Below, piece by piece: positions 1 to 33,837 of a stretch of 33,837 bases of DNA; position 1 is the first letter of the stretch; the number at the start of each line of letters is the position of its first letter. The stretch covers positions 1 to 33,837 of IMG/VR virus record IMGVR_UViG_3300044675_004552, one strand, 5' to 3'. The notes beneath the pieces were generated by a model, which made no database searches, was not told the DNA's origin, and worked only from the letters and a program-made list of their open reading frames with translations. Source of the stretch: a virus. The translations under genes were made by a program, and so were the position numbers.

Positions 1-1
1 T

Positions 2-781
2 GCCACATTGTTTCCTGTACTAGAAGCCGCATTGCCCCCAAACTTCCGTGGCTATGTCAAAGGTGATTTATTGTACATGTCAACCCCGCCTGTGGAAGCA
101 GGCAACTATGTGTTCCGTCCCAACACTGTGGAATACCGAATCCCAGTCAAGAGCACTCTAGGACAACGCATTGGTAACTCAAACATTGGCATTGCCATAC
201 ACTCAATGTATGCGGATGCAGGCGATGCACGTCAGCCCTTGAGTGGAATAGCGTTTAATCCAGTTCCTGGACTGATGTTGGAAAAGCCAGCCAGTCCTCG
301 TCAACTTGAAACTGAAACCAACGCTGAAAAACAACTCAAACAGTTGATCAAGTCACAGGGTCAAGCAATTGACACCTTGTTCAACCCCACAGAATTGCGG
401 GCACACAAGATCACGGACCTGGCAAAACTGTGCGTGGACTTTATCAACACCAAAGTGGGCGCACCACTCAACGGCGCCACGCTACTACCTGAGTTTGGCA
501 AGTGGTTGGAAACAAAGGTCACTCCGCAAAAGTTCCGTAACATTGTGGAATACTTGAACAGCCCTACGTCAAATACTCCTGCTCTGGCAGCCGCATTTAA
601 CGCATTTAACTTGTTGCATGACGTCAAAATGCACCTGCTACGCCAGGCAGATACAGAGCACCCAGGGCAAGAGGGCTGGGTCATGGCCACCCCTGTAGGC
701 TATGCAAAGGCGGTAAATAGATTTGATCCCAATGCATTTGCGGCTCAAAATAGACAGAGAAACAATCCGCAACAGGCGTGA
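2..781 (+). CDS. conserved T4-like phage protein, DUF6267-like (5' end cut by window edge)
   Basis: The frame is open to the left edge, so the true start lies outside the window; the first in-frame start-like codon (TTG at 8) is probably internal. About 259 residues are visible. The block FKGDLLY-like (here VKGDLLYMS), then FRPNTVEYRIPV, IGIAIHSMY and the C-terminal GQEGWVM, recalls from memory the DUF6267 family of T4-like cyanophages. The pattern of a short beta core followed by a helical C-terminal half fits a nucleotidyltransferase-like or ligase-like fold, but that is inference and no catalytic residue is proven. It is followed after 64 bases by a small virion-like gene with its own late-type motif. 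Function unknown. Confidence 0.7.
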   Translation, partial: ATLFPVLEAALPPNFRGYVKGDLLYMSTPPVEAGNYVFRPNTVEYRIPVKSTLGQRIGNSNIGIAIHSMYADAGDARQPLSGIAFNPVPGLMLEKPASPRQLETETNAEKQLKQLIKSQGQAIDTLFNPTELRAHKITDLAKLCVDFINTKVGAPLNGATLLPEFGKWLETKVTPQKFRNIVEYLNSPTSNTPALAAAFNAFNLLHDVKMHLLRQADTEHPGQEGWVMATPVGYAKAVNRFDPNAFAAQNRQRNNPQQA

Positions 782-795
782 TTTTTCCAAACTGG

Positions 796-802
796 CTAAA
801 TA
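796..802 (+). promoter_or_regulatory. T4-late-type promoter motif CTAAATA
   Basis: CTAAATA lies 43 bases upstream of the ATG at 845. The T4 late promoter consensus is TATAAATA at about -10. The same xTAAATA pattern recurs before several other virion genes in this window, which is why it is listed. Confidence 0.5.
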
Positions 803-844
803 AAAGCAGGTCCATAGAGGCCACTAACTTAAAGGAAATTTATC

Positions 845-1252
845 ATGGCAGTATTTACAAAAGTAAACGGAACTACACAACCAGTATTTGCACTGGACGT
901 GGCAAACGGTTCCATCGCAGGAACAGCTAACGTAGCAGCTCAAGGTCCAGTTCAGATCCAAGGTCCAAAACTTGACTTCTTCACTTTGACAGCTAACGCC
1001 GCGTTGACAAACGCCGGTAACGTTAACGGTTACTTGAACAACGTTTTGACAGCAGTTCAACAACTTGGTACAATCGCAATTTACCAAGCTGGTGCTACAG
1101 CTGGCACAATCAACTTGGCTATCTATCCAAGTGGTGCTTACACTACAACAACATTGGTTGCGGCCGCTCAAACAGCCAACGCCACTGGCGGCTTGAACAT
1201 TGGTATTCCAACTGCCAACGTTGCTGCATCAGCCACATTCACTAACCTGTAA
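845..1252 (+). CDS. small putative virion protein
   Basis: A 135-residue protein with no recognised catalytic motif. It is rich in Ala, Thr, Asn and Val, poor in charged residues, and has no signal peptide or membrane segment, which suits a beta-rich structural protein such as a capsid decoration or tail component. The ATG at 845 follows AAAGGAAA at a good distance. The gene stands as a single unit, with a late-type motif upstream and a strong intrinsic terminator 22 bases downstream, as expected for a highly expressed virion protein. Assignment as virion protein is inference from composition and context. Confidence 0.6.
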   Translation: MAVFTKVNGTTQPVFALDVANGSIAGTANVAAQGPVQIQGPKLDFFTLTANAALTNAGNVNGYLNNVLTAVQQLGTIAIYQAGATAGTINLAIYPSGAYTTTTLVAAAQTANATGGLNIGIPTANVAASATFTNL

Positions 1253-1273
1253 TCAGTTTAGTTGATCACGCTG

Positions 1274-1306
1274 ACCCTGGAATTAAAAACTCCAGGGTTT
1301 CTTTTT
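1274..1306 (+). terminator. intrinsic terminator
   Basis: ACCCTGGA (1274-1281) pairs perfectly with TCCAGGGT (1291-1298) across a 9-base loop, followed by a T-rich tract to 1306. It closes the single-gene unit at 845-1252. Confidence 0.85.
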
Positions 1307-1309
1307 GGC

Positions 1310-1320
1310 ATTAAATACTC
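1310..1320 (+). promoter_or_regulatory. T4-late-type promoter motif ATTAAATACTC
   Basis: ATTAAATACTC matches the T4 late consensus (TATAAATA followed by CT) closely. It ends 5 bases before the ATG at 1326, so the predicted transcript would have almost no leader. It sits directly after the terminator at 1274-1306. Confidence 0.55.
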
Positions 1321-1325
1321 ATAGA

Positions 1326-1757
1326 ATGAAGATCACATGCCGTACCCTTTTTGATTGCAGTCTTACCGGCGTTACCGGACACTACAGATCAAGCGAAATT
1401 CCTTTTGTGGACCGTGCCGGACAAACCATACACAATCAACATGACTGGAATCATTCGCGCAATCAGCAACGAAATTGGGAAACTTTGTTGCAGATCATTA
1501 GTCTTAGAACCCAGCCCGTTGACCTCACTGTGCCCGAGAAAAAAGACACAGCTTGGGAGTTTGAGTTCAGATCTGAGTCAGAAGGTGTGTTTGAAATGCA
1601 TGGCAATCCAGACCCATTAGCCGGACTCAAACAAGATTGTGAAGGGGTTCCAATGATGTTGAATTTAACTGAAAAACCCAGCCTGGCACCTACTATCAGC
1701 ACATCGGGCAACAATCAAAATATTTGGTTCTCTACGGTAAATAATGCATTGGAATAA
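1326..1757 (+). CDS. conserved phage protein of unknown function
   Basis: A 143-residue protein beginning MKITCRTLFDCS. The ATG at 1326 is preferred to an upstream in-frame TTG because it lies just after the late-type motif. The segment AGQTIHNQHDWNHSRNQQRNWETLLQ is distinctive and recalls a protein conserved in aquatic T4-like phages; its function is unknown to me. No signal peptide, membrane segment or catalytic motif is visible. It is the first gene of a tightly packed late run (1326-3767) and ends inside the next reading frame's upstream ATG. Confidence 0.65.
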   Translation: MKITCRTLFDCSLTGVTGHYRSSEIPFVDRAGQTIHNQHDWNHSRNQQRNWETLLQIISLRTQPVDLTVPEKKDTAWEFEFRSESEGVFEMHGNPDPLAGLKQDCEGVPMMLNLTEKPSLAPTISTSGNNQNIWFSTVNNALE

Positions 1758-1761
1758 CAAA

Positions 1762-2025
1762 ATGGCTGACACCACCGACATTGAAAAGAAAAGTCTTGAA
1801 GCACACGTTGAATTGTGTGCCCAACGCTATACTGCTTTAGAACAACGCATTGACGATGTCAAAACAGACACTGTGGAATTAAAAGCCACCATTCAAGAAG
1901 TGCATAGATTAGTACATAAAATGAGTGACAGTCGTAACACACAGTTGATTGGATGGGGAGTAGGAATCATTGGATTCTTGACAGCCGTCATAGGATACTT
2001 GGTTACTCACTACGTATTAAAATGA
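1762..2025 (+). CDS. coiled-coil protein with C-terminal membrane anchor, XhlA-like
   Basis: An 87-residue protein starting MADTTDIEKKSLEAHVEL; an in-frame ATG at 1744 would add six residues but lies inside the previous gene. Residues about 5-55 form a charged heptad-like helix, and residues about 62-85 form one hydrophobic segment (LIGWGVGIIGFLTAVIGYLV). This layout resembles haemolysin XhlA, a small membrane partner of phage lysis proteins. A role in lysis or membrane attachment is therefore possible but unproven. The stop overlaps the next start (ATGA), so it is translationally coupled to the following gene. Confidence 0.6.
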   Translation: MADTTDIEKKSLEAHVELCAQRYTALEQRIDDVKTDTVELKATIQEVHRLVHKMSDSRNTQLIGWGVGIIGFLTAVIGYLVTHYVLK

Positions 2026-2507
2026 CCCGAGACCAGAAACTAGAACAATGGGCCGAACGTGAGCTCAAACGCAATATCGATTCCATTATAATAAATGATG
2101 GTACTGGTTCTCTTGTGGTTTTTGGCAAGTATTGTATACAGCCGCAGGGCACTAGATATCAAGTCAGTACTTGGGACAAAACTATTCATTCATTCAGCAC
2201 AAAAAAAACAGCCATGAGTTGGTGTACAACAGACCATCAACGCAATTACAATCTATCCAATCAGATTCTAGTGCTAGATCGTAAAAAACAAGTATTAGCG
2301 GCAGATATATACTGCCGACAAGTCATTGGCGAGCGTGGGCGAACAGAATCATTTTATGAAATCATAAACATGAAACTGCAACCCAAAATAGACCAGTACA
2401 ACTCAGTCACAGCCGAACTAGAGAAATGTGTAAATCAGGCTAAATATATGCAAATTAAGGGATTCAATAATGAAACTGCAAGAACTATCGGCTCCAACGC
2501 CAAGTAA
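2022..2507 (+). CDS. hypothetical phage protein
   Basis: A 161-residue protein starting MTRDQKLEQWAEREL. The start at 2022 overlaps the previous stop (ATGA), which is why it is preferred to an earlier in-frame ATG. The first half looks like a small alpha/beta domain (VVFGKYCIQPQGTRYQVSTW); the C-terminal part is helical and coiled-coil-like. No known motif. The last 38 bases overlap the next gene in another frame, and a late-type motif (2440) lies inside its end. Function unknown. Confidence 0.65.
   Translation: MTRDQKLEQWAERELKRNIDSIIINDGTGSLVVFGKYCIQPQGTRYQVSTWDKTIHSFSTKKTAMSWCTTDHQRNYNLSNQILVLDRKKQVLAADIYCRQVIGERGRTESFYEIINMKLQPKIDQYNSVTAELEKCVNQAKYMQIKGFNNETARTIGSNAK
2440..2448 (+). promoter_or_regulatory. 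T4-late-type promoter motif CTAAATATA
   Basis: CTAAATATA ends 21 bases before the ATG at 2470, with TTAAGGG as a Shine-Dalgarno-like element between. It lies within the end of the preceding gene and would drive the structural gene at 2470. Confidence 0.5.
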
Positions 2508-3405
2508 GCAAATAGCCAAAGTATTCGAAAGTTACTTTGGTAACCGCATTAGTTTTGACCAATTAACACCTGGTCAAACTCGAGTAATGTTGGGCAAAGT
2601 ACGTGGCATCCTAGGCGAGCACCGCAAGACTTCTGCACGTCACAGCAGTGAGCAAGACCCACGTTATTTGCAATTGGTAATGATGGAACAGGCATTGAGC
2701 ACACGTTTGAAAGAAAACGTCATGCCCCCCACACCAGGTTCTACACCTGCTCCTGGCACTGCACCTGCTCCTGCTCCCACAGCAGGCGCCGCCCCTAAAG
2801 ATCCTAAACTAGCTGCCGCACTCAAGAAGTCTGCCGCTGGACAAACATTGAATCCTGAAGAACAAAAGCTAGTAGCTGGCGCTGCAATGATGCAGGCCGA
2901 AAGCCGCTTCCGTAGAATGGCACGTCGCCTGAACGAAAGCGAAATTCAACAAGCTCAAGTTGTATTGGCCGCTCAAGACATGGTTGACAAAATGCAAGCC
3001 ATGTTGGAAGATGTAAGTGAACTACAGTTCAAAGAATTACCAGCTTTGGTTGACTCAATCAAGAATCAAGTTGGTGTTGATCAAGCCGCACAATTCAATG
3101 CAGACGCCACAGCCGCATTAACAGGCCTGTTACAAAACATTCAAGGTGCCAAGCAACAACTTGACGCCGCATTGGGTGTGGTAACTGGTCAGGCTCCTGC
3201 TGGTGCCGCAGCCGCTGGTGCTATGGGTGCTGACATTGCCGCAGGTGCAAGCGACATGGCCGCCTCAGGTGCTGACATGGCTGCCGCTGGCGCTATGGGT
3301 GCTGAAGCTGGTGCTGACATGGGTACAGATGCTGCATTGGATGCCGCAGCCGCTGACGCTGGTGCTGAACCTCCTGCCGCCGCGCTGGGCCGCGCCAAGA
3401 GATAA
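2470..3405 (+). CDS. virion structural/assembly protein with Ala-Gly-rich tail
   Basis: A 311-residue protein. Residues 1-85 form a helical domain (ESYFGNRISFDQLTPGQ region), residues about 90-115 are a Pro-Ala linker, residues about 150-240 are helical (VVLAAQDMVDKMQAMLEDVSEL), and residues about 240-305 are a low-complexity tail of GAMGAD/AAGAD-type repeats. From memory this resembles a virion or prohead-associated protein of T4-like cyanophages and pelagiphages. The helix-linker-helix layout would fit a scaffold or core protein, but that is inference. The next gene starts at its stop codon (TAATG). Confidence 0.6.
   Translation: MKLQELSAPTPSKQIAKVFESYFGNRISFDQLTPGQTRVMLGKVRGILGEHRKTSARHSSEQDPRYLQLVMMEQALSTRLKENVMPPTPGSTPAPGTAPAPAPTAGAAPKDPKLAAALKKSAAGQTLNPEEQKLVAGAAMMQAESRFRRMARRLNESEIQQAQVVLAAQDMVDKMQAMLEDVSELQFKELPALVDSIKNQVGVDQAAQFNADATAALTGLLQNIQGAKQQLDAALGVVTGQAPAGAAAAGAMGADIAAGASDMAASGADMAAAGAMGAEAGADMGTDAALDAAAADAGAEPPAAALGRAKR
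3188..3395 (+). repeat. low-complexity Ala/Gly/Asp/Met coding repeat
   Basis: An imperfect repeat of GGTGCTGACATG/GCCGCAG-like units encodes the C-terminal Ala-Gly-Asp-Met tail of the preceding structural protein. It produces long false open frames in the other frames and strands. Confidence 0.7.
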
Positions 3406-3767
3406 TGAAAATATTTGAAGTTGACAGTAGCATGGGAATGGCGCCCACGCCTAACCCAGCACAACTGTCAGGCTTGGTACAGTTTCTCGATGGTCGTGCC
3501 AAGGACACCAATGCCAAAAAAGAAATCAGCCAGGATGCATTCATCAAACTGGCCAATGATTTGGACATCAATATCACTCCCCAAAATCTAGCCGATGTTG
3601 TGAGTCAAGAACCACTGAGTAACCTTTTGGAACCCATGGATCCAAACACAGGCGTGTTAGTGTTCAAAGGTGCAGGCGAACCAAATGTTGCTATGCCAGT
3701 GAACAAAGCACAGGACATTGTGGCCAGTGCTGCCAAATCGGCAATGAACAAAGACCGCGGAGTCTAA
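3405..3767 (+). CDS. conserved phage virion-associated protein
   Basis: A 120-residue protein whose ATG shares its first base with the preceding TAA. The central region (LVQFLDGRAKDTNAKKEISQ, then FIKLANDLDINITPQNLADVV) and the C-terminal VFKGAGEP match my memory of a small protein that follows the Ala-rich virion protein in aquatic T4-like phages. It is probably mostly helical, with no membrane segment. No function is established. It closes the late gene run; the following inverted repeat and sigma70 promoter start a separate unit. Confidence 0.6.
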   Translation: MKIFEVDSSMGMAPTPNPAQLSGLVQFLDGRAKDTNAKKEISQDAFIKLANDLDINITPQNLADVVSQEPLSNLLEPMDPNTGVLVFKGAGEPNVAMPVNKAQDIVASAAKSAMNKDRGV

Positions 3768-3774
3768 TCAAACC

Positions 3775-3793
3775 TGTCAACCAAAGGTTGACA
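3775..3793 (+). promoter_or_regulatory. inverted repeat overlapping a -35 box, operator candidate
   Basis: TGTCAACC-AAA-GGTTGACA is a perfect 8-bp inverted repeat with a 3-base centre. Its right arm contains the -35 box TTGACA (3788-3793). No T-tract follows, so an operator or attenuating hairpin is more likely than an intrinsic terminator. Confidence 0.5.
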
Positions 3794-3816
3794 CAAAACG
3801 TTAAATATAGTATACT
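3788..3816 (+). promoter_or_regulatory. sigma70-type promoter for secreted protein and iscU-iscA
   Basis: TTGACA (3788-3793), a 17-bp spacer and TATACT (3811-3816) form a near-perfect sigma70 promoter. A T4-late-like TTAAATA (3801-3807) lies in the spacer. Predicted start about 3823, followed by TAGGAGG before the ATG at 3836. No terminator is visible before 4827, so iscU and iscA are probably in the same transcript. Confidence 0.8.
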
Positions 3817-3835
3817 CAACTATAGGAGGCGTATT

Positions 3836-4135
3836 ATGAAAAAAGCTGTAATTTTTGTTTTGATGAGTGTGTTGGTCAGTACCAATGCATTGGCCTGGGG
3901 CGACCGTGAACAAGGCGCACTAGCAGGCATGGCCGCATTGTGGGCTTTCCAAAGACTCAACCAGGTTGATGCTCCTCCTCGAGTGGTTTACACACAGCCA
4001 CAAACAGTGTATGTTGAACGTCCTGTGGTTGTACAACCTCAAGTGGTTGAATATCAACGCCAACAGTGTAGCCCTTGGGTTGAAACACGAAACTGGGACG
4101 GCACAGTGACTAGATCTAGAACTTGTAACTACTGA
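3836..4135 (+). CDS. secreted small protein with C-terminal Cys-Trp-Cys motif
   Basis: A 99-residue protein. Residues 1-20 (MKKAVIFVLMSVLVSTNALA) are a clear Sec signal peptide with AxA-type cleavage after NALA. The middle is Val-Pro-Gln rich (about 45-75). The end carries QCSPWVETRNWDGTVTRSRTC, with two cysteines 18 residues apart that could form a disulphide in the periplasm. The start follows a strong TAGGAGG and a consensus host-type promoter. Similar short exported proteins occur in proteobacterial genomes, so this is a moron-like, host-derived gene. Possible roles are envelope modification or superinfection exclusion; neither is shown. Confidence 0.75.
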   Translation: MKKAVIFVLMSVLVSTNALAWGDREQGALAGMAALWAFQRLNQVDAPPRVVYTQPQTVYVERPVVVQPQVVEYQRQQCSPWVETRNWDGTVTRSRTCNY

Positions 4136-4136
4136 T

Positions 4137-4520
4137 ATGGCATACTCAGACAAAGTAATCGACCACTACGAAAATCCACGCAATGTGGGTAAATTTGAAA
4201 TAGATGACACTATTGGTACCGGCATGGTTGGTGCGCCTGCATGCGGTGATGTAATGAAACTTCAAATCAAAGTAGAAAATGGCATTATTACGGACGCAAA
4301 ATTTAAGACTTACGGCTGCGGCTCAGCAATTGCTTCAAGCTCGCTCATTACCGAAATGGTCAAAGGAATGTCGCTCGACGCCGCGGGAGCGATTAAGAAT
4401 TCAGAGATTGCTGAAGAGCTCGCTCTCCCGCCAGTTAAAATCCATTGTTCAATCTTGGCCGAAGACGCGATCAAAGCCGCGGTAGACGACTATCGCAAAA
4501 AGCATGATCTCGTTCACTGA
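4137..4520 (+). CDS. iscU: IscU, Fe-S cluster assembly scaffold
   Basis: A 127-residue protein that aligns along its full length with IscU (about 128 residues). The three cluster-binding cysteines are present: C36 (APACGD), C61 (YGCGSA) and C104 (KIHCSI), with H103. The HscA recognition motif LPPVK is at 97-101. It should accept sulphur from host IscS and hand clusters to carriers such as the next gene. Its start is one base after the secreted-protein stop and has no clear ribosome-binding site, suggesting coupling. Codon use is richer in CpG and GC than its neighbours, which suggests recent capture from a host. Its end overlaps iscA by 17 bases. Confidence 0.95.
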   Translation: MAYSDKVIDHYENPRNVGKFEIDDTIGTGMVGAPACGDVMKLQIKVENGIITDAKFKTYGCGSAIASSSLITEMVKGMSLDAAGAIKNSEIAEELALPPVKIHCSILAEDAIKAAVDDYRKKHDLVH

Positions 4521-4827
4521 TATTGCACGAAACAAAATCCAAAAACTAGTCACAGCCAAAGGCTATGCTGGCATTCGCCTTGGGGTCAAAACCACAGGTT
4601 GCTCCGGGCTTGCTTATGTGTTGGAATATGTTCGAGAATACACACCGGAACCCTACGTTATAAACTACGCACAGTCAGAGTTTGTTGTGCTAGTGAATCA
4701 AAAAGACAATGTGTATCTTCAAAACATGACAGTAGATTATGTGCGCCAGGGTCTAAACGAAGGATTTGAGTTTAGCAACCCCAATGAACGTGATCGTTGT
4801 GGTTGCGGGGAAAGTTTTCGAATATAG
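4504..4827 (+). CDS. A-type Fe-S carrier, IscA/HesB family
   Basis: A 107-residue protein of full length for the family. The three conserved cysteines are C33 (TGCSG), C99 and C101 (DRCGCGESF). A-type carriers receive clusters from IscU and deliver them to target enzymes. It overlaps iscU by 17 bases and so forms a two-gene assembly unit. HesB/IscA-like genes are well known in viral metagenomes; pairing with a full scaffold gene is less usual. Its base composition is closer to the phage average than that of iscU. The stop is followed at once by the next -35 box. Confidence 0.92.
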   Translation: MISFTDIARNKIQKLVTAKGYAGIRLGVKTTGCSGLAYVLEYVREYTPEPYVINYAQSEFVVLVNQKDNVYLQNMTVDYVRQGLNEGFEFSNPNERDRCGCGESFRI

Positions 4828-4856
4828 TTGACAATTGGACTATAATTGTCTATAAT
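4828..4856 (+). promoter_or_regulatory. perfect consensus sigma70 promoter with operator-like repeat
   Basis: TTGACA (4828-4833), 17-bp spacer, TATAAT (4851-4856). The inverted repeat GACAATT (4830-4836) and AATTGTC (4844-4850) spans from the -35 box through the spacer up to the base before the -10 box. Predicted start about 4863, five bases before the ATG at 4868, so the mRNA would be nearly leaderless. Confidence 0.8.
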
Positions 4857-4876
4857 TGACTATAATTATGTATAAT
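4841..4876 (+). repeat. four TATAAT boxes at exact 10-bp intervals
   Basis: TATAAT occurs at 4841, 4851, 4861 and 4871, one helical turn apart. The second is at optimal distance from TTGACA. The fourth overlaps codons 2-3 of the exonuclease gene. Confidence 0.85.
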
Positions 4877-5584
4877 CCAAAATTTGATTACCAGCCCATT
4901 CCCAGAGTTACAATAGAGGGCAAACGTTACTACGCCACCCCAGATGGACAAAACTTACCGTCAGTAACCACAATCCTTGACAAAACCAAAAGCGAAGCCA
5001 GCAAGGCCGCCTTGCACAACTGGCGTCGAGCAGTAGGCGAAGCCAAAGCACAACAAATCACAACTGAAGCGGCCAACCGCGGCACCCGCATGCACACGTA
5101 CCTAGAACGGTACATTAAAGAAGGTGCTGTTCCGCCGCGTGGATCTAATCCTTTCTCTTGGCCCAGTCATATCATGGCAGAAACTGTGATCAAGGACGGA
5201 CTCAAAAACGTCAATGAATTTTGGGGTATTGAAGTTCCGTTGTATTTTCCCAGCGTGTACGCAGGTACCACAGACGGTGCGGGTATACACCTAAATGAAG
5301 AAGCCATACTGGACTACAAGCAAACCAACAAGCCCAAAAAGCGCGAGTGGATTGACGACTACTTTGTGCAACTGTGTGCCTACGCTGAAGCACATAACGA
5401 ATTGCACGGCACACGGATACGCAAGGGTGTAATTTTAATGTGCGTCAAACCTGACCTAGATGAGCAACACAATATTGTTGGTAAACCACAATACCAAGAG
5501 TTTGTGCTTGAAGGCGCAGAATTTGAAAAATACCGCAACTTGTGGTGGAAAAAGGTTGAACAGTACTACATGCTAAATATGTGA
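4868..5584 (+). CDS. PD-(D/E)XK exonuclease, MGME1-like
   Basis: A 238-residue nuclease. The catalytic pattern is GTTD (D136), then ILDYK (D149, K151) and QLCAY (168-172), as in the PDDEXK_1/MGME1-type exonucleases common in T4-like cyanophages. N-terminal LPSVTTIL (30-37) and RGTRMHTYLE (72-81) are typical of the family. The likely role is single-strand DNA processing in recombination or degradation of host DNA. No four-cysteine Fe-S motif (as in Cas4/AddB) is present, so it is not an obvious client of the upstream IscU/IscA. The ATG at 4868 is chosen over an upstream in-frame TTG; there is no Shine-Dalgarno, and translation may be nearly leaderless. Confidence 0.87.
   Translation: MYNPKFDYQPIPRVTIEGKRYYATPDGQNLPSVTTILDKTKSEASKAALHNWRRAVGEAKAQQITTEAANRGTRMHTYLERYIKEGAVPPRGSNPFSWPSHIMAETVIKDGLKNVNEFWGIEVPLYFPSVYAGTTDGAGIHLNEEAILDYKQTNKPKKREWIDDYFVQLCAYAEAHNELHGTRIRKGVILMCVKPDLDEQHNIVGKPQYQEFVLEGAEFEKYRNLWWKKVEQYYMLNM
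5573..5579 (+). promoter_or_regulatory. T4-late-type promoter motif CTAAATA
   Basis: CTAAATA lies 24 bases upstream of the tail-fibre GTG (5604), with AAAGGAC (5590-5596) between as ribosome-binding site. It overlaps the last codons of the exonuclease. Confidence 0.55.
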
Positions 5585-5603
5585 TATCCAAAGGACAATC
5601 ACT

Positions 5604-7385
5604 GTGGCAATTGTACAAATATCACGAATCACACAACGCAAGGGTCTATTTAACGATCTACCCCAACCATTAGCTGGCGCTGAACTGGGCTGGGCAACTG
5701 ACACCCGTCAACTTTTTATCGGTAACGGTACCTTGGCAGATGGTGCTCCTATTATTGGTAACACAGAAGTTCTTACTGAATTTTCTGACATCTTGAACTA
5801 TGCCACTGAGTATACCTATAAAGGTGAAGCGGCCGGCTACACTGTTCAAACTGGCGCCACAGCAGGCACCCCGGTCAGTCAAAGTCTACAAAGCAGGCTG
5901 GACAGTTATGCCGTAATTACAGATTTTGGTGCCACTGGAGATGGTATTACAGATGTCACTGCTGACATCAATCGTGCATTAGATCAAATTTTTTGTCAAG
6001 ACATCAATCCCAGTATCCGACGCAGTATTTTCTTCCCTGCCGGCACATATATCATCACAGACACATTGCTGATTCCACCTTACTGTAAACTCTACGGTGA
6101 AGGATCGGACAGCACAATTATCAGTTTCAATGTTCAACCTTGGACCTCTACAATCGCCTATGCTTCGGGTGTGTTGGTGCAAGATGGTGGTGTATACTAC
6201 AGAAGCAGCGCCGCGGTGCCGATTGGTATTGCTATTGGTAATACCACTTATTGGGGAGTTGAAACATTGCCCGATTACATGTTTAGAACCACAGACAGTC
6301 TTCAACAAACTGGTGCCAATATTGGTACCGGTGGCGCATTGCCGCCGGGTCATGTGGAAATGTCCAGCATCAAATTCAAGGCCAATGTGCCCACCAGTGG
6401 TGCGCTAGTACAAGGCGCATTAGACTGTGTGTTTGACTGTGTGGCGTTTGAAGGCAACGGAACTGCGGCAACGCTTACTACTGCTACTCTTGCCACAGCT
6501 GGGGTGAGTTTTGCCAATCAAGGCAGCTACGTTTGTACCAATATTGTCTGGAACAATTGTATTTTTACTAAAATGTCTTGGGGTGTGAACACAGATGCGG
6601 CAGTTGAGGGAATAACGATTAGTAATTCAAGATTTGATACCTTGTTCCAAGGTGTGTACCTTGGCAATGTGGTACCTCCTGCTGTGGGCCCAACTGGTGT
6701 GCGCATAGTACAAAATACGTTTGATAATATCTATGCCGAAGGCATCACCATTGTGAATTGCAGTCTTAATGCCACGGCCTACAACACGTTCTACGAAGTA
6801 GGAAACAGTTTCAATGGTCAGTCCGCTCCAGTGACACCTGTGATTGATCTAGATGCCTCCAACAATGTCAGTGTTGGTGATATGTTTGAACGCACCACAG
6901 CACAATCAACAGCCTTGCATCCTCGCATAGCACTAAACGACAAAAATAATATTGCCCTGGGCATGAATGTCAACAACATCACATTATATCAAGATAATGT
7001 AGTAGATTTAACCTTGGCCAATCAGTTGAATGTGGGCACCTATACTCGTGTTGCTGGTATCAACGACATTATCAATGACAATGCCGGAGCCAATTTGGTA
7101 TACGTAGCAGGAACATACTACAGTGGTTTTAAGATGGATTATACAATCAATCGAAGCGACTTTCGTAGAACAGGCACATTGACCGCAGTCAAAGGTCAGA
7201 GCACAACAGGCACAGGCTTTGTGTACACAGACGACTACTATGAAAATGGTGTAACCGGTGTAACACTAACTGCCGCGGCTGATGGCGCTAATGTACTGGT
7301 AAGTTATACTGCAACCAGCACCGGGTCAGATGGTGCAATTAATTATTCTATTACTAGTCTCGGTTCTCCTACTATTCCTAGTTAA
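5604..7385 (+). CDS. tail fibre/tailspike with pectate-lyase-like beta-helix
   Basis: A 593-residue protein starting at GTG after AAAGGAC. Residues 1-60 (ITQRKGLFNDLPQPLAGAELGWATD region, ending in FIGNG) are the usual N-terminal domain of aquatic phage tail fibres. Residues about 103-175 (DFGATGDGITD, then FFPAGTYIITD and LYGEGSDSTII) match the Pectate_lyase_3 entry of right-handed beta-helix tailspikes. Residues 180-217 form a W...Y...V...YYR...YW module resembling CBM5/12 chitin-binding modules. The rest continues as beta-helix rungs with NxxF repeats (240-430) and ends in a small beta domain. It probably binds and may degrade a surface polysaccharide. No catalytic residues could be assigned. 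Confidence 0.85.
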   Translation: MAIVQISRITQRKGLFNDLPQPLAGAELGWATDTRQLFIGNGTLADGAPIIGNTEVLTEFSDILNYATEYTYKGEAAGYTVQTGATAGTPVSQSLQSRLDSYAVITDFGATGDGITDVTADINRALDQIFCQDINPSIRRSIFFPAGTYIITDTLLIPPYCKLYGEGSDSTIISFNVQPWTSTIAYASGVLVQDGGVYYRSSAAVPIGIAIGNTTYWGVETLPDYMFRTTDSLQQTGANIGTGGALPPGHVEMSSIKFKANVPTSGALVQGALDCVFDCVAFEGNGTAATLTTATLATAGVSFANQGSYVCTNIVWNNCIFTKMSWGVNTDAAVEGITISNSRFDTLFQGVYLGNVVPPAVGPTGVRIVQNTFDNIYAEGITIVNCSLNATAYNTFYEVGNSFNGQSAPVTPVIDLDASNNVSVGDMFERTTAQSTALHPRIALNDKNNIALGMNVNNITLYQDNVVDLTLANQLNVGTYTRVAGINDIINDNAGANLVYVAGTYYSGFKMDYTINRSDFRRTGTLTAVKGQSTTGTGFVYTDDYYENGVTGVTLTAAADGANVLVSYTATSTGSDGAINYSITSLGSPTIPS

Positions 7386-7810
7386 TGTGGCCTAAAACCT
7401 TTGCCGAAAGGCTTGAGAGTTGGGCACAACTCCGCCAACAAGCCGCCGCCGCCGATGTTGAATCTGCATTGTGTCAGATTAATTCCTGGTGGTTTCAAAC
7501 TCCCTGGCGAGCATATCATTTGCACTGGGACGATCAAGCTGTTTGGCCTGATCCCTGGCAATTATTGAGCGATGATCTCTATTGTCCTCTTGCTCGCGGA
7601 CTGGGAATACTGTATACTATAACAATGCTAGATCGACAAGATCTGCAGGATGCCGTTTTGGTAGAGGTAGATAGCGACAATTTAGTCCTGGTTGACAAAA
7701 AGAAATATATATTGAATTGGGATGCCAACTCTATTGTAAATATCAAACCTACACAATCACGAAGCCGACACAGCCTGACGCAAGAGCAAATAAAACAAAA
7801 AATTGGATAA
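7385..7810 (+). CDS. conserved tail-fibre companion protein
   Basis: A 141-residue protein whose ATG overlaps the tail-fibre TAA by one base. The pattern WPKTFAERLESWAQLR at the start and VWPDPWQLLSDDLYCPLARGLGILYTI in the middle recalls a small protein found beside tail genes in T4-like cyanophages. It is soluble, with many tryptophans. The function is unknown; a tail assembly or accessory role is inferred from position only. A weak sigma70-like signal (TTGCTC at 7590, TATACT at 7613, 17-bp spacing) inside it could serve nrdA. Confidence 0.6.
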   Translation: MWPKTFAERLESWAQLRQQAAAADVESALCQINSWWFQTPWRAYHLHWDDQAVWPDPWQLLSDDLYCPLARGLGILYTITMLDRQDLQDAVLVEVDSDNLVLVDKKKYILNWDANSIVNIKPTQSRSRHSLTQEQIKQKIG

Positions 7811-7812
7811 TA

Positions 7813-10128
7813 ATGAAGCAAATAACAGTACAAAAACGTAGCGGTAGCCGCGAACCACTAGCATTGGAAAAATGGCAAGCGCAAATAGCCAAGGTGTGCG
7901 CAGGCATAGCAGATGTAAGCCAAAGCATGATCGAGATCAAGGCTCAGTTGCATTTTTACGATGGTATTACAACCAAAGAAATTGACGGTATCACGCTGAG
8001 AGCCATAGTGGATTTGATTGACGTAGAATCAAACCCAGATGTTGGACATACCAACTATCAGTATGTGGCTGGTAAACAACGACTATCCATGTTGCGTAAA
8101 GACGTATACGGTTCATACGATCCTCCCCACTTGTATGAGATTGTGAAAAAAAACGTAGCCACTGGCTTGTATACTCCTGAACTCCTGGAATGGTACTCAG
8201 AGGACGACTGGAACCGTATGAATGACATGATTGATCATGTGAAAGACGAACAGTATTCTTATGCGGCAGTTGAGCAACTGATTGAAAAGTATCTTGTTCG
8301 TAATCGTTCAACAAAGGAAATTTATGAAACTCCACAGGTTAGATACATGGTGGCAGCGGCAACTGTGTTTCACAAAGAAGAACCTAACTCAGCTCGTATG
8401 CGTTACATCAAAGAGTATTACCAGGCCGCCAGTGATGGTCTTTTTACTCTTGCTACTCCTGTACTGGCTGGCCTTGGTACTCCTACCAAACAGTTTAGTT
8501 CCTGTGTTCTTATTCGTAGCGATGATGATCTCGACTCTATTTTTGCCTCTGGGGAAATGATGGCCAAGTATGCCAGCAAGCGAGCTGGCATTGGCCTGGA
8601 GATTGGGCGCTTACGTCCGTTAGGCTCGCCTATACGTGGTGGCGAAATCATGCACACAGGCATGATACCATTTTTAAAGAAGTGGTTTGGCGATTTACGC
8701 TCATGCTCACAAGGAGGTATCCGCAATGCAAGTGCTACTGTATTCTATCCTATTTGGCATCTTCAGTTTGATGATCTTATTGTACTTAAAAACAATCAAG
8801 GAACCGAAGAAACCCGAGTCCGTCATATGGATTATGGGGTTGTGCTTAGTGCTTTCTTCTGGAGAAGATTCAAGAACCGAGAAAACATAACTTTCTTTGA
8901 TCCCAACGAAGTACCTGAACTGTACGAAGCATTCTATGCCAACACTGAACGCTTTGAAAAACTGTATGTGGAATATGAAAAGCGCCGAGACCTGCGTACA
9001 AAGACCATGAGTGCTGAAGAAGTGTTCAAGTCGGGCATACTCAAAGAACGAACAGATACCGGACGTATCTATCTTGTGTTCATTGACAACGTTCAGAATC
9101 AAGGTTCGTTTGATACTGAATATCATACCATTTACCAGAGTAATCTTTGCTGTGAAATTCTCTTACCTACGAAACCATTTAAACGACTGGATGACGCTGA
9201 TGGGCGAATCGCGTTGTGTACGCTTGGAAGTATTAACTGGGGTGCATTCAGGAATCCTGAAGACATGCGCCGAGCTTGTAGAATTCTGCAGAGATCCTTG
9301 TGTAATATCCTTGACTACCAAGACTTCCTGTCAATCCAATCGCAGTTATCCAATGACGAAATTCAGCCGCTTGGTATCGGTATTACTAACTTGGCTTACT
9401 GGCATGCCAAGCGCGGACTCCAATATGGTAACAAGGACGCTTTGGCCGAAGTCAAGAGCTGGATGGAACATCAGGCTTTCTACCTTACCGAAGCAACAGT
9501 TGAGCTTGCTAAGGAGCGGGGCCGTTGCAAAGATTCGGACCGCACCTGGTACGGTAGAGGTGTGTTTCCTTGGGAGAGACGAGCCCGAGGCGTAAATGAA
9601 CTTGCCGATTTTGCACCTGAACTAAACTGGGAAAGTCTACGTGCTGACATGCGAGCATATGGTGTGCGTAATGCTACCTTGATGGCTATTGCACCTGTGG
9701 AAAGTTCTAGTGTGGTCATCAATAGCACCAATGGCATTGAAATGCCAATGAGCCTGATTTCTGTTAAAGAATCCAAGGCAGGTAGCCTTACACAGGTTGT
9801 ACCTGAGTATCACAAGTTGAAAAACAAGTATCAAATGATGTGGGCACAAAAAGACTGTGACGGCTATTTGAAGACCGCGGCTGTGTTAGCGGCCTATGTT
9901 GATCAATCAATCTCAACAAATACATTCTACAATCCTGCACACTTTGCAGACCGTAAAGTTCCCACAACATTGATTGCTCGTAACTTGATGCAGGCACACC
10001 ACTGGGGATTGAAAACATTCTACTACAGTCTGATCAACAAAGCAGGATCAAAACAAACTGCTGAAGCGGCACCTCTTGAGGTCATTGACTTTGATCTTGA
10101 GGAAGACTGCGAAGCCTGCAAGTTATGA
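7813..10128 (+). CDS. nrdA: ribonucleoside-diphosphate reductase alpha subunit, class Ia
   Basis: A 771-residue protein, close to E. coli NrdA (761). It reduces NDPs to dNDPs with NrdB. Residues about 1-95 form the ATP cone. The active-site redox pair is C231 (FSSCVL) and C469 (IALCTLG); the radical cysteine is C446 in N444-L-C446-C-E448; Y737-Y738 are the radical-transfer tyrosines; C766 and C769 (CEACKL) are the C-terminal shuttle pair reduced by glutaredoxin. APVESSSVVINSTNGIE fits the phosphate-binding region. All key residues are present, so it should be active. The ATG at 7813 is chosen over an upstream frame extension that lies inside the previous gene. It heads the nucleotide-metabolism block. 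Confidence 0.97.
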   Translation: MKQITVQKRSGSREPLALEKWQAQIAKVCAGIADVSQSMIEIKAQLHFYDGITTKEIDGITLRAIVDLIDVESNPDVGHTNYQYVAGKQRLSMLRKDVYGSYDPPHLYEIVKKNVATGLYTPELLEWYSEDDWNRMNDMIDHVKDEQYSYAAVEQLIEKYLVRNRSTKEIYETPQVRYMVAAATVFHKEEPNSARMRYIKEYYQAASDGLFTLATPVLAGLGTPTKQFSSCVLIRSDDDLDSIFASGEMMAKYASKRAGIGLEIGRLRPLGSPIRGGEIMHTGMIPFLKKWFGDLRSCSQGGIRNASATVFYPIWHLQFDDLIVLKNNQGTEETRVRHMDYGVVLSAFFWRRFKNRENITFFDPNEVPELYEAFYANTERFEKLYVEYEKRRDLRTKTMSAEEVFKSGILKERTDTGRIYLVFIDNVQNQGSFDTEYHTIYQSNLCCEILLPTKPFKRLDDADGRIALCTLGSINWGAFRNPEDMRRACRILQRSLCNILDYQDFLSIQSQLSNDEIQPLGIGITNLAYWHAKRGLQYGNKDALAEVKSWMEHQAFYLTEATVELAKERGRCKDSDRTWYGRGVFPWERRARGVNELADFAPELNWESLRADMRAYGVRNATLMAIAPVESSSVVINSTNGIEMPMSLISVKESKAGSLTQVVPEYHKLKNKYQMMWAQKDCDGYLKTAAVLAAYVDQSISTNTFYNPAHFADRKVPTTLIARNLMQAHHWGLKTFYYSLINKAGSKQTAEAAPLEVIDFDLEEDCEACKL

Positions 10129-10322
10129 ACAGCATTGAAAAAGTTTGGGCCCGAGCCACCGGGCACTTGATGGGCGAGTCAGATCATGATCGTCCGGATG
10201 TGCCTATATTGACTCTTCGAGAAGCCCGATTGGCCTTGTTTTTCAAAACGTTTTGGGTTATAATACATGTTGTGACCTGTGGTTTCATCATAGCAAATAC
10301 AATTAGACACTGGAACAATTAA
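10125..10322 (+). CDS. small single-pass membrane protein
   Basis: A 65-residue protein overlapping the nrdA stop (ATGA). Residues about 38-60 (LALFFKTFWVIIHVVTCGFIIANTI) form one transmembrane helix after a charged N-terminal half. Short membrane proteins of this type are found next to nrdA in aquatic T4-like phages. Its stop is followed directly by the next ATG. No function is known. Confidence 0.65.
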   Translation: MNSIEKVWARATGHLMGESDHDRPDVPILTLREARLALFFKTFWVIIHVVTCGFIIANTIRHWNN

Positions 10323-10976
10323 ATGTTAGAAACCTGTTGTGATATATTAGTAGATGCGTACAAACGCAATTGGATAACCAGTAGAGATGGCAATATCTCT
10401 ATTCGTCATCACGACCGTGATCACTTTTATATCACACCGTCGGGTGTGCGCAAGCAGACAATGCAACCGGATCAATTTAAAAAGATTAAAATAATTGACA
10501 GCATCAGTGCTACTCCGCCTTTCTTGACTAAATCTTGGCAGGAGGAGCATTACACTGACATCAGTGCTAACCTCAAGCCTAGTGGAGAACTTCCGTTACA
10601 TTTTGGTCTACAACGAGAAATGGGTCAACACCGCGACGAAGTCCGAGTAGTGGTGCATGTGCATCCAACCTATTGCATTGCGGCCATGCATGCTGGTATT
10701 GATCTAAGTACCATTAGCAATAGTTTTCCAGAACTCAATCGTTACACCCGAGTTGCACCCAATGTAGGAGATGTGGCACCTATCAGTCAAGAACTTGCTG
10801 ATGCTTGTCACAGTAACTTGGGACTGGACCCAGAAGGCAATATCCAATTTGATATTGTGGGGATTAAAGGACATGGAGTTGTGGCCATTGATGTCACACC
10901 ATGGCGTGCCTATGAGCATATTGAAAGATTAGAACATATTTGCAAGATAGTACTTGCATCAGGAAAACACAAATGA
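10323..10976 (+). CDS. class II aldolase/adducin-family enzyme
   Basis: A 217-residue protein of the FucA/AraD/MtnB family. The zinc ligands are H112 and H114 (VVHVHPTY) and H184 (KGHGVVAID); the catalytic acid is E89 (PSGELPLHF). N-terminal WITSRDGNISIR is the family's phosphate-binding entry. Members cleave or epimerise sugar phosphates (fuculose-1-P, ribulose-5-P) or dehydrate methylthioribulose-1-P; the sequence alone does not fix the substrate. It sits between nrdA and nrdB with no intergenic space, so a link to pentose or nucleotide metabolism is plausible but inferred. The stop overlaps the nrdB start. Confidence 0.88.
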   Translation: MLETCCDILVDAYKRNWITSRDGNISIRHHDRDHFYITPSGVRKQTMQPDQFKKIKIIDSISATPPFLTKSWQEEHYTDISANLKPSGELPLHFGLQREMGQHRDEVRVVVHVHPTYCIAAMHAGIDLSTISNSFPELNRYTRVAPNVGDVAPISQELADACHSNLGLDPEGNIQFDIVGIKGHGVVAIDVTPWRAYEHIERLEHICKIVLASGKHK

Positions 10977-12073
10977 GTCGAGCACAATACAATTTAAAAA
11001 CAAAAACAGACTATCTCAATAGAAAGATGTTCTTGGACCCAGCAGGCCCGGTAACTGTACAACGATTTGAAGAAGTCAAGTATAACAAACTGGTCAAGTA
11101 TGAGCAAGAAGCACGTGGCTTCTTTTGGGTACCAGAAGAGATATCTCTAACTAAGGACGCACAAGACTTCAAAGATGCCTCAGATACTGTCAAACATATC
11201 TTTACATCAAACTTACTACGCCAAACAGCACTGGACAGTTTGCAAGGACGTGGACCAAGTCAAATATTCACACCTGTGGTATCAATCCCAGAACTAGAAG
11301 CCCTAGTCTACAACTGGACATTCTTTGAAACCAACATTCACAGTCGTAGTTACAGTCACATCATTCGTAACATCTACAACGTGCCCAAGGATGTGTTTAA
11401 CACAATCCACGATACACAAGAGATTGTGGACATGGCGTCTAGTGTTGGCAATTACTATGACAAGTTACATTTGATCAATTGTGTTGTAGAAACTGGCGAA
11501 AAGATTGACGAAGAAAAACACATCAAAGCAATTTGGATGGCACTTAATGCTAGTTACGCACTAGAAGCATTCCGCTTCATGGTGAGTTTTGCCACAAGTT
11601 TAGCCATGGTAGAGAATCGTATCTTTATCGGCAATGGCAATATTATTCAGTTGATCCTGCAAGATGAAGTGTTACACAAAGAGTGGACTGGTTGGTTGAT
11701 TAACCAGGTGGTCAAAGAAGATCCACGCTTTGCCGATGTCAAGGCCGAATGTGAAGGCGAAGTATATCAAATGTACTTAGATGTGATCCGTGAAGAAAAG
11801 GCCTGGGCTGACTATTTGTTCAACAAGGGTCCAGTGATCGGACTCAACGCAAACATTCTCAAAGACTTTGTGGACTTCACAGCATTCAACGCACTCAAAG
11901 AAATTGGGATCAAGTACGCAGAAGAACATCCACGTTCAACACCTATTCCTTGGTTTACCAAGCACGTGGACACCAGCAAGAAACAAACTGCACTCCAGGA
12001 GAACGAATCAACTAACTATGTTATTGGTGTCATGAGTGACTCAATTGATTACGACGAATTACCAGAACTATGA
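10973..12073 (+). CDS. nrdB: ribonucleoside-diphosphate reductase beta subunit, class Ia
   Basis: A 366-residue R2 subunit that carries the diiron-tyrosyl radical cofactor. Visible iron ligands are E119 and H123 (FFETNIHSRSY), E198 (ALEAF), E232 and H235 (DEVLH). The radical tyrosine is Y127. The spacing E-X3-H differs from E. coli (E-X2-H) but is the spacing seen in some NrdF-type subunits, so it is not a defect. The C-terminal tail (DSIDYDELPEL) is the NrdA-binding peptide. The start at 10973 overlaps the aldolase stop (ATGA). Confidence 0.96.
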   Translation: MSRAQYNLKTKTDYLNRKMFLDPAGPVTVQRFEEVKYNKLVKYEQEARGFFWVPEEISLTKDAQDFKDASDTVKHIFTSNLLRQTALDSLQGRGPSQIFTPVVSIPELEALVYNWTFFETNIHSRSYSHIIRNIYNVPKDVFNTIHDTQEIVDMASSVGNYYDKLHLINCVVETGEKIDEEKHIKAIWMALNASYALEAFRFMVSFATSLAMVENRIFIGNGNIIQLILQDEVLHKEWTGWLINQVVKEDPRFADVKAECEGEVYQMYLDVIREEKAWADYLFNKGPVIGLNANILKDFVDFTAFNALKEIGIKYAEEHPRSTPIPWFTKHVDTSKKQTALQENESTNYVIGVMSDSIDYDELPEL

Positions 12074-12534
12074 GAAATTTTATCAACATAATAGAAAATT
12101 TACAGGGCATCACCGACGCTTGGTTTGCTGATGGGTTCGACACTTTTAAAAATCCAGATAAAATTGAAAAATATGAGATTGCACAAAAACCTGGAGAGCT
12201 GACTCATCTTGAAAATCCAGACCCTGTACCTTACAAACCTGGTGATTACATCATGACAGGTCCCAACAACGAACAGTATGTGTTGAGTCCCGCTAAATTC
12301 AAAATTCTTAAGGACGATTTGGGCGGCGGTCGTTGCCAACCAAAGAAAATTCCAAAGGTTGCCAAGCTAGCCGATCATGATGGCTTTGTCACTGTGGATT
12401 GGGGTAATGGCCCGCAAAAATTATTTTACACTGCTGGTAATGACTATATTGTCAAGCACGGCCCTGGCGACTATGGTGTTGTTAAGACAGATATCTTTGC
12501 CAAGTCCTACGACAGATCAAATGAAGGAAAATAA
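12070..12534 (+). CDS. hypothetical protein with duplicated PGDY-type domain
   Basis: A 154-residue protein overlapping the nrdB stop. Two segments resemble each other: PGDYIMTGPNNEQYVLSPAKF (57-77) and the later NDYIVKHGPGDYGVVKTDIF with AKSY. The pattern 'DY-hydrophobic-x-x-G ... Y ... F' is a small beta-rich module seen in many phage and bacterial proteins. No catalytic residue is evident. Position between nrdB and glutaredoxin suggests expression with the reductase genes. Function unknown. Confidence 0.6.
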   Translation: MRNFINIIENLQGITDAWFADGFDTFKNPDKIEKYEIAQKPGELTHLENPDPVPYKPGDYIMTGPNNEQYVLSPAKFKILKDDLGGGRCQPKKIPKVAKLADHDGFVTVDWGNGPQKLFYTAGNDYIVKHGPGDYGVVKTDIFAKSYDRSNEGK

Positions 12535-12535
12535 A

Positions 12536-12757
12536 ATGAAAGCCATTGTATGGAGCAAATATCATTGCCCTTACTGCGACCAAGCCAAGGCCTTGCTCAA
12601 GCAGAAGGGCATTGAGTTTGAAGAAAAGAAAATTGGTGATGGATACACCAAAGAAGACCTATTAGAAGCAGTCCCAAATGCTCGCACCGTGCCACAAATT
12701 TTTCTTGACGAAGAGCTAGTGGGAGGCTTCAATGAGCTCAAACAACGTCTCGCTTGA
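12536..12757 (+). CDS. glutaredoxin
   Basis: A 73-residue glutaredoxin with the active site C11-P-Y-C14 and the cis-proline segment TVPQI (P53), then GGFNEL. It probably reduces the NrdA C-terminal cysteine pair, as phage glutaredoxins and thioredoxins do. The ATG at 12536 follows AAGGAAA; longer upstream frame lies inside the previous gene in another frame. It overlaps the next gene by 26 bases. Confidence 0.93.
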   Translation: MKAIVWSKYHCPYCDQAKALLKQKGIEFEEKKIGDGYTKEDLLEAVPNARTVPQIFLDEELVGGFNELKQRLA

Positions 12758-13397
12758 TAGCATCACAATAGACTGGTTCCGACAAAACATTCCAGATTTT
12801 GACACCAAGCCCTTTTTCACTGCTGATTGGTTTTCAAACGGCTTGGCAAATTTTAACTTTGTCAAAGAGCATGCTGAACAAAAGCTATCTAGTATCTTGG
12901 AGATTGGATCTCACGAAGGCCGTGCCACTTGTTGGATGCTGGAAAACTTGTTGGCTGAAGATGGCACAATAACTTGTATTGATCCTTTTGGTAACACGCC
13001 ACTGAATGCATACAAGAATGATGAGTTACCTGAACACCTTATCATTCAAGACATACACAAGCACAATACCGACCTAACAAAGTTGCCCACACAGTCAGTT
13101 GAGATCATGCCCGTCATGAGCTATCACGGCCTGGCGCAGTTAATTGTTGACCGTCGACAATTTGACCTTATATATGTAGATGGCAGTCACTGTTCTGACG
13201 CTGTGTTGGCAGATGCTACTATGGCATTTGGTCTACTTAAAAAAGAAGGCTACATGATCTTTGATGACTACTTGTGGAACGAATCCCCGGATGTGTTGGA
13301 CCATCCTAAAATGTCCATTGATGCTTTTGTTAATATGTTTAGAAAGCATATTGCCATTGGCATGATCAATTATCAATACGTTATACAGAAAGTTTAA
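12732..13397 (+). CDS. class I SAM-dependent methyltransferase (Methyltransf_24-like)
   Basis: A 221-residue protein with the SAM-binding motif ILEIGSHEGRATCW (55-68), an acidic strand end ITCIDPFGN (80-88) and the family block FDLIYVDGSHCSDAVLADA, then YMIFDDYLW. This layout matches the CmcI/Methyltransf_24 type that acts on small molecules or sugars. The substrate is unknown. It overlaps the glutaredoxin end by 26 bases. It is the last gene of the nucleotide block before the tail genes, so a DNA or virion glycan modification role is possible but not shown. Confidence 0.85.
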   Translation: MSSNNVSLDSITIDWFRQNIPDFDTKPFFTADWFSNGLANFNFVKEHAEQKLSSILEIGSHEGRATCWMLENLLAEDGTITCIDPFGNTPLNAYKNDELPEHLIIQDIHKHNTDLTKLPTQSVEIMPVMSYHGLAQLIVDRRQFDLIYVDGSHCSDAVLADATMAFGLLKKEGYMIFDDYLWNESPDVLDHPKMSIDAFVNMFRKHIAIGMINYQYVIQKV

Positions 13398-13398
13398 A

Positions 13399-13704
13399 AT
13401 GCATATAGAAGCAGAAACAGGTAAAGTTTACACCTTCAAGTTGAACTCAGGAGAAGAACTCATTGCCAAGATCAAACTGGCCGGCGGAGAGTTTTTGGTT
13501 ATTGAAAATCCTGTGAGCGTGGCGCCTGGACCACAAGGACTTGGTCTAGTGCCAAGTATGTTTACCGCAGATCCTGACGCAGAAATCATGCTAAATAGCA
13601 ACAGTGTGTCGATTTATGCACTAACTGACGATTCAGTCAAGATGAAATACATCGAAGCCACAACTGGTATCAAAGTGCCAGAGAAAAAACTAATACTAGG
13701 ATAA
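13399..13704 (+). CDS. Sm-like small phage protein
   Basis: A 101-residue protein starting one base after the previous stop. The N-terminal part (KVYTFKLNSGEELIAKI, then FLVIENPVSVAP) has the strand pattern of Sm/Hfq-like barrels, and the C-terminal YIEATTGIKVPEKK is a conserved tail. Similar Sm-like proteins occur in T4-like aquatic phages. RNA binding is a family-based guess; no binding residues are assigned. Confidence 0.65.
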   Translation: MHIEAETGKVYTFKLNSGEELIAKIKLAGGEFLVIENPVSVAPGPQGLGLVPSMFTADPDAEIMLNSNSVSIYALTDDSVKMKYIEATTGIKVPEKKLILG

Positions 13705-13705
13705 T

Positions 13706-13996
13706 ATGCCAGCAGTACAGAGAGACGGCGATGCAAACGCAGGTGGCGGAGTAGCTTCAGGGGGAGAGCCGTCAGTGCGTATCAATGGTCGTTCTGTAAT
13801 GACTCCAGGTCAAAGTGTCACGCCCCACCCGCCGTATCCACGTAAAGGGCGTAATGGTCACAACAATGGCAGTCAGGCCACTGCTGGTGGTTCTGGATCA
13901 GTTAGGGCTGGTGGCAAACCTGTTGTTCTAACTGGCGATGCAGACACCTGCGGGCATGCTCGTGCCGGCGGCTCAGATAATGTAAGGGCCGGATAA
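13706..13996 (+). CDS. PAAR-domain spike-tip protein
   Basis: A 96-residue PAAR protein. The Gly-rich repeats VRINGRSV, VRAGGKPVV and the ending NVRAG, with the metal-ligand region TGDADTCGHARAGG (C82, H84) and earlier histidines (H41, H51), match the family. PAAR proteins cap the gp5-type baseplate spike and form the point that pierces the outer membrane. It lies directly before a large virion protein whose ATG overlaps its stop, so both are probably baseplate parts. Confidence 0.9.
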   Translation: MPAVQRDGDANAGGGVASGGEPSVRINGRSVMTPGQSVTPHPPYPRKGRNGHNNGSQATAGGSGSVRAGGKPVVLTGDADTCGHARAGGSDNVRAG

Positions 13997-16053
13997 TGCC
14001 CAGTGTATTAACACCACTGCAATTGACTGTTGCGGCATCCATGTTGAACAATTCAGGGTTGCGTGGATTCCCAGCTGCATTGCAAACTGCCATTGCCACA
14101 TTCAATACCACCACAGTGATCAGCAATTTTATTGCCGCAGTTAATTTTTATAAATCACAGACATTTGCCACTGAGTCAACATTGACCAGTCTCTTGAGCA
14201 TTGGCAATACTGTGTGTCCAGCCCTGGGCAACAGCATACCTGCCAGTCCTGTGGGCACATACACTTATCTCAACAGTGAGTATCTCATTAACTACCTGGG
14301 TACCGTTGACGGATCCACAATTGATCCATCGGGATTTTCCAACCTGATTGAACAAACCTGTGCAGCCTATCTTGGCAATGGAGACTATGGTCGATTCAGT
14401 CAGGGTTTCATAGCTGTGCAAGGCTATATTGCCAGCACCAATCAATACATCAATTCAGCAGTGAATGCCAATCAATTTCTTGGACCAACCTTTACCAACA
14501 TGGATTCCTTGACCACTGCAGGAATCAGTGGTGCAAACAGCGACCTTGAAACGTTTGGCACGGACTTGGCCAAGCAAGGTAATCTTGTGAATCTTCAAAA
14601 CCTTGATCTTTACGGCACTCCTGCTGGACTTGTACAACAGATATCTCGCCTGGCCGGAGTCAACAGACAAGCTGTGCCTGCTTTACAATCGGCTCTGGCT
14701 ACGGTAGGCCTCACAAACAGTGATATTGAAAATATTGTGACAGACAATCGCGTGGGTCTCAATAGACCCAATGGCCTCAGTCAAAACGACTTTGACCGCA
14801 TACAAAAAAATGCCTACCTAGCATTGACATTGGTGTCTGGTGATGATCTAGATCAAGTTTTGTCAATTCTGGACGTGACAACTCCCAACATAACCAGCCT
14901 GGATCAGTTGTTGGATCCTACCAAGGTGTTTCCTTTGAGTTATCCCACCATGCTGACTCCCACACCTGCAGGGCCAGTGCCCATATTTGGTACGAATGGC
15001 AGTGTAAATTCCAGTATCACTCCCATTGTCAACTCATATCTGCCCACAGCATCGGGCTGTGACGAACTGGGAAAAATTATTCCACCTGCGGATGCAGTGG
15101 CCAACAAGGCCATTGAGGTGTCACTGAAACAAATCAACAACATTGTCACCGCCACACTGCCTGCCCTGGCCGAAACAGTTCTGGGCTCAACAGATCGCGA
15201 CTGGGATCCAACACAAGAATATCTGGCCAATGATGTGGTCAAGGTAGACAATACATTTTATCGAGCCAAATCGCCAGGCTGTACTCCCAGCACATTCACA
15301 GTGCCACCGGGTGTGGACATTACCGACACTGACTACTGGGCAGAAACCACACTGGGTGGTCTCAGTACCATGGCCGATTTGCCATTGATACAAGCACAGA
15401 CCACGCCAGTACCCGCTAGTGTGGCGCAATTCTTTGCAACTGAAGTGGCTACAGGTACAGGACCATGCGGAGTGCTTACCACTCTTGATGTACTGGGTCT
15501 AGCACTAGATAGCAACGACTTTGCCGCACGGCTTATTGACGTGGCTGATATTATTGACGGGCTTGGCACTGGTCTAGATGATTTATCTCAAATCTACATT
15601 GACATGTTGAGTTCAGCAAATGATGCCGCTATGATAACACTCATTGCTAATGCCAATGCAGAAATAGCAAGTATTAATTCAGTGCATCCGTCTCAAGTGG
15701 CAACAATGAACACCGCATGGACCTACATAGCCAACTTGATGAACCTGAGTGCCAAGTATACCAGCCAGGCCGGGGTTGATTATTTTGTGTTGCTACCGGG
15801 CGACACCGGTAGCACAAAGAGTTTTGTACAAAATTTACCACAATATGGTTTGCTCACAGCCTCGGGTGATGCCGCTGAGTTTTTAGAAAGCCTTGCTGAC
15901 GTCACAACCTTGGGCGGTCAGGCCATTGTGGGTGCCATGAGAGAAGGTCGCAATCAAGCAAAATTAAACACCAGTGGCTTGTACAACAACACTCAAATAC
16001 CCAGCGATGCAGTGGTGGCACCAATCCCAGTAATATCTCCAGTTAACACATAA
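13996..16053 (+). CDS. large virion/baseplate-associated protein
   Basis: A 685-residue protein whose ATG shares a base with the PAAR stop. It is rich in Ala, Thr, Leu and Asn, mostly helical in the first 330 residues and without membrane segments. Residues 403-448 (W403, Y, NDVV, FYRA, YW448) form a CBM5/12-like carbohydrate-binding module like that in the tail fibre at 5604. Large proteins following the PAAR gene are common in aquatic T4-like phages and are taken as baseplate or tail components. The exact function is unknown to me. It ends in a Pro-Val-rich tail. Confidence 0.65.
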   Translation: MPSVLTPLQLTVAASMLNNSGLRGFPAALQTAIATFNTTTVISNFIAAVNFYKSQTFATESTLTSLLSIGNTVCPALGNSIPASPVGTYTYLNSEYLINYLGTVDGSTIDPSGFSNLIEQTCAAYLGNGDYGRFSQGFIAVQGYIASTNQYINSAVNANQFLGPTFTNMDSLTTAGISGANSDLETFGTDLAKQGNLVNLQNLDLYGTPAGLVQQISRLAGVNRQAVPALQSALATVGLTNSDIENIVTDNRVGLNRPNGLSQNDFDRIQKNAYLALTLVSGDDLDQVLSILDVTTPNITSLDQLLDPTKVFPLSYPTMLTPTPAGPVPIFGTNGSVNSSITPIVNSYLPTASGCDELGKIIPPADAVANKAIEVSLKQINNIVTATLPALAETVLGSTDRDWDPTQEYLANDVVKVDNTFYRAKSPGCTPSTFTVPPGVDITDTDYWAETTLGGLSTMADLPLIQAQTTPVPASVAQFFATEVATGTGPCGVLTTLDVLGLALDSNDFAARLIDVADIIDGLGTGLDDLSQIYIDMLSSANDAAMITLIANANAEIASINSVHPSQVATMNTAWTYIANLMNLSAKYTSQAGVDYFVLLPGDTGSTKSFVQNLPQYGLLTASGDAAEFLESLADVTTLGGQAIVGAMREGRNQAKLNTSGLYNNTQIPSDAVVAPIPVISPVNT

Positions 16054-16080
16054 AACGGCTAGATTGAGGTTGATTTTGTG

Positions 16081-16109
16081 TTGACTTAGTACAAACACGC
16101 ATATATAAT
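16081..16109 (+). promoter_or_regulatory. sigma70-type promoter of outer-membrane protein gene
   Basis: TTGACT (16081-16086), 17-bp spacer, TATAAT (16104-16109). Predicted start about 16116, giving a leader of about 37 bases with AAAAGGAAAA before the ATG. Confidence 0.85.
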
Positions 16110-16152
16110 AACGTATGACTAACAATCATTCTACTTTTAAAAGGAAAATCTA

Positions 16153-16602
16153 ATGAAAAAATTTGCAATTGCAACCATGATCGCTCTCGCTGCTACCGCA
16201 GCCTCTGCACTGGAAGTTGGTGTTACTACCGCACGTGATTATACTGGCACTGACCGTAATGCCGCTGGAGTTACTGTTGGCGAGAAGTTTGGTGCCGTGA
16301 CATTGACCGCTGGCTTTGACCGTACCAATGGTGGTGCCAACGATCAAGATCGTTTCAGCTTGGTTGCTGGTTATGATGTTGCCAAACTGGGCCCTGTTTC
16401 TGTTGCAGTCAAGGGCGGCGCCGCTTACCTCAACAACCAAACTGGTCAAGACGGTTATGCTGCCTTGATTGGTGTGGGTGCTAGTTTGCCAGTTAGCAAG
16501 AAAGTGGCCCTGACTGTGGATGCTACTCGTCAATACGGTCAAGACCGTGTCAACAGTTTTGATGGCAATCGTGTTACTGCTGGCCTTAAATACAGCTTCT
16601 AA
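16153..16602 (+). CDS. outer-membrane beta-barrel protein, moron
   Basis: A 149-residue protein. Residues 1-19 are a Sec signal peptide (MKKFAIATMIALAATAASA). The mature part alternates hydrophobic and polar residues over about eight strands and ends in KYSF, the C-terminal aromatic signature recognised by the BAM machinery. It resembles small barrel proteins of Burkholderiales (segments such as DRFSLVAGYDVAKLG and RQYGQDRVNSFDGNRV), from memory. It has its own sigma70 promoter, a strong ribosome-binding site and its own terminator, so it can be expressed apart from phage late control. It could mask receptors, block superinfection or change permeability; none is shown. Confidence 0.87.
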   Translation: MKKFAIATMIALAATAASALEVGVTTARDYTGTDRNAAGVTVGEKFGAVTLTAGFDRTNGGANDQDRFSLVAGYDVAKLGPVSVAVKGGAAYLNNQTGQDGYAALIGVGASLPVSKKVALTVDATRQYGQDRVNSFDGNRVTAGLKYSF

Positions 16603-16623
16603 AAAATAATACTTTAGTACTAC

Positions 16624-16653
16624 AAAACCCTGCCCTGTGCAGGGTTTTCTTTT
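16624..16653 (+). terminator. intrinsic terminator
   Basis: AAAACCCTGC (16624-16633) pairs perfectly with GCAGGGTTTT (16639-16648), loop CCTGT, followed by CTTTT. It ends the outer-membrane protein unit. Confidence 0.9.
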
Positions 16654-16655
16654 GG

Positions 16656-16684
16656 TTGACCAATAATTGCCCTTTTGCTATAAT
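16656..16684 (+). promoter_or_regulatory. sigma70-type promoter
   Basis: TTGACC (16656-16661), 17-bp spacer, TATAAT (16679-16684). The -35 lies in a short inverted repeat TTGGT-TG-ACCAA (16653-16664). The predicted start coincides with the ATG at 16691, giving either a leaderless start there or a 24-base leader to the ATG at 16715. Confidence 0.8.
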
Positions 16685-16714
16685 TAGAACATGAAAACAA
16701 AAAAGGAAAAGAAG

Positions 16715-16816
16715 ATGACAAAAATCAAAAAGCCAACCCTGGGCGAACTGTTCCGCAAACGACTGGGACTCAAACCAACTCTAAATCAGTTGTTGGTCAA
16801 GCGGTTGCGTGGTTGA
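16715..16816 (+). CDS. 33-residue basic peptide
   Basis: Sequence begins MTKIKKPTLGELFRKRLGL and ends VKRLRG; strongly basic, with one amphipathic helix. The ATG at 16715 follows AAGGAAAAG, a good ribosome-binding site; an in-frame ATG at 16691 would add eight residues (MKTKKEKK). It lies between two consensus sigma70 promoters, and its stop codon is part of the next -35 box. Small basic early phage peptides often bind host polymerase, nucleases or nucleic acid, but no function can be read here. Confidence 0.6.
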   Translation: MTKIKKPTLGELFRKRLGLKPTLNQLLVKRLRG

Positions 16817-16841
16817 CCGAATATTCCCAATTTGTTATAAT
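16813..16841 (+). promoter_or_regulatory. sigma70-type promoter with -35 overlapping a stop codon
   Basis: TTGACC (16813-16818), 17-bp spacer, TATAAT (16836-16841). The TGA stop of the basic peptide (16814-16816) is embedded in the -35 box. It starts the long operon from 16872. Confidence 0.85.
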
Positions 16842-16871
16842 ACTTGTACAGAAACTTAACAGGAGACCAAG

Positions 16872-17156
16872 ATGGAAAAACTCAGCACTATTCAGCAAAT
16901 CAATTCTGCTATCATGTTTGGTAATCTCTCTAATGTAGAACTGGAATCTGTAATTTCGGCAGTGAAGTTTGCACGAGCCAGCCTGGCCAAGCAAAACAAA
17001 CGAGCATTCCAGCCAGGCGACTCTGTGAAGTTCACCAGCAATCGCAATGGCCTGACTTATGTTGGCACAGTTAACAAAGTCAAAATCAAATTCGTTCTTG
17101 TCAAGACCAATGCAGGCTTGTTCAATGTACCGGCCAACATGCTAGAGGCCGCATGA
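16872..17156 (+). CDS. small phage protein with SH3-like C-terminal half
   Basis: A 94-residue protein after AGGAGA. Residues 1-40 are helical (INSAIMFGNLSNVELESVISAV); residues about 43-92 (FQPGDSVKFTSNRNGLTYVGTVNKV, then LVKTNAGLFNVPANML) have the strand pattern of KOW/SH3-like barrels. Similar proteins occur in aquatic T4-like phages. Nucleic acid binding is possible but not shown. It overlaps the next start (ATGA). Confidence 0.65.
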   Translation: MEKLSTIQQINSAIMFGNLSNVELESVISAVKFARASLAKQNKRAFQPGDSVKFTSNRNGLTYVGTVNKVKIKFVLVKTNAGLFNVPANMLEAA

Positions 17157-17311
17157 CATTCCGCGCATGGTTGCGAGAGATGTGGTATGACCATCTCGAC
17201 GAACTTGTGTCATTGGGCACTTTGCCGCCCAATTATGAGTTGAAAGAATACTTTAACAAATACAAATATTGGCTCAAACGTCAATACCGTTATCAACAAG
17301 GAGCAAAATAA
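17153..17311 (+). CDS. 52-residue hypothetical protein
   Basis: MTFRAWLREMWYDHLDELV at the start, aromatic and charged, ending YRYQQGAK. The ATG overlaps the preceding stop (ATGA) and its TAA shares a base with the next ATG, so it fits exactly into the operon with no spare bases. The end also carries the AAGGAG ribosome-binding site of the next gene. No homology is recognised. Confidence 0.7.
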   Translation: MTFRAWLREMWYDHLDELVSLGTLPPNYELKEYFNKYKYWLKRQYRYQQGAK

Positions 17312-17667
17312 TGGGTCTCGACATGTATGCATACACCGCCGCCAAGGCCAATGCAGACTACGAAACTGGTCAACGTGAACTTGCCTACTGGCGCAAGCAT
17401 CCTAACCTACATGGTTGGATGGAACAACTTGCTGAATCTAAAAATGTAGAGTACAGTACATTCAACGGCGTTGAACTAGAACTCACTTGGGAGGATCTAG
17501 ACAAACTGGAACATGCAATAACGCATGACCAATTGCCTCCCACACGAGGTTTCTTCTTTGGTGACTTCGCAGACGACTACTACAAAGCACAAGATCTTGA
17601 ATTTATCAAGAAGGCCCGAGCAGAATTGTTCTTGGGTTTAAAAGTGTTTTATAACTCCTCATGGTAA
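17311..17667 (+). CDS. MGLDMY-family conserved protein
   Basis: A 118-residue protein starting MGLDMYAYTAAKAN. The ATG at 17311 follows AAGGAG and overlaps the preceding TAA. MGLDMY at the start, ELAYWRKHPNLHGWM in the first third and LPPTRGFFFGDF with the following DDYY near residue 90 mark a small family found in phages and bacteria and often left unnamed or mislabelled. No enzymatic role is established. Confidence 0.7.
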   Translation: MGLDMYAYTAAKANADYETGQRELAYWRKHPNLHGWMEQLAESKNVEYSTFNGVELELTWEDLDKLEHAITHDQLPPTRGFFFGDFADDYYKAQDLEFIKKARAELFLGLKVFYNSSW

Positions 17668-17678
17668 GGCTGTAAATA

Positions 17679-19052
17679 ATGAATGAAACTGACTTCTCAA
17701 ACGAAAGGTTTGACAGCATAGTGGCGGCAGGATGGATCCGTGATCTAGAAAGTTCGGACAGCCGTATACACAAAGAAAAAACAATTGAAAAAGCTCTGAT
17801 GGCCGCCAAGTTGGGCAGTGCCGATGCACAGTGTTTTCTCTTTAACTGCTACCAGGCTTATAATCCTTTCTATACATTTAACATCCGTCAGGTACCCGAG
17901 ACACAGGGGCTGACTGGTAGGCCTAACCCTTGGACAAAATTTTGGGCCTTGCTGGAAGCTCTGCGTACCCGATACATCACAGGCAATCGTGCCCGTGACA
18001 GTGTTGAATCTATTAGCCAAGAATTTGATTCGGACGAATGGAACAACTTGGCCCGGCGGGTGTTGATCAAAGACCTGCGTTGCGGCATCTCAGAAAAGAC
18101 CCTGAACAAAGTACTAGGCAAGACTGAGTACAAGATTCCTGTGTTTACTTGTCAGCTGGCGCAGGACTCTACAGACCAACCCAAAAAGCTCAAAGGCATC
18201 AAACGTCTGGAAGTCAAACTGGATGGTGTGCGTGTGTTGGCAGTGGTCGACGGCAGTAATGTTACCTTGTTCAGTCGCAATGGCAAAGAGTTTGAAAACT
18301 TTCCGCAGATTGCAGATGCTGTAGAAGATGCCCGCAAGCACTTTCAATATGGTCGTGGCACCGGCGGGCGTTTTGTACTGGACGGTGAGATTGTGGGCGA
18401 GAGTTTTCAAAAGCTCATGAAACAGGCACATCGCAAAAGTGATGCCCGAACTGATGGCATGGTGTACCACATTTTTGATATTATTCCGTTGGATAGTTTC
18501 CAAGAAGGGCATTGTAACATACAACAGCACAAACGCATTGAATGGATTGATAGTGCCAAGGAGCGTCTGCTTGAAACACCTTGCCTGCGAATCATGAATG
18601 GCCTAGACGTGGACTTGGACACAGCCGAGGGACACGATATCATGAACCGTTTTGCGCAGGACGCTGTGGCCGAAGGTTTCGAAGGCATTATGATCAAGAA
18701 TATGGAAGCACCTTATGAGTGCAAACGTTCAGACTTTTGGATGAAATGGAAACCCACTATTAGTGTTGATCTCAATATTGTGGGTTTCGAACAAGGAACT
18801 GGTCGCAATGCGGGCCGGTTGGGTGCTATAATTTGTGAAGGAGAAGACAATGACCGTAGAATTCGCGTTAATGTTGGCAGTGGCTTTAGTGATGCTGTTC
18901 GTGATGAGTATTGGGCCGCAAGGGATAACTTGCTTGGTCACTTGGTTGAAGTCCAAGCGGACGCAGTCACACAAAACCAAGACGGAACATACTCCCTGAG
19001 ATTCCCGCGCTTTTTGCGCTTCCGTGATTTTGATGCAGGAAATAAATTATGA
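17679..19052 (+). CDS. ATP-dependent DNA ligase
   Basis: A 457-residue ligase, similar in length to T4 gp30 (487). The nucleotidylation lysine is K180 in EVKLDGVR (motif I). Others: FSRNGKEFENFP (Ia), FVLDGEIVG (III), EGFEGIMIK (IV) and WMKWKP (V). Residues 1-160 form the helical DNA-binding domain, and the C-terminal 110 residues form the OB domain. It seals nicks in replication and repair. The ATG at 17679 follows TAAGG. Its stop overlaps the next start (ATGA). Confidence 0.95.
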   Translation: MNETDFSNERFDSIVAAGWIRDLESSDSRIHKEKTIEKALMAAKLGSADAQCFLFNCYQAYNPFYTFNIRQVPETQGLTGRPNPWTKFWALLEALRTRYITGNRARDSVESISQEFDSDEWNNLARRVLIKDLRCGISEKTLNKVLGKTEYKIPVFTCQLAQDSTDQPKKLKGIKRLEVKLDGVRVLAVVDGSNVTLFSRNGKEFENFPQIADAVEDARKHFQYGRGTGGRFVLDGEIVGESFQKLMKQAHRKSDARTDGMVYHIFDIIPLDSFQEGHCNIQQHKRIEWIDSAKERLLETPCLRIMNGLDVDLDTAEGHDIMNRFAQDAVAEGFEGIMIKNMEAPYECKRSDFWMKWKPTISVDLNIVGFEQGTGRNAGRLGAIICEGEDNDRRIRVNVGSGFSDAVRDEYWAARDNLLGHLVEVQADAVTQNQDGTYSLRFPRFLRFRDFDAGNKL

Positions 19053-19468
19053 AAATTGGACTTAGTTATAGTCGCTGTGTTCGTGACATTGTAGAAAACA
19101 AAGTTGATATCAGTGATGTTCTGGTCATTGTTGCTCGCACAGACTTTGATCCACGTGATGATGCACAATGGTCGGGTATCTGGGCAGGCTATAGTGGCGG
19201 CTCATTTCTAAACACAAATATGGAATGGGGCGATACTGATTACACGGAACAAGATTTCCGTGATGTCAGTATTGAATTATGGAATCAAGGCAAGTTCCAC
19301 CAGCCCCGCAAGTTCGGTGCTCACCCCCGACGCCTGCCGTACTACTGGTTAGAAACTGTGGTATCAGACAGCGACCTAGAAAACTCGCCCACTGTAAAAG
19401 ACGCTTGGAACAAATTCCAACTGGTATCTGGCCTTCGAGGCACCCCACTGAAAGCACACAATGAGTAA
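19049..19468 (+). CDS. conserved T4-like phage protein
   Basis: A 139-residue protein beginning MKIGLSYSRCVRDIVENKVD and containing VLVIVARTDFDPRDDAQWSGIW. This opening is a hallmark of an uncharacterised protein of aquatic T4-like phages. It is soluble, with a compact alpha/beta pattern. The start overlaps the ligase stop and the end overlaps the next gene by 8 bases. Function unknown. Confidence 0.7.
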   Translation: MKIGLSYSRCVRDIVENKVDISDVLVIVARTDFDPRDDAQWSGIWAGYSGGSFLNTNMEWGDTDYTEQDFRDVSIELWNQGKFHQPRKFGAHPRRLPYYWLETVVSDSDLENSPTVKDAWNKFQLVSGLRGTPLKAHNE

Positions 19469-19688
19469 ACGAGTAGGACCCATCACCCTGGACGGCGACG
19501 CCGCTGATCGCATTACGTTGCTTAACTTGAAAGAGTTCCGTGGCTATCTCAAGAAAGAGCTCAGTGACTGGAAAAAGAATCCCAAAACTGAAGACAATCC
19601 CAACGGCTATTGGTTGCATCCTGAAGACGTTGGCAACAACATCCGCATAATCGAAGCATTGAACCTAGTGATCAAACAATACGAATGA
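19461..19688 (+). CDS. small conserved phage protein
   Basis: A 75-residue helical protein with TLDGDAADRITLLNLKEFRGYLKK at the start and GYWLHPEDVGNNIRIIEAL in the middle. Similar small proteins accompany replication-region genes in aquatic T4-like phages. It overlaps both neighbours (8 bases before, ATGA after). Function unknown. Confidence 0.7.
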   Translation: MSKRVGPITLDGDAADRITLLNLKEFRGYLKKELSDWKKNPKTEDNPNGYWLHPEDVGNNIRIIEALNLVIKQYE

Positions 19689-19906
19689 CACCCAAATCAG
19701 CAAAAGGTCTTCGCGGCCACATTATCGACAGCTTTGACGGCACCTACTTCTTTCGGGTGTATGATGCAGATCACAACTTCACAGATTACGATTTGCGTCA
19801 TTGCGATTTGACTGTGGTAATTGATGACGAAGATGCGTTTTTGTACGAGGACGAATTTAGTGCAAGACTGGACCATGCACCTGCGACTTTGGGGGAACAC
19901 AAATGA
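19685..19906 (+). CDS. small conserved phage protein
   Basis: A 73-residue protein. The pattern GHIIDSFDGTYFFRVYDADHNFTDYDL is a beta-rich motif shared by short phage and bacterial proteins of unknown role. The C-terminus is acidic. The start overlaps the preceding stop and its own stop overlaps the next start (ATGA both times). Confidence 0.68.
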   Translation: MTPKSAKGLRGHIIDSFDGTYFFRVYDADHNFTDYDLRHCDLTVVIDDEDAFLYEDEFSARLDHAPATLGEHK

Positions 19907-20361
19907 AAAAGATCTACTACGAAAAACATGGTCGGAGATACGTGCCGGTGGCAGAGTACGACAACGACTTCATGGACAGTTTTACCAAAGGCAATCATCT
20001 TGTGATGAGCTATCCTGGTGGAACTAGTCGTAGGTTCAATATCGATCCCAACTATGCGGCCATGATTGCGGCAGGCCGAGTGGCCGAAGATGCTGTGTGC
20101 AAGGCCATAAACAAGGCTAGTGAAATGCGTCCAGCACGTACTCCTATTACTCCTGCACAACAAAGAGCTTGGAAAAAATTGGCCAAGGAGTTTGGTGATG
20201 AATTGTGTACTTTGCATGGTGCTAGCACTCGAGATATTGCTGAGGCCGCAGTAACAGCCATGCAGGCAGAAGCAGATAAATTAATGAGACACGAGAGTGT
20301 AAAACGTGCATACGAACAATTCCTGTTGGTATGCCAATTAACCAAGAAGGAGAATGCATAA
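19903..20361 (+). CDS. conserved phage protein, helical
   Basis: A 152-residue protein. The N-terminal 45 residues form a short beta segment (YYEKHGRRYVPVAEYDNDFM, then SYPGGTSRRF); the rest is helical (AAMIAAGRVAEDAVCKAI to the C-terminus). It resembles proteins of aquatic T4-like phages, from memory. Its end contains the AAGGAG ribosome-binding site of the next gene. Function unknown. Confidence 0.65.
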   Translation: MKKIYYEKHGRRYVPVAEYDNDFMDSFTKGNHLVMSYPGGTSRRFNIDPNYAAMIAAGRVAEDAVCKAINKASEMRPARTPITPAQQRAWKKLAKEFGDELCTLHGASTRDIAEAAVTAMQAEADKLMRHESVKRAYEQFLLVCQLTKKENA

Positions 20362-21053
20362 TGTATGCAACAACAATTGACAGTTATCGAGACGCCGCAG
20401 GCGTAAACCAGGCCATGGGCCGTGTGTATGGGCACATGATGCTGGCAGTGCTGACCAGCATGTTCGTCAGTTATGCTGTGGGTACCAACCCGGGCATGGT
20501 TGAATTTTTCTTCACAGGCATCATGAAGTGGATTGTGATCTTTGCACCCTTGGTGGCAGTGTTTGGTGTCACCATGGTGCTGGGCAACAACCCCAGCAAA
20601 GGTGTGGCACAGTTGTGCTTGCATGGCTTTGCGGCACTCATGGGCTTGAGCTTTGCAATGATCTTTGTGGTCTTTACCATGGGGTCAATCTTCACTGCCT
20701 TCATGGGCGCGGCTGTGCTGTTTGGCACCATGAGTGCGTATGGATACTTTACCAAACAAAGCCTTGACTCTGTGGGCAAGTATGCTTTTGTTGCTTTGAT
20801 CGCCATCTGCATTGCCAGTATTGTTAATATCTTTATTGGCAGCACCGTGATGCAGATGGTGATCTCCGCAATTGCAATCTTGGTGTTTTTGGCACTCACA
20901 GCATACGACACTCAAACCATTCGTGAGATGGTGGCACGTGAAGACTGTACTGTGGCACAAGAAGTATCCGGCGCACTCTCATTGTACCTGGACTTTATTA
21001 ATATTTTCATTCACCTACTCCAACTGTTTGGTATAATGAACAAGGACGACTAA
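20361..21053 (+). CDS. Bax inhibitor-1/YccA-family membrane protein
   Basis: A 230-residue protein with about seven hydrophobic helices. Family marks are the N-terminal NQAMGRVYGHMMLAVL, YGYFTKQSLDSVGK in the middle, LTAYDTQTIREM and YLDFINIFIHLLQLFG at the end; aspartates in the AYDTQ and LYLDF segments are the residues placed in the membrane core of the family. In E. coli the relative YccA is a substrate and inhibitor of the FtsH protease. A role in restraining FtsH or in ion leak is inferred. The ATG at 20361 follows AAGGAG and overlaps the previous TAA. Confidence 0.9.
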   Translation: MYATTIDSYRDAAGVNQAMGRVYGHMMLAVLTSMFVSYAVGTNPGMVEFFFTGIMKWIVIFAPLVAVFGVTMVLGNNPSKGVAQLCLHGFAALMGLSFAMIFVVFTMGSIFTAFMGAAVLFGTMSAYGYFTKQSLDSVGKYAFVALIAICIASIVNIFIGSTVMQMVISAIAILVFLALTAYDTQTIREMVAREDCTVAQEVSGALSLYLDFINIFIHLLQLFGIMNKDD

Positions 21054-21163
21054 TGTATATTTCATCTCGAAACGGCGACATACAGTTGCCGTGGGAACCG
21101 GGTCTGTTGGAATGGTTACAGGAACACTATCCAGCTTCAAAATATTTTTTAATGGAGAACTAA
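21053..21163 (+). CDS. 36-residue hypothetical peptide
   Basis: Starts MYISSRNGDIQLPWEPGLLE and ends ASKYFLMEN. The ATG shares a base with the preceding stop and follows AAGGAC. It fills the gap up to the next gene exactly, with that gene's GGAGAA inside its end, which argues that it is translated. No homology recognised. Confidence 0.6.
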   Translation: MYISSRNGDIQLPWEPGLLEWLQEHYPASKYFLMEN

Positions 21164-21164
21164 A

Positions 21165-21548
21165 ATGTCAACATGGGTATTAACAACTCTAGAAAAGAAA
21201 AACGTTGTAGAGACTGAGTTCTGGACCAAGGACGGAAATACTATCAAACGCAGTACTGGATTTCGTTGGGGCAAGGTCTATTGTGAAAGCGACGAAAAGC
21301 CCGATATTGATTTAGAGAATCCCGACGGCATTAGTGTATTTGACTGTGGCTATGACTTTGAACTTGACAGTTTAGATGATGGTTGCTGGGCCGAAGTTGA
21401 GTATCCTGAAGACATGAGCCAAGAAGAACAAGAGCGCATGGACGAACTATGGGATGAAGACAGCTACGATGGCTGGGAAAACGAAGGCTGGAGTCAAGAT
21501 GATTCAGAAACTTGGTTCAATGGGCCGTTGAGTCTAGAGGAAGAATAA
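21165..21548 (+). CDS. conserved acidic phage protein
   Basis: A 127-residue, very acidic protein (Asp/Glu rich from residue 45 on). EFWTKDGNTIKRSTGFRWG, then SLDDGCWAEVEYPEDM and WDEDSYDGWENEGW, are marks of an uncharacterised family in T4-like cyanophages. Strong acidity can mean DNA mimicry, but the many tryptophans and lack of context make this speculative. It follows GGAGAA, and its stop overlaps the next start (TAATG). Confidence 0.68.
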   Translation: MSTWVLTTLEKKNVVETEFWTKDGNTIKRSTGFRWGKVYCESDEKPDIDLENPDGISVFDCGYDFELDSLDDGCWAEVEYPEDMSQEEQERMDELWDEDSYDGWENEGWSQDDSETWFNGPLSLEEE

Positions 21549-22507
21549 TGGCCACGATTACAGAACAAGAAAAACTGATTGAAGTACTCAAGTTTACTCC
21601 ACGCACCTACAAGATTCAATTGTGGGGGTATGGTGGTGAGTACATCATGGGCACAGTGGATCGCAAGATCTATGACTACTTCCGCTATCGCAGACTGGAC
21701 CTAAGTGACTTTGCTTGGGATAGTGATTATGCAGAAGACAACAACATTCCCGAGGAAATGTGGCCATTCACACCGGGTAGTTACTATGACTGCGATGACA
21801 TTTGCCACGAACACGGTGTTGACCGTAATGCTGGTACACTACAGATCCTAGACGAAAACGAAGAAATTGTTTATGAAAAGCGACTGGAAGACATCTCAGG
21901 CATGGGTGCAGATGGTGACGAGCCTGAACCCGAATGGGGCGGCGGCGAGGAATACTGGATTGGTATGAAGCCTGTGGGCACTGTGGTGTTCTTTGGTATC
22001 AGCAACGAGAAGGGCACTTTCTTTGAAGGTGAACTTCCACTTACTCAACCATTTAACGTTGCCCGACTTGAACTGGGCTATGACGAAATTGATGGCAACG
22101 ACATTATTACCAATGTCAAATATGATGGCGAACAGATTGACAACTGGGGCGGCGACACAAACGGCAAAAGCAGTGATTTTGGTTTCTACTTGGTCAAGGA
22201 TTCAAACACCTGGCAAAAATATTGCACTGTGGACGATATTGAGTATGAAATGACTGAATGGTTCCCCAAGAAAGTCAAACCGGTGCATGTTGGTCAGTAC
22301 ATGATCAAAACTGCTGGTAAAAATTCATGGGAGCATCGAGGACTATGGACCGGAACCAATTGGGTCAGCAGTTGGTGCGAGCCACAAGATTATGACAACC
22401 CAGAAAAACTAATCAAAATCAAAGAGTGGCGCGGTATTGCATACAATCCCGACGAACTGGAACTCCGTGAAGATTTTGATAAACTTGTTGTAGAATTCAA
22501 CAATTAA
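21548..22507 (+). CDS. conserved phage protein, acidic two-part
   Basis: A 319-residue protein. Residues 1-130 (IQLWGYGGEYIMGTVDRKIYDYF, DDICHEHGVDRNAGTLQI) form the conserved first domain, then a Glu-Gly-rich linker (122-140), then a second beta-rich domain with WCEPQDYDNPEKL near the end. It recalls a family from aquatic T4-like phages. It is soluble and acidic. Function unknown. It ends the long operon that began at 16813; a new promoter follows 3 bases later. Confidence 0.65.
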   Translation: MATITEQEKLIEVLKFTPRTYKIQLWGYGGEYIMGTVDRKIYDYFRYRRLDLSDFAWDSDYAEDNNIPEEMWPFTPGSYYDCDDICHEHGVDRNAGTLQILDENEEIVYEKRLEDISGMGADGDEPEPEWGGGEEYWIGMKPVGTVVFFGISNEKGTFFEGELPLTQPFNVARLELGYDEIDGNDIITNVKYDGEQIDNWGGDTNGKSSDFGFYLVKDSNTWQKYCTVDDIEYEMTEWFPKKVKPVHVGQYMIKTAGKNSWEHRGLWTGTNWVSSWCEPQDYDNPEKLIKIKEWRGIAYNPDELELREDFDKLVVEFNN

Positions 22508-22510
22508 GTC

Positions 22511-22540
22511 TTGACACCGCCATCACTTTTCTTGTATAAT
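22511..22540 (+). promoter_or_regulatory. consensus sigma70 promoter for the 22741 operon
   Basis: TTGACA (22511-22516), 18-bp spacer, TATAAT (22535-22540). Predicted start about 22547, nearly 200 bases before the first ATG. Confidence 0.85.
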
Positions 22541-22546
22541 GTACAT

Positions 22547-22740
22547 GTGCATGAGCAAGGAGATTGGTGGCGATCTAATGGTATGAGCGGGGTGATCGAT
22601 TCGCCCGGGCCCGACATAGCCGTGGCAAGTAGATATAATGCCCACTAGGTTGAGACACTGTCCAAGACTCAGCAATGAGTCAAAACCGGCTGGTACCCGG
22701 TGTATGCTTCAGTTGGAAATCACAGTGAAAGGAAGTTTAA
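22547..22740 (+). promoter_or_regulatory. long structured leader, riboswitch-like candidate
   Basis: About 194 bases without a convincing gene, between a consensus promoter and the ATG at 22741. Hairpins: GGGTGA/TCGCCC with a U-G wobble (22590-22595, 22601-22606); GACTCA-GCAA-TGAGTC (22666-22681), a perfect stem with a GNRA tetraloop; ACCGG/CCGGT (about 22685-22701). CACTGT (22656-22661) pairs with ACAGTG (22722-22727), closing a multibranch loop around the last two hairpins and ending right before the ribosome-binding site AAAGGAAG (22728-22735). This layout suits control of translation by ligand or protein. It matches no riboswitch class I can recognise by eye. Only short peptides of 13 and 21 codons could be read inside. 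Confidence 0.55.
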
Positions 22741-23058
22741 ATGTCTGTTAAAATAGAAGCCTCTGATTCCACGCTTCCGTCCCTTGACTCTCTTAAAACA
22801 ACGGCTTTGCCCATGCACAAATTATATTTTGAACTGAGTGATGTTGACACATGGTACACTATCATGCGAGAAGCACGGGCTCAGTTTGGCAAGAACTGGC
22901 GTAGTCAAGCACACGTCAAACGACGACTAGAACATGCCAGCCTCTGGCGAATGGGCGGTTGTGCAGAACGTGTGTGGTTTGAAGTGCCAGATCCCAAGTT
23001 TGGAACCTGGGTAGCAATTAAACATGCTGTTAGACAGGTGCAATCACCCGGTAAATAA
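22741..23058 (+). CDS. small phage protein behind structured leader
   Basis: A 105-residue protein after AAAGGAAG. The C-terminal half (FGKNWRSQAHVKRRLEHASLW, then ERVWFEVPDPKFGTWVAIKH) looks like a small alpha/beta fold with basic and aromatic residues. No family is recognised with confidence. It is the first product of a transcript with a long structured leader, so its level is probably regulated. The stop is 4 bases before the start region of the next gene. Confidence 0.6.
   Translation: MSVKIEASDSTLPSLDSLKTTALPMHKLYFELSDVDTWYTIMREARAQFGKNWRSQAHVKRRLEHASLWRMGGCAERVWFEVPDPKFGTWVAIKHAVRQVQSPGK
23051..23057 (+). promoter_or_regulatory. late-type motif GTAAATA
   Basis: GTAAATA followed by ATACTC, 7 bases before the ATG at 23065. 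It resembles the motif before 1326 (TAAATACTC). Weaker than the others. Confidence 0.35.
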
Positions 23059-23064
23059 TACTCT

Positions 23065-24573
23065 ATGATATTTGGTTCTGCTATTCTCGCCACCGCGTTG
23101 TTGTTAAGCATGGTGGCTGCTTATTACTCAGTAGCCGGATTGGTGGCCATTTTCAGTGCGGCAACCATTCCGGTTATCATCATGGGCGGCAGCCTGGAAC
23201 TGGGTAAGATTGCAGCTACAGTATGGTTGCACAATAACTGGAAACGTGCTGGTTGGGCGTTCAAGTTTTATCTTGTGCCTGCTGTGGCTTTTCTCATGAT
23301 ACTGACTAGTATGGGTATCTTTGGATACCTGTCAAAAGCACACAGTGACCAAAGTCTAGTGAGTGGCGACGTACAAAGCAAAATTGCCATCTACGACGAA
23401 AAGATTCGAATAGCAAAGGACAATATAGATGCGAACCGGAAGGCGCTTAAACAGATGGATGAAGCTGTGGACCAAGTTATGGGTCGAAGCAGTGATGAAA
23501 AAGGTGCCGACAAAGCTGTTGCAATCCGGCGAGCACAGCAAAAAGAACGTGCAAGACTTCAATCCGAGATTGCGGCCGAACAGAAAACAATTGCCGCCGT
23601 TAGCGAAGAACGTGCGCCGATCGCTGCCGAGGTTCGTAAGGTTGAAGCAGAAGTAGGCCCAATCAAATACATTGCAGCCTTGCTCTACGGTGACAATCCA
23701 GACACCAATCTGCTAGAACGTGCAGTGCGTTGGATGATCATAATGATTGTGCTGGTGTTTGACCCATTGGCTCTGTGTCTAATTCTAGCAGCCAACAAAC
23801 AGTTTGAGTGGGCTCGACAAGGCACCGGAGGCTTTGTACATGATGAGCCCAAATACGAGCCCGACGACGGTCCGCTAACACAAAAACAAGTTGATCAAAT
23901 CCAACAATCTGTTACCGCATTTCAAACAGACCAGCTTGATGATCCTATACCTTGCTACAAGTGTAGTACGCCACTAGTTGACGCTCCTGGTATTGGTCTA
24001 TTCTGTCCTAACCGTAAATGTGATGTTATGGACAATGTTAAAGGTGAAGATCCCATTGAGTTGTCAATTTCCACTCAAGAGATCTCAAGCATAGAACAAC
24101 CTAGCGACCATGTAGAACTACCCGATGACTATTGGGATCACGAAGCAGAAAATCAAATCAAAGCCGCTATTACAAAATGGAAAGCTGATAATCCTCACGA
24201 TACCTTGAAGAATCAACGTTTCAAACTAATCCGGGGTGAAATTTCTCAGTTGCCTTGGATGGGGTTACTAGCTGACAACGAGTCAAGAAAAGAGATAAAC
24301 AGTGGGTTTGGTACACAGTTTCCATCACATGCCGAACGTGGCGATACCTTTGTAAGAGTTGACCGTCTGCCCACTATGGTCTATAAGTACAATGGTAAAG
24401 ACTGGATAGAAGTTGACAAAAATCTAACAGATAGTTATACTTACGATATTGCTTATATTGATCACTTGATAGAGCGCATTGCATCTGGCGAGTATGATGC
24501 TGAACTATTAAGTGAAATCGAGCGTGAGCAAGTGTCCCAACGTTTACAATCAAATACAAATACAAACACATGA
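23065..24573 (+). CDS. membrane protein with coiled coil and zinc ribbon
   Basis: A 502-residue protein in four parts. Residues 1-95 hold three transmembrane segments, with the conserved GGSLELGKIAATVWLHNNW between the second and third. Residues about 105-205 are a charged coiled coil. Residues about 221-244 are a fourth transmembrane segment (MIIMIVLVFDPLALCLILAANK). Residues about 297-320 (CYKCSTPLVDAP, then FCPNRKC) are a four-cysteine zinc ribbon. The C-terminal part (GDTFVRVDRLPTMVYKYNGKDWIEVDK) is a beta module seen in other aquatic phage proteins. It overlaps clpX by 4 bases. A similar architecture occurs in aquatic T4-like phages without known function. Confidence 0.65.
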   Translation: MIFGSAILATALLLSMVAAYYSVAGLVAIFSAATIPVIIMGGSLELGKIAATVWLHNNWKRAGWAFKFYLVPAVAFLMILTSMGIFGYLSKAHSDQSLVSGDVQSKIAIYDEKIRIAKDNIDANRKALKQMDEAVDQVMGRSSDEKGADKAVAIRRAQQKERARLQSEIAAEQKTIAAVSEERAPIAAEVRKVEAEVGPIKYIAALLYGDNPDTNLLERAVRWMIIMIVLVFDPLALCLILAANKQFEWARQGTGGFVHDEPKYEPDDGPLTQKQVDQIQQSVTAFQTDQLDDPIPCYKCSTPLVDAPGIGLFCPNRKCDVMDNVKGEDPIELSISTQEISSIEQPSDHVELPDDYWDHEAENQIKAAITKWKADNPHDTLKNQRFKLIRGEISQLPWMGLLADNESRKEINSGFGTQFPSHAERGDTFVRVDRLPTMVYKYNGKDWIEVDKNLTDSYTYDIAYIDHLIERIASGEYDAELLSEIEREQVSQRLQSNTNTNT

Positions 24574-25787
24574 AATCAAATGATCAAATCACATCCTGCA
24601 GTTTTTGTGGAAAACACAAAGATGTTGTGGCTAAACTTATTGTAGGTGAAGGTGTTGCCATATGCAATGAGTGTGTGGAGCTATGTGAGACATTGCTGAA
24701 AGATGAAAATTTTGCCGGTACAGTTAGTTCTCCTGTTGTGATGGATCCTGAACACATAAAAAATCATCTAGATCAGTATGTGATTGGTCAGGACCGTGCC
24801 AAACAGGTACTAAGTGTAGCAGTTGTAAATCATTACAAACGCATTAGTAATCCAGACACTGACACTGAAATTGAAAAGTGTAACATTCTCATGCTTGGCC
24901 CAACAGGGTCCGGCAAAACATTGTTGGCACGTAGTGTAGCACGTTACTTGGATGTACCGTTTGTGATTGCTGATGCCACAAGTCTTACTGAAGCAGGTTA
25001 TGTAGGTGATGACGTTGAGAGCTTGATTTCTAGACTGTTTGCCGCATCAGGTGGTGACATTGCCAAAACACAGCGTGGTATTGTGTTCATTGACGAAATT
25101 GACAAGATCAGCCGTCGTAGTGAAAGTGCTTCAATCACTCGAGATGTTAGTGGTGAAGGTGTACAACAGGCCTTGCTTAAACTGGTAGAAGGCACCAAGT
25201 GCAGAGTCACTCCCACGGGCAATCGCAAGCATCCTAGTGGTGACATGATTGAGATTGACACCACCAACATCTTGTTTATTGCTGGCGGTGCATTTGTGGG
25301 GCTTGATGCAGTGGTAAAAAATCGTGTGCGTGGAACTTCGATTGGTTTTAGTGCCAGAGTCAAGGATGACACAGAAACACACCTGGACCAAGTCACACCA
25401 GAAGACTTGATCAAGTTTGGTATGATTCCAGAGTTTGTTGGGCGATTCCCTAGCTGGGTTGCACTTAACGAACTCAGCAAAGAAGATCTAATCCGCATCT
25501 TGCTGGATGTCAAGCACAGTTACATTGCACAATACTCTTGGTTGTTCGAACAAGACAAAGTAGAACTAGAATTCAGTGCAGAAGCCTTGGAAATGATTGC
25601 AGATCGCACTATCTTAAACAAAACTGGTGCTAGAGGTTTGCACAGTGAGCTAGAACGTGTGTTACTCCCCCATATGTTTTATTTGGCCCGTTATCGTAGG
25701 GAAGGAGTAAACCGCGTGTTTATTGATGCAGATCAGGTAAATACCCCTACAGAACTAAAGGAAGCAAATGGAAAAGCTAAGGGGTAG
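24570..25787 (+). CDS. clpX: ClpX, AAA+ unfoldase
   Basis: A 405-residue full-length ClpX (E. coli 424). Zinc-binding domain: C10, C13, C32, C35. Walker A GPTGSGKT (110-117), Walker B with D175-E176 (FIDEIDK), pore-1 loop GYVG (143-146), RKH loop (219-221), sensor-2 arginine R355 in GAR. The ClpP-docking loop I258-G259-F260 is intact, so it should work with host ClpP; no clpP is in the window. Expected role: unfolding and delivering chosen proteins to ClpP, redirected for the phage, or remodelling complexes without proteolysis. It overlaps the gene before by 4 bases and bS21 by 20. Confidence 0.96.
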
Positions 25788-25992
25788 ATCAGTACTGGTC
25801 ACAGACGGTAACGTAGACAAAGCTCTACGTAAATTTAAAAAGAAAATTCAGACATCGGGCATCTTGGATGATGTTCGTGCCAAAGAATTTTACGAAAAAC
25901 CCACTACAGAACGCAAACGTAAAAAATCTGCCGCCGCTAATCGCTGGCGTAAAAAACTAGCCGAACAAGCCTTGCCCAAAAAACTTTATTGA
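25768..25992 (+). CDS. rpsU: ribosomal protein bS21
   Basis: A 74-residue protein that matches bS21 over its length: [19 protein letters not shown], then the family signature [14 protein letters not shown], and the typical C-terminal LY. bS21 sits on the 30S platform near the anti-Shine-Dalgarno and assists initiation. Phage-borne bS21 is known from pelagiphages and other aquatic viruses, where replacement of the host copy is proposed. The ATG at 25768 follows AAGGAAG and overlaps the clpX end by 20 bases, so the two are co-expressed. Confidence 0.95.
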
Positions 25993-26007
25993 TAATGAGT
26001 TTTCGTG

Positions 26008-26080
26008 TATAATAAATAAACATGTAGTGCCCATGGTGGGGCTACATTATTAGTCATCTTGCTTATAAAGGAGAAAACAA
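26008..26080 (+). promoter_or_regulatory. hsp20 promoter region and ROSE-like RNA thermometer candidate
   Basis: TATAAT (26008-26013), with a weak -35 TTTATT (25985-25990) at 17 bp, would start a transcript near 26020; ATAAATA (26012-26018) also fits a late-type motif. The leader of about 61 bases opens with a strong hairpin: ATGTAG (26022-26027) with CTACAT (26042-26047), plus inner CCCA/TGGG. Then TTGCTT (26059-26064) faces AAGGAG (26068-26073), with a central G-G opposition, across a 3-base loop. ROSE thermometers before heat-shock genes hide the Shine-Dalgarno with exactly such a U(U/C)GCU segment. Confidence 0.6.
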
Positions 26081-26539
26081 ATGACAAAAACTCTCACCCT
26101 TCGTTCTTTCGACATTCCCGCACTCACCAAATTTGGTATCGGTTTCGATAACATGTTTGATGAACTCATGCGTGTGAGTGCTCAACAATCCAGCACAAAC
26201 TATCCACCTTATGATATTGTACAAGTCAATGAAGACGAGTACATGATCTCAGTGGCAGTGGCCGGCTTTGGGCATGATAACCTTACAGTGACCAAGGACA
26301 AAAAATTCTTGATCATTGAAGGCAAGCACAGCCGTGAAACTGTGGAGAATGACGATGCCACTGCAAAATACCTGCATAAAGGTATTAGTGAAAGAAGTTT
26401 CCGCAGAGAATTCCAACTTGCGGATCATGTGGAAATCAGCAATGCTCACCTTGAACTTGGTATTTTAAGCGTTCACTTGCGACGTGAAGTGCCTGAAGAA
26501 GCCAAGCCAAAGACTATTGCTATCACATACACTTCATAA
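26081..26539 (+). CDS. small heat-shock protein, Hsp20/IbpA family
   Basis: A 152-residue protein with the alpha-crystallin domain at about 42-140. Marks: NYPPYDIV (domain start), EYMISVAVAGF, SFRREFQL, the GILSVHL motif (G-x-L) and the C-terminal IAI (I-x-I) that binds neighbouring subunits in oligomers. It holds unfolding proteins for refolding by DnaK/ClpB and may protect capsid or replication proteins. hsp20 genes are common in T4-like cyanophages. The ATG at 26081 follows AAAGGAG, which lies in the thermometer candidate described above. Confidence 0.95.
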   Translation: MTKTLTLRSFDIPALTKFGIGFDNMFDELMRVSAQQSSTNYPPYDIVQVNEDEYMISVAVAGFGHDNLTVTKDKKFLIIEGKHSRETVENDDATAKYLHKGISERSFRREFQLADHVEISNAHLELGILSVHLRREVPEEAKPKTIAITYTS

Positions 26540-26580
26540 TATAATAGTGTAAATACAGTAGGGACGCGGTGTCCCTACTG
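26517..26580 (+). promoter_or_regulatory. clpS promoter with 5'-end hairpin
   Basis: TTGCTA (26517-26522), 17-bp spacer, TATAAT (26540-26545); the late-type GTAAATA (26549-26555) overlaps. CAGTAGGGAC (26556-26565) pairs perfectly with GTCCCTACTG (26571-26580), loop GCGGT. No T-tract follows, so this is not an intrinsic terminator. The hairpin would sit at the extreme 5' end of the clpS mRNA and may stabilise it. Confidence 0.55.
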
Positions 26581-26596
26581 ATTACAAGGAAACAAA

Positions 26597-26908
26597 ATGG
26601 CACAAAGCGAAACCAAAACTAGAATCAAACCTTTAGAATCTGTGCAAGAGCCTCCCTTGTACCGTGTGGTCTATCTCAATGACAATCAAACCACATATGA
26701 ATTTGTGGTAGAAACCTTGATCGAATACTTTGACTACACTACAGAAACCGCAGAACAGATTACCGTAGACATTCACGAAGCAGGATCAGCTGTGGTGGCA
26801 GTACTACCATATGAGATTGCCGAACAAAAAGGTGTGGAAGTGACCATGCTGGCACGAGCTCAAAGTTATCCACTACAGATCAAACTAGAACCAGAACCTG
26901 TTGGTTAA
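26597..26908 (+). CDS. clpS: ClpS, N-degron adaptor
   Basis: A 103-residue ClpS. The N-degron pocket region is LNDNQTTYEFV, with N28, D29 and N30 (E. coli N34, D35, D36), followed by H60 (E. coli H66). Thus the second aspartate is replaced by asparagine, and the gate position M40 appears to be tyrosine (Y34). The rest matches the family through LARAQSYPLQIKLE. ClpS delivers N-degron substrates to ClpAP, and inhibits ClpA on SsrA substrates. The phage copy could alter the choice of host substrates. The start follows AAGGAAAC. Its stop overlaps the convergent phosphoesterase stop. Confidence 0.93.
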   Translation: MAQSETKTRIKPLESVQEPPLYRVVYLNDNQTTYEFVVETLIEYFDYTTETAEQITVDIHEAGSAVVAVLPYEIAEQKGVEVTMLARAQSYPLQIKLEPEPVG

Positions 26909-27693
26909 AAATCAATCACAATGCGTTGTGGATAGTACACATGCCGTGAATATTTGGTATGTTGTCGTCCACGACAGTTGTTGACAAATCGAATACCCGA
27001 CCGTGTTTGGTCTACTGATCCATGGTAGTGTCCAAAACACCAAGTATGAATCTTGTTTTCGGTGTCGGCTGCCATGGCCTGCATCATGAGTCTGTTGCCC
27101 ATGGTATTGAATTTCATGTGACCATCTAGATCGATATCATGAGCAATCAATGCCGGATCAGGCACAGTATGAGTAACCATTACAATCTTTTGCACATCTG
27201 TGTGTCGCTGTAGTTTTTGAACACTGGCAATCATGTAACTGGCATCAGTATTGCTGAGTCTCGCTATGTTTTTGGTGGCTGCGGAGCTCATGTTGTATTT
27301 TTCTTGAACCCACTGGTCCACTTGGACTGGATCAATTCCCAGATCAAAATCAAATCCAAACCAGCCATTGGTGCCTAGAATAGCAACTCCATCAACAATT
27401 ACCACGTTGTCTTGTAAATACACTATATTGGGTATGCGTTTGATGCGCCGCACAAGATCACTGTAACTGGAACCAAGATCTTCAAGATAATTATAATGCT
27501 CGTCATTTCCGTCAATGTAAAACACAGCCTGATAGCATCGTCCAAGATGTCTAAGTGTACGTGTGACTGTGTCGCGATCTCGAGCAATATCTCCGGCAAC
27601 TATGCACACTGGGCTAGTGGCTTGATAGTGCCAATCAAGTTGGTCCCAGGTCTCCACGTGTAGGTCAGAAATTAAATCAAATGCAAAACTCAT
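26905..27693 (-). CDS. calcineurin-like metallophosphoesterase
   Basis: A 262-residue phosphoesterase. Metal-binding motifs: D10-x-H12 (SDLH), G34-D35 (AGDIA), GND(E)H (N63, H66), VTHT and GHYHGSVD near residue 220. All five motifs of the family are present, so it should bind two metals. The substrate (nucleotides, 2',3'-cyclic or phosphoprotein) cannot be read. It is on the minus strand, convergent with clpS (stop codons overlap) and divergent from the gene at 27718 across 24 bases. Confidence 0.9.
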   Translation of the reverse strand: MSFAFDLISDLHVETWDQLDWHYQATSPVCIVAGDIARDRDTVTRTLRHLGRCYQAVFYIDGNDEHYNYLEDLGSSYSDLVRRIKRIPNIVYLQDNVVIVDGVAILGTNGWFGFDFDLGIDPVQVDQWVQEKYNMSSAATKNIARLSNTDASYMIASVQKLQRHTDVQKIVMVTHTVPDPALIAHDIDLDGHMKFNTMGNRLMMQAMAADTENKIHTWCFGHYHGSVDQTRSGIRFVNNCRGRQHTKYSRHVYYPQRIVIDF

Positions 27694-27717
27694 GATACAT
27701 ATTTAAAAGGAAACAAC
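27694..27717. promoter_or_regulatory. 24-bp divergent intergenic region
   Basis: It carries AAAAGGAAAC as ribosome-binding site for the plus-strand gene. Around 27699-27707 is the near-palindrome ATATTTAAA; read on the minus strand it gives TTTAAATAT just before the phosphoesterase ATG, a weak late-type motif. No room exists for a full sigma70 promoter. Confidence 0.35.
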
Positions 27718-28071
27718 ATGAACATAATATTTGGCGACGCCATCAAAGAGATTCCCGACAGTTTCACAATATTAGAACTAGACACATTTTGTGCGCCCAA
27801 CAACGTGTTACAAACAGCATACTGCGTGGTAGAAATCATGCCCTTGTCAGAATTTGCCACGCTGGAAGACTATAAAAAAATACATGCTGATCTTGTAAAG
27901 TTCTATCGAGAACGTCAATGGAACTATTGTGAACATGCAATCGAAGGACTCATGGGACGTTGGAATGGTGAGCTTGACACATTCTACACCAATCTATTGA
28001 GTCGTGTGATGCACTTGAAAGAAAACCCGCCGTCAGATGACTGGGATGGATTTTACACACTAAAAAGTTAA
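27718..28071 (+). CDS. conserved T4-like phage protein
   Basis: A 117-residue protein with FGDAIKEIPDSFTILELDTF at the start, AYCVVEIMPLSEFATLEDY, then WNYCEHAIEGLMGRWNGELDTFYTNL. These blocks match an uncharacterised family found widely in aquatic T4-like phages and some bacteria. It is soluble and mainly helical. Function unknown. The region to 28080 is only 9 bases before the convergent glycosyltransferase end. Confidence 0.72.
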   Translation: MNIIFGDAIKEIPDSFTILELDTFCAPNNVLQTAYCVVEIMPLSEFATLEDYKKIHADLVKFYRERQWNYCEHAIEGLMGRWNGELDTFYTNLLSRVMHLKENPPSDDWDGFYTLKS

Positions 28072-28080
28072 CAGGCATTG

Positions 28081-29277
28081 TTATTGACCAGTTGAAGAAT
28101 GATTTATTTGGTCAATCGTAGTCAAGGCGTGATTCATATTAGTACGAAACTCGTCAACGATTTGTTGTTGCCACGACATTGAAAAGAACAATTTTTTATT
28201 TCGCTGAGCTATTTCGTCTAGATTTTGATATAAATTCTCTTTTTCTACGTCAGGTAAATGTGATATGCGTAACATTTCGGCCACAATTGCCTCAAGTCTT
28301 TCCAGTGCATCCGGTATAGTATCATAGGTTTCGTTGATAAACTCTGAAAAAGTTTCAAATCCATAGCTGCGAAGATATTCTAAACTACCATAGGTGGAGG
28401 CCAATATAAAAGGTTGACCACATGCTATTGGACGCAAAATTTTTTCTGTTAGGTGCAATCTTGAGTCGTCAAACAAAGTTTCAAGCACCACCTCTATTCT
28501 AGTGTTTTGATAATCTTGACCTACATAGTCGGCACTACTGTTACTGTTGGCTTGACTACTAGGAAACTCAAGTGGTAAGTTACTATTTTTGGTAGAAAAT
28601 TTTGGATTTACAAATGTGTGATTTAGATAATGTTGATTATTATCTATTTCAGAAAACCAAGTAAGACAGTATTGATGAAGTTTGTGTTTGCTTAAAAGGT
28701 CGGCAAATTTGATCCGGTATTCTCTTGTTCCAGACCAAGCACGATTGTAAATTAAAAAATCGTGTTTGATATTTTTTTTATTCAACGCAGGATCAATTTC
28801 AGCATATCTAAACCAATCAAGTGCAATCAACCCATGGCTCCACCAATACACTGGTATAAATTCTAAGTTTTTATATTTTTTGAGTTCCGGTGAGCGTTTT
28901 TCAGAATGTATCAATACTGTGTTAACTTCAAATGCTCCAATCAGTCCAGCTGCCCATTTTAGATTCATTTTAGGCATTACTTGTTTACAAATTTGTTTAT
29001 ACTTTTCGATATTATGTTCATCTAAATATTTTAATTCATGTTTAATGGAATCAAGATCATTTACGTCTATTTCATTATATAGGTCAAAATTTAAAGGTTC
29101 TTGATCATGGCAAAAAATATAATTTTTATGCAAAATTAATAATTGATTATCAAACCGTAATGGTTTGACATCTTCTAGTTTTCTTGAGCCGTGTGGAAAA
29201 AAGCGATAAATTATTAGATCGTCACGGTTGCAAACATCGTGCAAAAAGTTGTATAATCTATCTAAAGGAACACTCAT
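28081..29277 (-). CDS. putative glycosyltransferase-like protein, AT-rich
   Basis: A 398-residue protein read from the ATG at 29277 (MSVPLDRLYNFLHDV). A longer open frame upstream lies over the divergent gene and is not used. The C-terminal third (HLTEKILRPIACGQPFILAS, then GSLEYLRSYGFETF) has the E-K-x-x-x-P-x-x-x-G-x-P pattern of nucleotide-sugar-binding domains, for example GT10-like enzymes. This is a structural guess. The gene is strikingly AT-rich: only 11 of 60 bases are G or C at 28981-29040, against 32 of 60 at 29521-29580 in the neighbour. That suggests recent acquisition. It has no ribosome-binding site. It abuts the divergent dehydrogenase start. Confidence 0.6.
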   Translation of the reverse strand: MSVPLDRLYNFLHDVCNRDDLIIYRFFPHGSRKLEDVKPLRFDNQLLILHKNYIFCHDQEPLNFDLYNEIDVNDLDSIKHELKYLDEHNIEKYKQICKQVMPKMNLKWAAGLIGAFEVNTVLIHSEKRSPELKKYKNLEFIPVYWWSHGLIALDWFRYAEIDPALNKKNIKHDFLIYNRAWSGTREYRIKFADLLSKHKLHQYCLTWFSEIDNNQHYLNHTFVNPKFSTKNSNLPLEFPSSQANSNSSADYVGQDYQNTRIEVVLETLFDDSRLHLTEKILRPIACGQPFILASTYGSLEYLRSYGFETFSEFINETYDTIPDALERLEAIVAEMLRISHLPDVEKENLYQNLDEIAQRNKKLFFSMSWQQQIVDEFRTNMNHALTTIDQINHSSTGQ

Positions 29278-30516
29278 ATGAAGAAAATTGGATTTATTGG
29301 TATTGGCAAACTGGGACTTGACTGCGCAGAAGTCATGGCCGAGAAGCACGAAGTCAGAGGTTACGATATTTACCCGCGAGTCAGCGACTCGGTAAAAGTT
29401 TGCGATATTGATGAATTGGTCAATGAAAGCGAATGGATTTTTATTGCTGTGCCCACCCCACACGCTGAAGGCTATGATGGCTCGGTGCCCAGCTCACACA
29501 TGGAGCCTCGGGACTTTGGTCATGACGCGGTGATCAGTGCCATCAACAATGTCAACCGGTATGCCAAGAGCCCCAAGAAGGTGGTGTTGATCTCCACAGT
29601 ATTACCGGGCACCACACGCCGCAAGTTTTTCCCACTGCTAGACAAGCAACATCAGTTCTTGTACAACCCTTATCTAATTGCTATGGGCTCAGTAAAGTGG
29701 GACATGGTCAACCCCGAGATGGTCATGATTGGTACCGAAGATGGCAACCCCAATGCACTAGCCGGCGAATTAATTGACTTGTACAAGACTATGATGGTGA
29801 ACGATCCTCGCTATGAGATTGGCACATGGGACGAATGTGAAGCAATGAAGATTTTCTACAACACATTTATTAGTGCTAAGGTTGGCCTTGTGAACATGAT
29901 TCAAGACTTTGCATTACGTATTGGTCATATCAACGTTGACGTTGTTACAGATGCCCTGGCACGTTCAACTATGCGTATCATGGGACCTAAGTACATGACC
30001 GCAGGCATGGGCGATGCAGGTGCATGTCACCCACGTGACAACATTGCCTTGCGTTGGTTGGCTAAAGAATATGACATTGGCTACGACTTGTTTGACACAG
30101 TGATGCATGCTAGAGAAATTCAAGCCAAGAACCTTGCCATGTTCCTAGTCGAACAGGCCAAACAACACGGCATGAGCATTGTGATTCATGGCAAAGCCTA
30201 CAAGCCTGATGTTGAATATTGTATTGGATCATACTCTACCTTGGTAGGACATTATGTTAAACAAGCAGGGTTTGGCGTAAGATATCTTGATCCCTTGGCA
30301 GATGATCCTGCTGAAGTTATTACAGAACTGGCAGGACCCGCAGTTATATTGTGGGCGCACAATCGCAAGATCACTTATGAGTACACTGGTGATCAACCTG
30401 ACACGTTGCCGTATTGTCCAATCCCACATGGTAGTGTAGTGGTTGATCCATGGCGTAAACTTCCACAGATTGAGAACTTGACTGTGGTACATTATGGCAA
30501 CACACGAAATTCTTAA
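29278..30516 (+). CDS. UDP-glucose/GDP-mannose dehydrogenase family protein
   Basis: A 412-residue NAD-dependent dehydrogenase. Nucleotide-binding motif GFIGIGKLG at 5-13, then AVPTP and STVLPGTTRR; the catalytic cysteine is C250 in GDAGACHPRDNIAL; the C-terminal domain has GKAYKPDVEYCIGS. The family oxidises UDP-glucose, GDP-mannose or UDP-N-acetyl sugars to uronic acids. Its best substrate is not readable. AAAGGAA (29263-29269) precedes the ATG. It overlaps the next gene by 23 bases, and heads a plus-strand run of oxygenase and amidinotransferase. Confidence 0.9.
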   Translation: MKKIGFIGIGKLGLDCAEVMAEKHEVRGYDIYPRVSDSVKVCDIDELVNESEWIFIAVPTPHAEGYDGSVPSSHMEPRDFGHDAVISAINNVNRYAKSPKKVVLISTVLPGTTRRKFFPLLDKQHQFLYNPYLIAMGSVKWDMVNPEMVMIGTEDGNPNALAGELIDLYKTMMVNDPRYEIGTWDECEAMKIFYNTFISAKVGLVNMIQDFALRIGHINVDVVTDALARSTMRIMGPKYMTAGMGDAGACHPRDNIALRWLAKEYDIGYDLFDTVMHAREIQAKNLAMFLVEQAKQHGMSIVIHGKAYKPDVEYCIGSYSTLVGHYVKQAGFGVRYLDPLADDPAEVITELAGPAVILWAHNRKITYEYTGDQPDTLPYCPIPHGSVVVDPWRKLPQIENLTVVHYGNTRNS

Positions 30517-31012
30517 ATATCATATTCCCAAGTTTTGGGATGATGAGTTCAAGCAACTCAACTACATCAATGAAACATTCAACGATGTTGAAAGCCTGGA
30601 GCGTTGGACTGCTTTAGGTTATGCCAACCGGTTCACCGGGGACATGTGCGACATGCGCAGTCCACAACCAAGTTGGAATGATCGTTTTTTAAACATTTAC
30701 CGTGAACTGGGCTGGAAAGACATTGGCACTAGTTACTATAGAATGGGCACTGGTACTATTCTTCCAACTCACGGTGATCTGTACCTGCGTTATGTTGACT
30801 TGTTCAACCTCCGGGGGCAAGAACAACGCATACGCAGAGCCATTGTGTTCTTGGAAGACTGGAAACCAGGACACTATTTTGAAGGCAACAATGATGCCAA
30901 GGTCAATTGGCGGGCAGGAGATGTAGTTGAGTGGTGTTACGATGCACCACACTTGGCCGCCAACCTTGGGCTAGAACCAAGGTACACATTACAAATCACA
31001 GGATGGGTATGA
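30494..31012 (+). CDS. 2-oxoglutarate/Fe(II)-dependent oxygenase-like protein
   Basis: A 172-residue protein with an iron triad H93-x-D95 (THGDLY) and H153 (APHLAANLG), plus R163 (PRYTL) in the place of the 2OG-binding arginine. The strand pattern around SYYRMGTGTILPTHGD and RRAIVFLEDWKPGHYFEG fits a double-stranded beta-helix, close to the aspartyl/asparaginyl hydroxylase type. The substrate is unknown; neighbours suggest a sugar or small molecule. The start overlaps the dehydrogenase by 23 bases and its stop overlaps the next start (ATGA). Confidence 0.8.
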   Translation: MATHEILKYHIPKFWDDEFKQLNYINETFNDVESLERWTALGYANRFTGDMCDMRSPQPSWNDRFLNIYRELGWKDIGTSYYRMGTGTILPTHGDLYLRYVDLFNLRGQEQRIRRAIVFLEDWKPGHYFEGNNDAKVNWRAGDVVEWCYDAPHLAANLGLEPRYTLQITGWV

Positions 31013-31920
31013 TTAACAGTTGCAACGAGTGGAGTCCACTAAAACGTATAGTAGTAGGTTCGGCCACCGACGCCAACTGGCCTGTAACTGATCCTGTGTT
31101 TGCCAAAGAATCAGAAAAAACAACCTGGAAAGAAACGCCTGTTCCACGTGGACCTGTTTCACAACGAATCATAGATGAAGCCAATGAAGATCTAGATACT
31201 CTAGCAACCACACTGATCGGCCTAGGTGTAGAAGTCTTACGCCCGGATCCACTCAACTTCCAGGTTCACGATGGCATGTACAATTATTGCCCACGCGACA
31301 GACTTCTTGTACACGGCTCAACTATTATCAATCCTGCCATGATGTATCCTTGCAGAGATATGGAACTGCAATGCTATCATGACATTGTGGACGAAGCAGA
31401 CCATTATTTGTTCATGCCTCGAAACGAAGGCATGGTATTGGATGCGGCCAATGTATGCAGGCTAGGCGACCGGATGTTGTTTTTGGAATCAGCTTCAGGT
31501 AACCGCAAAGCCTATGAATGGTTGTGTGATGTGTTTCCTGACGTTGAAATTGAACTGTGTAATTTTTACTCAGGTGTGCATATTGATTCGACCATCGTGC
31601 CCTTGCGCGAAGGCGTGGTCATGCTCAATGCCAGCCGTGTGAGTTTTGATACAGTACCTCGAGTATTTGACGGCTGGCACAAGATCTGGGTAAACGAAGT
31701 GGTAGCACAAGGTTTTCACGAGTACCCATATGCATCAAAATGGATAGCAATGAACATGTTGGTGGTTGATCCACACACTGTGATATGTGACAAAAACCAA
31801 ACCGAATTGATTCGAACACTCCGAAGTTACCAATTTGAAGTGATACCTTTGGAATTGCGCCATTCACGTACTTTGGGCGGTGGTTTCCATTGTGTTACAC
31901 TTGACCTAGAACGCGGTTGA
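31009..31920 (+). CDS. amidinotransferase family enzyme
   Basis: A 303-residue protein of the arginine:glycine/inosamine amidinotransferase family. The catalytic triad is D145 (MVLDAANV), H191 (GVHIDSTIVPL) and C295 (GGGFHCVTLDL), with spacing close to that of GATM. NEWSPLKRIVVG opens the family fold, and MPRNEGM precedes the first motif. The enzyme moves an amidino group from arginine to an amine, or acts as a deiminase; the acceptor is unknown. The ATG at 31009 overlaps the oxygenase stop. Its own TGA is part of the next -35 box. Confidence 0.88.
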   Translation: MINSCNEWSPLKRIVVGSATDANWPVTDPVFAKESEKTTWKETPVPRGPVSQRIIDEANEDLDTLATTLIGLGVEVLRPDPLNFQVHDGMYNYCPRDRLLVHGSTIINPAMMYPCRDMELQCYHDIVDEADHYLFMPRNEGMVLDAANVCRLGDRMLFLESASGNRKAYEWLCDVFPDVEIELCNFYSGVHIDSTIVPLREGVVMLNASRVSFDTVPRVFDGWHKIWVNEVVAQGFHEYPYASKWIAMNMLVVDPHTVICDKNQTELIRTLRSYQFEVIPLELRHSRTLGGGFHCVTLDLERG

Positions 31921-31945
31921 CTAATATTCAAAAATGCTGTATAAT
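31917..31945 (+). promoter_or_regulatory. sigma70 promoter of uvdE
   Basis: TTGACT (31917-31922), 17-bp spacer, TATAAT (31940-31945). The -35 includes the stop codon of the amidinotransferase (31918-31920). The predicted start falls on the ATG at 31952, so the mRNA is probably leaderless. Confidence 0.85.
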
Positions 31946-31953
31946 TACAGCAT
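31934..31953. promoter_or_regulatory. perfect palindrome over the -10 box, SOS-box-like operator candidate
   Basis: ATGCTGTA-TAAT-TACAGCAT is a perfect 8-bp inverted repeat around a 4-base centre that contains part of the -10 box. The core CTGT-N6-ACAG resembles the LexA box CTGT-N8-ACAG but is 2 bp shorter. It reaches into the uvdE start codon. Confidence 0.6.
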
Positions 31954-32992
31954 GACTACACCTATTACTCCTCGCATTGGTTTTTGTTGCAAATGGCTAA
32001 ATGACCCCACGGAATGTGGCGGCATGAAAGTCAATGCCAAAGACCGTGATCTAAACGGGCGGTCCACTACCATGCGCTGGCTCCGCGAGCACAAAGACGA
32101 AGCCGAACAGCGTCAGTGGGACATTATGAATCACAATGCGTCAGCGGCTGTGAAGATGATTGAGCGTGTGGGCACCTTGCCTCCTGAACGGCGCATGGTG
32201 CGGCTGGGCAGTGAGATGCTACAAGGCTACACTGAGAAAGATTGGATTGACTGGTGGCAACAACGTGAAATTCAAGATCACTGCGAACAAATTTTTAAAC
32301 CGGTGGGCGATACTGCTCGGCGGCTTGGCGTTCGGTTATCCTTTCATCCAGGGCAATTTTGTGTACTGGCAAGTGAGAGTGATGAGATTGTGGAACGAAG
32401 CATCCTCGAATTTGAATATCATGCTGACATGGCACGGTGGATGGGCTACGGCGAGACCTGGCATGATCATGGATTCAAGATCAATGTACACCTGTCAGGC
32501 AAAGGCGGCCCTGCTAAGTTTTTGCAAACACTCAAACGATTGAGTCCCGAGGCTCGCAACCTCATAACTATTGAAAATGATGAGATGACAAATGGATTGG
32601 ACACTACTTTGGCTGTGGCTCAGCATGTGGCTCTTGTGTTGGATGTACACCACCACTGGATCAACACCGGGGAATACATCGAACCGCAGGACGTTCGTAC
32701 AAGTCGGGTTATTGACAGCTGGCGCGGTGTTCGTCCTGCAATGCATTTTAGTACTAGTCGCGAGGACATTTTGGTCGACCATGTTCGAACAGCTCGACCA
32801 GACCTTGCTGAACTTCTTGCTAGAGGTTATAAGAAACAGAAGCTCCGAGCACACAGTGATTTCTGTTGGAATTCGGCCGTGAACGAGTGGGTGCTAGGCT
32901 TTCGTGATCAGTTTGATATACAAGTAGAAGCCAAGGGCAAGAACTTGGCCAGTGAACAACTTTATGAACAATATATTTCTCAACATCTTTGA
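31952..32992 (+). CDS. uvdE: UvdE-type UV damage endonuclease
   Basis: A 346-residue TIM-barrel endonuclease. Marks: RIGFCCKWL at the start, LSFHPGQFCVL, NVHLSG, TIENDE, LDVHHHW and MHFSTSRE, which carry the metal-binding His, Glu and Asp residues of the family. It nicks 5' to UV photoproducts and some other lesions and starts excision repair. This suits a phage of sunlit water. The start at 31952 is chosen because it sits at the predicted transcription start; an in-frame ATG at 31934 lies upstream of the -10 box. No Shine-Dalgarno is present. It overlaps the next gene by 29 bases. Confidence 0.94.
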   Translation: MTTPITPRIGFCCKWLNDPTECGGMKVNAKDRDLNGRSTTMRWLREHKDEAEQRQWDIMNHNASAAVKMIERVGTLPPERRMVRLGSEMLQGYTEKDWIDWWQQREIQDHCEQIFKPVGDTARRLGVRLSFHPGQFCVLASESDEIVERSILEFEYHADMARWMGYGETWHDHGFKINVHLSGKGGPAKFLQTLKRLSPEARNLITIENDEMTNGLDTTLAVAQHVALVLDVHHHWINTGEYIEPQDVRTSRVIDSWRGVRPAMHFSTSREDILVDHVRTARPDLAELLARGYKKQKLRAHSDFCWNSAVNEWVLGFRDQFDIQVEAKGKNLASEQLYEQYISQHL

Positions 32993-33251
32993 TTGGATAA
33001 GAAGTGACTACAGAACTAACCCGTTTAGGTTCGTCGTGGAAGTACTGGCTTGGGCTGTGTCTATTGGGTGCAGTATTACGATGGCTGCCACTGTACCTAA
33101 TCCCCCTCTCGTTGTACTTTACCCTATTTGGATTGCTGGTTGTGCTATGTACGCTTGGGCTGCTTGGACTCGTCAATCGTTTGGTATGTTGGCCAACTAC
33201 ATTCTTTTAGTCACTATTGATACTGTGGGTTTGCTACGTATGATTTTGTAA
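32964..33251 (+). CDS. conserved small membrane protein
   Basis: A 95-residue protein with three likely membrane segments, at about 20-42 (FVVEVLAWAVSIGCSITM), 46-66 (PPLVVLYPIWIAGCAMYAW) and 75-95. The sequence NIFDWIRSDYRTNPFRFVVE at the start matches a small protein conserved in aquatic T4-like phages. The ATG at 32964 is preferred to an in-frame GTG at 32952. It overlaps the end of uvdE. Function unknown. Confidence 0.7.
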   Translation: MNNIFLNIFDWIRSDYRTNPFRFVVEVLAWAVSIGCSITMAATVPNPPLVVLYPIWIAGCAMYAWAAWTRQSFGMLANYILLVTIDTVGLLRMIL

Positions 33252-33273
33252 CAAAATTGTAACACAAATTGGC

Positions 33274-33280
33274 CTAAATA
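33274..33280 (+). promoter_or_regulatory. late-type motif CTAAATA
   Basis: CTAAATAC, 16 bases before the ATG at 33297, with AAAGG (33286-33290) between as ribosome-binding site. Fits the xTAAATA series. Confidence 0.5.
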
Positions 33281-33296
33281 CATACAAAGGCAATGT

Positions 33297-33521
33297 ATGG
33301 CAAATGACACTAAATCGCTAGCGGGATTCCTAGAAGTATTTGAGGGCAGGCTCAATAAGATGCGAGCCACCCTTAAAACAGAGTTTGCTAAAAGTAAGTC
33401 TGAGAGATGTCGTACTACTATTAAACGCATCACACATGATGCTAGAAAACTTAAAAAAACATTAAAACAGGTCAAAGAAGAACATAAAAAAACATGTCCG
33501 CATTGTAACGGCATTTTGTAA
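33297..33521 (+). CDS. small helical protein with C-terminal CPHC
   Basis: A 74-residue protein, strongly basic and helical (residues about 8-63), ending TCPHCNGIL, a lone CxxC pair that could be half of a zinc site in a dimer. It has its own late-type motif and is closed by a terminator 45 bases downstream. No family recognised. Possibly a nucleic-acid-binding or virion protein. Confidence 0.62.
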   Translation: MANDTKSLAGFLEVFEGRLNKMRATLKTEFAKSKSERCRTTIKRITHDARKLKKTLKQVKEEHKKTCPHCNGIL

Positions 33522-33535
33522 AACCGACCACAACA

Positions 33536-33566
33536 ATAGAGTGGCGCTGGAACTCGTAACCAGCAG
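33536..33566 (+). other. tRNA-Thr anticodon-arm-like hairpin fragment
   Basis: TAGAGTGGC is followed by GCTGG-AACTCGTAA-CCAGC, where CTCGTAA would be a Thr(CGT) anticodon loop with two extra bases. No acceptor stem, D-arm or standard T-arm is present. It leads straight into the terminator. Probably a relic or chance resemblance, not a working tRNA. Confidence 0.3.
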
Positions 33567-33592
33567 ATACCCCAGGTCCTGGGGTATTTTTT
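33567..33592 (+). terminator. intrinsic terminator
   Basis: ATACCCCAG pairs with CTGGGGTAT (9 bp, loop GTC), followed by six T. It closes the gene at 33297-33521. Confidence 0.9.
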
Positions 33593-33624
33593 AGGTGTTA
33601 TAAAACTGTCAAAAAATCACGGTC

Positions 33625-33634
33625 AATAAATACT
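33625..33634 (+). promoter_or_regulatory. T4-late-type promoter motif AATAAATACT
   Basis: The closest match in the window to the T4 late consensus (TATAAATACT). It ends 2 bases before the ATG at 33637, so the transcript would be leaderless. Confidence 0.55.
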
Positions 33635-33636
33635 GC

Positions 33637-33837
33637 ATGAAACCCACCATAGCCTTGTTCATTCACGATCCCAAATGTAGTGTACAAAGCGGCAATGGAC
33701 TCATGCGAGCTCTGGGTGACCATTACAAATTTAAAATATTTGCAAAAAGCAAATTAGAAGATGTGTTTTTTGATGATGTGGACATGATCGCTGTGCCCGG
33801 TGGGTTCGGTGATGCTGATTCGTTTGACGGACTGTTC
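33637..33837 (+). CDS. DJ-1/amidotransferase-like protein, 3' end outside the window
   Basis: The first 67 residues are visible: MKPTIALFIHDPKCSVQSGN, then FKIFAKSKLEDVFFDDVDMI and AVPGGFGDADSFDGLF. The alternation of strands and the PGGFGDADS turn fit the class I glutamine-amidotransferase/DJ-1 fold, as in the BPL_N (biotin-protein-ligase N-terminal-like) family seen in phages. The nucleophile elbow lies beyond the window edge, so activity cannot be judged. Confidence 0.65.
   Translation, partial: MKPTIALFIHDPKCSVQSGNGLMRALGDHYKFKIFAKSKLEDVFFDDVDMIAVPGGFGDADSFDGLF

What the first reader, a model, noticed from the sequence alone, without database searches (positions are those of the whole stretch)
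26008..26080. ROSE-like RNA thermometer in front of a phage hsp20
TTGCTT faces the Shine-Dalgarno AAGGAG with a central G-G opposition, as in the U(U/C)GCU motif of ROSE elements, and a stable hairpin precedes it, giving a leader of about 61 bases, the usual size. Bacterial ibpA/hsp20 genes are classical ROSE targets. A phage version would let the infected cell sense temperature independently of the host heat-shock sigma factor. I do not recall a described phage ROSE element.
Basis: partly seen in the sequence, partly recalled or inferred. Interest (0 to 1): 0.75.

Follow-up and report, generated by a model that had tools for sequence, protein, structure and literature searches.

The report
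Phage heat-shock mRNA switch and its protein
The start of this phage's small-heat-shock-protein mRNA folds into a ROSE-type RNA thermometer, and across related phages one position of the heat-shock protein changes together with one bulged base in both RNA hairpins and in the phage dnaK mRNA, which suggests that the protein reads these RNAs to control a set of phage chaperone genes.

Summary
The leader at 26020-26085 has a hairpin (26022-26047) and a second helix in which CUU(G)CUU pairs with the Shine-Dalgarno AAGGAG around a bulged G, as in ROSE thermometers. A blind scan of viral contigs for this arrangement finds mostly hsp20 starts (104 of 120; 15 of 120 with one base changed). Hairpin 1 shows strong covariation. 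Alphaproteobacterial hsp20 leaders match the phage model, so it is a short ROSE-like element; Rfam ROSE thresholds are not reached, and heat response is untested. New: both hairpins carry the same bulged-base motif, 5'-YGC/5'-GG. In one group of phages both bulges are A, not G. The Hsp20 residue aligned to E. coli IbpA Ala54 follows: Ala with G,G, Thr with A,A (62 of 62 Thr proteins found without regard to the leader), Ser with either. The same element precedes phage dnaK, and its bulges follow Hsp20 too: A,A in 22 of 22 Thr phages, G,G in all 8 readable Ala phages including one revertant, mixed in 2 Ser phages. It also precedes groES and a small unknown gene. Best explanation: phage Hsp20 binds both bulges and represses its own and other chaperone mRNAs; heat or shortage of free Hsp20 opens them.

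The parts
26008..26019 (+). promoter-like stretch TATAATAAATAA (also fits a T4-type late promoter NATAAATA); inferred transcript start about 26020
   Evidence: read directly; TATAAATA-like sites recur at the same place in relatives. Not tested experimentally.
26022..26047 (+). hairpin 1: outer stem AUGUAGU/GCUACAU, inner stem CCCA/UGGG, single bulged G at 26029 (motif 5'-UGC/5'-GG)
   Evidence: MFE fold; covariation in 9 of 11 pairs over 40 phage leaders
26029..26029 (+). bulged G of hairpin 1; A in phages whose Hsp20 has Thr at the aligned residue
26053..26085 (+). Shine-Dalgarno hairpin: GUCAU/AUGAC (start codon) and CUU(G)CUU/AAGGAG
   Evidence: pattern specificity. The GUCAU part is kept in the near clade only.
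26058..26064 (+). anti-Shine-Dalgarno CUUGCUU = ROSE U(U/C)GCU motif
   Evidence: kept in 79 of 80 near relatives (UCGCUU in L054); a UYGCU-SD arrangement in 76 of 79 viral hsp20 leaders chosen by protein alone
26061..26061 (+). bulged G of the Shine-Dalgarno hairpin; its removal in silico locks the SD shut
   Evidence: SD unpaired probability 0.50 to 0.06 at 25 C; co-varies with 26029
26068..26073 (+). Shine-Dalgarno AAGGAG
26081..26539 (+). hsp20 (small heat shock protein, 152 aa); Tyr41 and Arg105 align with IbpA Tyr34 and Arg93
26261..26263 (+). codon of Ala61 (IbpA Ala54), the residue that tracks the bulged base

Best explanation
It is a short, two-hairpin ROSE-like translational control element. 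At low stress the Shine-Dalgarno hairpin hides the ribosome site of hsp20 (sequence and pairing shown; repression inferred from Pseudomonas ibpA). Free phage Hsp20 binds the leader by reading the bulged purine in hairpin 1 and the same bulge in the Shine-Dalgarno hairpin, with the residue aligned to IbpA Ala54 setting G or A preference (co-evolution shown; binding inferred). Heat loosens the second hairpin, and misfolded proteins draw Hsp20 away, so the mRNA is translated when chaperone is needed (inferred). In related phages the same element precedes dnaK, groES and a small gene, making a phage chaperone regulon (elements shown; regulation inferred).
For: ROSE-type leader. Same bulge motif in both hairpins in phages, in E. 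coli ibpA, Bradyrhizobium and a Pseudomonas-type ibpA leader. Of 306 distinct viral leaders the parser gave G,G in 252 and A,A in 19; after reading the rest by eye, only two truly mixed leaders remained among those with both hairpins readable (L560, L127). Hsp20 position 54: Ala in 257 and Ser in 7 of 264 G,G leaders, Thr in 23 and Ser in 1 of 24 A,A leaders; the only column changing on all 3 branches where the SD bulge changes. Out of sample: 62 of 62 Hsp20s with Thr there have A-type leaders. Trans test: dnaK leaders are A,A in 22 of 22 Thr phages, G,G in 8 of 8 readable Ala phages including revertant L649/L800, and mixed in both Ser phages. TTGCTT-type sites are nearly absent from 30 Thr phage records (1 hit). 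E. coli IbpA is known to bind its own 5' UTR through Arg93 with Tyr34 (PMC10474464); these are Arg/Lys and Tyr/Phe throughout the phage proteins.
Against: No binding, melting or translation was measured. Rfam ROSE thresholds are not reached. The energy model shows no clear temperature switch, but neither does it for the proven E. coli ibpA element. Independent events are few: 3 co-changes on the best tree, and a single origin of A,A is not rejected (AU p 0.099). Thr at this position was not found in 398 Pseudomonadota genomes, so the switch cannot be checked in bacteria. Only Hsp20 was scanned for co-varying residues. Bulge calls in about 35 leaders, and in the dnaK leaders, were made by eye.
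Confidence: 0.77

Rival explanations
1. A plain RNA thermometer: only the Shine-Dalgarno hairpin matters, it melts with heat, and hairpin 1 merely protects the 5' end or helps folding.
For: In Pseudomonas ibpA the second hairpin alone suffices for heat control and hairpin I does not melt (PMC3669281).
Against: A scaffold hairpin need not keep the YGC/GG motif while its stem varies freely, nor change its bulge from G to A together with the SD hairpin, with Hsp20 residue 54 and with the dnaK leader.
Confidence: 0.1
2. The leaders are read by another trans-acting factor (a host or another phage protein), and Hsp20 residue 54 only travels with it.
For: Only Hsp20 was scanned for co-varying residues; phage genes are linked; few independent events.
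Against: Residue 54 follows the bulges through a reversal and shows Ser in phages with mixed leaders; a related sHsp, IbpA, is a known binder of ROSE leaders (PMC10474464).
Confidence: 0.1
3. The two bulged bases touch each other within one RNA, and G with G or A with A keeps the contact.
For: The two bulges of one leader are nearly always the same base.
Against: It does not predict that dnaK leaders switch with Hsp20, that residue 54 tracks the base, or mixed leaders in Ser phages.
Confidence: 0.02
4. A ligand-sensing leader such as freshwater-2 RNA.
For: Best weak Rfam match of the leader, 23.6 bits.
Against: Below its gathering score of 49.9; the match is mainly the Shine-Dalgarno tail; hairpin 1 aligns poorly.
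Confidence: 0.01

Closest known systems
Short ROSE-like thermometers of Pseudomonas ibpA (PMC3669281)
   Same: Two hairpins, about 61 nt, U(U/C)GCU against the SD with a bulged G, stable first hairpin, sHsp gene; a Pseudomonas-type ibpA leader (L823) shows the same bulge motif twice
   Different: Phage-borne, late-type promoter instead of sigma32, start codon also paired in the window's clade, A,A variants, and found before dnaK and groES too
Rfam ROSE_3 (RF02523), ROSE (RF00435), ROSE_2 (RF01832)
   Same: Same layout; ROSE_3 consensus has AUGCC..GGGU and CUCGCU..GGAG; weak hits at the right place in several phages
   Different: Best 34.9 bits against a gathering score of 43; none in the window at E up to 10
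Self-repression of E. coli IbpA through the ibpA 5' UTR (PMC10474464)
   Same: sHsp gene with a ROSE leader; essential Arg93 and aromatic Tyr34 kept in phage Hsp20
   Different: Binding in phages untested; the base read by the protein and further chaperone targets are proposed here
Known phage thermometers: lambda cIII, SPbeta blyA, fourU before a sigma70 gene (PMC11182007)
   Same: Phage mRNA leaders thought or shown to respond to temperature
   Different: Not ROSE-type, other genes

Membership tests
ROSE-like RNA thermometers (literature class) | U(U/C)GCU opposite the Shine-Dalgarno with a bulged G in the 3' hairpin | tested here: met
   CUUGCUU/AAGGAG, kept across relatives
ROSE-like RNA thermometers (literature class) | one or more stable upstream hairpins in the leader of a small heat shock gene | tested here: met
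   hairpin 1 with covariation; Hsp20
ROSE-like RNA thermometers (literature class) | relatedness to bacterial ROSE leaders | tested here: met
   phage model finds SAR11-type and other alphaproteobacterial hsp20 leaders, E down to 8e-11
ROSE-like RNA thermometers (literature class) | temperature-dependent opening and translation | not testable with these tools
   needs probing and reporter assays; energy model is uninformative
Rfam ROSE, ROSE_2, ROSE_3 | score above the curated gathering threshold | tested here: not met
   window none; 0 of 33 phage records over the ROSE_3 cut-off
Rfam freshwater-2 (RF02980) | gathering score and its hairpins | tested here: not met
   23.6 of 49.9 bits
fourU thermometers | four U opposite the Shine-Dalgarno | tested here: not met
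   opposing strand is CUUGCUU
IbpA-type sHsp self-regulation | Arg93 and aromatic residue 34 of the sHsp | tested here: met
   Arg105 and Tyr41 in the window protein; R/K and Y/F in all viral G,G and A,A rows
IbpA-type sHsp self-regulation | direct binding to its own 5' UTR and repression | not testable with these tools
   only co-evolution evidence

The most novel reading that the evidence does not exclude
Phages carry a chaperone regulon (hsp20, dnaK, groES, a small gene) run by their own small heat shock protein, which reads a bulged purine displayed twice in each mRNA leader; one residue sets the code (Ala reads G, Thr reads A, Ser tolerates both), and the long-unexplained first hairpin of ROSE elements is the second docking site.
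Probability: 0.65. Interest if true: 0.92.

Novelty: new variant of a known kind. Interest (0 to 1): 0.85.

Why it matters
The role of the upstream hairpins in ROSE thermometers is stated to be not fully understood (PMC3669281), and how a small heat shock protein picks its mRNA is open (PMC10474464 suggests only that it binds structured RNA). The co-evolution found here names the bases and a residue, so both questions become testable with one point mutation in the protein and two in the RNA. It also shows that many aquatic phages place the same RNA control element before several chaperone genes of their own.

Tried and rejected
Rfam scans at gathering and lax thresholds gave no ROSE call in the window and only a weak freshwater-2 match, rejected because it rests on the Shine-Dalgarno tail. 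Energy folding at 10-50 C does not show a switch for the window nor for E. coli ibpA, so it was not used as evidence for heat sensing. The automatic bulge parser misread some leaders (for example TTACTTGCTT as TTACTT); these were corrected by eye. Intramolecular contact of the two bulges was considered and set aside after the dnaK leaders. A search for Thr54 in bacteria found none in 398 genomes. An AlphaFold2 model (mean pLDDT 71) and a structure search (AgsA 4zja, cyanophage sHsp 7ck4) confirmed the fold, but no coordinates were at hand to measure how far Ala61 lies from Arg105. Pfam gave no family for the small co-regulated protein.

Full report
What is there. The window is a 33.8 kb virus record. 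The hsp20 gene 26081-26539 lies between a ribosomal S21 gene and a clpS gene, after a ClpX-like gene. Its leader starts about 26020, just after TATAATAAATAA. Hairpin 1 is 26022-26047, with one bulged G at 26029. The Shine-Dalgarno hairpin pairs CUU(G)CUU, 26058-26064, with AAGGAG, 26068-26073, around a bulged G at 26061, and GUCAU with AUGAC at the start codon.

Is it more than chance. In 80 viral relatives found by protein alone the arrangement is kept while linker and hairpin stems vary; one has UCGCUU, the other form of the ROSE motif U(U/C)GCU. In the more distant set, again chosen by protein, 76 of 79 viral leaders and 79 of 80 bacterial ones fit UYGCU opposite the SD. The reverse test is independent: scanning 2.9 million viral contigs for TTGCTT-AAGGAG-ATGAC returns hsp20 starts in 104 of 120 hits, against 15 of 120 for TTACTT, 7 of those containing a TTGCTT or TCGCTT. 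Hairpin 1 in 40 diverse leaders is 95.4% paired, with changes on both sides in 9 of 11 pairs, against 24-43% for slid partners. Within it, the pairs around the bulge keep 5'-Y(G)C/5'-GG: U.G or C-G, then bulged G, then an invariant C-G.

Relation to ROSE. A covariance model of the phage leaders (R1) finds bacterial hsp20 leaders at E down to 8e-11. Bradyrhizobium L397, with the same first hairpin motif, is a full RF00435 hit (69.2 bits). Rfam ROSE_3 gives sub-threshold hits at the right place in several phages, best 34.9 of 43 bits. So it is ROSE-like by layout and descent, but not inside a Rfam ROSE family. The nearest validated thing is the two-hairpin, 61-62 nt Pseudomonas ibpA thermometer (PMC3669281); a Pseudomonas-type ibpA leader shows the same bulge motif in both hairpins. 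In that work deleting the bulged G locked the switch; the same deletion in silico drops SD openness here from 0.50 to 0.06. Temperature response itself is untested.

The same bulge twice, changing together. Some phages have TTACTT, and there hairpin 1 also has a bulged A. In 306 distinct viral leaders the parser gives G,G 252 and A,A 19; the rest, read by eye, leave only L560 (G,A) and L127 (A,G) as truly mixed among those with both hairpins readable. On the Hsp20 tree the SD bulge changes 3 times, each on a branch where hairpin 1 changes too, including a return to G,G in L649. A careful tree gives 3 independent concordant pairs, too few for a significant sign test; L649 sits inside the A group on well supported branches, but a single origin of A,A is not rejected (p 0.099).

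The protein changes with it. Scanning Hsp20 columns, the residue aligned to IbpA Ala54 (window Ala61, AV-A-GF) is the only one whose changes fall on all three branches. Ala in 257 and Ser in 7 of 264 G,G; Thr in 23 and Ser in 1 of 24 A,A; L649 has Ala; L560 has Ser. This was found after looking, so it was tested on new data: of 70 viral loci with YxIx(I/V)AVTGF, 62 are Hsp20, 56 of them loci not used before (some are other records of phages already seen), and all 62 have A in the anti-SD; hairpin 1, where the locus reaches it, has a bulged A. Thr54 was not seen in 398 Pseudomonadota genomes.

Other genes carry the element. R1 in 31 and then 44 phage records finds the hsp20 leader in nearly all and often a second site: before dnaK, groES (PF00166 1.2e-32) and a protein of about 90 aa with no Pfam family. 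In 30 Thr phage records TTACTT/TCACTT sites usually come in twos, hsp20 and dnaK about 2 kb upstream, while TTGCTT occurs once in all 30. dnaK leaders are A,A in 22 of 22 Thr phages, G,G in the 8 readable Ala phages including the L649 revertant, and A,G in both Ser phages. A second, separate leader following Hsp20 argues for a trans reader, and Ser looks permissive.

How it most likely works. Shown: the structure, its conservation, the repeated bulge, the co-evolution with Hsp20 and the other target genes. Inferred: Hsp20 binds both bulges and holds the leader shut; rising temperature and capture of Hsp20 by misfolded proteins release it. The precedent is E. coli IbpA, which represses its own mRNA through Arg93 with Tyr34 (PMC10474464); both are kept in phage Hsp20. 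Limits: few independent events, only Hsp20 scanned, no measurement of binding, and no coordinates to place residue 54 next to Arg93.

Noticed in passing
26556-26580 +: A 10 bp hairpin CAGTAGGGAC-GCGGT-GTCCCTACTG lies between hsp20 and clpS after another TATAATAGTGTAAATA; it has no bulge motif and may be a stabilising 5' hairpin of the clpS mRNA.
   Followed up: no
24570-26908 +: A protein-quality cluster: ClpX-like, ribosomal S21, Hsp20, ClpS. Sinorhizobium phage Phosso also has hsp20 and clpS close together (L476).
   Followed up: partly
L754-L757, L759, L760, L762-L765 and others: A ~90 aa protein of unknown family (MFTADAFIDTVQTGKK...) with the same ROSE-like leader in large phages; by eye it recalls phasins, but Pfam gives nothing.
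   Followed up: partly
L758, L818: Phage groES genes with the element in front.
   Followed up: partly
hits H2-H6 and H27: Some 'phage' records with bacterial-type IbpA (Campylobacter, Salmonella, Pseudomonas Y7 'UNVERIFIED') look like host DNA.
   Followed up: no
L006 against L007: Near-identical contigs differ in the Shine-Dalgarno itself (AAAGAAG against AAAGGAG); variant or sequencing error.
   Followed up: no
many A-type leaders, e.g. L532, L725: A third, middle hairpin GGGCAUAGUGCCC between hairpin 1 and the SD hairpin, as in longer ROSE elements.
   Followed up: no
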